Assembly: GCA_030596125.1 (NCBI GenBank)
Contig: JAUVKT010000010.1
Coordinates: forward strand, 1-47,741
Origin: Bacteroidales bacterium
Lineage (GTDB): Bacteria; Bacteroidota; Bacteroidia; Bacteroidales; VadinHA17
DNA: 47,741 nucleotides
Direction of reading: 5' to 3'
The notes under the pieces were generated by a model. It did no database searches. It was not told where the DNA came from and saw only the letters and a program-made list of their open reading frames with translations. The position numbers and the translations under genes were made by a program. Below, piece after piece: positions 1 through 47,741 of the stretch (positions are counted from its first letter, which is position 1; every line of letters begins with the position of its first letter).

Positions 1-206
1 CAGTCCACCCTCCTTCGCTCTCCACTTCGTTTCGAGCTTCGGAAGGGCAAAGCAGTCCACGGTCGGCAAAAGAGCAATAAACAATTCTACACAATATCTA
101 CATATCGTGCCGACTGCCGACTGAAGATTGTCGACTAAAAGATGTAAAGAATAATAAAACTAACCATTTTAGCATTTCAAACACAAGACACTGAATAGTT
201 ACAAAA
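1..206. repeat. Left arm of long inverted repeat
   Basis: This is non-coding sequence. Its reverse complement recurs at 9777-10055. The outer 80 bases match closely by eye, including a CTTCG-rich stretch, and bases 108-206 match the inner half of the other copy at roughly four bases in five. Within it, CCGACTG repeats at seven-base spacing. Base 1 is already inside the repeat, so this arm continues beyond the window. It ends about 13 bases before the start codon of the lytic transglycosylase, so it forms that gene's upstream region. No gene is visible here. Confidence 0.8.
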
Positions 207-218
207 AAATTAAGAAGG

Positions 219-1160
219 ATGTTAAGAAGATTAAAAGAGTTATTATTTGGCGGAGCAGCCCTTGCCGGGCTGATAGTACTTATTTGGAGTCTTGTTGGGT
301 TTAATGGGAATGACACGGTAGAGCAGGATCCCATCCGTGATGTACAAAATGTGAAATCTTTCCCGATACCTGATTCACTTACTTTTGCAGGAGAAAGAGT
401 GCCCCTTGAGAATTTTGATACACGAGAGAGTTTCGATCGCGAACTTAATACAAATGCTTATCGTCACTCATCAACAATACTCCTTATTAAACGGGCTAAC
501 AGGTATTTCCCGGTAATAGAGACAATTCTCAGGGAGCATGGAATACCCGACGATTTTAAATATGTGGCAGTTGCCGAGAGTGATCTGTCTAATGCAATTT
601 CTCCTGCACGGGCAACCGGCTTCTGGCAGTTTATGAATGCAACAGGTAAGGAGTACGGACTTGAGATCAATAAAGAGGTTGATGAGCGGTATCATCTTGA
701 GAAATCAACAGAGGCAGCCTGTAAATATTTTCTGAAATCTTATAAGAAATATGGTAACTGGACTATCGTAGCCGCTTCTTATAACAGGGGGTCAAATGGT
801 GTTAACAGGCAGATCGGAATTCAGGGACAGAAAGATTATTATAATTTGCTTTTGCCCGAGGAGACTGCCCGGTACCTGTTCAGGATACTATCTTATAAAA
901 CTATATTTACAGATCAGGAAAAATATGGATTTTTTATACCAGGGAACCAGTTATATCCTGAAATTGAGTACAGTATGGTAAAAGTTGATACCTCTGTAGC
1001 CAGCTTTGCTGATTTTGCACATCTCGCAGGCACAAACTATAAGATCCTTAAATCATTTAATCCCTGGCTCCGGCAACCATATCTTACAAACAGAGCAGGT
1101 AAAGAATATCAAATAAAAGTTCCCATAGAAGGAGCAAGAACATCAGCCTATAACGATTAA
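219..1160 (+). CDS. Membrane-anchored lytic transglycosylase (SLT domain)
   Basis: It is predicted to cleave peptidoglycan glycan strands, forming 1,6-anhydro ends, in the periplasm. The 313-residue protein has one N-terminal membrane segment (about residues 11-28) after a basic start, so it is probably anchored in the inner membrane. The SLT fold covers about residues 85-205: VAVAESDL carries the likely catalytic Glu120, followed by [12 protein letters not shown] and a late AASYNRG motif. This order matches the MltD/Slt group. The last 60 residues resemble the region that often precedes or replaces LysM modules in this clade, but no clear LysM is visible. An A-rich stretch with AAGAAGG lies just before the ATG. 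uvrA begins 9 bases downstream, suggesting cotranscription. Confidence 0.9.
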
Positions 1161-1169
1161 ATTATCAGC

Positions 1170-4028
1170 TTGCCGGGTGTGAAAGAAAACAGAGCTACAT
1201 ATGATGATAAGATAAAGGTATTTGGCGCAAGAGTCCATAATCTGAAAAACATCAATGTGGAGATACCGCGAAACAGGCTTGTTGTAATTACAGGCCTGAG
1301 CGGAAGCGGTAAATCATCACTTGCTTTCGACACAATATATGCTGAAGGACAGCGCAGATACCTCGAAACATTTTCAGCCTATGCCAGGCAATTTCTTGGT
1401 GGTATGGAACGTCCCGATGTTGATAAGATATCAGGGTTAAGCCCTGTCATATCAATTGAGCAGAAAACCACTAATAAGAATCCCCGGTCGACAGTTGGGA
1501 CAATAACCGAAATTTATGACTACCTGAGACTTCTTTTTGCGAGAGCGGCCGATGCCTACTCATATAACACAGGGGAGAAGATGGTTAAGTATACCGATGA
1601 CCGGATAGTAGAGCTTGTTAAAGAGAAATTTAACGACCGTAAGGTCTGTTTTCTTGCACCGGTTGTCAAAGGGAGAAAAGGTCATTACAAAGAGCTTTTC
1701 GAGCAGTTGCGCCGAAAGGGATTCCTTAACGTAAGGGTAGATGGCGTAATTCGTGAACTGGAGCATGGAATGAAGGTCGACAGGTATAAAACCCATTATG
1801 TTGAGATTGTTGTCGATAAATTCATCCCCGGAAATGTTACAGATAAGCGACTCCTCGATTCGGTTCAGTTTTCACTTGATCAGGGCGACGGGGTTATGGC
1901 AGTACTGGATCCGGCGTCAGCCGGAAAGGAGCCCGGATATTTTAGCCGCCATCTTATGTGCCCGACAACCGGACTATCATATAGCGAACCTGCTCCACAT
2001 ACCTTCTCATTCAACTCTCCGCAGGGCGCCTGCCCTATATGTAACGGACTGGGTGTTGTGTCGGAAGTGGATATAAAGAAAATTATTCCCGATGACTCAC
2101 TTAGCATAAGGGAGGGAGGGATCGAACCAATCGGTAAATACCGGAATATGTGGATATTCTGGCAACTGGAAGCAATAGCCGATAAGTATGGTTTTTCGAT
2201 GAATACCCCTCTGAAAGATATTTCCGGCGAAGCACTCAATAAGATCCTTTATGGTTCGGATGAGGTTCTTAAACTTTCAAATACACCACTCGGATTAACA
2301 TCCAATTACTTCCTTACATTCGAAGGTGTAATTAATTTTATTGGTAATCAGGAGGCTGTAAACAACCGAAGAAACGGTAATAAACAGAAGAACCAGTATA
2401 TTCATTACAATACCTGTTCAGGATGTAATGGAACACGACTAAAAAAGGAATCACTGCATTATAAAATCGCAGGTAAAACAATAGGTGATCTTGCATCTAT
2501 GGATATACTGGAACTAATTGAATTTATAGGTGAAATTGATATAAAGCTATCAGCCAGACAAAAAAAGATAGCATCAGAGATTCTGAAAGAGATAACCTCC
2601 AGACTTTCCTTTCTGCTTAATGTTGGATTAGATTACCTGTCACTTAACAGGGGGGCACGAACACTATCCGGAGGGGAGAGCCAGAGAATAAGACTTGCTA
2701 CACAAATTGGATCGCGACTGGTAAATGTTTTGTATATACTCGATGAACCAAGTATCGGTCTTCACCATAGGGATAACAGGCGCCTTATCGATTCACTCAA
2801 GCAGTTGCGTGACGCCGGCAACTCGGTTATCGTAGTGGAACATGATAAAGATATGATTATGTCGGCTGATCATATAGTTGATATGGGTCCGTTTGCCGGT
2901 CGCCTGGGGGGAGACCTGGTCGCTGAAGGGACCCCTGCCGATATTTTAAAAGCAGATACACTGACCGGCGAATATATTTCAGGAAGAAAAAGAATTGAAT
3001 TCTCTTCAAAAAGGAGACAGGGTAACGGCAAAGAACTTTTTCTAAAAGGAGCTAAAGGTCATAACCTCAGAAATGTTGATGTAAAGATTCCCCTCGGCAC
3101 ACTTATCTGTGTTACCGGAGTATCCGGAAGTGGCAAATCATCACTGCTTAACCAGACTCTTCATCCCGCACTGGCCTCCAGGTTACATCGCTCAGGAAAG
3201 ATGGCTTTGCCTTTTGATGGTCTTGAGGGGGTTGAATATGTTGATAAAGTGATCGAAGTGGATCAGAGCCCGATCGGTAAAACACCGAGATCAAACCCTG
3301 CTACATATACCGGTGTATTTACTGATATAAGGAAATTGTATGAGCAGACAACCGAAGCAAAAATAAGAGGATTTAAGGCAAGCAGGTTCTCCTTTAATGT
3401 TAAGGGGGGGCGATGTGAGGGATGCCAGGGTGCAGGGTTAAAAACCATAGAGATGAATTTTTTGCCCGATGTACATGTTTTATGCACCGATTGTAATGGC
3501 AAAAGATATAACCGTGAGACACTGGAAGTAAAATATAAGGGAAAGTCAATCAGCGATGTTCTCGATATGAGTATAAACATGGCAATTGAACTATTTGACA
3601 AGATTCCGTCAATCAACAATAAACTAAGAACACTGCAGGAGGTCGGTCTTGGATATATCAGGCTTGGACAACCTTCAACCACACTTTCCGGGGGCGAGTC
3701 ACAAAGGGTTAAACTGGCTACCGAACTTGCAAGGAGAGATACCGGTAATACACTCTATATACTGGATGAACCGACTACCGGCCTTCATTTTGAGGATGTA
3801 AGGGTGCTGTTACAGGTACTCAACAGGCTTGTAGACAGAGGCAATACTGTTATCATCATTGAGCATAACATGGATGTTATAAAGTGTGCCGATCATATTA
3901 TTGATCTTGGTCCTGATGGTGGTTCGGGTGGAGGAGAGATAATTTTTGCAGGTAAGCCTGAGGATCTGGTAAAGGAGAATAAGAGTTATACCGGTAATTA
4001 TCTGAGGGATGAACTGAATCTGAAATAA
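1170..4028 (+). CDS. uvrA: Excinuclease ABC subunit A
   Basis: UvrA is the DNA-damage sensor of nucleotide excision repair; it dimerises and loads UvrB. The 952-residue length is normal. Two ABC ATPase halves are visible, with Walker A motifs GLSGSGKSS and GVSGSGKSS, signatures LSGGESQR in each half, and Walker B regions ending ILDEPS and ILDEPT. The C-terminal zinc module is complete (CEGCQGAG, then CTDC). The first zinc module looks incomplete: Cys264 is followed by PTT where a second cysteine is usual, although Cys288 and Cys291 are present. The reading frame opens with TTG at 1170, and GTG at 1179 is an alternative. It probably belongs to one transcription unit with the upstream transglycosylase. 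Confidence 0.97.
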
Positions 4029-4062
4029 TTTTTTTACATTAGAGATCGCTAAATACTATTAT

Positions 4063-4773
4063 ATGGAAAAATCTCATGATCTTGTTAAGGACGCATTTGA
4101 ACCCAAAACGTGGAATGAAATTCATACCATGGATTCGTGGAGAATATTTAAAATAATCTCCGAGTTTGTTGAAGGTTTTGAAAAACTGGCAAGGATTGGC
4201 CCCTGTGTCTCCATTTTTGGTTCAGCCCGCACATCCGAAGAGAACAGATATTATACTATGGCGGAGGAGATAGCATACCTCCTTACTATACATGGCTACG
4301 GAGTAGTAACCGGTGGAGGTCCCGGTATAATGGAGGCTGCTAATAAAGGTGCTACCAGAGGTAAAGGAAAATCAGTCGGAATTAATATTGATCTGCCTTT
4401 TGAACAGAGAGCCAATGCTTATATTGATCCCGATAAACTGATAACCTTCGATCACTTCTTTATACGTAAGGTCATGTTTATGAAATACTCGCAGGGCTTT
4501 ATTGTACTGCCTGGCGGGTTTGGCACTCTTGATGAGATGTTTGAGGCACTCACTCTTATTCAGACGAAGAAAATTGGTAAATTCCCGATTATTATGGTAG
4601 GCCGGGATTACTGGTCAGGTCTGATCGACTGGGTGAAAAAGACAATGCTCAGGGAGGAGAATAATATTACAGAAGAGGATCTCAAACTTTTTGATGTGGT
4701 TGATACTGCCAGTGAGGCGGTAGAATCGCTTGACCTGTTCTATTCCAAATATCTGCTAAGTCCAAATTTCTGA
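4063..4773 (+). CDS. LOG-family Rossmann-fold nucleotide hydrolase (TIGR00730-like)
   Basis: LOG-family enzymes release the base from nucleoside 5'-monophosphates (cytokinin-type phosphoribohydrolase activity); the physiological substrate in this group is not certain. The 236 residues include FGSARTSEE near residue 51, the nucleotide-binding GGGPGIMEAANKGA near 87, and the family hallmark LPGGFGTLDEMFE near residue 148, which contributes the catalytic glutamate. About 55 residues precede the core; this N-terminal extension occurs in the larger LOG proteins and makes AMP nucleosidase-like substrates conceivable. It starts 34 bases after uvrA, and the next gene follows after 4 bases, so an operon is likely. 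Confidence 0.88.
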   Translation: MEKSHDLVKDAFEPKTWNEIHTMDSWRIFKIISEFVEGFEKLARIGPCVSIFGSARTSEENRYYTMAEEIAYLLTIHGYGVVTGGGPGIMEAANKGATRGKGKSVGINIDLPFEQRANAYIDPDKLITFDHFFIRKVMFMKYSQGFIVLPGGFGTLDEMFEALTLIQTKKIGKFPIIMVGRDYWSGLIDWVKKTMLREENNITEEDLKLFDVVDTASEAVESLDLFYSKYLLSPNF

Positions 4774-4777
4774 TATT

Positions 4778-5581
4778 ATGCGACATACAATAGTGTTTTT
4801 GCTTTTTCTTGCATCGGTAGCTGCTTACGGCCAGGATGTAACGGTGTCGGTTTATACACAATCATCGTGGCCCCCGGGCTCGTTTGTTCCCGTAACGGTT
4901 GAGATCAGTAAAGGCGATCTTACGGGGTTTACAAGGTTCTTTCAGGATCTTCCTCAGGGATTTGAAGCTGAGAGTGTTGAAAATAGCGGTGGTGATTTCT
5001 ATTTTGATGGCAACCAGGTGAATATTGTTTGGGTTAATATGGACGAAGGGGATCCTGTTCGCGCATGGTATATCGTGAGGGCAGACGAGTCACTCACCGG
5101 TTCATTCAGGTTGGGAGGAAGATTCGATTACGTTATTAACGGCCGGGAAAGAAGATCGGCAGAGGCCAATATTATTCTTATTAAACTAGACCGTGAAGCA
5201 GAGGTGGAAGATTTCTCTGTTCCTGAAAGAACTGATGAACCTGTTAAGAAGATTCAGACAGATACTGAAACAAAAATTGAAACAAATGCAGATGATGGGA
5301 AAGAGAGTAAAATTGAGTTCAGGGTGCAAATCTCACTCGCCTCACAACGTCTTTCAAAGGATGAACTCGAAAAGCGGATAGGATGTCCCCTGAGACATGA
5401 TATTAAGATACTGAAGGTTGGGAATATGTATAAGTACCAGTCGGGTTCGTTCAGCAAATATGATGTAGCATCAGAATACCTTGATGAGTTAAAGAAGGGC
5501 GGAGTAAAAGATGTATTTATTGTTGCATTCAGGGGAGAGGGGCAGATATCTGTCGATATGGCCCGTTCACTTACGGAATGA
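4778..5581 (+). CDS. Secreted protein with C-terminal SPOR-like domain
   Basis: The 267-residue protein starts with a signal peptide (about residues 1-18, ending AAYGQ). Residues 19-135 look like an exported beta-rich domain that I do not recognise. A charged linker of about 45 residues (rich in Glu, Lys and Thr) follows. Residues 180-260 resemble a SPOR domain: a VQIS strand, an LSKDELEKR helix, a [11 protein letters not shown] strand, a helix, then [14 protein letters not shown] domains bind denuded peptidoglycan at division sites, so a wall-associated periplasmic role is inferred. The ATG lies 4 bases after the LOG gene. The last 15 bases overlap the convergent smpB gene. Confidence 0.7.
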
Positions 5582-6040
5582 TCCGTTTTTCAGCTGGCGG
5601 TCTATCTCTCTTTTTGCGTCTTTCTGTTTTATTGTTTCGCGATGATCATACTCTTTTTTACCACGGGCCAGAACTACTTCTGCCTTTGCCAGCCCTCTTT
5701 CATTAATAAAAACCTTGATGACGATTATAGTTAATCCACCCTCTTTTACCTTCTTTTCAAGCTTGGATAACTCTTTTCTGGTAAGGAGTAGTTTCCTCTC
5801 CCGGCGTGGATCATGGTTATATATATTTCCCCAATAATATTCCGAAATATTCATCCCTTTAACAAACAACTCACCATTCCGGAACTGGCAATATGAATCT
5901 ATCAGGTTTGCTTTTCCGGCCCTTAATGATTTTATTTCAGTCCCGGTAAGCTGAATGCCGGCGATATACTTGTCAAGAAACAGGTAGTTGCGGGAAGCCT
6001 TTTTATTCTTTATTACTATATTACCACTGCCGTGCTTCAT
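5567..6040 (-). CDS. smpB: SsrA-binding protein SmpB
   Basis: SmpB binds tmRNA and delivers it to stalled ribosomes for trans-translation. The 157-residue length is typical. Visible landmarks are the N-terminal NKKASRNY segment, [33 protein letters not shown], the [13 protein letters not shown] helix, and the basic C-terminal tail with [17 protein letters not shown], which enters the decoding centre. It is transcribed towards the SPOR-like gene, and their 3' ends overlap by 15 bases. The start lies 3 bases from the stop of the upstream Yip1-like gene on the same strand, so the two are probably cotranscribed. No tmRNA gene was seen in the window. Confidence 0.96.
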
Positions 6041-6043
6041 CTG

Positions 6044-6625
6044 CTAACTGTAAATCATGAAATATAATCCCTCCAGCAGGATCAGTATGATCCACCTTAT
6101 TGCCAGGTAGAAAGTTATGGTTGCAATAGAAATCATAGCCGTTAACCTTACCTGTGTGTTTTGATCAGATTCAATTAGATCAGTTATCCCCTTCCAAAGG
6201 ATCACCAATCCGTATAACCCGAGAATATTTGCAAACAGAAGCGAAGAAAACAACCTGGTAATAATCATTATTACCATATAGGGGGTAAAGGAATATACAA
6301 CAAGTTTGTAAATGGTATTGTAATTCTTATCAGTGGTAAAAGCAACTGATATTTCGTTTATTATAAGTGTAACAATTTCGATAGTAACAAAAAATATCAA
6401 TGAGTATCCTACACCGATTATCAAGGGATAAACAATGGATAAACCACTGTGTTTGAAGGTATAAGTGCCTGCAAAAGAAGATATTCCAATTAGTATGATA
6501 AGAGGGAACAAGAAGCTGGTTCTTATTTCTCCGGCAGAAAGGTTCTCCTTATTAACACTTTCCCAGAACTCTGCAGGGCTACTCACTAATAGTGCAATAC
6601 GTCTTGTAAAAAGAGAAAAATCCAT
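6044..6625 (-). CDS. Yip1-family multi-pass membrane protein
   Basis: This 193-residue integral membrane protein has about five hydrophobic segments, near residues 38-55, 65-90, 112-133, 135-150 and 160-190. The arrangement, the short cytosolic N-terminus containing SPAEFWESV, and the FTPYMVIMI-type segment fit the Yip1/YIPF-like family common in Bacteroidota. Its biochemical role is unknown. It lies directly upstream of smpB and is divergent from miaA. The shared upstream region is only about 57 bases if miaA starts at 6683, so both promoters must be compact or overlap. Confidence 0.72.
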   Translation of the reverse strand: MDFSLFTRRIALLVSSPAEFWESVNKENLSAGEIRTSFLFPLIILIGISSFAGTYTFKHSGLSIVYPLIIGVGYSLIFFVTIEIVTLIINEISVAFTTDKNYNTIYKLVVYSFTPYMVIMIITRLFSSLLFANILGLYGLVILWKGITDLIESDQNTQVRLTAMISIATITFYLAIRWIILILLEGLYFMIYS

Positions 6626-6682
6626 TTGTGAAATTAATTGCTAAGCAACAAAAATAGTTATTTTTACAGAATATTTGCCTTA

Positions 6683-7609
6683 ATGACAAAACCGGAATAT
6701 AATATAATTATAGTAACAGGAGCCACGGCTTCAGGTAAAACCGGTTTTGCCGCCAGGCTGGCTCATGCTACCGGGGGAGAGATCATCAGTGCCGATTCGC
6801 GCCAGGTGTACAGGGGTATGGATATCGGTACCGGAAAGGATTATGATGATTACAAAGTAGAAGACATTACAGTACCCGTACATCTTATTGATATAGTGGA
6901 TGCAGGTTATAAGTATAACGTGTATGAATACCAGCACGACTTTATTGAGGTTTATAATAAACTTAAAGCAAGGGGTTGCATGCCTGTTGTTTGTGGTGGT
7001 TCAGGTATGTATATCGATAGTATAGTACAGGGATATAAACTTATTAATGTACCTCCGGATAAGACCCTCAGGGAAGAACTTGAACATTATGATACGACTC
7101 AGCTTGAAGTCCGTTTAAGGAGTTATAAAAATCTGCATAACCGGTCCGACACGGATACCAGAAAGAGAACAGTAAGAGCTATTGAGATTGAAGAGTATTA
7201 TCTGCAAAACAGTGAACTGTCAGGAGAATTTCCTTCTGTCAATCCATTGATTACAGCGATCAGGTATGACAGGGAATCGCGCCGCAGAAGAATATCCGAA
7301 CGCCTCAATGAGAGAATGAAGAGCGGAATGGTAGATGAGGTCCGGCAACTGCTTGATAACGGTATAAGCAGCGAGGATCTTATTTATTACGGACTGGAGT
7401 ATAAATATATAACCCTCTATCTTACCGGGGAATTGTCATACGATAATATGTTCTCATCTCTCGAAACAGCGATACACAGGTTTGCTAAGCGTCAGATGAC
7501 ATGGTTCAGGGGAATGGAACGACGTGGGACAAAAATTCACTGGCTCGATGGTTGTCTCCCTGATGATGAAAAACTTAAGCAAGTACTTGATACCTTCTAC
7601 TTCAGGTAA
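6683..7609 (+). CDS. miaA: tRNA dimethylallyltransferase
   Basis: MiaA transfers a dimethylallyl group to N6 of adenosine 37 in tRNAs reading UNN codons. Motifs seen are the P-loop GATASGKTG, SADSRQVYRGMDIGTGK with the catalytic Asp, CGGSGMYIDS, and the late RFAKRQMTWFRG segment that contacts tRNA. I chose the ATG at 6683 (protein starting MTKPEYN, 308 residues) because the upstream in-frame start at 6638 is TTG and adds 15 residues unlike the family. The gene ends 13 bases inside the 3' end of the convergent S9 peptidase gene. Confidence 0.95.
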   Translation: MTKPEYNIIIVTGATASGKTGFAARLAHATGGEIISADSRQVYRGMDIGTGKDYDDYKVEDITVPVHLIDIVDAGYKYNVYEYQHDFIEVYNKLKARGCMPVVCGGSGMYIDSIVQGYKLINVPPDKTLREELEHYDTTQLEVRLRSYKNLHNRSDTDTRKRTVRAIEIEEYYLQNSELSGEFPSVNPLITAIRYDRESRRRRISERLNERMKSGMVDEVRQLLDNGISSEDLIYYGLEYKYITLYLTGELSYDNMFSSLETAIHRFAKRQMTWFRGMERRGTKIHWLDGCLPDDEKLKQVLDTFYFR

Positions 7610-9657
7610 GCGTCAAGCCATCCGAAAAATTCTCTTTGCCAGATTACAGCATCCTGTGGCCTGGTAACAAAATGAGTTCCGTCATGAAAGAACAGCAAAC
7701 GACTTGGGACCCCATTCATTTGAGCAGCAGTAAAGGCTTCCAGACTCTGTGAATATGGTATTCTGTAGTCGTGCGCTCCTGTGATAATCATGATAGGAGT
7801 ATCCCATTTATCAACATTCAGATGAGGCGAGTAATTGTAGCCAACAGGCCTGGGGTCTTCCCAGTAAGCACCACCCAGATCTTTGTTGGGAAACCAGAGC
7901 TCTTCTGTTGAGCCATACCAGCTCTCAATATTGAACATGCCGCAATGTGAGATAAAGGCCTTGAACCGTTTTTCATGCATACCTGCCAGCCAGAATACCG
8001 AATAGCCACCATAGCTGGCGCCTATTGATCCAAGTCTATCTTCATCAATAAACGGCTCCTTAGCCATGTAATCAATTGCATCCAGATAATCCTGTATGTT
8101 CTTTCCTCCGTAGTCGCCTGATATCTGCTCTCTCCATTCAGAGCCAAAACCGGAGTTCCCCCTCCTGTTTGGTGCCACCACGATATATCCGTTAGCTGCC
8201 ATCATCTGGTAGTTCCACCTGTATGACCAACCCTGGGCAAGCGGACCCTGAGGTCCTCCCTTACAATAAAGCAGAGCAGGATACTTCTTTGAAGGGTCAA
8301 AACCGGGAGGATAAATAATCCACATCTGGAGATCCTCTCCATCTTTGGTTTTTATATATCTCTCCTCCGATTCTCCCATCATTATATTGTCATAAATATG
8401 TCTGTTTACGGAACTTATCTGCGTCACATCTCCTGACGCAATATCAATAGTGGCAATCTCAGTAGCCATAGCCATTGATTTTATACCTGTAACTAATGAT
8501 TCGTTGTTAAGTGTGATCGGACCATAATTGTATTTGCCTGAACTTACCTGGTTAACTGCCCGGGATGCAAGATCAATACTAAAAATTTGGACGGTTCCGA
8601 GGTACGGACTGGTAAAAAATATTTTGCTGTTATCATTCGTCCAGTTGATATTTTCAACGTTATAGTCCCACCCTTCCGATAGCCATGACGTAGATCCGTC
8701 GGCGAAGCTCATAACCATAAGACGGTCGAGATCAGCCTCGTAACCCGGCTCATCCATGCTCTGCCAGGCTATCATGCTTCCATCAGGTGAAAATACGGGG
8801 TATTTGTCAAAGCCTTTGTTTGCCTCTGTTATATTGGTTGTCTTACCTGTTTCACAATCAAAGATCAGGATATCGGTGTTTGTGCTTACAGCATCTTCTT
8901 TTCCTGTTACCTGCTTACATGTATAGGCAATTTTGTTACTGTTGGGGCTCCATGATATCTCACCTCCGTCGAAATAGGGTGCAGTGGGTGATTCAAAGTG
9001 CTGATCCTCCATAATATCTGATGTGCCCGACAGCGCTGTTCCGTCGAACACTGCAACAAAGATGTGACTGTAGGAATAATCGTGCCAGTAATTCCAGTGT
9101 CTGAACATCAGGTCATCAATAATTCGCATATTGGCCTTCGGGAGATCGTGTTTTTCATTTGGTGTCTGGTCGAGTTTTACCCTTCTTGTGAACAGAATCT
9201 TCTTCCCTGTGGGAGAGATTGAATAGTGCTCAAAATCTTCAAGGTTCTTAACTGCCTTCTTTCCTGATCCGTTTGGATTCATGGCCCACAGGTTTCCGCC
9301 GGAGGTAAAAGCTATTTTACTTCCATCCGGAAACCATTGGGGAGAAGTTCCTCCGTCAGTAGTCAGCTGTACGGCATCGCCACCTGCTGATGGTATAGCA
9401 AATATGTCTGTTCTTCTTGCCTCTGTGGGCAGGTCATATTCGGTAACAGTATATAGTACTGTTGTGCCATCCGGCGACAGTGCAATGTTGCCTGCGCGTC
9501 TGAACTTCCAGAGTATCTCAGGGGTCATTATTCCCCCGGCTATTTCAGTTTCATTGAGTTGTAAGTCAAATGCCGGGGTCACTTCAGCTACCTTATCGCT
9601 GCACGACCAGCCTGTTATTATGATAAGGAACAGTAGAAAAGGAGTGTACTTATTCAT
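7597..9657 (-). CDS. Lipoprotein S9-family prolyl oligopeptidase-like peptidase
   Basis: Predicted exported serine peptidase (acylaminoacyl/dipeptidyl peptidase type). Starting at ATG 9657 gives 686 residues with a lipoprotein-type signal ending TGWSC, so it is probably lipidated at Cys19; an upstream TTG at 9678 is less likely. Residues of about 45-430 carry repeated beta-propeller blades (SPDG, FPDGSKIAFTS, SPTGKKILFTR, SPDGSMIAWQS). The C-terminal alpha/beta-hydrolase domain holds the nucleophile in GASYGGY, an Asp in TGAHDYRIP and a His in HDGTHFV, so the triad is intact. It probably processes peptides in the periplasm or at the cell surface. Its 5' end abuts the 107-bp dispersed repeat. 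Confidence 0.9.
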   Translation of the reverse strand: MNKYTPFLLFLIIITGWSCSDKVAEVTPAFDLQLNETEIAGGIMTPEILWKFRRAGNIALSPDGTTVLYTVTEYDLPTEARRTDIFAIPSAGGDAVQLTTDGGTSPQWFPDGSKIAFTSGGNLWAMNPNGSGKKAVKNLEDFEHYSISPTGKKILFTRRVKLDQTPNEKHDLPKANMRIIDDLMFRHWNYWHDYSYSHIFVAVFDGTALSGTSDIMEDQHFESPTAPYFDGGEISWSPNSNKIAYTCKQVTGKEDAVSTNTDILIFDCETGKTTNITEANKGFDKYPVFSPDGSMIAWQSMDEPGYEADLDRLMVMSFADGSTSWLSEGWDYNVENINWTNDNSKIFFTSPYLGTVQIFSIDLASRAVNQVSSGKYNYGPITLNNESLVTGIKSMAMATEIATIDIASGDVTQISSVNRHIYDNIMMGESEERYIKTKDGEDLQMWIIYPPGFDPSKKYPALLYCKGGPQGPLAQGWSYRWNYQMMAANGYIVVAPNRRGNSGFGSEWREQISGDYGGKNIQDYLDAIDYMAKEPFIDEDRLGSIGASYGGYSVFWLAGMHEKRFKAFISHCGMFNIESWYGSTEELWFPNKDLGGAYWEDPRPVGYNYSPHLNVDKWDTPIMIITGAHDYRIPYSQSLEAFTAAQMNGVPSRLLFFHDGTHFVTRPQDAVIWQREFFGWLDAYLK

Positions 9658-9757
9658 ATGTTTATAATTTATTTTCAATGGTCACATGGAACCGCATTAA
9701 ATGAATAATCATTCCCCTGTGTGAAAAAAATAATTATTCTTTTAATGCTTGTTTCAT
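9651..9757 (+). repeat. 107-bp dispersed repeat, copy A
   Basis: This sequence matches 26913-27019 with six mismatches in 107 bases, in the same orientation and without gaps. It contains an imperfect stem: GAATAATCATT pairs with AATTATTCTTT across a CCCCTGTGTG loop region. One end overlaps the first codons of the S9 peptidase, so the element forms that gene's immediate upstream region. In this copy the frame used by rnc in copy B is closed by TGA at about 9702. It encodes no transposase and may be MITE-like. Confidence 0.82.
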
Positions 9758-9776
9758 AAGGTATAAGGATTATGAG

Positions 9777-10055
9777 TTTTGTAACTATTTCGTGTCTTAA
9801 GTTTGAATTGCTTAAAATGGCAAATCTTATTATCCTTTGCATCTTTAAGTCGGCAATCTTCAGTCGGCAGTCAGCCCGTCCGACCGGAGTCATCCGGGCG
9901 GGCAATCTGAAGATAAGGCTATATACAGTTAAGTTCCTAAATTCAATTGCCATTGTGTATTAATTGTTTGATTGTTATTTGCTTTTTTGCCGATTGTGGA
10001 CTACTTTGCCCTTCCGAAGCTCGAAACGAAGTGGAGAGCGAAAGAGGGTGGACTG
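9777..10055. repeat. Right arm of long inverted repeat
   Basis: This is the inverted counterpart of 1-206. Its outer part (about 9970-10055) is nearly identical to bases 1-85, and its inner part (9777-9873) matches 108-206. The arms differ in the middle, where this copy carries extra sequence including a GC-rich palindrome at 9874-9903 (GCCCGTCCGACCGG against CCGGGCGGGC). Together with copy A of the 107-bp repeat it fills most of the 486-base space between the peptidase and the next gene. Translations across it look spurious. Confidence 0.8.
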
Positions 10056-10119
10056 TCGACTGATTAATTACAAAAGTTTTATTCTCTTATTATTACTATA
10101 GGATTTAAAAAAATTGCCT

Positions 10120-10127
10120 TAGGTTTG
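10120..10127 (+). promoter_or_regulatory. Putative Bacteroidota -7 element
   Basis: TAGGTTTG fits the TAnnTTTG consensus and lies 17 bases before the ATG at 10144, implying a very short leader. No clear TTG is seen at the usual upstream distance, so this is a partial match. Confidence 0.4.
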
Positions 10128-10143
10128 TATAAAGGTTCTGAAA

Positions 10144-10623
10144 ATGACATTTGATAACGGCAAAACAATTATTGCCCTCAGACTCAGGGTATTTATAGCC
10201 ACAATATTGTTAATAATATATCTTTTTCTTGTATATCTTGAGAATATTATAAAATTTCCCGTTGCCGGATATTCCGATACTTTCTGGACTCTCCTGGTTA
10301 TAGGGATTTACCTCATCCTCTCATTTTATCCTATACTTTTTAATTATAAATACATCTATTTTTCGGAGGACGGCCCTTCCATTATTTTCAGGTTCTATTC
10401 TGTTGGTATTTTAAAGGGAAAAAAGAATTCTGTTGAAATACCCAAAAGAGATTTTGCAGGATACAGGTTTAACAGGGTTATTGGAGGTTTTTTCACAAGC
10501 ATAACTCTTCAACGAAGAATTGATAATAAAACTGCAATATATCCACCCATACATCTCAGTTCGCTAACCAGGGCAGAATTGGAAAAGATTAAATCAGCAC
10601 TCGAAAAATACCAGCCTGGTTAA
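10144..10623 (+). CDS. Small membrane protein with PH-like C-terminal region
   Basis: This 159-residue protein has two close hydrophobic segments (about residues 12-33 and 45-66), which predict an inner-membrane hairpin. A cytosolic portion of about 90 residues with alternating strands and one terminal helix (SSLTRAELEKIKSALEKY) follows. The pattern of two membrane segments plus a small beta-rich module resembles bacterial PH-like membrane proteins such as the YcxB/YdbT type, but no diagnostic motif is present, so I give no function. It appears to be a single-gene unit between the inverted repeat and the glutamate dehydrogenase gene. Confidence 0.6.
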   Translation: MTFDNGKTIIALRLRVFIATILLIIYLFLVYLENIIKFPVAGYSDTFWTLLVIGIYLILSFYPILFNYKYIYFSEDGPSIIFRFYSVGILKGKKNSVEIPKRDFAGYRFNRVIGGFFTSITLQRRIDNKTAIYPPIHLSSLTRAELEKIKSALEKYQPG

Positions 10624-10764
10624 CTGTCATCGGACAAAGGTAATTATTGAGGCCAGGTGAAAACTGAAATACAGCATGAGTAAAATCATTTTTTATATAT
10701 TAAAATGAGAGCAACTTTGTCTATTGAATAAACAGATTATTATTAATAATAAACACATACAATA

Positions 10765-12102
10765 ATGAACGTTGATAAAGTGCTATTGGACCTTGAAAAG
10801 AAGCATCCCGGAGAAGATGAATATCTCCAGGCTGTCAGAGAGGTGCTCGAGTCGATTGAAGAAGTTTATAATGAAAACCCACAATTTGAATCTGCAAATA
10901 TTGTTGAGAGACTTATCGAACCCGACAGGATTTTTACATTTAAAATTCCATGGGTTGATGATGAGGGTAATGTACATGTAAATCTTGGATTCCGTATTCA
11001 GTTTAACAATGCTATCGGACCGTATAAAGGAGGATTGAGATTTCACCCGAGCGTTAACCTGAGCATCCTTAAGTTTCTTGGTTTCGAGCAGATCTTTAAA
11101 AATTCACTCACTACCCTCCCCATGGGAGGAGGCAAGGGAGGTTCAGACTTTAACCCGAAAGGGAAATCCGATTCTGAAATAATGCGTTTCTGCCAGTCGT
11201 TTATGCTTGAGTTATGGAAATATATCGGACCCGAGACTGATATTCCGGCAGGTGATATTGGAGTAGGTGGTCGCGAGGTAGGTTATCTCTACGGAATGTA
11301 TAAAAAGCTCGCGAGTGAAAATACAGGAGTACTTACAGGAAAAGGCATCAACTGGGGTGGTTCGCTTATCAGGCCTGAAGCAACAGGTTTCGGTAATGTA
11401 TATTTTGCCAAAGAAATGCTTGCTACCATTGATGAGACATTTAAAGGCAAAAGAGTCGCCATATCAGGCTTTGGCAATGTCGCATGGGGAGCTGCACTAA
11501 AAGTAACAGAATTTGGAGGCAAGGTAGTAACACTATCGGGGCCTGATGGTTACATCTACGATCCTAATGGAGTTTCTGGAGATAAAATAAATTATATGCT
11601 TGAATTAAGAGCCTCCAATGAAGACATTGTAAAACCTTACTCATATGAATTTGAAGGGGTTGAATTCCACGAAGGCAAACATCCATGGGAGGTTAAAGTA
11701 GATATTGCACTCCCTTGTGCTACTCAAAACGAACTTAATGCAGAAGATGCGGAGAATCTTGTTAAAAATGGATGTATCTGCGTTAGTGAAGGAGCCAATA
11801 TGCCTTGTACTCCGGAAGCAATAGAGATTCTTCAGAAAAACAAGATACTGTACGGTCCGGGAAAAGCTGCTAATGCCGGTGGTGTTGCTACATCAGGTCT
11901 TGAAATGTCACAAAACTCCCTTAAGCTACACTGGGGAATTAAAGAAGTTGACGGCAGGCTGCATGAGATCATGATCAATATTCATGAATCATGTGTCAAA
12001 AATGGTAAGGGAGAAGATGGTTATGTCGACTACGTAAAAGGTGCAAATATCGCAGGCTTCCTGAAGGTTGCCAATGCAATGCTCGATCACGGAGTGCTTT
12101 AA
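10765..12102 (+). CDS. gdhB: Hexameric glutamate dehydrogenase, predicted NAD-type
   Basis: Interconverts glutamate with 2-oxoglutarate and ammonium. The 445 residues include the substrate-binding PYKGGLRFHPSVN, the catalytic-lysine region LPMGGGKGG, and DIPAGDIGVGGRE. The coenzyme fold reads GFGNVAWG with Phe236, and the loop after the next strand reads LSGPDGYIYD with Pro260 and Asp261. These correspond to residues known to favour NAD in Clostridium symbiosum glutamate dehydrogenase (Phe238, Pro262, Asp263). The paralogue at 13583 has serine at the Phe and Pro positions. I therefore infer an NAD-dependent, possibly catabolic, enzyme. A strong terminator follows at 12128, so this is probably a single-gene transcript. 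Confidence 0.93.
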   Translation: MNVDKVLLDLEKKHPGEDEYLQAVREVLESIEEVYNENPQFESANIVERLIEPDRIFTFKIPWVDDEGNVHVNLGFRIQFNNAIGPYKGGLRFHPSVNLSILKFLGFEQIFKNSLTTLPMGGGKGGSDFNPKGKSDSEIMRFCQSFMLELWKYIGPETDIPAGDIGVGGREVGYLYGMYKKLASENTGVLTGKGINWGGSLIRPEATGFGNVYFAKEMLATIDETFKGKRVAISGFGNVAWGAALKVTEFGGKVVTLSGPDGYIYDPNGVSGDKINYMLELRASNEDIVKPYSYEFEGVEFHEGKHPWEVKVDIALPCATQNELNAEDAENLVKNGCICVSEGANMPCTPEAIEILQKNKILYGPGKAANAGGVATSGLEMSQNSLKLHWGIKEVDGRLHEIMINIHESCVKNGKGEDGYVDYVKGANIAGFLKVANAMLDHGVL

Positions 12103-12127
12103 TCTTTTCAGACAATCTTTATATATG

Positions 12128-12156
12128 GCCACTCCATTTTTCGGAGTGGCTTTTTT
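12128..12156 (+). terminator. Rho-independent terminator after the first GDH gene
   Basis: GCCACTCC and GGAGTGGC form a perfect 8-bp stem around a 7-base loop, followed by six T residues. It lies 25 bases after the stop codon. Confidence 0.93.
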
Positions 12157-12174
12157 ATTCTCAACTTCTTCCTC

Positions 12175-12206
12175 AACTTTAGTCACTTTTAACTTTAGTC
12201 ACTTAC
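12175..12206. repeat. 16-bp tandem repeat, two units
   Basis: AACTTTAGTCACTTTT is followed directly by AACTTTAGTCACTTAC, and shorter AACTTCTT fragments lie on both sides. The tract sits between the GDH terminator and the dprA promoter element. Confidence 0.75.
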
Positions 12207-12216
12207 AACTTCTTAC

Positions 12217-12224
12217 TATATTTG
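12217..12224 (+). promoter_or_regulatory. Putative dprA -7 element
   Basis: TATATTTG is a full match to TAnnTTTG and lies 25 bases before the dprA start codon. The upstream half is not a clean TTG. Confidence 0.5.
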
Positions 12225-12248
12225 TAGAAATGTCTCGTTAAATAAGTT

Positions 12249-13367
12249 ATGTCTGATTCTGATCTGGTGTATAAGATAGCACTCAGTATGCTACCTGGTA
12301 TTGGTGATATAAATGCCCGCAAACTTGTTGCATACCTTGGGGGCGTTGAGGCTGTTTTCAGGGAATCATACCGCAACCTTCTTAAAATTCCAGGCATAGG
12401 AACCATCCTTGCCTCATCCATTACCGGTAATAATTCTCTTGATGATGCAAGACGGGAAGTCGATTTTATTACTAAATATAGCATTGGAACTTCCTTTTAT
12501 CTCGATAATGATTATCCTAAACGACTTAAAGAGTGTCCCGATTCTCCTGTTTTGTTCTACTATAAAGGAAATGTGAATACTGACAACAGCAAAGTGATCA
12601 GTATTGTAGGTACGCGAAATGCCACCAGGAAGGGAAAAGATATTTGTGATGAAATAATAGCATCACTGGGTGCAAGGTATCCCGACCTTGTTGTTATAAG
12701 CGGACTCGCATACGGAGTGGATATATCTGCTCATAAGTCTGCCCTCAAACATAATGTTTCAACAATCGGAGTTCTGGCACACGGATTTAAAACTATATAC
12801 CCCTCAGTGCATACCCAGGTTGCAAGGGATATGCTAACGAATGGCGGGCTTATTACTGATTTCATGTCTGATGAAAAACCCGATAGGAATAATTTTCTTA
12901 AAAGAAACAGGATCATTGCAGGATTTTCGGATGCGACTATTGTTATTGAATCAGGCGTGAAGGGAGGAGCAATGGTAACAGCAGATATTGCCCATTCGTA
13001 TAACAGAGATGTTTTTGCGATCCCGGGATCCCCATGTGACAAACAATCAGCAGGGTGTAATATGCTTATAAAATCACAAAAAGCTTCATTAATCGAAACC
13101 AGCTCAGATATTGAATATTTTCTTAATTGGGAATCCACTGAAAATGAAACTGGAATTCAGGGCAGTTTATTCACAGGATTAACTCCACTGGAAAAAGATA
13201 TCATGCAGGCCTTTGAAGACCGGCACGAAATCTCAGTTGACGAATTGAGTTTCATTACAGGCAAAGCGGCTTATCATCTCTCATCAGCTCTCCTTACGCT
13301 TGAATTTTCAGGATTATTAATAAATCTTCCGGGTAATTTTTATCGAATAAGTCATGCTAAGAAATAG
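12249..13367 (+). CDS. dprA: DNA-processing protein DprA
   Basis: DprA protects incoming single-stranded DNA and loads RecA during natural transformation. The 372 residues begin with a helix-hairpin-helix-like region (about residues 5-65, LPGIGDINARKLVAYLGG and IPGIGTILA). The Rossmann core of about 100-285 follows, with ISIVGTRNATRKG, VVISGLAYGVDISAHKSAL, FLKRNRIIAGFSD and GGAMVTADIA. A C-terminal winged-helix (DML1-like) domain occupies about 305-370. All family hallmarks are intact. It starts after its own likely promoter and appears monocistronic. The window shows no other competence gene, so transformation cannot be inferred from this gene alone. Confidence 0.95.
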   Translation: MSDSDLVYKIALSMLPGIGDINARKLVAYLGGVEAVFRESYRNLLKIPGIGTILASSITGNNSLDDARREVDFITKYSIGTSFYLDNDYPKRLKECPDSPVLFYYKGNVNTDNSKVISIVGTRNATRKGKDICDEIIASLGARYPDLVVISGLAYGVDISAHKSALKHNVSTIGVLAHGFKTIYPSVHTQVARDMLTNGGLITDFMSDEKPDRNNFLKRNRIIAGFSDATIVIESGVKGGAMVTADIAHSYNRDVFAIPGSPCDKQSAGCNMLIKSQKASLIETSSDIEYFLNWESTENETGIQGSLFTGLTPLEKDIMQAFEDRHEISVDELSFITGKAAYHLSSALLTLEFSGLLINLPGNFYRISHAKK

Positions 13368-13403
13368 CTGTCTGAAACCATGATTTTTATCATCCTGAAG
13401 AAT

Positions 13404-13417
13404 ATGTTTTAAAACAT
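13404..13417. promoter_or_regulatory. Perfect 14-bp palindrome
   Basis: ATGTTTTAAAACAT lies 37 bases after dprA and about 165 bases before the second GDH start. It could be a weak terminator or a regulator-binding site; the sequence alone does not decide. Confidence 0.3.
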
Positions 13418-13582
13418 GTGTCAAATTATACTTAGCTGATTTTATGACAATTAATATAGCTTTTGCTTATTTCGATAAAATTGGTTCAGGTAATTAAAAA
13501 AAGATTGCTGCTTTTTATTACTGATTTTTATAATTTTATCACCTCTAAAGCTAAAATTAATATAACTAAAAAATCAAACACT

Positions 13583-14923
13583 ATGGATCCAAATGTTGAA
13601 AGATTCATGGCAACTATCAAGGCTAAAAACCCGGGTGAAAGTGAATTTCACCAGGCCGTACATGAAGTTGCCGAGTCACTAATCCCATTTATCGAAGAGA
13701 ACCCAAAGTATAAACATGCAAAGATTCTTGAGAGATTATCAGAGCCTGAAAGAGTAATTCTTTTCAGGGTTCCCTGGCTTGATGATAAGGGGGAGATACA
13801 ACTTAACAAGGGATACAGAATCGAGATGAACAGCGCCATTGGCCCTTATAAAGGAGGACTCAGGTTTCACCCGACTGTTAATCTGGGCATCCTGAAATTC
13901 CTTGCATTCGAACAGGTACTCAAAAACAGCCTTACTACTCTTCCTATGGGTGGCGGCAAAGGTGGCTCTGATTTTGATCCAAAAGGAAAAACAGATAATG
14001 AAGTAATGCGCTTTTGCCAGAGCTTTATGACTGAACTTTCACGTCATATAGGTCCGAATACAGATATCCCGGCCGGGGACATCGGAGTTGGTGGCCGTGA
14101 AATTGGCTTTATGTTTGGTCAATACAAAAGACTTCGAAATGAGTTTACCGGTGTATTAACCGGCAAGGCTATCCAATGGGGTGGCTCACTGATCCGTCCG
14201 GAAGCTACCGGATATGGCGCTACCTATTTTGCCCAGAATATGCTCGAGACCCGTGGAGATTCACTTAAAGGTAAAACTGTTGTGATATCAGGATCGGGTA
14301 ACGTAGCTCAATTCGCGACCGAAAAGGTTACCGAACTTGGAGGCAAAGTGGTTACTCTTTCTGATTCGGCAGGTTATATATATGATCCTGCCGGAATTGA
14401 TAAGGAAAAACTGGCATATGTTATGGAACTTAAAAATGTAAAACGCGGACGTATCAAGGAGTATGCCGAAAAGTATGGTGTTGAATATCTCGAAGGCAAG
14501 AGACCATGGGAAGTAAAATGCGATGTGGCTATGCCTAATGCAACTGAGAACGAAATTAATGAGCAGGATGCAAAGACCCTTATTAAGAATGGTTGTTTCT
14601 GTATTTCGGAGGGAGCCAATATGCCTTCAGCACCTGCTGCCATTAATGCATATATTGAAGCTAAGATTCTTTACGGCCCGGGCAAGGCTGCCAATGCCGG
14701 TGGTGTAGCAGTATCCGGACTGGAAATGACTCAGAACTCAATGCGACTGTCATGGACACGTGAAGAGGTTGATGCAAAACTACAGAGTATAATGAAGGAT
14801 ATTCATGATACTTGTGTTAAATATGGCACCGAAAACAGTGGGTATATCAATTATGTAACCGGTGCCAACATCGGAGGATTCCTGAAAGTAGCCGATTCAA
14901 TGCTGGCCCAGGGAGTTGTATAA
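13583..14923 (+). CDS. gdhA: Hexameric glutamate dehydrogenase, predicted NADP-type
   Basis: This paralogue of the enzyme at 10765 has near-equal length (446 residues) and the same catalytic motifs (PYKGGLRFHPTVN, LPMGGGKGG, DIPAGDIGVGGRE). The coenzyme site reads GSGNVAQ with Ser238, and the later loop reads LSDSAGYIYD with Ser262, as in NADP-dependent E. coli-type enzymes. I infer an NADPH-dependent assimilatory role. I chose the ATG at 13583 because it aligns with the paralogue's start and follows an A-rich stretch; the frame stays open upstream to 13463, but those 40 residues look non-homologous. A bidirectional terminator lies at 14971. Confidence 0.94.
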   Translation: MDPNVERFMATIKAKNPGESEFHQAVHEVAESLIPFIEENPKYKHAKILERLSEPERVILFRVPWLDDKGEIQLNKGYRIEMNSAIGPYKGGLRFHPTVNLGILKFLAFEQVLKNSLTTLPMGGGKGGSDFDPKGKTDNEVMRFCQSFMTELSRHIGPNTDIPAGDIGVGGREIGFMFGQYKRLRNEFTGVLTGKAIQWGGSLIRPEATGYGATYFAQNMLETRGDSLKGKTVVISGSGNVAQFATEKVTELGGKVVTLSDSAGYIYDPAGIDKEKLAYVMELKNVKRGRIKEYAEKYGVEYLEGKRPWEVKCDVAMPNATENEINEQDAKTLIKNGCFCISEGANMPSAPAAINAYIEAKILYGPGKAANAGGVAVSGLEMTQNSMRLSWTREEVDAKLQSIMKDIHDTCVKYGTENSGYINYVTGANIGGFLKVADSMLAQGVV

Positions 14924-14970
14924 CAAAAGAAAGGCATTCCCGCCATCAAAGAAGGTGGTTTCTAATTCAT

Positions 14971-15008
14971 ATTAAAAAAAGGGCAATTATTTGTCCTTTT
15001 TTTTTAAT
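14971..15008. terminator. Strong terminator after the second GDH gene
   Basis: ATTAAAAAAAGGGCAA pairs with a TTGTCC-plus-T-run sequence across a very short loop. The A and T runs on both flanks make it effective in either direction. It argues against any tatD start upstream of 15009. Confidence 0.88.
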
Positions 15009-15038
15009 ATGTTTGCACACCCCCACTATCTGAATAAT

Positions 15039-15830
15039 ATGCAATTTATTGATACTCATACACATCTATACCTTCCTGAATTTGATAATGACAGGGATGA
15101 AGTAATTGGGAGAGCAATTGAAAACGGGGTAAACAGATTATTACTCCCCAATATCGATGAGGATAGTATTGATCCTATGATGAATATGGTAAAAAGGTAT
15201 CCGGGAATCTGCTACCCTATGATCGGACTGCATCCAACATCGGTCAGGGAAGATTATGATGAACAATTGAAGATAATTAAATCCCGGATAGATCATGAGA
15301 ATTTTATTGCTATCGGTGAAATTGGTATTGACCTGTACTGGGATAAAACATATATTAAGGAGCAGACCAATATTTTTAAGGAGCAGATAGTTCTTGCATT
15401 AAAATATGATCTGCCGGTAGTAATCCATTGCCGGGATTCATTTGATGAAATTTTCAGTGCCCTGGATGATTTCAGGGTCAATTCACCAAGGGGTGTATTT
15501 CATGCTTTTACAGGAACATATGAACAGGCCCTGAAAGCGATTGAATTAGGATTTCTTTTGGGTGTTGGAGGAATTGTAACATTTAAGAATGCCGGGATCG
15601 ATAAGGTTATTTCACAAACGGGTGCAGACAGTATAATACTTGAAACTGACTCTCCCTACCTTGCACCAACTCCTAACAGGGGGAAAAGAAACGAGAGTTC
15701 ATACCTTGTACATATAGCTGAGAAAGTAGCCGCTATAACAGGAAAATCAGTATCGGAGATTGCAAATATTACTACCGGTAATGCAGTAAATCTTTTCAGG
15801 CTTGATAATAAAACAGCTGATGGCCAATAA
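15039..15830 (+). CDS. tatD: TatD-family metal-dependent hydrolase (DNase)
   Basis: TatD proteins are TIM-barrel nucleases active on DNA, with 3'-5' exonuclease activity reported in E. coli. The 263-residue protein from ATG 15039 shows metal-binding IDTHTHLYL at the start, IGEIGIDLYWD with the bridging Glu, VIHCRDSFDEI, FHAFTGTYEQA, and LETDSPYLAP with the catalytic Asp, followed by GKRNES. I prefer 15039 because upstream in-frame starts fall in, or only just outside, the preceding terminator hairpin. Its last 11 bases overlap the start of the broken asparaginase gene, a tight coupling that implies the two once formed an operon. Confidence 0.92.
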   Translation: MQFIDTHTHLYLPEFDNDRDEVIGRAIENGVNRLLLPNIDEDSIDPMMNMVKRYPGICYPMIGLHPTSVREDYDEQLKIIKSRIDHENFIAIGEIGIDLYWDKTYIKEQTNIFKEQIVLALKYDLPVVIHCRDSFDEIFSALDDFRVNSPRGVFHAFTGTYEQALKAIELGFLLGVGGIVTFKNAGIDKVISQTGADSIILETDSPYLAPTPNRGKRNESSYLVHIAEKVAAITGKSVSEIANITTGNAVNLFRLDNKTADGQ

Positions 15831-16129
15831 AAAAAGTAAATCAATCCTTCTGGTTTATACAGGAGGTACCATAGGCATGGTTCACGATCCCCGAACCGGA
15901 ACATTGGTCCCGTATAATTATGAACATTACTCAATGCCATTCAGGAAGTGTCATTCCCGATATGTATGAAACCGGCCGGAAGTTAACTGAGGCAGGAGTT
16001 ATCGGTGGTGAAGATATGACTACTGAAGCGGCCCTGACAAAATTGATGTTCCTTCTTGGTAATTATAGTGACCCTGAAATGATTAAAAATTTATTGAAAA
16101 GCAGGTTAAAAGGAGAAATTACACAATAG
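15820..16129 (+). pseudogene. ansA: Internally deleted L-asparaginase I remnant
   Basis: Two pieces of a type I asparaginase remain. The first (15820 to about 15927) encodes the N-terminus with the catalytic-threonine motif YTGGTIGM and then LVPYNYEH. The second, one frame over (about 15920-16129), encodes the C-terminus: NITQCHSGSV, YETGRKL, MTTEAALTKLMFLLG and LKGEITQ. About 240 middle residues, including the rest of the active site, are missing. The first frame stops at 15967-15969. The fusion point lies near AACATTAC, consistent with a deletion at short homology. Family length is about 340 residues, so activity is not expected. The start overlaps tatD as in an intact operon. Confidence 0.9.
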
Positions 16130-16215
16130 AATGTTTTTTTTTCCATTTTTTTCGTAATTTGTGCCGCTTGAGATTCTTTGAAAACTGATTTTTTACCCGT
16201 GGGGGGACAATAAAT

Positions 16216-16303
16216 GGAGAGATGCAGGAGTGGCTTAACTGGCACGCCTGGAAAGCGTGTGTACCCCAAAAGGGTGCCGGGGGTTCGAATCCCTCTCTCT
16301 CCG
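16216..16303 (+). tRNA. tRNA-Ser(GGA)
   Basis: The 88-base gene folds with a 7-bp acceptor stem (GGAGAGA with TCTCTCC), an anticodon stem CACGC/GCGTG around loop CTGGAAA (anticodon GGA at 16250-16252), a long class II variable arm, and a T arm with loop TTCGAAT. CCA is not encoded. It reads UCC/UCU codons. Confidence 0.96.
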
Positions 16304-16349
16304 CAGATATCTGATTATTTACAGAGCTGTTAAAGAATGATTATTAACC

Positions 16350-16432
16350 AAATGAGATAGATTCGAACTGAGACGAAAGGAATAGAATCAAATCCGGCGC
16401 AGTCGGATAAATTCAAGATTATCGTCTCATTT
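16350..16432 (+). ncRNA. Candidate structured element upstream of exbB
   Basis: TGAGACGA (16369-16376) can pair with TCGTCTCA (16422-16429). Inside, AATC pairs with GATT, and ATCCG (16392-16396) pairs with CGGAT around loop GCGCAGT. AAATGAGA (16350-16357) can instead pair with TCTCATTT (16425-16432), so two outer stems compete for one 3' strand. It lies upstream of the likely exbB -7 box, so it could be a small RNA, the end of the tRNA transcript, or a DNA-level site. Confidence 0.35.
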
Positions 16433-16444
16433 AAAAAATATTTT

Positions 16445-16452
16445 TAAATTTG
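16445..16452 (+). promoter_or_regulatory. Putative exbB -7 element
   Basis: TAAATTTG matches TAnnTTTG and lies 43 bases before the exbB ATG. The -33 TTG is not obvious. Confidence 0.45.
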
Positions 16453-16494
16453 TTAAGATTAATAAACTTTGATAACTAAAATTAAACAACAACC

Positions 16495-17310
16495 ATGAAA
16501 AAACTATTTGCATTTGTAGCTGTGTTTGGAATGCTTTTTATCGGAGCTTCCGTTAATGCTTTTGCCCAGGATGAGCCACTAGAAACGCAAGACACGACAG
16601 TTGTCGAGCAGGCAATAGAAGAACCTGCTGCTATAGTAGAAGAAGATCTTGAACCTGTTGCTGAAGAGGGTGGAAGCGAACTTCACAAGAATATTAAGAT
16701 AAAATTTGTTGAGGGGGGTGCTCAATTTATGGGTGCAGTTCTTTTGACTCTTATTCTTGGACTTGCAATCGCAATTGAAAGAATTATTTATCTTAATCTT
16801 GCAACAACAAATACTGACAAGCTTCTCAAGAGTATTGAAGGAGCCCTGGAAAGTGGTGGTCTTGAAGCAGCTAAAGAGGTTTGCCGCAGTACCCGAGGTC
16901 CGGTAGCAAGTATCTTCTACCAGGGTCTTGACAGAGCTAACGAAGGTGTTGAGATGGCTGAGAAATCTGTTATAGCATACGGTGGCGTTCAGATGGGTCT
17001 CCTCGAAAAGAACCTCTCCTGGATTTCACTCTTTATTGCAATTGCTCCTATGCTTGGTTTCATGGGTACGGTAATTGGTATGATTGACGCATTCGATAAG
17101 ATTGAAGAGGCAGGTAACGTATCTGCAGGTCTGGTTGCCGGTGGTATTAAAATTGCTCTTATCACCACAGTGTCAGGTCTTATTGTTGCAGTTATACTTC
17201 AGATCTTCTACAACTATATCCTTTCAAAAGTGGATGCCATAACTAACCAGATGGAAGACTCTTCCATAACCCTAATTGACATGTTGGTTAAATACAACCT
17301 TAAAAAGTAA
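16495..17310 (+). CDS. exbB: ExbB/TolQ/MotA-family proton channel protein
   Basis: ExbB forms the pentameric inner-membrane channel that, with ExbD, couples proton flow to TonB or Tol machinery. The 271 residues begin with a signal-like segment (1-24, ending NAFAQ) and an acidic periplasmic stretch. Three membrane helices follow at about 76-98, 172-198 and 220-243. The cytosolic region between the first and second helices contains the ARGP-like motif STRGPVASIF, and the third helix carries ITTVSGLIVA, typical of the MotA_ExbB domain. The extra N-terminal region is common in Bacteroidota. It leads a four-gene operon with 5-base spacing to the next gene. Confidence 0.93.
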   Translation: MKKLFAFVAVFGMLFIGASVNAFAQDEPLETQDTTVVEQAIEEPAAIVEEDLEPVAEEGGSELHKNIKIKFVEGGAQFMGAVLLTLILGLAIAIERIIYLNLATTNTDKLLKSIEGALESGGLEAAKEVCRSTRGPVASIFYQGLDRANEGVEMAEKSVIAYGGVQMGLLEKNLSWISLFIAIAPMLGFMGTVIGMIDAFDKIEEAGNVSAGLVAGGIKIALITTVSGLIVAVILQIFYNYILSKVDAITNQMEDSSITLIDMLVKYNLKK

Positions 17311-17315
17311 CAATT

Positions 17316-17777
17316 ATGTCCGAGCTATCAGGTAAGATATTAAAGATCATTATGTGGGTACTGATGGGTATTACCATTATTATGGCCCTCATTTTCTATA
17401 CGGGGAAAGTAGTGCCGGGCACTGAAGGAACCAGGATAGAGGAACCGACAATTACACAGTCTTTTCTTCTATGGGCCTATATGCTTTTCTTTGCAACCAC
17501 TGGAATAACAGTAGTCTTTTCAATAATAAATTTCATCAAAAATCCAAAAGGTGGCAAGAAAACTATTTTTGCACTTCTAGGCGCGGTTGTAATTATTTTA
17601 ATTGCATTTCTGCTCGCAGATGATACTGTACTTAATATGCCCTATTACGACGGGAAAGATAATATTCCGGGTACATTGAAATTTGTTGATACTACACTAT
17701 TTACTGCTTATATATTGTCTATATTGGCATTCCTTTCAATTGTTGGATCATCAGTTTCAAAATTATTTAAGAAGTAG
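17316..17777 (+). CDS. Four-helix membrane protein of the exb operon
   Basis: This 153-residue protein is mostly membrane: hydrophobic segments lie near residues 8-28, 46-68, 81-100 and 124-146, with short loops and a lysine-rich end. I recognise no catalytic motif. Its position between exbB and the two exbD genes is its best clue; small membrane proteins of this kind occur at this place in many Bacteroidota Exb/Tol clusters. It may be an accessory subunit of the energy-transducing complex, but that is inference from neighbourhood only. Confidence 0.75.
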   Translation: MSELSGKILKIIMWVLMGITIIMALIFYTGKVVPGTEGTRIEEPTITQSFLLWAYMLFFATTGITVVFSIINFIKNPKGGKKTIFALLGAVVIILIAFLLADDTVLNMPYYDGKDNIPGTLKFVDTTLFTAYILSILAFLSIVGSSVSKLFKK

Positions 17778-17815
17778 TTTATTAATTCCCTTTTAGGGAT
17801 CTAAAAGTTATTAAA

Positions 17816-18400
17816 ATGGCAAAAAGGGAGCTACAGGAAATCAATGCCGGTTCAATGGCTGACATCGCATTTCTCCTGCTTATCTTTTTCCTGGTTACAA
17901 CAACCATGGATTCAGATACCGGTCTGATGCGCAAATTGCCTCCTATACCCGACCCAACCGTCGAACAGGAGGAAGATCAGCAAATCAACCAAAGAAACAT
18001 ACTTGAGGTCCTGGTAAGTAGAGATGATTTTATCATGGTTGAGAATGAGATTGTTCCGTTAAGAGAGCTCAGAACTATAACAAGGTATTTTATTGAAAAC
18101 CCAAATGAAGATGCAGATCTTCCTGAGATGATCGATAAAAATATCCCATTCTTTGGTATGATACGGGTACACAAAAATGCAGTTATATCCCTGCAAAATG
18201 ACCTTAGTACAACATACGGGGTCTATCTGGCAGTTCAAAACGAACTTCTTGCTGCCAGGGATGAACTGAAAAATGAACTTGCTCTGAATACCTGGGGGAT
18301 CGCCTACGACGACCTAAACGAAGAACAGATGGCCGCCGTTGATGATTACTATAAAGTGCCAATTTCAGAGGCTGAACCTAAGAAAATAGGAGGTAACTAA
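17816..18400 (+). CDS. exbD: ExbD/TolR-family biopolymer transport protein (first)
   Basis: ExbD subunits have one membrane helix, whose aspartate carries protons inside the ExbB pentamer, and a periplasmic domain. Here INAGSMADIAFLLLIFFLVTTTM (in part about residues 10-33) holds the expected Asp in the helix start. The periplasmic part runs from about residue 40. At 194 residues it is longer than E. coli ExbD (141), with an insertion of about 60 residues rich in acidic and Asn residues. The second exbD follows after 1 base, so they are translationally linked and may form a heterodimer. Confidence 0.9.
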   Translation: MAKRELQEINAGSMADIAFLLLIFFLVTTTMDSDTGLMRKLPPIPDPTVEQEEDQQINQRNILEVLVSRDDFIMVENEIVPLRELRTITRYFIENPNEDADLPEMIDKNIPFFGMIRVHKNAVISLQNDLSTTYGVYLAVQNELLAARDELKNELALNTWGIAYDDLNEEQMAAVDDYYKVPISEAEPKKIGGN

Positions 18401-18401
18401 T

Positions 18402-18887
18402 ATGGGAAAATTTGAAAGAAGTACCGGTAAAGGAGGCGTTGCTAAGATTAATACTGCCTCACTGCCTGATATAGTCTTTATGCTCCTCTTCTTTTTCATG
18501 ACTACTACAGTTATGAGGGAAGTTGAATTAAAAATCGGGGTTGTTGTTCCTGAAGCTACTCAGGGAAAAAAACTGGAGAAAAAGTCATTGGCAAGCTTTG
18601 TATATATAGGCAAGCCACTGCCAAACCTCAGGGCTACCTTTGGATCTGAACCAAAAATTCAGCTAAACGATTCATTTAAAGAGGTTAATGATATTCAGGA
18701 TTTTATCGCCCAGGAGAGAGAGTCTCTTGATGAAGCAGATAAGAGCAAAATGCTTGTTTCCCTTAAAATTGACAGGAATACAAAAATGGGTGTTGTTATT
18801 GACGTTAAACAGGCTCTCAGACGTGCAAATGCACTAAAGATTATGTATGCCAATAGAAACGTCGATGAGATAAGTGATGTTCGATAA
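18402..18887 (+). CDS. exbD: ExbD/TolR-family biopolymer transport protein (second)
   Basis: This 161-residue ExbD paralogue has its membrane helix at about residues 20-40 (TASLPDIVFMLLFFFMTTTV), again with the conserved Asp. A periplasmic domain ending VKQALRRANALKIMY, the usual ExbD terminal helix, follows. The two ExbD proteins differ in the periplasmic region, consistent with separate contacts to a TonB-like partner. TonB itself is not in the window. The gene is followed by a clear terminator at 18915, which closes the operon. Confidence 0.92.
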   Translation: MGKFERSTGKGGVAKINTASLPDIVFMLLFFFMTTTVMREVELKIGVVVPEATQGKKLEKKSLASFVYIGKPLPNLRATFGSEPKIQLNDSFKEVNDIQDFIAQERESLDEADKSKMLVSLKIDRNTKMGVVIDVKQALRRANALKIMYANRNVDEISDVR

Positions 18888-18914
18888 TCTTTTAACGTTC
18901 ATACATATTTTAAA

Positions 18915-18940
18915 ATCCCGCTCCGGCGGGATTTTTTTTT
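18915..18940 (+). terminator. Terminator of the exb operon
   Basis: ATCCCGC and GCGGGAT form a 7-bp stem around TCCG, followed by nine T residues. It starts 27 bases after the second exbD stop. Confidence 0.95.
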
Positions 18941-18950
18941 AAACGGCTTG

Positions 18951-19340
18951 TCATCCCGCTTTGCCAGCCGAAGCTCCGAGTATTCGGGGCGAAGGTTGGA
19001 GAGAGGGATCTGTGAATAAATATCCGACAAAGGACAAACGACTAACGACAAAAGGCAAAAGAGATTTCAGAACCGGGAGTTCGTTGAGACGCAATGCATT
19101 GCGTCTTTACTTGTATGTCATTAATATTATAATCTTTTCTTTTGCTTTAAGGAAACATCCGCTGTTGTCTGGCTCCTTCTCCGGCCGCCGCAGGCTTAAT
19201 GGATATTCGATATTCCCATGTCATCCCGATAGAGTTGAGCATTTGCGAGACGATGAGGGATCTGTGAATAAATATCTGACAAACGACAAACGACTAACGA
19301 CAAAAGGCAAAAGAGATTTCAGAACCGGGAATTCCGAATT
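18951..19340. repeat. Two copies of a GTCATCCCG...heptad-repeat element
   Basis: Copy 1 runs from about 18951 to 19081 and copy 2 from about 19220 to 19333. Each begins GTCATCCCG, has a variable middle, then GAGGGATCTGTGAATAAATA and five near-perfect 7-bp units (GACAAAG, GACAAAC, GACTAAC, GACAAAA, GGCAAAA) at 19026-19060 and 19278-19312, ending GAGATTTCAGAACCGGGA. The shared 3' part is about 76 bases with few mismatches. The apparent 131-residue reading frame across both copies is not protein-like. No gene is seen in 18941-19524. Confidence 0.85.
19083..19134 (+). repeat. Palindromic dispersed repeat, copy 1
   Basis: It contains the perfect 20-bp palindrome AGACGCAATGCATTGCGTCT (19087-19106), followed by TTACTTGTATGTCATTAATA. 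A second copy in the same orientation lies at 20418-20469. Confidence 0.85.
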
Positions 19341-19454
19341 TGCCGGAGGCCAATAAGGGATTCGTAAATAATAATTCGTTAAAAATATTTGAGAATAAGT
19401 AAGATTTTGTGTATTTTGATAAAACATTAAAAAGATAGAACATTTAGTTTAATT

Positions 19455-19483
19455 TTGCGTTAATTTAAAAAGCAATATATTTG
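19455..19483 (+). promoter_or_regulatory. Promoter of the DUF2335 cassette
   Basis: TTG (19455-19457), an 18-base spacer and TATATTTG (19476-19483) match the Bacteroidota sigma-A pattern, although the spacer is one base short of the commonest length. It lies 41 bases before the first cassette gene. Confidence 0.55.
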
Positions 19484-19524
19484 AATTACTATTATTGAAG
19501 AATTAACGGATTGAAGCAAAGAAG

Positions 19525-19767
19525 ATGAAGAAGAAATATCACACAGATTATTTAGTTGCAAATTCATTCAAGATAGGTCTGGGAAGCATATTTAATCTAG
19601 AGGGAAATTACTTTGACTATACTTATGCAAGTAGTGATAAGGAAGCAGATTTTATTGCTCTTCTAAACGATTGGTTAGTTGTTGGACAAGATATAGAGAG
19701 CTCTATTGAAACACTTGAAATAGAAATTGAACATGAAAAACAACTTTCAATTCCATTTGAAGTATAA
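19525..19767 (+). CDS. Small hypothetical protein of the DUF2335 cassette
   Basis: This 80-residue acidic soluble protein is unfamiliar to me. It has aromatic-rich N-terminal sequence (KYHTDY, GNYFDYTY) and a C-terminal helix with acidic heptads (ESSIETLEIEIEHEKQ). No signal peptide or membrane segment is visible. It has its own promoter and lies 6 bases before the DUF2335 membrane protein, so the two are almost certainly coexpressed. Local sequence is more AT-rich than the housekeeping genes around it. A regulatory or antitoxin-like partner is possible, but nothing in the sequence proves it. Confidence 0.7.
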   Translation: MKKKYHTDYLVANSFKIGLGSIFNLEGNYFDYTYASSDKEADFIALLNDWLVVGQDIESSIETLEIEIEHEKQLSIPFEV

Positions 19768-19773
19768 TAAGCA

Positions 19774-20280
19774 ATGTCGAGAAAAGGAGCAAAACCTGTA
19801 AAAGCAGAGAAGCCGACTAGTTCTGAGAGTCAGAAACAAATTATATTACCTAAAGAACTTGAACCTATTATCAAAAAACTTGAACCGAAGGATCAAAATA
19901 TTATTCTTAAGTCATTCAGTATTTCCCAATCTCATAGCGGCCCCTTACCTCCACCTGAACAATTAGAAAAGTATAACCAAATCATTCCTAATGGTGCCGA
20001 AAGGATAATGATTATGGCCGAGAATCAGTCCTCTCATCGATTAGGAATTGAAGATAAAGTAATTGATGGCCAAGTAACACAATCAGGCAAAGGGCAAATA
20101 TTTGGTTTTATTATAGCATTAATTTCAATATTATTATCATTTACCCTGGCAATGTTCGAACATTATTTGGTTGCTGGGATTATCGGTGGATCAACTGTAG
20201 TTGGATTGGTAACTGTCTTTGTTATTGGAAAGCATGTACAAAAAAAGGAATTAGCTGATAAAAATCCGAAAGCAAATTGA
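19774..20280 (+). CDS. DUF2335-family membrane protein
   Basis: This 168-residue protein has a disordered Lys/Ser/Pro-rich start, a helical region with the family-like core HSGPLPPPEQLEKYNQIIPN and ERIMIMAENQSSHR (about residues 48-90), then two membrane helices (about 107-126 and 130-152) and a lysine-rich tail. This matches my recollection of the DUF2335 family of predicted membrane proteins, which lack an assigned function and are patchily distributed, sometimes in prophages. It forms a two-gene unit with the preceding 80-residue protein, flanked by direct copies of a palindromic repeat. An effector or holin-like membrane role is speculation. Confidence 0.8.
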   Translation: MSRKGAKPVKAEKPTSSESQKQIILPKELEPIIKKLEPKDQNIILKSFSISQSHSGPLPPPEQLEKYNQIIPNGAERIMIMAENQSSHRLGIEDKVIDGQVTQSGKGQIFGFIIALISILLSFTLAMFEHYLVAGIIGGSTVVGLVTVFVIGKHVQKKELADKNPKAN

Positions 20281-20417
20281 CACCAATATTGCCACCACTA
20301 AAATCAAAACTCGCTGATTAAAAGCAACGTGAAAAAGCTGGGTTTCTCCTCCTTCTCCGGCAGTTTCCGGATTGCGTCACCGCTTAAGCTTTATGCGGCA
20401 TGCGGTCGGCGGACATA

Positions 20418-20469
20418 GTTGAGACGCTATGCATTGCGTCTTTACTTGTACGTCATTATTATTATATCA
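20418..20469 (+). repeat. Palindromic dispersed repeat, copy 2
   Basis: AGACGCTATGCATTGCGTCT (20422-20441) has one mismatch to its own reverse complement and is followed by TTACTTGTACGTCATTATTA. It is a direct repeat of 19083-19134; together the copies bracket the DUF2335 cassette. The sequence between 20281 and 20417 holds no gene; it shares CTCCTTCTCCGGC with the tract near 19168. Confidence 0.85.
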
Positions 20470-20496
20470 TTGCCTTTCGCCTTACGCCTCTTTTCG

Positions 20497-20569
20497 TGAT
20501 CCCGAGAGGACTCGAACCCCTACCATGAGAACCGGAATCTCACGTTCTATCCAGTTAAACTACGGGACC
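20497..20569 (-). tRNA. tRNA-Arg(CCG)
   Basis: The complementary strand folds with acceptor GGTCCCG/CGGGATC, anticodon stem TGAGA/TCTCA around loop TTCCGGT (anticodon CCG), and T loop TTCGAGT. CCA is not encoded. It reads the rare CGG codon. It is opposite in direction to leuS. Confidence 0.95.
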
Positions 20570-20701
20570 GGATTGTTATCCTGCAAAAGTAATAATATTT
20601 TTTTACGACTGCGATAAGATCAGTATTAACAGTATAATGATAATTGATATCTTTTCTCTACTTTCGCAAACGCTAATAACATCTGTAAATTAAGTGATAT
20701 C

Positions 20702-23359
20702 ATGGAGTATAAATTCAGGGAGATAGAACAAAAATGGCAAAAACACTGGGAAGAGAATAATACATTCAAAACCAGCGATGATCTGTCCAACCCCAATAAA
20801 TACTATATTCTTGATATGTTTCCATACCCCTCAGGATCGGGACTCCATGTAGGTCATCCGGAGGGATATACCGCTACCGATATTGTTGCCAGGTACAAGA
20901 GGATGAAGGGGTATAACGTACTCCGTCCAATGGGATGGGACGCATTCGGGCTCCCTGCAGAACAGTATGCCATACAGACCGGCACACACCCTTCAATAAC
21001 CACCAGGAAAAATTGCGAAACCTTCCGTCGCCAGATCAGGGAACTCGGATTAAGTTACGACTGGGAGAAGGAGATTAATACTACCGATCCGGGGTATTTC
21101 AGATGGACACAATGGATCTTTATTAAACTTTATAACACATGGTTTGATGATAAGTCGCAAAAAGGACGTCCTGTATCCGAGCTGGTGATACCAGATGAAA
21201 TTGTAAGAGAAGGAGAGAAAGCCGTAAATAACCATATCGACAGTAAACGCCTTGCTTATTATGACAATGCACTGGTCTGGTGGTGTTCAGATTGCAGGAT
21301 CGTCTGTTCAAACGAAGAGGTACTTACCGATGGTACTCACGAAAAATGCGGACATGTTGTTGAGAAGAAGAATCTTAAACAATGGATGTTAAGAATTCCG
21401 CATTACGCAGAACGGCTGCTTACCGGACTTGAAAATGTTGACTGGCCGGAGGGAGTAAAAGATATGCAGCGTAACTGGATAGGCCGGTCAACCGGTGCTG
21501 AAGTGGACTTTCCCCTGGAAGGCCTCGAAGAAAAACTGAGAGTCTTTACAACCCGCCCCGATACATTGTTCGGCGCTACTTATATGGTAATTGCCCCCGA
21601 GCATCAGCTTACAACAAAAATTACCACCGGAGAATTTAAAAACAAAATCGATGACTATATCAGAACCGCTGCCCTGAAATCTGATCTTGACCGAACAGAC
21701 CTTGCTAAGGAAAAAACAGGCATTTTCACCGGAAGATATGCGATAAACCCGGCAAATAATAAGAAAATTCCGATATGGGTAGCCGATTATGTGCTCACAG
21801 GATATGGAACCGGGGCAATAATGGCTGTACCTGCACATGATACACGCGACTTCGAGTTTGCTGAAAAATTCGAAATTCCCATTATCTGCATAATGGACCC
21901 CGACAGTGACGATAAAGATTTACGTGAAAGGGTTATTGCAGGTAAAGAGAGCTGGACCGAAGATGGATTGTATATAAATTCTTCAGACTCTTCAACTGGT
22001 CTTGATATAAACGGATTAGTAAAGGAAGAGGGAATATTAAAGACGACAGAATGGCTTGAGTCAAAAGGGCTGGGAAATGCCAAAATAAATTATAAGATAC
22101 GTGACTGGCTTTTCAGCAGGCAAAGATACTGGGGCGAACCATTCCCTGTTATCCACTGGGAGGACGGGGAGATATCTCTGCTTAACGAATCAGAACTTCC
22201 TCTACTACTTCCTGACCTGCAGGTTTACCAGCCAGGGAAAAACGGAGAATCTCCTCTTGCAAATGCCGGTGACTGGCTGAATGTAACCGGTAAAGACGGA
22301 AGAAAAGGGCGCAGAGAGACCAATACAATGCCACAGTGGGCAGGATCGTGCTGGTACTACCTGAGGTATATTGATCCCCGTAATGATAATGAGATATTCG
22401 ACAGTGAAAAAGAAAATTACTGGATGCCTGTAGATCTTTATATCGGAGGAGCTGAACATGCAGTACTTCACCTGCTCTACAGCCGGTTCTGGCATAAAGT
22501 ATTATACGACCTGGGTATCGTTTCACATGATGAGCCTTACAAAAAACTGTTTAACCAGGGAATGATTCTGGCATTTGCATATGAGACATCCACAGGAGGT
22601 AAGGTATCCGCCGATCTGGTTGAAGAAAAAGATGGCAGGTTCTTTCATAAAAATAACGGGGAAGAGCTTAATCAGATTGTGGCAAAAATGTCAAAATCAT
22701 TGAAAAATGTAGTAAACCCCGATGATGTGGTTTCAAAATACGGAGCCGATTCATTGCGCCTTTATGAGATGTTTTTAGGTCCGCTCGAAGCTACTAAACC
22801 CTGGGACGACAAAGGAGTTAAAGGAGTTTTTGGCTTTCTTGCAAGAGCTCACAGGTTCTTTGCCAACGGGAATAATATTGTTAGTGGAGATGAAGATGCC
22901 GAGACTCTGAAAGGACTTCACCAGACTATCAAAAAGATAAGCTCAGATATTGATAACCTCAGATTTAATACAGCAATATCTGCACTGATGATCTTTACAA
23001 ATCTTTCCATAAAAAAAGGTAAGGTAACTATAGAAACGGGTATTACCTTTGCGAAATTACTATCCCCGTTTGCTCCTCATCTCGCTGAAGAGTTATGGCA
23101 ATTTTACGGCAACAATAATTCACTTTCCTATGAGCAATGGCCTGCAGTTGATGAAGGCCTGCTAGAAGAAGACAGATTTGAGTACCCGGTTTCCTTTAAC
23201 GGTAAGATGAGGTTTAAGATTGAAATGTCTCTCTTGTTAGATAAATCAGAGATCGAAAAAATAGTTCTTGAAGATGAGAGAGCAGTTAAATGGCTTGGTG
23301 GGAAAAAGCCCCTGAAGATAATTATTGTTCCTTCCCGCATAATAAATATTGTAATATGA
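20702..23359 (+). CDS. leuS: Leucyl-tRNA synthetase
   Basis: This class I synthetase charges tRNA-Leu. At 885 residues it has the HIGH-type motif as HVGH (residues 49-52) within [16 protein letters not shown], and KMSKS at 662-666. The CP1 editing domain (about 225-420) has the expected [14 protein letters not shown] and a [19 protein letters not shown] segment with the editing aspartate. The leucine-specific [18 protein letters not shown] is also intact. The end of the protein is the usual compact C-terminal domain. Its TGA stop overlaps the start of the next gene (ATGA at 23356), indicating translational coupling. The tRNA upstream is on the other strand. Confidence 0.98.
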
Positions 23360-24615
23360 TATCAGGATATATGATCAGGAAAATAACTTCCGCTGCTCTG
23401 TCTGGGCTTCTTCTGTTTGCACTTACCTTCTGCACAGGTTATGAGAATGATATTTTACCCGAAAACAGTTCCGGGGAGCAGGAAACTGAAACAACAAGTG
23501 TTCAGGAGCCATACCTCCTGTATGGCATTGATACAACCGATTTCGATATTGTTGAGGGCCGGGTCAGAAGAAACCAGTTTCTCTCAGAGATACTGGACCG
23601 ATACGAAATCTCTTATGCAGATCTTAATAATATTATTGAAAACTCCGATGAGATTCTGGATTTGAGAAATATTAAAGCAGGCAACAGGTATACACTTCTG
23701 CTTCATAGGGACAGTATTGCGAAAGCTGCTTATATGATATACAATGATTCACCTGAAACCACATATATCTTAGATTTTACCGACTCGCTGAAGATCAGGA
23801 AAATTAACAGTGAAATTGAAACCCGGTTAAAATACTCTTCGGGAGTTATTGAAACATCCCTCTGGAATGCGATTATTGATGAGAGTCTTAATCCTATGCT
23901 TGCAGTCGAATTGTCGGAAATTTATGCATGGACGATAGATTTTTTTGGTTTGCAGGCAGGAGACAGGTTTAGAATAATTTATGAAGAGGAGTTTATTGGT
24001 ACTATATCAAATGGTATAACTAAAATATACGGAGCCTGGTTCAGCCATTCAGGAACAGATTTTTATGCCATACCAATTATTCAGGGCGGCGTTGAAAGCT
24101 ATTACGACCTCGAAGGTAATAGTCTGAAAAAAGCATTTCTCAAAGCTCCACTCAGGTATTCGAGGATAAGCTCCCGTTTTTCAAACAGCCGTATGCACCC
24201 TATCCTGCGAATAAGAAGACCTCACCATGGTGTTGATTACGCGGCGCCTATTGGAACACCTGTGCATGCTGTTGGAGATGGCAGGGTTATAATGACCGAA
24301 TATCAGAACGGATCCGGAAGAATCGTAAAGATAAGGCATAACAGTGTTTATACAACTGCCTATATGCACCTGAGCCGTTATGGAAAAGGTATTTCGGTAG
24401 GGAAATATGTCAAACAGGGTGATATAATCGGGTATGTGGGAAGCTCAGGACTTTCTACCGGTCCGCATCTCGACTTCAGGTTCTACAAAAACGGTCAGGC
24501 TGTAGATCCATTAAAGATAAAAGCGCCACCGGTTGAACCGGTATCTGAAGAAAATCTCGGAAAGTTCGTAAAGGTTAACAACGTGATAAAACAACTTCTC
24601 GATTCAATAGAGTAA
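23356..24615 (+). CDS. M23-family peptidase-like lipoprotein with a variant zinc site
   Basis: I chose the ATG overlapping the leuS stop, giving 419 residues. The N-terminus has a hydrophobic segment ending LTFC, a weak lipobox, so a periplasmic lipoprotein is likely. Residues of about 50-270 resemble the LysM/OapA-like and beta-rich regions that precede the catalytic domain in MepM-type DD-endopeptidases. The M23 domain (about 275-390) has the first zinc motif HHGVDYA (His290, Asp294). The usual HxH motif reads His371-Leu-Asp373, so the normal third zinc ligand is aspartate. It may still bind metal, or may act as an EnvC-like activator. Expected substrate: peptidoglycan cross-links. Confidence 0.88.
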
Positions 24616-24618
24616 CTA

Positions 24619-25197
24619 TTAATGTAGTGATGCCAGCACCTCTTTCACTACTTTTGGAAAGTGCTCCTGTTCAAGTTCATGTATCTTCTCTGCAAGTGTT
24701 TCAGGATTATCACCAGGCTCTATTTTGCATTTTGCCTGAAATATAATATCTCCGGCATCATATACCTCATTTACAAAATGTATTGTAATTCCTGATTCAC
24801 TCTCCCCATTAGCAATAACAGCCTCATGTACCCTGCTCCCATACATACCCTTTCCCCCGTATGACGGAAGCAAAGCCGGGTGAATATTTACAATCCTACC
24901 CCTGTAACGCTCAATGATGTCAGATGGCACAAGCCAAAGAAAACCTGCCAGAACAATAAAATCGATCACACTGTTTTCAAGCAGTTCAAGCACCCTCCCG
25001 GTAATATAAAAATCATTCCGGTCGAAAATTTCACTTGGTACCGATAGCTTTGCAGCCCTTTCTAAAACATAAGCATCAGAACGATTCGATAAAATTAAAG
25101 TAACTTTTTTGCCCTTTTCGTTCGAAAAATACTCTATTAAGTTCTGCGCATTGGTTCCCGATCCCGATGCAAATATTGCTATATTCTTCATATTCAA
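24619..25197 (-). CDS. purN: Phosphoribosylglycinamide formyltransferase
   Basis: PurN formylates GAR using 10-formyltetrahydrofolate in purine synthesis. The 192-residue length fits. Visible motifs are ASGSGTNAQNLI at the start for phosphate binding, VLAGFLWLVP, the catalytic NIHPALLPSYGGKGMYG with Asn and His, and GITIHFVNEVYDAGDIIFQ with the catalytic Asp. Starts at 25197 (MNMKN) or 25191 (MKN) are both possible; the latter matches most homologues. It converges with the M23 gene, with only 3 bases between stop codons, and is divergent from acpP. Confidence 0.95.
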   Translation of the reverse strand: MNMKNIAIFASGSGTNAQNLIEYFSNEKGKKVTLILSNRSDAYVLERAAKLSVPSEIFDRNDFYITGRVLELLENSVIDFIVLAGFLWLVPSDIIERYRGRIVNIHPALLPSYGGKGMYGSRVHEAVIANGESESGITIHFVNEVYDAGDIIFQAKCKIEPGDNPETLAEKIHELEQEHFPKVVKEVLASLH

Positions 25198-25298
25198 CTT
25201 TTTATACTTTTCAGCAAAATAATCACGACAATGCTTTGACCTATTTATATAACTAATTATCTGTTACTTAACCAGCACTAACAATAAAAAACCTTAAA

Positions 25299-25329
25299 TT
25301 GCTTGAAAATCTTTGTACAAATATATTTC
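25299..25329 (+). promoter_or_regulatory. Putative promoter of acpP-fabF-rnc
   Basis: TTG (25299-25301), a 20-base spacer and TATATTTC (25322-25329, one mismatch to TAnnTTTG) lie 42 bases before the acpP ATG. Confidence 0.5.
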
Positions 25330-25371
25330 TTTGCAGGGTTAAAATTTAATTATTAACCAAAAATTGAGATT

Positions 25372-25608
25372 ATGTCTGATATTGCAGCAAAAGTAAAAGA
25401 GATCATCGTTGACAAATTAGGAGTCGACGAATCAGAAGTTACAACTGAAGCCAGTTTTACAAATGACCTGGGTGCTGATTCTCTTGACACTGTTGAGCTT
25501 ATCATGGAGTTTGAGAAGGAATTTAACATTGGCATTCCTGACGATCAGGCTGAAAGCATTGGCTCCGTAGGCGAAGCTATTAAGTACATTGAAGAGAATG
25601 CAAAATAA
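25372..25608 (+). CDS. acpP: Acyl carrier protein
   Basis: This 78-residue acidic helical-bundle protein carries fatty-acyl chains on a phosphopantetheine arm attached to Ser37 in the canonical [15 protein letters not shown] motif. Length and charge are typical of housekeeping ACP. It is followed after 24 bases by fabF, its condensing-enzyme partner, and then rnc, an order conserved in Bacteroidota and many Proteobacteria. A good promoter candidate lies upstream at 25299, and the ATG follows an A-rich leader typical of a highly expressed gene in this group. Confidence 0.98.
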
Positions 25609-25632
25609 GATTGCATAACTTAAAGCAAAAAA

Positions 25633-26880
25633 ATGAGAAGGGTTGTAGTAACTGGCTTAGGAGCAATAACTCCTTTAGGGAAAAATATTGCTGAAACCTG
25701 GGAAGGATTAAAAAACGGCGTCAGTGGTTCTGACTGGATTACCAGGTTTGATACCGAAAAATTCAGAACAAAATTTGCCTGTGAAGTAAAAAACTACGAC
25801 TTCAAAGATTATTTTGACCGTAAGGAAGCTCGTAAAATGGACCGGTATACTCAGTTTGCCCATATTGCGGCAGATGAGGCAATCACTGACTCGGGACTTG
25901 ATCTCGAAAGCATCGACAAAGATAGGGCTGGTGTTATTTGGGCTTCCGGAATTGGAGGGCTGGACACCTTCTTAGAGGCAATAAGGGAGTTTGTAAAGGG
26001 CGATGGAACACCACGTTTCAGCCCTTTCTTTATTCCTAAAATGATCAGTGATATTGCCGCAGGACTGATTTCCATTAAATATAATTTTCGTGGTCCGAAT
26101 TTTTCTACTGTTTCGGCATGTGCCTCCTCAACTCACGCCTTAATTGATGCTACAAATTATATTCGGATTAATAAAGCCGATATTTTTGTGGCCGGCGGCT
26201 CAGAATCCACAATAAACGAGGCTGGCATTGGCGGATTCAATTCTATGCAGGCCATGTCAACCAATAATGATGAATATAAGACTGCTTCCCGTCCGTTCGA
26301 CGGAACCAGGGATGGATTCGTGATGGGAGAGGGAGGCGGAGGCCTGATTCTAGAGGAGTATGAACATGCAAAAGCAAGGGGTGCAAAAATTTATTGTGAA
26401 GTTGTTGGCACTGGAATGACAGCTGATGCATACCACTTTACTGCTCCTCATCCGGAAGGTCACGGAGCCTATAAAGTGATGAAACTGGCCATTGAAGAAG
26501 CCGGTCTTACTCCTGAAGATATAGATTATATTAATGTTCACGGTACAGCAACCCCACTTGGAGACATCTCCGAAGCTGTTGCCATCGTAAGGCTTTTTGG
26601 CGAGCATGCATATAAACTTAATATTAGTGCCACAAAATCTATTACAGGCCATCTCCTTGGTGCAGCAGGTGCTGTAGAATCAATTGTCTCTATCATGGCT
26701 CTGAAACACGGGATTATTCCTCCAACCATTAACTATAAGGTTGCTGACCCCCTGATTGATTCAAAACTAAACCTTACGGTAAACAAGGCACAAAAAAGAG
26801 ATGTGAAGGTTGCCATTAGTAATACATTTGGTTTTGGTGGTCACAATGCTACCGTTATCATGAAGAAAATTGACCTTTAG
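25633..26880 (+). CDS. fabF: Beta-ketoacyl-ACP synthase II
   Basis: FabF elongates acyl-ACP by condensation with malonyl-ACP in the cytosol. The 415 residues carry the catalytic triad: Cys163 in VSACASSTHA, His in VHGTATPLGD (about residue 303) and His in TKSITGHLLGAAGA (about 340). The terminal GFGGHNATVIMKK motif is intact. It sits between acpP and rnc on the same strand. The stop codon TAG overlaps a GTG that opens the rnc frame (TAGTG at 26878-26882), but the more likely rnc start is further downstream. Confidence 0.98.
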   Translation: MRRVVVTGLGAITPLGKNIAETWEGLKNGVSGSDWITRFDTEKFRTKFACEVKNYDFKDYFDRKEARKMDRYTQFAHIAADEAITDSGLDLESIDKDRAGVIWASGIGGLDTFLEAIREFVKGDGTPRFSPFFIPKMISDIAAGLISIKYNFRGPNFSTVSACASSTHALIDATNYIRINKADIFVAGGSESTINEAGIGGFNSMQAMSTNNDEYKTASRPFDGTRDGFVMGEGGGGLILEEYEHAKARGAKIYCEVVGTGMTADAYHFTAPHPEGHGAYKVMKLAIEEAGLTPEDIDYINVHGTATPLGDISEAVAIVRLFGEHAYKLNISATKSITGHLLGAAGAVESIVSIMALKHGIIPPTINYKVADPLIDSKLNLTVNKAQKRDVKVAISNTFGFGGHNATVIMKKIDL

Positions 26881-26912
26881 TGTGTCTCTCCTCCGGAAAA
26901 GAAAAAACGGAT

Positions 26913-27019
26913 TATTCATATGTTTATAATTTATTCTTAATGGTCATATGGAACCGCATTAAAAGAATAATCATTCCCCTGTGTAAAAAAAATAATTATT
27001 CTTTTAATACTTGTTTCAT
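26913..27019 (+). repeat. 107-bp dispersed repeat, copy B, overlapping the rnc start
   Basis: Ungapped match to 9651-9757 with six mismatches. AAAAGAATAATCATT can pair with AATAATTATTCTTTT (one mismatch). Unlike copy A, the frame entering rnc is open throughout. The ATG at 26940 lies inside the element, so it appears to supply the first 26 or so codons of rnc. Confidence 0.82.
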
Positions 27020-27707
27020 CTTAGATAAAAAAGTCTTCTCTTCCCGACTTAAAAAAATATTGGGTTTCAGGCCCTCCGATCTGCGTATTTACGAAATGGC
27101 ATTTATACATAAATCGGCAACTCATACTCTTCCTGACGGAACACAGATCAACAATGAGAGACTTGAATTCCTTGGTGACACAGTGCTTGACACTGTTCTG
27201 TCTGAATTTCTGTTTGAAGTATATCCTGATGCCAATGAGGGAGAATTAACAAAAATCAGATCCAGAATAGTTAACAGACAGATGCTCAACAAGCTATCTC
27301 TTTCGATAGGGATAAACAATCTGCTTATAAGTCATCTTGATAAAAACAACCCTACCCAAAACCTTTACGGAGATGCCCTCGAAGCTCTGATAGGATCTGT
27401 TTTCGTTGATCGCGGTTATTCCAGGACAAAAAGATTCATTATAAACTCTATCATTAAAAACCACCTTGATCTCAGGAAAATTGTTACTACCGAAACCGAT
27501 TATAAGAGTCAGGTCTTTCAGTGGGCACAGAAATTAAATCGTCAGATCAGTTTTAACTATATCGAAGATTACGACTTTATCAATAAAAAAAGCCTCTTCA
27601 CCACGACATTGAAAATTGATCATGAAATATTTGGAGAAGGCAGCGGTACGTCAAAGAAAGAGGCAGAACAGATGGCCTCACTCCAGGCATGGAATAAAAT
27701 CAAATGA
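26940..27707 (+). CDS. rnc: Ribonuclease III
   Basis: RNase III cuts double-stranded RNA in rRNA and mRNA processing. From ATG 26940 the protein has 255 residues. The catalytic signature NNERLEFLGDTVLD is present with its acidic residues, as is GDALEALIGSVFVDRGY, which holds the second acidic pair. The C-terminal dsRNA-binding domain ends GEGSGTSKKEAEQMASLQAW. The conserved core begins near RLKKILGFRPSDL. Before it, no ATG or GTG occurs in frame outside the 107-bp repeat, so the repeat seems to provide the start codon and N-terminal residues (MVIWNRIKRIIIPL). A GTG at 26880 overlapping the fabF stop would give 275 residues. Confidence 0.93.
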   Translation: MVIWNRIKRIIIPLCKKNNYSFNTCFILDKKVFSSRLKKILGFRPSDLRIYEMAFIHKSATHTLPDGTQINNERLEFLGDTVLDTVLSEFLFEVYPDANEGELTKIRSRIVNRQMLNKLSLSIGINNLLISHLDKNNPTQNLYGDALEALIGSVFVDRGYSRTKRFIINSIIKNHLDLRKIVTTETDYKSQVFQWAQKLNRQISFNYIEDYDFINKKSLFTTTLKIDHEIFGEGSGTSKKEAEQMASLQAWNKIK

Positions 27708-27787
27708 ATATGATTCATGTATTGGAATTTCAAAAATATTCATTGATATCCACCGGGTTATATCATTTTAATAATTATTCTCGTATT

Positions 27788-28038
27788 AAAGGCTAAGGCT
27801 GAGGCTAAGGGATTTGACTGCTCATTGTAGGCTTATTAAATTCAATTTGTCTCTTTTCTTTATTTTTTAGACATACCTTTCCTATTTTCTTTTGTTTACT
27901 TATTTGAAATTTTTCAGCATTTCGCTCATAGTACTAGCATTCTTTAGCTTGTATCTATTTTATCTGCCCTGAAGGTATTACCTCGTCAGGCTTCTAAAAC
28001 CTCTTACCTCCCTTAGCCTCAGCCTCATCCTTAGCCTT
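27788..28038. repeat. Hexamer-based inverted repeat around an AT-rich spacer
   Basis: The left arm (27788-27812) reads AAAGGCTAAGGCTGAGGCTAAGGGA. The right arm (28010-28038) is its inverse with one additional hexamer. The arms are built from GGCTAA/GGCTGA units. The roughly 200-base spacer is AT-rich, with no open frame worth calling. Together this occupies most of the 429-base gap between rnc and the next gene; I see no RNA gene. It could be a MITE or a large hairpin. Confidence 0.75.
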
Positions 28039-28136
28039 GGAGAAAAATCAGAATTAGTAGTATAATTCCAATTATTACATTTTTTAATTAATTTGTGAAG
28101 CAATGTTCTTACCTTTATATATCATTAACCCAGCTA

Positions 28137-28577
28137 ATGAAACCTCAGGCGAAAAAAATAAAATTCACTTTAGCTGATGCTGGATTTGACAGCGCCCTTT
28201 TTCTGGGCCTGGTAACTCCTGAAGCTGATTATAAGATCTCTTTGTTACTTAACCGGGTACTTACGATCAAACTAAGCAGCGATAAACCTGTTATATTCGT
28301 AAATCATTCCGGAAACAAAGTAAGTTTCTCACGTTTCACCTCTGTTTCAGAACTCAACGATCTGAGTTATCAGCTCGTAAGTAATAAATCTAATGGCAAC
28401 ATATTTAGTAAAAAATATCCCAATATAGATTATTTACTCATTCTTAGCGACAGTATTTCAAAGGAAACAGAGGATAGAATCGTATCAGGACTAAGGGGTA
28501 CAAAAGAGATAACGGCTGTCTTTTTACTTGAGCCAGAATCACATATAAGTAATAATATTGTTTTACAAATGCTTTAA
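28137..28577 (+). CDS. IPExxxVDY-like family protein
   Basis: This 146-residue cytosolic protein starts at ATG 28137; an upstream in-frame start at 28095 adds 14 unlikely residues. It has an early LADAGFDSALFLGLVTPEADYKIS segment, then KKYPNIDYLLIL near residue 100, where the Bacteroidota IPExxxVDY family has its name-giving motif in the form I/FxxKxxxxDY. The family often sits between rnc and pyruvate kinase. Here the rnc neighbour is kept, but pyk is absent and a different gene follows. The motif match is degenerate, so the assignment rests on both position and pattern. Molecular function is unknown. Confidence 0.65.
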   Translation: MKPQAKKIKFTLADAGFDSALFLGLVTPEADYKISLLLNRVLTIKLSSDKPVIFVNHSGNKVSFSRFTSVSELNDLSYQLVSNKSNGNIFSKKYPNIDYLLILSDSISKETEDRIVSGLRGTKEITAVFLLEPESHISNNIVLQML

Positions 28578-28580
28578 ACC

Positions 28581-29072
28581 ATGGAAGACCTCTATTTTAA
28601 TCTCGCAAAGGAAGAATTCTCAAAAGGACGCAAAATCCTTATATGGGTCTTTGCCTCTCTGATAACAATAGCAGGTGCATGGGGCCTCTTTTTGCAGATT
28701 TTTAAGAATACTGAATATACCAATCTGGGAATACCGGTGGTACTACTCTGTGTCGGGGCTTTTCTCTATTTTATTGCAATACTGGCAACTGTTAAGAGGA
28801 AAACACATTATTTTAAAGTGGATAACGATACAATTGCCTATCGCTACGGGCTGATTTTCTCAACAGCACGTTCATATAATTGGGAGGATGTTAAAACCAT
28901 TTACTTCCCTCCACATACAAAAAAAGCGACTATTGTTATGCATAATGGCAATATTGTTAATATAGATCTTACATGGATCGAAAAAAATAAATCCAGATCT
29001 ATAAGAAAACACCTCTATTATACCGGTCATAAAAAGTCAAAGGAAATATTCAAAAAGCATAAAAAAAAATGA
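28581..29072 (+). CDS. Membrane protein with two helices and a PH-like tail
   Basis: This 163-residue protein has two hydrophobic segments (about residues 18-39 and 49-71) followed by a beta-rich cytosolic part. It contains VDNDTIAYRYG, a Trp-containing VKTIYFPPHTKKATIVMHNGNIVNIDLTW-type strand pair (in part) and a very lysine-rich C-terminal helix. The design resembles the protein at 10144 and YcxB-like membrane proteins, but they are not obvious paralogues by sequence. It starts 3 bases after the preceding stop codon, so the two are cotranscribed. No enzymatic motif is seen. Confidence 0.65.
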   Translation: MEDLYFNLAKEEFSKGRKILIWVFASLITIAGAWGLFLQIFKNTEYTNLGIPVVLLCVGAFLYFIAILATVKRKTHYFKVDNDTIAYRYGLIFSTARSYNWEDVKTIYFPPHTKKATIVMHNGNIVNIDLTWIEKNKSRSIRKHLYYTGHKKSKEIFKKHKKK

Positions 29073-29215
29073 GCGACCAGATATCCTGATACGCTCATTC
29101 CTAACTAACCCTAAAACCTAAACCTAAATATGAAAAGTGTAGAACTTTTCTTTTGGGAAAGAGGTGCCGTAACACCTCTTCGATTTCTCTTTAACCCAAA
29201 TCTAACCTATGAAAA
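29069..29215 (+). promoter_or_regulatory. Hairpin-rich intergenic tract before the two-component genes
   Basis: The 425 bases between 29073 and 29497 hold three hairpins: ATGAGCG/CGCTCAT (29069-29098), GAAAAGT/ACTTTTC (29132-29150) and AAGAGGTG/CACCTCTT (29159-29180). A tract of CTAACC-like units lies at 29100-29128, and TAACCCAAATCTAACC follows. The first hairpin probably ends the upstream operon. The 83-residue frame starting at 29130 has no protein-like composition and is not called as a gene. Beyond about 29216 I see only AT-rich sequence. Confidence 0.5.
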
Positions 29216-29497
29216 AAACCTCACTTCAATAATAACAAATAACGTGCCAGAAATAAATAACAATGAATGCAATAAATATTTTCTGTTATATTCTAACTCA
29301 AAACCTCAGATGATTATTACCCATTTCCTTATAATATACTGTGCTGTGGCTGCCAGCCATAACCTCCTGACAGATTGTTAAATAGTGTTAAATTATAATT
29401 ATTCTTAGATTTATGGAATACATTTGCAGTTACAGGCAGGATTATCAGTTAACACCTGTTCAGATTGCAAATAAATCATAAAGCCTGACTGCAACAG

Positions 29498-31048
29498 ATG
29501 GAAAGACGAACCATAGTTATTCTTGCAATAGTATTTTCGATAGTCTTAACAGGACTTATTCTTGTGCAGATATACTGGATCAAAAATGCTTTTGATGCAA
29601 AAGAACAGCAGTTCAGGGTACAGGTAAGCAATGCTCTGGATGTAGTGGTTCTGGAGATGGAAAAGCAGGAGATGATCAATCGCATTGTCGAAGAGATAGA
29701 TATTCCAAGCGCCGACTCGGTTGTTGCAATTATACCATCTCATTCCTCACTTGCCCGGCAACTACAGAGATATCAACCAGTATCAAGACTGATGCAAATA
29801 TCAGGAGCCGTTGAAAATGAAATCTCACTCACTATAAACAGGAAAGGACAGAAAATCATATTCTACTCTGATGAGGAATTTTTTTACCCGGATGATCAAC
29901 CTCCCGAGCTTTCCATAGAAAGTATAAAAGCAGGTATTTCCGACAGGCTTAATAATAAAACCGTACTGCTTGAGAATATAATGGGCAGAATATTATCCGA
30001 AATACCACCACTTGCCGAAAGAGTTGATCCGGATGAGATAAATTCATTGTTAAGCAGCACCCTTTTAAGGGTTGGGATTAACGTGGGCTATGAATATGGC
30101 ATAAATGACGGCGAAGAGACAATTTATAATTCCGGAAATTTCTCTTTAGGAGCACCTTCAAGCAAATATCTCAGGCAACTATTCCCTAATGATCCTGTCC
30201 CCGGACGGTACAGGCTTACACTATATTTTCCTAAGGAGACGAAATATCTGATATCGCAGGTAGGGTTTATGGGATTCTCTTCAATCTTTATCACATTGAT
30301 ACTGATATTCTTTTCGGCAACGAATATAATTATAATATTACGACAGAAGCGGCTTTCCGAAATCCGGACCGACTTTATCAATAATATGACGCATGAACTT
30401 AAAACGCCAATCTCTACTATATCACTGGCATCCCAGATGATGGCAGACAAGACCCTTTCATCGAGTCAGAAAAATCTTGATAATATATCCAAGATCCTCA
30501 ACGATGAGAGTATGCGACTGAAATATCAGGTTGAGAAAGTGCTTCAGGCATCTGTTTTTGATAGTGGCTCAATGAATCTGAAGTTTATTGAGTTAGATAT
30601 CAGAATATTATTGAGGAATGTAATTGAGAATTTCTCGTTACAACTGACCGACCGTGATGGTACAATAGAGACCGGCTTTGGTGCAAAGAGCCACATCGCA
30701 GTTGTAGATGAAGTGCATTTTTCAAACATGATGTCAAACCTTATTGACAACGCTATCAAATATTCCGGTAATATTCCCAGAATATCAGTAAAGACACAGG
30801 ACACAAAGTCAGAGATCACTGTTTCTGTTTCTGACATGGGCATTGGCATCAAAAAGGAAGACCTTAGAAGAATTTTTGAGAAATTCTATCGTGTGCCTAC
30901 CGGTAACAGACACAATGTAAAGGGATTTGGTCTTGGTTTAAGCTATGTTAAAAAAGTAGTTGATGAGCATAACGGACATATATCAGTTATCAGTAATGTT
31001 GGAAAAGGTACTACCTTTGAAATAATTATTCCTAAAAAGAGAAAATAA
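29498..31048 (+). CDS. Membrane sensor histidine kinase (RprX-like)
   Basis: This 516-residue kinase has an N-terminal membrane helix (about 7-27), a periplasmic sensor region of about 220 residues, a second helix near 255-277, and then the catalytic core. His299 in FINNMTHELKTPISTI is the phosphorylated residue. The ATP-binding domain shows NLIDNAIKYSG (N box), DMGIGIKKEDLRRIFEKFYR (G1/F boxes) and KGFGLGLSYVKKVV (G2 box). The architecture and the QIYWIKNAF segment after the first helix resemble Bacteroides RprX. The regulator gene follows after 1 base. The signal sensed is unknown. Confidence 0.9.
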   Translation: MERRTIVILAIVFSIVLTGLILVQIYWIKNAFDAKEQQFRVQVSNALDVVVLEMEKQEMINRIVEEIDIPSADSVVAIIPSHSSLARQLQRYQPVSRLMQISGAVENEISLTINRKGQKIIFYSDEEFFYPDDQPPELSIESIKAGISDRLNNKTVLLENIMGRILSEIPPLAERVDPDEINSLLSSTLLRVGINVGYEYGINDGEETIYNSGNFSLGAPSSKYLRQLFPNDPVPGRYRLTLYFPKETKYLISQVGFMGFSSIFITLILIFFSATNIIIILRQKRLSEIRTDFINNMTHELKTPISTISLASQMMADKTLSSSQKNLDNISKILNDESMRLKYQVEKVLQASVFDSGSMNLKFIELDIRILLRNVIENFSLQLTDRDGTIETGFGAKSHIAVVDEVHFSNMMSNLIDNAIKYSGNIPRISVKTQDTKSEITVSVSDMGIGIKKEDLRRIFEKFYRVPTGNRHNVKGFGLGLSYVKKVVDEHNGHISVISNVGKGTTFEIIIPKKRK

Positions 31049-31049
31049 G

Positions 31050-31736
31050 ATGGTAAAAATATTACTTGCAGAAGATGATAGTAACCTTGGCTCCCTTTTA
31101 AGAGACTATCTGAAGGCAAAAAATTATGAAGCCGTCCTTCTGCCGGATGGGGCCGAAGCATGGAAGGCATTTAATAAAGAAAAATTTGACATCTGTCTGA
31201 TTGATGTCATGATGCCCAAAACCGATGGGATCACACTTGCGAAGCAAATACGCGAGGCAAACAGTGATATTCCTATTATATTTCTCACAGCAAAGAATCT
31301 GGAAAGGGATGTTATTGAAGGATTCACTGCAGGCGCAGATGATTATATTACCAAACCTTTCTCAATGGAAGAACTTCTATACAGGATAGAGGCTGTATTA
31401 AGAAGAACTAAGGGAAGTCATAATGAGAGCCACGACAAGTTTATTATAGGGAAATATACCTTTTACCCCCTTACCCGGATTCTCGGGCACAAGGATGGTT
31501 CACAGAAACTGACTACCAAGGAATCAGAACTGCTTAGGCTTCTGTGCAGACATGAAAATGAGATACTTGAAAGAAACTTTGCCCTGAAATCAATCTGGAT
31601 AGATGATAATTACTTCAATGCCAGAAGCATGGATGTATATATCACAAAACTGAGAAAATACCTCAGGGATGATTCATCCATATCAATCCTGAATGTCCAT
31701 GGGAAAGGATATAAACTTATTACCAATATCAAGTAA
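31050..31736 (+). CDS. rprY: OmpR-type response regulator (RprY-like)
   Basis: The 228-residue partner of the kinase at 29498 has a receiver domain (about 1-120) with acidic pocket Glu8-Asp9-Asp10, phosphoacceptor Asp52 in LIDVMMPKTDG, Thr/Lys in FLTAKN and DDYITKPFSMEEL. The DNA-binding winged helix (about 130-228) includes LTTKESELLRLLC and FNARSMDVYITKLRKYL. The opening AEDDSNLGSLLRDYLKAKNY and the KPFSMEELLYRIEA segment closely resemble Bacteroides RprY as I remember it. RprY regulates energy and stress genes there; the same targets here are only inferred. A terminator follows at 31778. Confidence 0.88.
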   Translation: MVKILLAEDDSNLGSLLRDYLKAKNYEAVLLPDGAEAWKAFNKEKFDICLIDVMMPKTDGITLAKQIREANSDIPIIFLTAKNLERDVIEGFTAGADDYITKPFSMEELLYRIEAVLRRTKGSHNESHDKFIIGKYTFYPLTRILGHKDGSQKLTTKESELLRLLCRHENEILERNFALKSIWIDDNYFNARSMDVYITKLRKYLRDDSSISILNVHGKGYKLITNIK

Positions 31737-31777
31737 TATCTGATAAAAATCTATTTTGTTACCTGATGGCACACAAA

Positions 31778-31811
31778 AATAACCCTTTCTGGTAAACCGG
31801 AAAGGGTTATT
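31778..31811. terminator. Bidirectional terminator between rprY-like gene and lepA
   Basis: AATAACCCTTTC pairs with GAAAGGGTTATT, and the stem extends through TGG/CCG around TAAA. On the minus strand it is followed by TTTTTG, so it suits lepA best; it may also stop the plus-strand operon. CTTAGGTTAG-type sequence follows, echoing the CTAACC tract at 29100. Confidence 0.75.
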
Positions 31812-31915
31812 AGCTTAGGTTAGATTTTAGGATTAAGGTATATCTTAACTACCTTAAGTCATAACGACGCGACTAAAATAGTACAATTATATTACTTACA
31901 AAAGTAATTCACATT

Positions 31916-33703
31916 TTAATCCATCTTCAAAACAGCAAGAAATGCCTGTTGTGGAACTTCAACATTCCCAACCTGCCTCATTCTTTTTTTGCCTTTTTTC
32001 TGTTTTTCCAGCAATTTGCGTTTACGTGTGATATCGCCCCCATAACATTTTGCAGTAACATCCTTTCTCAATGCTTTTACAGTCTCCCTTGCGATAATCT
32101 TTGCCCCTATGGCTGCCTGAATGGCAATATCAAACTGTTGGCGGGGAATTAATTCTTTAAGCTTAACACACATCTTTCGTCCAAAATCGTACGCATGTCC
32201 CCTGAAGATAAGTGTAGACAGGGCATCAACCATCTCTCCGTTAAGAAGTACATCAAGGCGAACCAGATCGGCTTTCCGGTATGACGAATAATGATAATCA
32301 AATGAGGCATAACCTTTGGAAATACTTTTGAGCTTATCATAGAAGTCAAAAACAATCTCCGAAAGGGGCATTTCAAAGGTTATTTCTACCCGATCAGTAG
32401 AAAGGTATACTTGGTTCTTAAAAGTACCTCTTTTATCGATGCATAGATTCATAATCTGACCAACATAATCAGACTTAGTAATAATCTGGGCATTAATATA
32501 CGGCTCTTCAATACGATCTATATTAGTAACATGAGGTAGCCCTGACGGGTTATGAACATCAACAACACCGTCTCTCGTGGTATAAACTTTGAAGGAGACG
32601 TTTGGGACTGTCGTAATAACATCCATATCAAATTCCCTGTCGAGCCTTTCCTGTATTATCTCCATATGCAACAACCCGAGAAATCCGCATCTGAATCCAA
32701 ATCCGAGGGCTGCTGACGATTCCGGAACAAATGTTAATGATGCATCATTCAGCTGAAGTCGCTCAATTGATGACCTTAAATCCTCATAATCGTCAGCATC
32801 TACCGGGTAAAGCCCTGCAAATACCATTGGCTTAACATCTTCAAATCCGTCAACTCCTATCTCACAAGGTTCTTTAACATGAGTAATTGTATCTCCCACC
32901 TTCACCTCGCTGGAAATTTTTATTCCTGAAATTATATATCCTACATCTCCCGCACTCATTTTGTTTCTGGGCTCCTGCCTGATCTTCAAAACACCTATCT
33001 CGTCAGCATTATACTCACTTCCGGTATTAATAAACTTAACAAGATCTCCCTTACTTATTGTGCCGTTAATGATTTTATAATAGGCAATTATTCCTCTGAA
33101 TGAATTATAGACAGAATCAAATATTAAAGCTTGCAACGGAATTTCGGGATCGCCTGAAGGTGGAGGAACCAGTTCAACAATTCTCTCCAGGATCCTGTCC
33201 ACTCCCATCCCGGTTTTGGCACTCGCTTCAATAATATCATCACGATCACAGCCAAGCAAATCAACGATCTGATCCTTCACATCATCAGGCATAGCATTGG
33301 TCATGTCCATTTTATTCAATACCGGAATAACTTCGAGGTCACTATCAATAGCCATATAAAGATTTGAAATTGTCTGGGCCTGGATTCCCTGCGTTGCATC
33401 AACAACAAGTAGAGCTCCTTCACAAGCTGCAATAGATCGTGAAACCTCATATGAAAAGTCAACATGTCCGGGGGTGTCAATCAGATTCAGGATATACTGC
33501 TTATTATCCTGCGAATAATTCATCTGTATAGCATGACTCTTAATGGTAATTCCACGCTCCCTTTCCAGATCCATATTATCAAGAACCTGCTCCTTAAGCT
33601 CTCTTTCTGATAATGTACCTGTCAACTCCAGCATCCTGTCTGCCAGGGTGCTTTTGCCATGATCAATATGTGCTATGATACAGAAATTACGAATATTATT
33701 CAT
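31916..33703 (-). CDS. lepA: Elongation factor 4 (LepA)
   Basis: LepA is a ribosome-bound GTPase that acts in initiation or back-translocation. From ATG 33703 it has 595 residues, close to E. coli (599). GTPase motifs are [18 protein letters not shown] and NKMD. The LepA-specific C-terminal domain ends with [20 protein letters not shown], including the conserved basic run. An in-frame ATG at 33718 would add MKDPQ. It is on the minus strand downstream of groEL, but separated from it by a terminator and about 150 bases, so it is a separate unit. Confidence 0.97.
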
Positions 33704-33786
33704 CTGAGGATCCTTCAACTAATATGCGCAAATATAGCAAATAAACGGGATAGAATAAGGGTTATACGATGTTTGGGGAAAATGCA

Positions 33787-33820
33787 AAAAGGGATGTAAT
33801 CTATAAGACACATCCCTTTT
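33787..33820 (-). terminator. Terminator of groESL
   Basis: AAAAGGGATGT pairs with ACATCCCTTTT around a 12-base loop, with a T-rich 3' side on the minus strand. It lies 52 bases after the groEL stop. Confidence 0.85.
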
Positions 33821-33823
33821 ACT

Positions 33824-33867
33824 ATTCGAGTAATTCGCGTAATTCGAATCAATTCGTGCAATTCGTG
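33824..33867. repeat. Degenerate 9-10 bp AATTCG tandem tract
   Basis: On the minus strand the sequence reads CACGAATTG, CACGAATTG, ATTCGAATTA, CGCGAATTA, CTCGAATAG. These are five successive units with a common GAATT core, between the groEL stop and its terminator. Confidence 0.75.
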
Positions 33868-33871
33868 AGAA

Positions 33872-35512
<1,641 letters not shown>

Positions 35513-35535
35513 TTATTTAAATTATTATCTCTTTT

Positions 35536-35814
35536 TTATACAATATAAAGTACATCTGTCTGTGACATGAGAAGATAGTCAACACCATCAATGTCGAGTT
35601 CCTGTCCGCCATATTTACCATAAAGCACAACATCTCCGATCTTTACTTCCATCTCTTCGTCTTTCTTTTTTGCCCCAACGAGTATCACACTTCCCATTTG
35701 TGGTTTCTCCTTTGCACTATCGGGAATTATGATGCCACTTGCGGTTGTTTCATCCGCATCATGAGGTTTAACAAGTACTTTTCCTGCTAAAATTTTACCT
35801 TTTAAATCTGCCAT
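35536..35814 (-). CDS. groS: Co-chaperonin GroES
   Basis: GroES caps the GroEL ring. From ATG 35814 the protein has 92 residues, starting [17 protein letters not shown]; an upstream in-frame ATG at 35826 adds MNKK. The mobile loop is [22 protein letters not shown], read in two parts: [13 protein letters not shown], which contacts GroEL, and [10 protein letters not shown]. The end, [11 protein letters not shown], is typical. It begins the groESL operon, about 50 bases downstream of a candidate -24/-12 promoter. The preceding secG gene has its own terminator, so groES needs its own promoter. Confidence 0.98.
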
Positions 35815-35860
35815 TTTCTTATTCATTAAGGTTTCTAATTAAGTTTACCGACAACCCCCT

Positions 35861-35883
35861 TTTTACACAATCTGTGCCAAAAT
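35861..35883 (-). promoter_or_regulatory. Candidate sigma-54 (-24/-12) site before groES
   Basis: On the minus strand TTTTGGCACAGATTGTGT contains GG and GT with the 10-base spacing of sigma-54 promoters (consensus TGGCAC-N5-TTGC). The -12 GC is GT here. It lies about 50 bases before the groES ATG, and a sigma-54 activator gene is 2 kb away on the same strand. Confidence 0.42.
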
Positions 35884-35923
35884 GATTATTGTCAGTCCGG
35901 AGGATATAAAATGGACATTATAA

Positions 35924-35956
35924 CAAAAAAATGTCAGTTTAGTGACAAACTGACAT
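35924..35956 (-). terminator. Terminator of the secG operon
   Basis: Minus-strand ATGTCAGTTT and AAACTGACAT form a 10-bp stem around GTCACT, followed by a T run. It lies 25 bases after the secG stop. Confidence 0.93.
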
Positions 35957-35980
35957 TCTGTTTTATAAGGTATATGGATC

Positions 35981-36334
35981 CTACTCCTGATTGTCTTGCG
36001 GGTCTTCTTCCTGCAACGGCATAGCAGTAGGTAGTGTTGGAATTGCACTGGGATCAATTGCGTTTATTATCTGATCCTGTATTCTGGATTCCTGTTCCTG
36101 CTGTGAACGAGGGATTGCGGCAGTAGCTGCGACGCTAAGAATAAGAATGGCAACTGCAAGTGTCCATGTCGACTTCTCAAGAAAATCAGCAGTCTTACGT
36201 ACACCCATTGACTGTCCGGTTGATGTAAAATTGGCAGCCAGACCTCCACCTTTTGAGTTTTGTACCAATACAACAAGTATTTGTAAAAAACAGGCCACTA
36301 TAATTAACACCGAAACAAAAATATAAATACCCAT
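35981..36334 (-). CDS. secG: Preprotein translocase subunit SecG
   Basis: SecG stabilises the SecYEG channel and assists SecA-driven export. The 117 residues have two membrane helices (about 3-22 and 57-76). The conserved cytosolic loop has VLVQNSKGGGLAANF and then MGVRKTADFLEKSTW, typical of SecG. The C-terminal 35 residues are Gln/Glu/Pro-rich and likely disordered, as in other Bacteroidota. It lies 11 bases after the upstream gene and is followed by a strong terminator, so it ends the four-gene unit that starts with the sigma-54 activator. Confidence 0.95.
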   Translation of the reverse strand: MGIYIFVSVLIIVACFLQILVVLVQNSKGGGLAANFTSTGQSMGVRKTADFLEKSTWTLAVAILILSVAATAAIPRSQQEQESRIQDQIINAIDPSAIPTLPTAMPLQEEDPQDNQE

Positions 36335-36345
36335 CTTCCTCTGGT

Positions 36346-37260
36346 TTATGAAATTAATCTTTCTATCTTCTCAATTTGCGTCGCAAAGTAACTACTTTTT
36401 TCCGGGAATTTCAAACTTAATTTTTCATAAACCATTATTGCCTTAGTATAATATTGCTGACTTATATAAATCTTAGCCAGTGTCTCCGTAATAAGCCCGG
36501 GTGTTGTATCCTCAATCCCTTCGGTAATATCCTGAACAGGCTCATCAATTTTCTCCCTTTGAGGCTCAATTCTGGGATTTGCCTCAAGAAACCTGTCAAC
36601 CAACTGATCTATTGTAATTTCCTTAGTTTCTGGTTCAATATCAACCAGATAATCAGAATCTTCATGTGAAGCATCATCAAAATCGAGCAGGTCATCTGCT
36701 GATAATCTCAGACCAGCATCTTTTTCAGCAGGTTCATGTCCGGCAGTGATATCATATTCCTCATCCAGAACTAAAATATCATCACTCTTCTCCCTCTCCT
36801 TCTTTCTCCCACTCTCCCATTCTCCCACTCTCCCATTCTCCCACTCTTCTCCCTCTTCTTCCCCTCCTCCGATCTCAGCCAGTCTTCCTTCAATTTCTGC
36901 CAGCAACTCTTCCCTGCTCCTGCCCGAAACAGTCCCATATGGTGAACCTGTTTCATCTTTTTGTATTTCTGCATCCTCCAAATTATCAGGGACCATTACT
37001 CCGTGATCACTAATTTTTGAACTATATCCGGTATCCGTAAGAATAAAATACAAAGCTTCCCTGTCTGCTATGTAAACAGCATTCTTTTTTAAAGTCTCTT
37101 CAAAGGCCATACTATCGTTAGTATAAAGAGTCTTAAGCAACAATGTGTAAGCTGTCTGAAAATAAGGATAATTTGAAACGATATTAGTAAGATCGGTAAT
37201 ATCATTAACAGATGACTTACCAATACCCTTAACCATATCTAAAAATTCTCCCCTCTTCAT
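36346..37260 (-). CDS. Hypothetical protein with in-frame octamer repeat and TPR-like end
   Basis: The 304-residue soluble protein begins with a helical region (GEFLDMVKGIGKSSVNDITDL and two hairpin-like helices) and ends in TPR-like helices (LAKIYISQQYYTKAIMVYEKLSLKFPEK). In between is a long acidic, low-complexity stretch. Near residues 131-153 it contains EWENGRVGEWESGRKK, encoded by five perfect 8-bp units at 36805-36844; the tract adds whole codons because three units equal eight codons. No signal peptide is seen. Homologues of this gene commonly lie between lptE and secG in Bacteroidota; the function is unknown to me. It lies 2 bases from the lptE-like stop. Confidence 0.75.
   Translation of the reverse strand: MKRGEFLDMVKGIGKSSVNDITDLTNIVSNYPYFQTAYTLLLKTLYTNDSMAFEETLKKNAVYIADREALYFILTDTGYSSKISDHGVMVPDNLEDAEIQKDETGSPYGTVSGRSREELLAEIEGRLAEIGGGEEEGEEWENGRVGEWESGRKKEREKSDDILVLDEEYDITAGHEPAEKDAGLRLSADDLLDFDDASHEDSDYLVDIEPETKEITIDQLVDRFLEANPRIEPQREKIDEPVQDITEGIEDTTPGLITETLAKIYISQQYYTKAIMVYEKLSLKFPEKSSYFATQIEKIERLIS
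36805..36844. repeat. 8-bp tandem repeat inside a coding sequence
   Basis: TCTCCCAC and TCTCCCAT alternate for five exact units, flanked by imperfect TCTTCTCCC units to about 36873. On the coding strand it reads GTGGGAGA/ATGGGAGA. Confidence 0.93.
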
Positions 37261-37262
37261 TT

Positions 37263-37808
37263 TTACCAGTTAACAAATGCCCTGTTGAATATATCTTCGA
37301 TTAACTGCTCAACTATCTTTTCCGAAAGGTCCTGCTCCACAGCACTAAGTTCAAGTGCACTATCATAATCTTCGTACCTGGTAAATGTCTGCTCATAGCT
37401 GAAATCAGGTTCTACAGAATTGATGAATTTCACCTTTACTGAGATTGTAAACCTGTTCATTGCGGCAGTAGCATTGCCTGAAACAGTAAGAGGCCTGGTT
37501 TGATAATCTGATACCTCTCCCTCAAATGTAACATCAGCTATATCATTTATGAATTCCAGGTTTGTTTGTGCGCGACATTTATCCATCAACTCATCGGTTA
37601 TATACTGGCTCAAACCAGGCTGCACAAGGTTTGCCCTGTTCTGAAAATATTGGATACTGATGGTTTTAACCTCAGGGGAGATACTTGCCCCTGAAAATGA
37701 GTAAGAAATCTTACAACCCTGTAATAACAGAATAAAGAGAAGAAAGACCGGGAGGCAGACCTGACTGGATAAAAAAGTATTTACCTTATTATTTCTGATC
37801 AATCCCAT
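37263..37808 (-). CDS. lptE: LptE-family LPS-assembly lipoprotein
   Basis: LptE helps LptD insert lipopolysaccharide into the outer membrane. From ATG 37808 the protein has 181 residues with a lipoprotein signal ending LLLQGC. The mature part, with SFSGASISPEVKTISIQYFQNRANLVQPGL and a FTRYEDYDS loop, fits the Bacteroidota LptE-like group (LptE/LPS-assembly fold: beta strands with two helices). A longer frame to 37892 overlaps the activator gene by more than 100 bases and lacks a signal at its start, so it is less likely. The chosen start overlaps the activator gene by 20 bases. Confidence 0.82.
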   Translation of the reverse strand: MGLIRNNKVNTFLSSQVCLPVFLLFILLLQGCKISYSFSGASISPEVKTISIQYFQNRANLVQPGLSQYITDELMDKCRAQTNLEFINDIADVTFEGEVSDYQTRPLTVSGNATAAMNRFTISVKVKFINSVEPDFSYEQTFTRYEDYDSALELSAVEQDLSEKIVEQLIEDIFNRAFVNW

Positions 37809-39027
37809 ATTCCTTAATTTTTCTATATAGGGTACGTTCCGAAATACCCAGCTCTTCAGCAGCCATTTTTCTTTTTCCGGAATATTTGTCAAGTGCCTTC
37901 CTAATCAGTTCGATCTCCTTATCAACAAGCGACAAAGACTCTTCCACAATCTCCTCGGTATCCTGAATATCATTTTCGGCTGATGGTGTATGCACATTTA
38001 CTGTTGGCTTTGGTGAAAGGGGAGAACCGGTTTCCTCATCATCATACAACCGGCGTATAACACTTGAATGAGTTTCAGTTACACCTTGTGCGTCAGGATC
38101 CTCCCGAAGCAGATCAAATACGAGTTTCTTGAGATCGTTCATATCCTTTTTCATATCAAAAAGAACCTTGTATAAGATCTCTCTCTCAGATGAGAACGCA
38201 GCTTCCTCCTGTTTTTTCAATAAAACCGGTAATTTAGTAGCAGCATAATCAGGAAGAAACTTTCTAAGGGTTTCAGCATTTATCTCCCTGGAATCCGAAA
38301 TTATTGATATCTGTTCAGTAATATTTTTTAGCTGTCTTACATTGCCTGGCCAGGGGAAGCCCAATAAAACTTCCTTTGCGTCTTCTGTCAGTTTTATTGC
38401 CGGCATTCTGTATCTCTCAGCAAAATCTACGGCAAACTTTCTGAATAGAAGCATAATATCATCACCTCTTACCCTGAGCGGGGGAATATTTACCGGTACT
38501 GTATTTAGCCTGTAAAAAAGATCTTCCCTGAATTTACCCTCCCTGATAGAGTGCTCAATATCCACATTTGTTGCTGCAATAACCCTTACATCGGTCTTCT
38601 GCATTTTTGATGAGCCAACCCTTATAAATTCACCTGTTTCCAACACTCTGAGAAGTCTTACCTGTGTAGCCAGAGGCAACTCTGACACTTCATCAAGAAA
38701 AATTGTTCCACCGTTAGCTACTTCAAAATAACCTTTTCTGCTATCTGTTGCCCCGGTAAAAGATCCCTTCTCGTGTCCAAACAGTTCTGAGTCGATAGTC
38801 CCTTCCGGAATAGCGCCACAATTAACTGCGATGTAAGAACCATGTTTTCTTGCGCTATGACTGTGAACAATTTTAGGAAATATCTCTTTACCTGTACCAC
38901 TCTCCCCTGAAATCAATACAGAAAGGTCTGTAGGCGCTACCTGAATGGCAATATCTATTGCACGATTCAGCTCAAAATAGTTACCTATTATACTAAACCT
39001 TTGTTTTATACTTTGTAAATCTCTCAT
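37789..39027 (-). CDS. Sigma-54-dependent transcriptional activator
   Basis: This 412-residue enhancer-binding protein remodels sigma-54 polymerase. The AAA+ domain (about 20-255) shows Walker A GESGTGKE, the sigma-contact loop as GSFTGA (family GAFTGA), and Walker B GGTIFLDEVSEL with an arginine-finger region. A Fis-type helix-turn-helix (KRKMAAEELGISERTLYRKI) ends the protein. There is no receiver or PAS domain before the AAA+ core, so its activity is not controlled by an obvious cis sensor. A linker of about 100 residues after the AAA+ domain is acidic. It heads an lptE-like/TPR/secG unit and may regulate sigma-54 promoters nearby. Confidence 0.92.
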   Translation of the reverse strand: MRDLQSIKQRFSIIGNYFELNRAIDIAIQVAPTDLSVLISGESGTGKEIFPKIVHSHSARKHGSYIAVNCGAIPEGTIDSELFGHEKGSFTGATDSRKGYFEVANGGTIFLDEVSELPLATQVRLLRVLETGEFIRVGSSKMQKTDVRVIAATNVDIEHSIREGKFREDLFYRLNTVPVNIPPLRVRGDDIMLLFRKFAVDFAERYRMPAIKLTEDAKEVLLGFPWPGNVRQLKNITEQISIISDSREINAETLRKFLPDYAATKLPVLLKKQEEAAFSSEREILYKVLFDMKKDMNDLKKLVFDLLREDPDAQGVTETHSSVIRRLYDDEETGSPLSPKPTVNVHTPSAENDIQDTEEIVEESLSLVDKEIELIRKALDKYSGKRKMAAEELGISERTLYRKIKEYGIDQK

Positions 39028-39195
39028 AAAACTTAATACTTCATGCGAAATTAATCATTTTTCGAGATTTAGCCTGAATAATTCACAAATTGTTCCCTGC
39101 CTCGCCGGCAAGCAGGTATTACGAAAAACTTATGAATTAATCAGGTAATAAAAAATCAAAATTCGTAAATTAGCAGTTATAAAAAAGTTATATAA

Positions 39196-39948
39196 ATGTT
39201 AATTACCGGAATTATCCCGGCCAGGTACGACTCCAGCAGGTTTCCCGGGAAACCACTGGCACCAATTGGCGGGAAAACTGTAATCAGGAGGGTTTATGAA
39301 CAGGCCTCCAAAGCTCTCGGAGCAGTATACGTTGCTACAGATGACGAAAGGATAGCAGATGAAGTAAATAAATTCGGAGGAAACTGGTTAATGACCTCCC
39401 AATTTCATAAAAGCGGCACCGACAGATGTGGAGAGGCTTTGACTCTATTAAACAGTTCATCTGATATTTTTCCCGATGTGATAATAAATATTCAGGGAGA
39501 TGAACCTTTTATTAAACCGGAACAGATAAACCAACTGGCTGATTGCTTTAAAGACCCGGAAGTAAAAATTGCAACACTAATAAAAAAAATCGATGATGAA
39601 TCTGATATAAATGATCCCAATAAGCCCAAAGTGGTGATCTCTGAAAATAATAACGCTCTCTATTTTAGCCGGGCTCCCATTCCATATATCAGAGATGGCA
39701 AACTGACAGATAATCAGAATCTTAATAAGTTTTTCAGACATATTGGACTATATGGCTATCGCGCAGATACTCTTCTGAATATTGTAAAGCTTACGCCAAC
39801 ATGGCTTGAGGAAGCAGAGATGCTTGAGCAGAACAGGTGGCTGCAAAATGAGTTTAAGATCAGGGTCGCCCTTACAGAATGGGAAAGCATCGGGATCGAC
39901 ACTCCGGAGGATCTCGAGAATGCTAAATTAATGTTAAATAGGTTATAA
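39196..39948 (+). CDS. kdsB: 3-deoxy-manno-octulosonate cytidylyltransferase
   Basis: KdsB activates Kdo to CMP-Kdo for lipid A core synthesis. The 250 residues carry the nucleotide-binding PARYDSSRFPGKPL, the VATDDERIADEV segment and the metal-binding INIQGDEPFI. The later FSRAPIPYIR and HIGLYGYRADTL segments are typical of Kdo transferases of this fold. It is divergent from the sigma-54 activator (168-base spacer). With the LptE-like gene nearby, it marks an LPS-producing outer membrane. A small GC-rich imperfect palindrome (CCTGC/GCAGG, 39096-39116) lies in the spacer. Confidence 0.97.
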   Translation: MLITGIIPARYDSSRFPGKPLAPIGGKTVIRRVYEQASKALGAVYVATDDERIADEVNKFGGNWLMTSQFHKSGTDRCGEALTLLNSSSDIFPDVIINIQGDEPFIKPEQINQLADCFKDPEVKIATLIKKIDDESDINDPNKPKVVISENNNALYFSRAPIPYIRDGKLTDNQNLNKFFRHIGLYGYRADTLLNIVKLTPTWLEEAEMLEQNRWLQNEFKIRVALTEWESIGIDTPEDLENAKLMLNRL

Positions 39949-40012
39949 TACCGGGCTTTTGTATCTTTTTGCACGATATTTGCGTATAGTCATTAAAAAC
40001 ATCTGACTTTTT

Positions 40013-40387
40013 ATGAGAATATTTTTCCTCACTGTATTAATCGTCGTATTGCCCCTGAATATACTATCGGGGCAGAAGGTTGATAATAAAACCACCTCAG
40101 ATGTTAACCCCATTACGCTGACTGATGAAGTGCAGGATCCGAAAATCAGGATATTCCCTGTACCTGTCCTTAATAATAGGTTTACAATTACCAGTGATAT
40201 TCCGTTTACCTTTGTACGAATGACCAATATTATCGGTCAGGAAATAACCAGGGAAAAACACAATTATCCCATTAAAAGAGATGTGATTGAGTTTTCAAAT
40301 GCCGAAAGGGGAATCTATCTCGTAACAATTGTGCTTGAAGACAACAGAAAAATCGTCAGAAAGATACTGGTTGACACAAGCAGGTAA
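40013..40387 (+). CDS. Stand-alone T9SS type A sorting-domain protein
   Basis: This 124-residue protein consists of a signal peptide (about 1-20, ending ILSGQ), a short linker and one beta-rich domain of about 80 residues. The domain reads IRIFPVPVLNNRFTI, a FVRMTNIIGQEI strand and ERGIYLVTIVLEDNRKIVRKILV at the end. That is the pattern of the T9SS C-terminal sorting domain (type A), normally attached to a large cargo protein. Here no cargo domain is present. It may be a small secreted protein, a decoy, or the remnant of a larger one. It follows kdsB by 64 bases on the same strand. Confidence 0.72.
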   Translation: MRIFFLTVLIVVLPLNILSGQKVDNKTTSDVNPITLTDEVQDPKIRIFPVPVLNNRFTITSDIPFTFVRMTNIIGQEITREKHNYPIKRDVIEFSNAERGIYLVTIVLEDNRKIVRKILVDTSR

Positions 40388-40400
40388 TTAGTGTAAAGAT

Positions 40401-41384
40401 CTACTCAACCAAAGATCTGAAATAATCTCTCTCCTTTTTCAAATCTATTGATCTGTTCCCTGCACAGAGTCTGTCTATTCTTGCGAGCATTGATTCACTG
40501 AATTTTTTTAGCTCCGCAGGGTTATCCCCCATTAGCCTGTGTCCGGTTGCCCTTACAACTGCAAAGATCTCTTTATAAAGTTTTTTAGTTTCTTCAGTAA
40601 AATAACTGTCAGAAAAATAATCCCATATATACTCAACCGCTTTTGTTGAAGGATGGAGCATGTCATCCTTATAATACCTGTAATCACGGAGATCATCAAT
40701 CAGCAGTTCATAAGAGGGAAAATATGAGAGACCATCTATCGTCGATATAAGTTTCTCTATTGCAACGAAAAGTATTGATTTACTTACCTGGTTACCATGA
40801 GCTCCATCTTTCCAATGCCTGACAGGGCTAACCGTAAAGACAATACTTAATTCACTGTTAAACGTCTTAATCTTTTTTATGAGGTCTTCCCATATTTCGC
40901 AGATACTTTCTACAGTAAGTATTTCCCTGGAAAACTTCTTTTCGGGTATCTTATGACAATTGGAAACCACCTTGCCACTCTTTTCGAACCGGTAAACACG
41001 GGCTGTTCCAAAAGTTATGAACAGGAACCGGGCTTTTCTCAATTTTTCAGCTGCAACAGAGAGATTATCGTTTATCATTCTAACTGACCTGGCAGGATCA
41101 GCCGACGAAAATGATGTGTCGTGATGAAAACTAATAAATCTATCATTAAACCTATACAAATCATCCTCGCTGAATTTCTCTTTTTTAATAATTCTTGTTA
41201 ACGAATCAGCAACCGACACAGGATTATACAGAACACCAAACGGATTGAATAAAACATCCATTTTGCCCCTGGTGAAAAATGCACCTATCTCCTCAGCAAA
41301 ACATGACCCCGTCATGAAAACCGGTGTTTCATAACTTATCTTATGATCAAATTGCCCGGGCTTTATGATAGTCCTGAATTCCAA
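40401..41384 (-). CDS. GSCFA-domain protein
   Basis: This 327-residue protein shows the name-giving motif as MTGSCFAEEIGAFF near residue 25. Other family signs are FNPFGVLYNPVSVADSL, ITFGTARVYRF, a VSPVRHWKDGA segment, and DMLHPSTKAVEYIWDYF near the end. The first Ser and the late Asp-x-x-His suggest an SGNH-type hydrolase fold, and an acyl- or sugar-modifying esterase is plausible. No signal peptide is seen, so it is probably cytosolic. It lies 4 bases from the upstream hydrolase gene on the same strand and probably shares its transcript. Confidence 0.85.
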   Translation of the reverse strand: MEFRTIIKPGQFDHKISYETPVFMTGSCFAEEIGAFFTRGKMDVLFNPFGVLYNPVSVADSLTRIIKKEKFSEDDLYRFNDRFISFHHDTSFSSADPARSVRMINDNLSVAAEKLRKARFLFITFGTARVYRFEKSGKVVSNCHKIPEKKFSREILTVESICEIWEDLIKKIKTFNSELSIVFTVSPVRHWKDGAHGNQVSKSILFVAIEKLISTIDGLSYFPSYELLIDDLRDYRYYKDDMLHPSTKAVEYIWDYFSDSYFTEETKKLYKEIFAVVRATGHRLMGDNPAELKKFSESMLARIDRLCAGNRSIDLKKERDYFRSLVE

Positions 41385-41388
41385 TATC

Positions 41389-42204
41389 TTACAGTTTGCT
41401 TAACCATTCATTAATAAACTCAAATAATTCGCCGTTAAAAGACTCATTATGTAATTCATGATAACCGTTATCCCATATCTTCAGAGTTACATTTGGCTTA
41501 CCATCGGCGAATAATTTACTTCCCCCGGGCGAAGTTATCTTGTCGTCCTCTCCATGTAGCAGTAATACCGGCAGTTCAATTTTATTTCTGTACCCGATTA
41601 TCCGTTCAGCAGCATCAATAGCTTCAACACCCAGCCTGACAGATATCCTGTCGTGAACCAACGGGTCATTTTTATATCGCATATTTACGTCGCTCACTCT
41701 CGAAAGATGTTTAAATACTAGTCCGCTGGGCTGAAGTAAACCGGGGAAGATATGATTTACCAACCTTGCAACAGCTACCTTTGCCTTAGACGGCTCTTCA
41801 GTAAGCTTTATCCAGGGGGAAGTAATAACAGCAAAATCAAAGTTTGAAGTGTTGTCAAGAAGATAATTCAAAACAATATTCCCACCCAGGCTGTGTCCAT
41901 ACAATCCGGTCGGGATATCTCCGAATTCATTCTTTACAAACCCGGCAAGCGAATCAATAATCTCATTATAAACGTGATAACTTATAATATGCCCTCTCCT
42001 TCCCGGAGAGAGACCGTGGCCGGGCAGATCTACCCCGGCAAAAACAATTCCCTCCTGTGCAAATTGTTCTGCCCAATGGTTATATCTCCCAATGTGTTCA
42101 CCAATACCATGCACCATCAATATTACTTTCTTTGAGTTTTTAGCCGGTGCATATACCTGGCCTTTAAGGATCATATCCTTGTTTACATTTAATTGTATAT
42201 CCAT
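41389..42204 (-). CDS. Alpha/beta hydrolase, monoacylglycerol lipase-like
   Basis: This 271-residue cytosolic hydrolase has the Hydrolase_4 pattern: oxyanion-region LMVHGIGEHIGRYNHWAEQF, FAGVDLPGHGLSPGRRG, the nucleophile elbow LYGHSLGGN, and late Asp (LLHGEDDKITSP) and His (NGYHELHNE) of the triad. The HGIGEH opening and the GHS nucleophile are typical of monoacylglycerol lipases and lysophospholipases, so lipid-ester hydrolysis is likely. It is the first gene of a two-gene unit with the GSCFA protein, and a 296-base spacer with the ECF promoter lies on its other side. Confidence 0.88.
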   Translation of the reverse strand: MDIQLNVNKDMILKGQVYAPAKNSKKVILMVHGIGEHIGRYNHWAEQFAQEGIVFAGVDLPGHGLSPGRRGHIISYHVYNEIIDSLAGFVKNEFGDIPTGLYGHSLGGNIVLNYLLDNTSNFDFAVITSPWIKLTEEPSKAKVAVARLVNHIFPGLLQPSGLVFKHLSRVSDVNMRYKNDPLVHDRISVRLGVEAIDAAERIIGYRNKIELPVLLLHGEDDKITSPGGSKLFADGKPNVTLKIWDNGYHELHNESFNGELFEFINEWLSKL

Positions 42205-42441
42205 CTATCAACTGTTTTTTATCGACTAAATGTAATAAAAGCGGATGTAATTAAAAAACTCTTACCATCTGTAAGCCAGACATGATAAATAACAAAAAAA
42301 TATGTTCATCTGACTATTCTATTTATATAGTATTTATAACTACTATTATGATTATACAGCTACCTCTTTATATATCTGTCTTTTATCGCTAATTATTATT
42401 TTGAAAGATCATAGAATAATATGATTTTAAGATATTAAGAC

Positions 42442-42472
42442 TTGTATATCCTTTTATATGAATTTATCTTTG
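42442..42472 (+). promoter_or_regulatory. Full-consensus promoter for ECF sigma gene
   Basis: TTG (42442-42444), a 20-base spacer and TATCTTTG (42465-42472) match the Bacteroidota consensus fully. It lies 28 bases before the start codon. The rest of 42205-42441 is AT-rich without other recognisable features. Confidence 0.7.
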
Positions 42473-42500
42473 ATCTGTCAAACCCAAAAAGTATAAGACG

Positions 42501-43004
42501 ATGACAGCAATAGATTTCAATAACAATCTGGTAAGTCTGGAAGACAATATGATGAAGTTTGCTTTAAGTCTTACGACTGACTATACCAGGGCCCAGGATC
42601 TCGTACAGGATACTTATATAAAAGCAATAACATACAAGGAGAAGTTTGTCGATTACACAAATCTGAAAGCCTGGGTTTTTACCATCATGAAAAACACTTT
42701 CATAAATAATTACAGGCGTTCGGTTAAACAGAATACCATTATTGACGGATCAAAGGATCTGTATTACCTGAACCTCCCTCAGGACTCAGGGTTTATTTCT
42801 CCTGAATCAAATTACTCGGCAAATGAGATTGAGAAGGCAATAGATTCTCTTGAGGATGGATTCAAAATTCCTTTCAGAATGCATCTGCAGGGATTTAAGT
42901 ATAAAGAGGTAGCTGACAAGCTTGATCTTAAAATAGGTACCGTAAAAAGCCGCATATTCTTTACAAGAAAAAAGTTAATGGAGATTCTCACAGATTACCG
43001 CTAA
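42501..43004 (+). CDS. ECF-type sigma factor (orphan)
   Basis: The 167-residue sigma-70 family protein has region 2 (about 12-80: MMKFALSLTTDYTRAQDLVQDTYIKA and KAWVFTIMKNTFINNYRR) and region 4 (about 110-165: EIEKAIDSLEDGFKIPFRMHLQGFKYKEVADKL, in part, with IGTVKSRIFFTRKKL as the recognition helix). No anti-sigma gene lies next to it, unlike the ECF gene at 44690, so regulation may be transcriptional. It has a very good housekeeping promoter. The target genes cannot be read from the sequence. Confidence 0.9.
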   Translation: MTAIDFNNNLVSLEDNMMKFALSLTTDYTRAQDLVQDTYIKAITYKEKFVDYTNLKAWVFTIMKNTFINNYRRSVKQNTIIDGSKDLYYLNLPQDSGFISPESNYSANEIEKAIDSLEDGFKIPFRMHLQGFKYKEVADKLDLKIGTVKSRIFFTRKKLMEILTDYR

Positions 43005-43125
43005 TATAATAATCCGTTCCAATAATTCCGGCGAAGGCTTCTCAAAATGACATTAGTGTCGAGTCAACTTAATATGGACGTATTAGGAATAGTTTGCGAC
43101 ATAGTACGTTTGACATGACACCAGG

Positions 43126-44163
43126 TTAACGACGTCTGTTTTTTCTTAATCTGATTAAGAATCCTGTTCCTACAAATAAAATAAACACAATTGTCACTAT
43201 CCGGGCCCATAAGTTTTTTATTGTCGATTCAGCCCACATCACATAATCGGCCGACAGGAAAACATTCCCGTTTACGGCCCACGCGATATTGCCATCATCG
43301 TCTATATACCCGTTAGTAGCAACAAGCTCTCCCGGCATATTGGTCTGCACAACGTAATCATCAGTACTGAATGCAACATCAAATTCTTCTTCCAGAATAG
43401 CAAAGGTTGTATCCAGCACAACCTGATTTCGCTTATAGAAACCCTCTCCAAAAACCGAATCAAGCGCTTCATCCTCATCCATATCATTTAGAAGGGCCAC
43501 AAGCTCCTTCTCCCTGCTAAAAAGAAACTCCTCTTCAAGTTCCGGGCTCATTTTCATAGTGTCATATTTTACAATTCCCAGAATTGCTGCCCTTACAAGG
43601 CTGCTTAAAAGCCAAATATCTTCCTTAGAATCAATAGAATCAACAATGGTTATATATTTCAGGCTGTCACTTCCGGCAAGTTTCTTATCAATAAGTTCCT
43701 GGGGCATATAGAAGATATCCAGCTCCTCCTCACTGAAAAAATCCTCAGGGAGATATCCATCAATAGCCTTTAAGATAGTCTCAGAAAAGTAGTAGCTTGT
43801 ACTGAACCATCTGAATTTCTTCCTGAATTCAGAAAAACGATTCATCCTCCCATTAGCACCTTCATAATTATCATAATCTCTGTTTATCTCCTCTACAGAG
43901 CTAAAAGTCTTCTCCGCGGTAAGTGTCCATATTGAATCTCCCTTTTCAGAAACAGTCAGATCTTTTTCTATGGCCCATGTGCTATCAACAGGCACCTGGC
44001 AATCCGACAGATCAAATTCATCCGCATGGTATGTCATAATAATCTTTCTGGAAACCGATCCGTCTGTATAAACCTGGTTAATAACAATAAGATCTGGACC
44101 TCCACAAGAACTCAGCATCAAAAAGAAAATGCTGACCGTAAATATTTTAAACTTTTTCATCAT
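43126..44163 (-). CDS. Lipoprotein with C-terminal membrane helix, ECF operon
   Basis: This 345-residue protein has a lipoprotein signal ending LMLSSC and, unusually, also a membrane helix at about residues 318-338 followed by a basic end (RLRKNRRR). The 300 residues between are acidic, with many Asp/Glu and Tyr/Phe, and resemble no domain I know. With both a lipid anchor and a helix, the protein could span the periplasmic face of the inner membrane. It lies 34 bases downstream of the anti-sigma-like gene, so it may be a component or target of that ECF system. Confidence 0.68.
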   Translation of the reverse strand: MMKKFKIFTVSIFFLMLSSCGGPDLIVINQVYTDGSVSRKIIMTYHADEFDLSDCQVPVDSTWAIEKDLTVSEKGDSIWTLTAEKTFSSVEEINRDYDNYEGANGRMNRFSEFRKKFRWFSTSYYFSETILKAIDGYLPEDFFSEEELDIFYMPQELIDKKLAGSDSLKYITIVDSIDSKEDIWLLSSLVRAAILGIVKYDTMKMSPELEEEFLFSREKELVALLNDMDEDEALDSVFGEGFYKRNQVVLDTTFAILEEEFDVAFSTDDYVVQTNMPGELVATNGYIDDDGNIAWAVNGNVFLSADYVMWAESTIKNLWARIVTIVFILFVGTGFLIRLRKNRRR

Positions 44164-44196
44164 GTAAAAATTTAATTTTCATTATTCTTTATAATC

Positions 44197-44697
44197 TTAC
44201 AGGCTTGTTTTGCCCTTGTTAAGACTTAACCTGACCCGCTTTTGCAGATCTTCATAATTTCGTTGCAGCTCAGTATATGAGTTTATTAAATCCCTGAGAT
44301 CTCTATCTGCCACTACGATACTGTCATTTAGTAAACTTCCCTGACCATTATTATATAAAAGTGAATTAATGGTAACTTTATGCTGTTGGTACTCGATAAT
44401 ACTCTGAGTACTCCCTCCCACAATCCTGCCCTCCAGGCTGTTAATACGATTAATAATATTAACCTGCTGGAAAAGGAACAGAAAAACGATAAACAGGGAT
44501 ATCACAGCAAGGCCTCTTCGCACCAATAGTAAGTCTGTCCAGCCAAAAAGAATCCTGATTACATAATCGAATATATTAACCGACCTTCTATCATCTGTCA
44601 ATTTAATAATATTGCTTACCATATCGGCTTTATTCTGCAGAGTGGGAATAAACCGCTTCAGTTTCTCTTTAACCTCATTATACTTCATGTCATCCAT
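44197..44697 (-). CDS. Anti-sigma-like single-pass membrane protein
   Basis: This 166-residue protein has a cytosolic N-terminal region of about 60 residues (KEKLKRFIPTLQNKADMVSNIIKL), one membrane helix (about 61-80, LAVISLFIVFLFLFQQV) and a periplasmic coiled-coil-like part. The gene overlaps the end of the ECF sigma gene by 8 bases. Position and topology are those of an anti-sigma factor, but no ZAS/RseA-type zinc motif is present, so the role is an inference from context. Confidence 0.68.
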   Translation of the reverse strand: MDDMKYNEVKEKLKRFIPTLQNKADMVSNIIKLTDDRRSVNIFDYVIRILFGWTDLLLVRRGLAVISLFIVFLFLFQQVNIINRINSLEGRIVGGSTQSIIEYQQHKVTINSLLYNNGQGSLLNDSIVVADRDLRDLINSYTELQRNYEDLQKRVRLSLNKGKTSL

Positions 44698-45244
44698 TAT
44701 ACTCCATTTTTTTTAGATACTCACCTATCTTTTTACGTGCATGTCGCAGATTACTTTTTACTGATGTTTTGTGAAGACCGGTAAGCGCTGAAATCTCATC
44801 ATGGCTCATCTCTTCAATCTCAGCAAGTGCAAAAACAAGTTTCTGCTTTGGGCTCAGGTTGCAGGTTAAGCGTAAGATCAGGTTCCTGAACTCTTCTGCA
44901 TTAATATTATTATCTGCACCAATATCACTCTCCAATTTCCTGGCATCCAGGTCATCATTTATTGGCTTTTGCCTGTTGTTTCGCTTTTGCCATCTTAAAT
45001 AATCATAGCATCTGTTTATTGCTATTCTTTTTACCCAGGGCATAATACAGTTCTCCGACTTAATGTCTCCTCTTTTTTCCCAGACCCTGATAAAAGTCTC
45101 CTGAACAATATCCCGGGCCTCATCTTCAATAGGGACTATCTTAAAAACAATCCTGTAAACAGATTCTATATTTTTCTCCATTAACAAGCGAAAAACATCC
45201 CTGTCGCCTCTCTTAATTCCTTCTATTATTACCTTCTGATCCAA
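44690..45244 (-). CDS. ECF-type RNA polymerase sigma factor
   Basis: This 184-residue sigma factor has region 2 (about 20-90: YRIVFKIVPIEDEARDIVQETFIRVWEKR and PWVKRIAINRCYDYLRWQKR, each in part) and region 4 (about 125-180) with LSPKQKLVFALAEIEEMSHDEISALTG and HKTSVKSNLRHARKKI as recognition helix. It leads a three-gene unit with the membrane protein and lipoprotein below, a form typical of Bacteroidota cell-envelope ECF systems. The spacing to the divergent yjbQ gene is 98 bases. Confidence 0.92.
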   Translation of the reverse strand: MDQKVIIEGIKRGDRDVFRLLMEKNIESVYRIVFKIVPIEDEARDIVQETFIRVWEKRGDIKSENCIMPWVKRIAINRCYDYLRWQKRNNRQKPINDDLDARKLESDIGADNNINAEEFRNLILRLTCNLSPKQKLVFALAEIEEMSHDEISALTGLHKTSVKSNLRHARKKIGEYLKKMEYNG

Positions 45245-45317
45245 AATAGTTAACTTGATCTCTAATTAGAATACGTTAATATCCCAACAAGGTAAAAAAA
45301 AAGTGTCATATTTTTTG

Positions 45318-45325
45318 TATTTTTG
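45318..45325 (+). promoter_or_regulatory. Putative yjbQ -7 element
   Basis: TATTTTTG matches TAnnTTTG and lies 18 bases before the yjbQ ATG, implying a leader of only about 10 bases. No TTG is visible at the -33 distance. Confidence 0.45.
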
Positions 45326-45342
45326 TTGCTCATCCTACGTTC

Positions 45343-45747
45343 ATGACCGAGACCATCACTCTTAAAACTAACAGTAAACAAGGGCTTTATGATATCACAG
45401 TATTGGTATCAGATATTTTATCCAAATCGAACATTTCATCCGGAATAGTTACGGTTTTTGCAAGAGGTGCAACTGCCGCAATAATGATTCAGGAAAACTG
45501 GGACGATTCTGTTCAGAATGATGTAATTACTCTTCTTAACAAACTTATTCCTTCCGGAGTATGGGAACATGACCGGCAGGATAATAACGGAGACAGCCAC
45601 CTGAAAGCCGGGATTATAGGGCCCTCTGAAACGATACCGATATTAAATGGAAAGATGGCCCTGTCGACATGGCAGAACATCTTTTTTTGCGAATTTGACG
45701 GTCCAAGGCAGAAACGGGAAATTGCTGTAACATTAATAGGAGAATAA
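45343..45747 (+). CDS. yjbQ: YjbQ/UPF0047-family protein
   Basis: This 134-residue protein of the YjbQ family has been reported to have weak thiamine-phosphate synthase activity; its main role is open. Family landmarks seen are ARGATAAIMIQENWDDSV, the metal-site-like WEHDRQDNNGDSHLKAGIIG with its His residues, SETIPILNGKMALSTWQNIF and CEFDGPRQKREI at the end. The length is the usual one. It stands alone between the ECF operon and the MscS channel gene, with its own -7 box. A cytosolic trimer is the known form. Confidence 0.93.
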   Translation: MTETITLKTNSKQGLYDITVLVSDILSKSNISSGIVTVFARGATAAIMIQENWDDSVQNDVITLLNKLIPSGVWEHDRQDNNGDSHLKAGIIGPSETIPILNGKMALSTWQNIFFCEFDGPRQKREIAVTLIGE

Positions 45748-45841
45748 ATAATTATAAACAATTTTAACTTTTTAATCTAAACCTGGTTGATTAGATCAGG
45801 AAGGAATATATTTTATTGAAATAAATCTAAATACTTATAAA

Positions 45842-46675
45842 ATGGAAAATGTAACAAATTTTGATTTCGAAGGACTGTTCCAGAAGGTAGCTGAAATGGC
45901 TGCTACATACGGTATACAACTTCTGCTGGCGATACTTGTACTGATTGTCGGACTAATGGTTATTAAATCGATAACAAAGGGTGCGGTAAAGATGATGACC
46001 CGTTCAAAGATGAGTGAATCACTGATCCCATTTCTAAAGAGCCTGATCTCTATCTCACTAAAATTATTACTGATTATCAGTGTCCTCGATATGGTTGGCA
46101 TAGAGATGATCTCATTTGTAGCTGTACTTGGTGCTATCGGTCTGGCGGTGGGGTTAGCACTTCAGGGGACACTTCAGAATTTCGCGGGAGGTGTTATCAT
46201 TCTAATATTTAAACCCTACAAGGTTGGCGATTACATCGAAACACAGGGGTATGCCGGTTCTGTAAAGGAGATCCAGATATTTACCACGACTCTGAATACT
46301 CCTGATAATAAAATCATTATTATTCCGAATTCACCTATTGCAACAGGGTCGTTGATCAACTATTCTGCCCAGCCAACAAGGAGAGTCGACTTTACATTTG
46401 GAATCGGTTATAGTGATGACATTGATGAAGCCCGGAAAATAATACTGCAAATTGTTGAATCTCACGATAAGACATTTTCTGAGCCGGCACCATTTGTCAG
46501 GGTTGTTGAACTGGCCGACAGTTCAGTAAATTTCGCTGCCCGGGTATGGGCTAAATCATCTGACTACTGGGATATTTATTTTGATATAACAGAACAGGTA
46601 AAAAAGGAGTTTGATAAGAGAGGAATATCAATTCCTTTCCCACAGCAGGATGTTCATGTTTACAATCATAAATAA
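45842..46675 (+). CDS. Small-conductance mechanosensitive channel (MscS-type)
   Basis: MscS heptamers open under membrane tension and relieve osmotic shock. The 277-residue size is close to E. coli MscS (286). Three helices lie at about 22-42, 67-86 and 90-122; the pore helix carries AVLGAIGLAVGLALQGTLQNFAGG, the typical Gly/Ala pattern. The beta domain shows FKPYKVGDYIETQGYAGSVKEIQIFTTTL, read in parts, and PNSPIATG. The end GISIPFPQQDVHVY is the classic C-terminal motif. It is a single gene, 94 bases after yjbQ. Confidence 0.95.
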   Translation: MENVTNFDFEGLFQKVAEMAATYGIQLLLAILVLIVGLMVIKSITKGAVKMMTRSKMSESLIPFLKSLISISLKLLLIISVLDMVGIEMISFVAVLGAIGLAVGLALQGTLQNFAGGVIILIFKPYKVGDYIETQGYAGSVKEIQIFTTTLNTPDNKIIIIPNSPIATGSLINYSAQPTRRVDFTFGIGYSDDIDEARKIILQIVESHDKTFSEPAPFVRVVELADSSVNFAARVWAKSSDYWDIYFDITEQVKKEFDKRGISIPFPQQDVHVYNHK

Positions 46676-46709
46676 GACTAAAAATCATTAATAAATAAAA
46701 CATCAGGAA

Positions 46710-47588
46710 ATGAAAAAGATAATTCTTATTCAAATAATAGTATTAAGTACTATAATTACATCGGCACAGGACACAACAGTAGTGGAAGGCCCCTGGAAAT
46801 CCAATGGGATGGTCAGCCTTAACTTATCACAGATCAGCCTCATAAACTGGGCGCAGGGTGGTGAAAGTTCATATGCCGTTAATGCACTATCTGCGTTTAA
46901 CATCAATTATTTACAGGACAATACCTCATGGGACAATTCATTGGATTTCGGTTATGGGATTCAGAAAATCGGCGAAAAAGATCCCGGAAAAACTGATGAT
47001 CATCTCGCACTTATGTCAAAATACGGACATAAAACATCCAATGACTGGTATATTAGCGGATTACTTAATTTTAAGACTCAGTTTACAAAAGGATATAAAG
47101 TAGCAGAGGGAGACGATATCCTGATTTCAGATTTTCTCTCTCCCGGCTCCATCCTGCTCGCAATTGGTATGGAATATAAGCCTGACGACTCATTCTATAT
47201 TAATATCGCTCCTTTAAGCGGTAAGATCACTATGGTATTGAACGACAGTCTCTCAAGTGCAGGAAGCTTTGGTGTAGAAGCGGGAAAAAATGTGAGGTCA
47301 GAGTTCGGGGGTTCGGTAATAATAGGCATCAACAAAGAGATTATGAAGAACGTAACCCTCAGTTCTACACTGGACTTCTTTTCTAACTATATTGAAAATC
47401 CACAGAATATAGATATTAGCTGGAGGGTATTGGTTAACATGAAGGTTAATGAATTTCTATCTGCTAATATAAGTACCCATCTTTTATATGACGACGATAC
47501 AGCATATATTGATGATGATGGGACTCCCAGGGGTCCAAAGGTACAGTTTAAAGAGATTCTGGGAGTGGGGCTGTCTTACAAATTTTAG
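46710..47588 (+). CDS. DUF3078-family outer-membrane protein
   Basis: This 292-residue exported protein starts with a signal peptide (about 1-19, ending TSAQ). The body alternates short amphipathic strands, many ending in aromatic residues, as in outer-membrane beta barrels. It contains WKSNGMVSLNLSQISLINWAQGGESSYAVNAL (in parts), which is the DUF3078 family start, and ends with a phenylalanine (GVGLSYKF), typical of barrel-assembly recognition. The function of DUF3078 is unknown; it is mainly found in Bacteroidota. It follows the MscS gene after 34 bases and could share its transcript. Confidence 0.85.
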   Translation: MKKIILIQIIVLSTIITSAQDTTVVEGPWKSNGMVSLNLSQISLINWAQGGESSYAVNALSAFNINYLQDNTSWDNSLDFGYGIQKIGEKDPGKTDDHLALMSKYGHKTSNDWYISGLLNFKTQFTKGYKVAEGDDILISDFLSPGSILLAIGMEYKPDDSFYINIAPLSGKITMVLNDSLSSAGSFGVEAGKNVRSEFGGSVIIGINKEIMKNVTLSSTLDFFSNYIENPQNIDISWRVLVNMKVNEFLSANISTHLLYDDDTAYIDDDGTPRGPKVQFKEILGVGLSYKF

Positions 47589-47597
47589 AAATAATGA

Positions 47598-47634
47598 GAG
47601 ATTCCCGATCAGGCCGGGAATGACAATCTCAGGT
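47598..47634. repeat. GGGAATGACA-type dispersed repeat at the queG end
   Basis: GAGATTCCCGATCAGGCCGG with GAATGACAATCTC following is similar in form to the GTCATCCCG...GGGATCT repeats at 18951 and 19220, read on the other strand. It lies between two convergent genes. Confidence 0.5.
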
Positions 47635-47741
47635 TTCGCATAAAACCGGCATAGCCTGTACGTTGAACCGGGGAGTCATGGAAGATCTTTATAAATTGAT
47701 CTTCTGTGACTGTTTGCCATTGCGCCCTGGTAAAATCCCTT
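47609..47741 (-). CDS. queG: Epoxyqueuosine reductase, 3' end only
   Basis: The minus-strand frame entering from the right edge encodes 43 residues: RDFTRAQWQTVTEDQFIKIF, then HDSPVQRTGYAGFMRNLRLS and FPA, then TGA. The pattern of a helix with EDQF, a SPVxRTGYxGFxRN motif and a short tail is the C-terminal end of QueG, which makes queuosine from epoxyqueuosine in tRNA. The last residues (LSFPA) and the stop codon lie inside a GTCATTCCCGG repeat, so the repeat appears to have replaced the native end. The rest of the gene is outside the window. Confidence 0.78.
   Translation of the reverse strand, partial: RDFTRAQWQTVTEDQFIKIFHDSPVQRTGYAGFMRNLRLSFPA

Follow-up and report, generated by a model that had tools for sequence, protein, structure and literature searches.

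A palindromic, apparently mobile repeat at the start of an RNase III gene in a Bacteroidales bacterium

The repeat at the start of rnc and its family

Does the beginning of an RNase III gene (rnc) stem from a repeat, and if so, what kind of repeat is it and how is it read? The question was raised by a 47,741-nucleotide contig of a Bacteroidales bacterium (the window, meaning the whole stretch of DNA that was analysed), in which a 107-bp repeat had been noticed just before the conserved rnc core. The repeat was borne out by the follow-up: positions 26913-27019 (copy B) and 9651-9757 (copy A) are identical at 101 of 107 positions, and the likeness is lost beyond both edges, where the flanks diverge (identity 23/60 on the left and 17/60 on the right). 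Since the pair gives an E-value of 2e-44 within the window, chance similarity was excluded. The reading-frame observations of the original prediction were likewise reproduced: ATG 26940 lies inside the element, there is no in-frame ATG or GTG between it and the RNase III core, and the frame is open in copy B and interrupted by TGA in the same frame of copy A. Copy A and a third copy on contig C53 both have TGA where copy B has AGA. The copy B base at this site completes the right stem of the element, and a different copy B base disrupts a stem pair; the open frame of copy B may thus be either ancestral or derived, as both fit the three copies.

The genome is a draft of 2.70 Mb in 165 contigs. 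BLAST of the 107 bp against it gave 51 matches at E<=10 and 30 at E<=1e-5, query included (65 first-look candidates, 40 scored). This search had been proposed as a check in which many copies would mean a mobile element and two a duplication, and many were found, far beyond two. A 36-base left-end pattern with up to three mismatches matched 26 times, the reversed control pattern not once. From the 74 loci gathered by BLAST and pattern searches, 36 distinct left ends of at least 34 bits were retained. The subfamily of the rnc copy consists of three full copies (B, A and C53:15419) and a right half at the edge of contig C150, and 17 copies of a second subfamily with a different right-hairpin sequence match most of a 134-base query, query included. 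Tandem copies have one TTCAT in common, both in this genome (contigs C53, C4 and C42) and in the closed genome G328, where a unit of 131 bases is repeated in tandem. The family thus comprises many dispersed copies with the same ends and no transposase gene, as in MITEs in the broad sense. It departs from MITEs in the strict sense, as there are no terminal inverted repeats: TTCAT has the same orientation at both ends and the hairpins are subterminal.

The element is about 100 bp long. TTCAT marks both of its ends, and it forms a hairpin on the left and a long one on the right. In copy B (forward strand throughout), a TTCAT at 26915-26919, which we read as the target pentanucleotide and which stands first at the left of 35 of the 36 copies in this genome, is followed by the 100-bp inserted element (26920-27019) with its own right-end TTCAT (27015-27019). 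By folding and alignment, the left hairpin has the arms CATATG (26917-26922) and CATATG (26945-26950), and folding places the arms of the right hairpin at 26958-26971 and 26995-27008. More generally, the left stem reads CATnTG..CAnATG with 22-24 bases between, and the right stem has up to 14 pairs. The motif ATGGAAC (26948-26954) is complementary, with one G-T pair, to the right end GTTTCAT and is possibly guide-like; such a pairing would resemble that between guide and cleavage site in IS200/IS605 elements (PMC6006769). DNA folding of copy B gave both hairpins (z -1.9), whereas in copy A ATGGAAC was paired with GTTTCAT instead (z -1.7); three other strands gave z -3.3 to -3.8.

Eighteen full copies were aligned, three of the rnc type and six of the other type from this genome and nine from four other genomes, leaving out L135 (which ends in TTTCAA) and longer and shorter forms. 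The right TTCAT is identical in all 18, which is partly a matter of choice, since a recognisable right end was the criterion for picking copies. The TTCAT on either side of a copy may represent a target-site duplication, or a target and a matching end. Across the 18 copies, 87.1% of stem cells were paired, compared with 33-48% when the stems were slid, and 14 cells had changed on both sides compared with 5.4 in shuffles. Three of the five measures (paired cells, cells with a change on both sides, covariation score) exceeded every one of 500 shuffles, whereas the other two did not stand above them (number of pairs with a change on both sides, 186/500; additional pair types, 277/500); the structure used was the fold of one of the aligned sequences. 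RNAalifold alone recovered the left stem only. One of the six left-stem pairs varies on both sides (CG/AU/GC, paired in 15 of 18), with a change on both sides in four sequences and a failure in three, and the listed copies of genome G347 have CATCCG/CGGATG as left stem. In the left hairpin, the 3' arm of several copies of G328 contains a further palindrome resembling TACCTGTCCCGAT..ATCGGG (L268, L269, L270 and L276), as if a second repeat family targets the palindromes of the element.

Position of the copies at start codons

TTCAT is the reverse complement of ATGAA, and the left ends of the copies often coincide with the starts of genes. Copy A (9653-9757, forward strand) is an example: its left TTCAT (9653-9657) supplies the ATG (9657-9655) of a reverse-strand gene (7597-9657, MNKYTPFLLFLIIIT...) for an S9 peptidase resembling Dpp5, with 865.3 bits, which is below the cut-off of 900. 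For 25 of the 36 copies in this genome, and for 24 of the 32 that were not flagged as tandem, an open reading frame of 60 codons or more begins at the ATGAA formed by the left TTCAT. The tandem flag is crude: L106, whose 87-codon frame extends to the edge of its contig, was flagged, and L104 and L096 were not, although both seem to lie directly against another right end. A test of this kind in G328 placed 17 of 25 copies, from 38 left ends, at such starts, a count with at least two doubtful matches, one on each side of it. The downstream genes are unrelated: next to the Dpp5-like peptidase, which was found by model search, purA-, dnaN-, rfbA- and response-regulator-like starts were recognized by eye.

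Among the 181 ATGAA/TTCAT sites of the window, 15 are at starts, 155 within coding sequence and 11 elsewhere, according to rough ORF calls. Outside coding interiors, gene starts therefore make up 15 of 26 sites, compared with 24 of 32 element copies, so that the target sequence and the loss of harmful insertions may suffice to explain the placement, and a special seeking of start codons is not needed. Three of the 36 copies are crossed by a reading frame of at least 80 codons, in a test that is blind to genes broken by a copy: the rnc copy, L107 (a frame of 114 aa without a Pfam match above cut-off) and L111 (an extension of a start past a truncated left end). The rnc copy is accordingly the only one of 36 that is read through by a recognised gene. 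In G328, tandem arrays were observed upstream of single genes (L274:1926-2449, L275 and L278), and every inner copy would add a short upstream ORF, often beginning MNRA..., to the leader.

Insertion into rnc and the alternatives

The rnc gene lies behind fabF (beta-ketoacyl synthase, 25633-26880, forward strand), in the same order as in relatives. The original prediction overlooked that the rnc frame is open upstream of the element as far as a GTG at 26880-26882 that overlaps the fabF stop (TAGTG). Read from there, through the element, rnc extends over 26880-27707 on the forward strand and encodes 275 aa (TIGR02191, 174.2 bits, cut-off 166.25). Nine other genomes of the family have the same overlap, there 34.0 codons nearer the core, which makes this GTG the likeliest present start. 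A second GTG (26882-26884) is in the frame of the gene before the insertion, as judged from relatives.

When 26920-27019 is left out, the sequence reads GTG(26882)-SLLRKRKNGLFI|LDKKVF, like the relatives' (V)SLLNNKLNGTYILDKREF; in full, the joined reading from GTG 26882 is VSLLRKRKNGLFILDKKVFSSRLKKILGF, and that of two relatives VSLLNNKLNGTYILDKREFGSRLRKLLGF (L034) and VSLFLKKRNGTYILDKKEFGQRLRRILGF (L035). This match to an empty site indicates that the element was inserted into rnc. The comparison of rnc N-termini with those of relatives, which had been suggested as a check, thus found the extra sequence to be absent there, and the copy number, the defined ends and the empty-site match together support the predicted insertion of a MITE-like element at the start of rnc.

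Of 41 rnc loci examined, 36 could be measured from the fabF stop to the core motif NNERLEFLGD (our own included, two genomes twice). The distance is 89.67 codons here and 44.3 to 74.3 in the other measured loci; in each of the nine other genomes with the TAGTG overlap it is 55.67. The gain is exactly 34 codons, which corresponds to the 100 bp of the element and an extra TG (TAGTGTG). In the filled site, a stop follows soon after GTG 26882, whereas the frame from GTG 26880 continues to the end without a stop. On its own, the insertion displaces the old frame, and one frame only is open through the element.

No second genome with the same insertion was found in a protein search of the family, in which rnc was detected in 108 of 117 genomes, own included, and the case for the insertion consequently rests on one draft assembly. 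Outside this genome, no rnc match began before query residue 14, save for a separate stretch of 40 residues in G114 (54% identity); the matches of other genomes that start at residues 14-29 were covered by the spacing comparison only where they were among the examined loci.

We consider it quite probable that, as a whole, these findings are explained by a mobile element that was inserted in rnc and is read through from GTG 26880. In this lineage, a copy would have entered after a TTCAT within about codon 13 of rnc, in the orientation relative to the gene that is opposite to most copies. The 100 bp and the extra TG, where relatives have a single TAGTG, would amount to a net 102 bp, the TG being a compensating change that arose before or after the insertion. 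Alternatively, GTGTG may be ancestral and not compensating, and the exact 34 codons would then be partly luck. Translation from the conserved GTG 26880 would pass through the one open frame of the element into an intact RNase III core, and the enzyme, presumably still functional, probably carries about 34 extra residues, with residues 14-47 involving the element.

The rnc product matches the RNase III domain and dsRBD models and scores above the NCBI equivalog cut-off. Its core is free of stops and retains the conserved columns common to 26 relatives, NNERLEFLGD and others. In the predicted fold, pLDDT mostly exceeded 85 in the core and ranged over 36-53 for the blocks of ten residues that make up residues 1-50, so the shape of the extension is not reliably readable; the prediction used 27 rows, of which those of the relatives stop short of the extension. 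A hairpin of AU-rich 18-base arms (26958-27008) now lies within the rnc message, with an RNA z of only -2.1 for copy B, and it is conceivable as a target for autoregulation by RNase III. Just downstream of rnc, an inverted pair AAGGCTAAGGCTGAGGCTAAGG was observed at 27789-27810 and 28017-28038, about 0.2 kb apart; these are possibly the ends of another small element.

The closest competitor accepts the same insertion and lets translation begin at ATG 26940, as originally predicted, so that both the start codon and the first 27 residues would come from the element. In favour of ATG 26940, it is in frame and is the only ATG before the core, and GTG generally makes a weaker start codon. The GTG at the fabF stop is, however, in the same place in nine other family genomes and in frame here, and the bases before ATG 26940 (TTATTCTTA) are unlike the A-rich stretch that precedes the element-end ATGs of other genes. 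We therefore regard a start at ATG 26940 as rather unlikely and the start as probably GTG 26880: that the element supplies the start is not established, and residues 14-47 of a longer protein are a more likely contribution than the first 26 residues. The proposed domestication is borne out only in the sense of an open frame. A more pessimistic account, in which the insertion broke the frame and rnc is decaying behind a frame that is open by chance, draws on the single open frame and on the shift that the insertion alone would cause; it fits poorly with a stop-free core that keeps the columns of its relatives and passes the equivalog cut-off, and we hold it to be improbable. That the junction is an assembly artefact caused by the repeat is more improbable still. 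The assembly is a draft in many contigs, one of which (C150) starts inside a copy, but copy B has its own sequence with six differences from copy A, lies well inside a 47.7-kb contig, with more than 20 kb on each side, and sits in a fabF-rnc order found in relatives.

The remaining alternatives concern the repeat itself. One possibility left open by the original prediction was that copy A arose as a stray duplicate of the 5' end of rnc, without any mobile element. A pair of copies with 94% identity in the window would agree with that, but the 36 left ends in the genome, the occurrence across the order (103 of 295 genomes) and the lack of extra length in the measured rnc genes of relatives do not; the empty-site match refutes it, and we give this duplicate origin practically no credence. 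Another reading is that the element is not mobile and is a conserved 5'-leader RNA, a riboswitch-like regulator before start codons. The 24 of 32 copies standing exactly at a frame with an element-end ATG speak in its favour, as do three gene-sense strands that folded as RNA with z -3.6 to -5.7. Against it stand the unrelated downstream genes, the tandem arrays with a common TTCAT, identical copies at separate places in G328 and G367, and the rnc copy, which is reversed and inside coding sequence. Searching seven copy-bearing loci against 4227 Rfam families gave three matches, none of which reached its gathering score or lay at an element, and a described Rfam RNA was rejected on this basis. 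The leader-RNA reading appears improbable to about the same degree as a decaying rnc.

Distribution, related systems and the search for a mover

A covariance model was built from the 18 copies and applied with strict filters in searches of both the order and the phylum. Matches were obtained in 103 of 295 genomes of the order (E<=0.01) and in 20 of 395 genomes of a phylum sample (E<=0.001), own genome counted in both. On these sequence matches, the element appears to occur widely in the order and more sparsely across the phylum. An exact left-end pattern was found in seven stretches of genome_contigs, from Bacteroidota (five) or Cyclobacteriaceae (two) MAGs; a near-identical exact left-end pattern had no match in viral_contigs, where a link to phages was looked for. 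With a query that includes the left end, no match at E<=0.001 was found in G001 or G014, which belong to the genus closest by rnc. G328 contains three identical 107-base copies in different places, and G367 seven equal-scoring copies in different places, four of which were seen in sequence and are identical. These identical copies point to recent spread.

Several known systems share features with the element, as far as the sources describe them. Palindrome-associated transposable elements (PATEs) are related to the IS605 type and were described in Haloquadratum walsbyi (PMC3119063). PATEs and the element are alike in being too short for a transposase, in having near-end palindromes and no terminal inverted repeats, and in their heterogeneous internal sequence and partial, terminal-only copies (PMC3119063). 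The near-end palindromes, the lack of inverted repeats and the fixed left sequence indeed agree with the PATE/IS200-IS605 type. The difference is that no IS605-type transposon with the ends of the element was found, that the organisms are others and that the ends of the element abut start codons. REP/TnpA-REP and IS200/IS605 ends also have hairpins near both ends and a fixed short left flank, and as in IS200/IS605 ends a possible guide, ATGGAAC, lies just 5' of the right hairpin of the element (PMC6006769). Unlike REPs, which have GTAG-type tags (PMC6006769), the element has TTCAT, a length of ~100 bp and a left loop of 22-24 nt, and its copies do not flank the Y1 genes examined here. Rickettsia palindromic elements (RPEs) have repeatedly been inserted in frame into protein genes (review PMC10969869), and the rnc copy resembles them in that a protein gene is read in frame across a palindromic repeat. 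Compared by description, in-frame insertion is habitual for RPEs (PMC10969869), whereas a single recognised case among 36 copies was found here, and an RPE-like habit was accordingly not observed. Searches of open-licence PMC papers listed no title or abstract beginning that describes the element family or an rnc insertion of such a kind.

The 107-bp repeat would accordingly be a copy of a non-autonomous, palindrome-bearing and apparently mobile element that sits at TTCAT, and a single-strand (HUH/Y1-type) route is a plausible means of its movement. Matches to Y1 transposases numbered seven in this genome and 16 across all six element-rich genomes checked. At the seven own Y1 loci, BLAST of the element returned only a 19-base internal palindrome (L066). 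The covariance model, applied to the 16 Y1 loci of the six genomes and to four of the seven own loci, gave one partial match, ~1.1 kb from the Y1 gene of L202. No IS that carries a Y1 transposase gene and has the ends of the element was found among the Y1 loci checked. An autonomous copy was found neither at two right-end-only relics nor around the left-end matches of G328, where the sequence was read by eye for element ends.

TnpA proteins of subclass 1.2 have the signature Y---Q--HH, occur mostly in Bacteroidetes and Cyanobacteria and generally lack typical IS200 ends, according to PMC6006769. This signature was present in nine of ten aligned Y1 proteins from seven element-bearing genomes, the tenth having YH for HH. 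A profile was used to trace such genes, leaving out RAYT-like proteins (L205, L206, L209, L211 and L212) and broken or near-duplicate ones. At E<=1e-10, a subclass 1.2 Y1 gene was detected in 76 of 103 genomes with the element and 95 of 192 without it (Fisher p 7e-5, uncorrected for relatedness, with the 295 genomes taken as one set). The association is loose: such a gene was missing at the same threshold from 9 of the 31 genomes with at least seven listed copies, and a Y1 of subclass 1.2 was consequently not concluded to be the mover.

Tentatively, and with more doubt than confidence, we hypothesize a phylum-wide single-stranded DNA element whose target, TTCAT, would let it land on start codons without harm to the protein and give the gene a ready-made leader. 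It may be moved in trans by an orphan Y1 enzyme, possibly of subclass 1.2, members of which generally lack recognisable ends, and rare insertions in the wrong direction, such as that in rnc, would add N-terminal segments. What appeared as a two-copy curiosity has thus become a widespread repeat family, one end of which coincides with the start codons of unrelated genes. It can now be tested whether a selfish element lives safely on start codons while rewriting 5' leaders, and by which enzyme it is moved. The rnc gene would be a clear case, found in nature, of a core enzyme that includes translated repeat DNA and whose frame has been preserved to the exact codon.

Two further observations concern repeats other than the ends of the element. 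To the right of copy A, the stretch 9716-10071 is itself repeated: parts of it recur in the first 436 bases of contig C150, a stretch of which parts in turn match the first 206 bases of the window on the opposite strand. Y1 genes of this genome (L062-L064 and L066) are flanked by GC-rich palindromes of their own, such as CCCCGAG..CTCGGGG, and palindromes like these were also seen inside short forms of the element.
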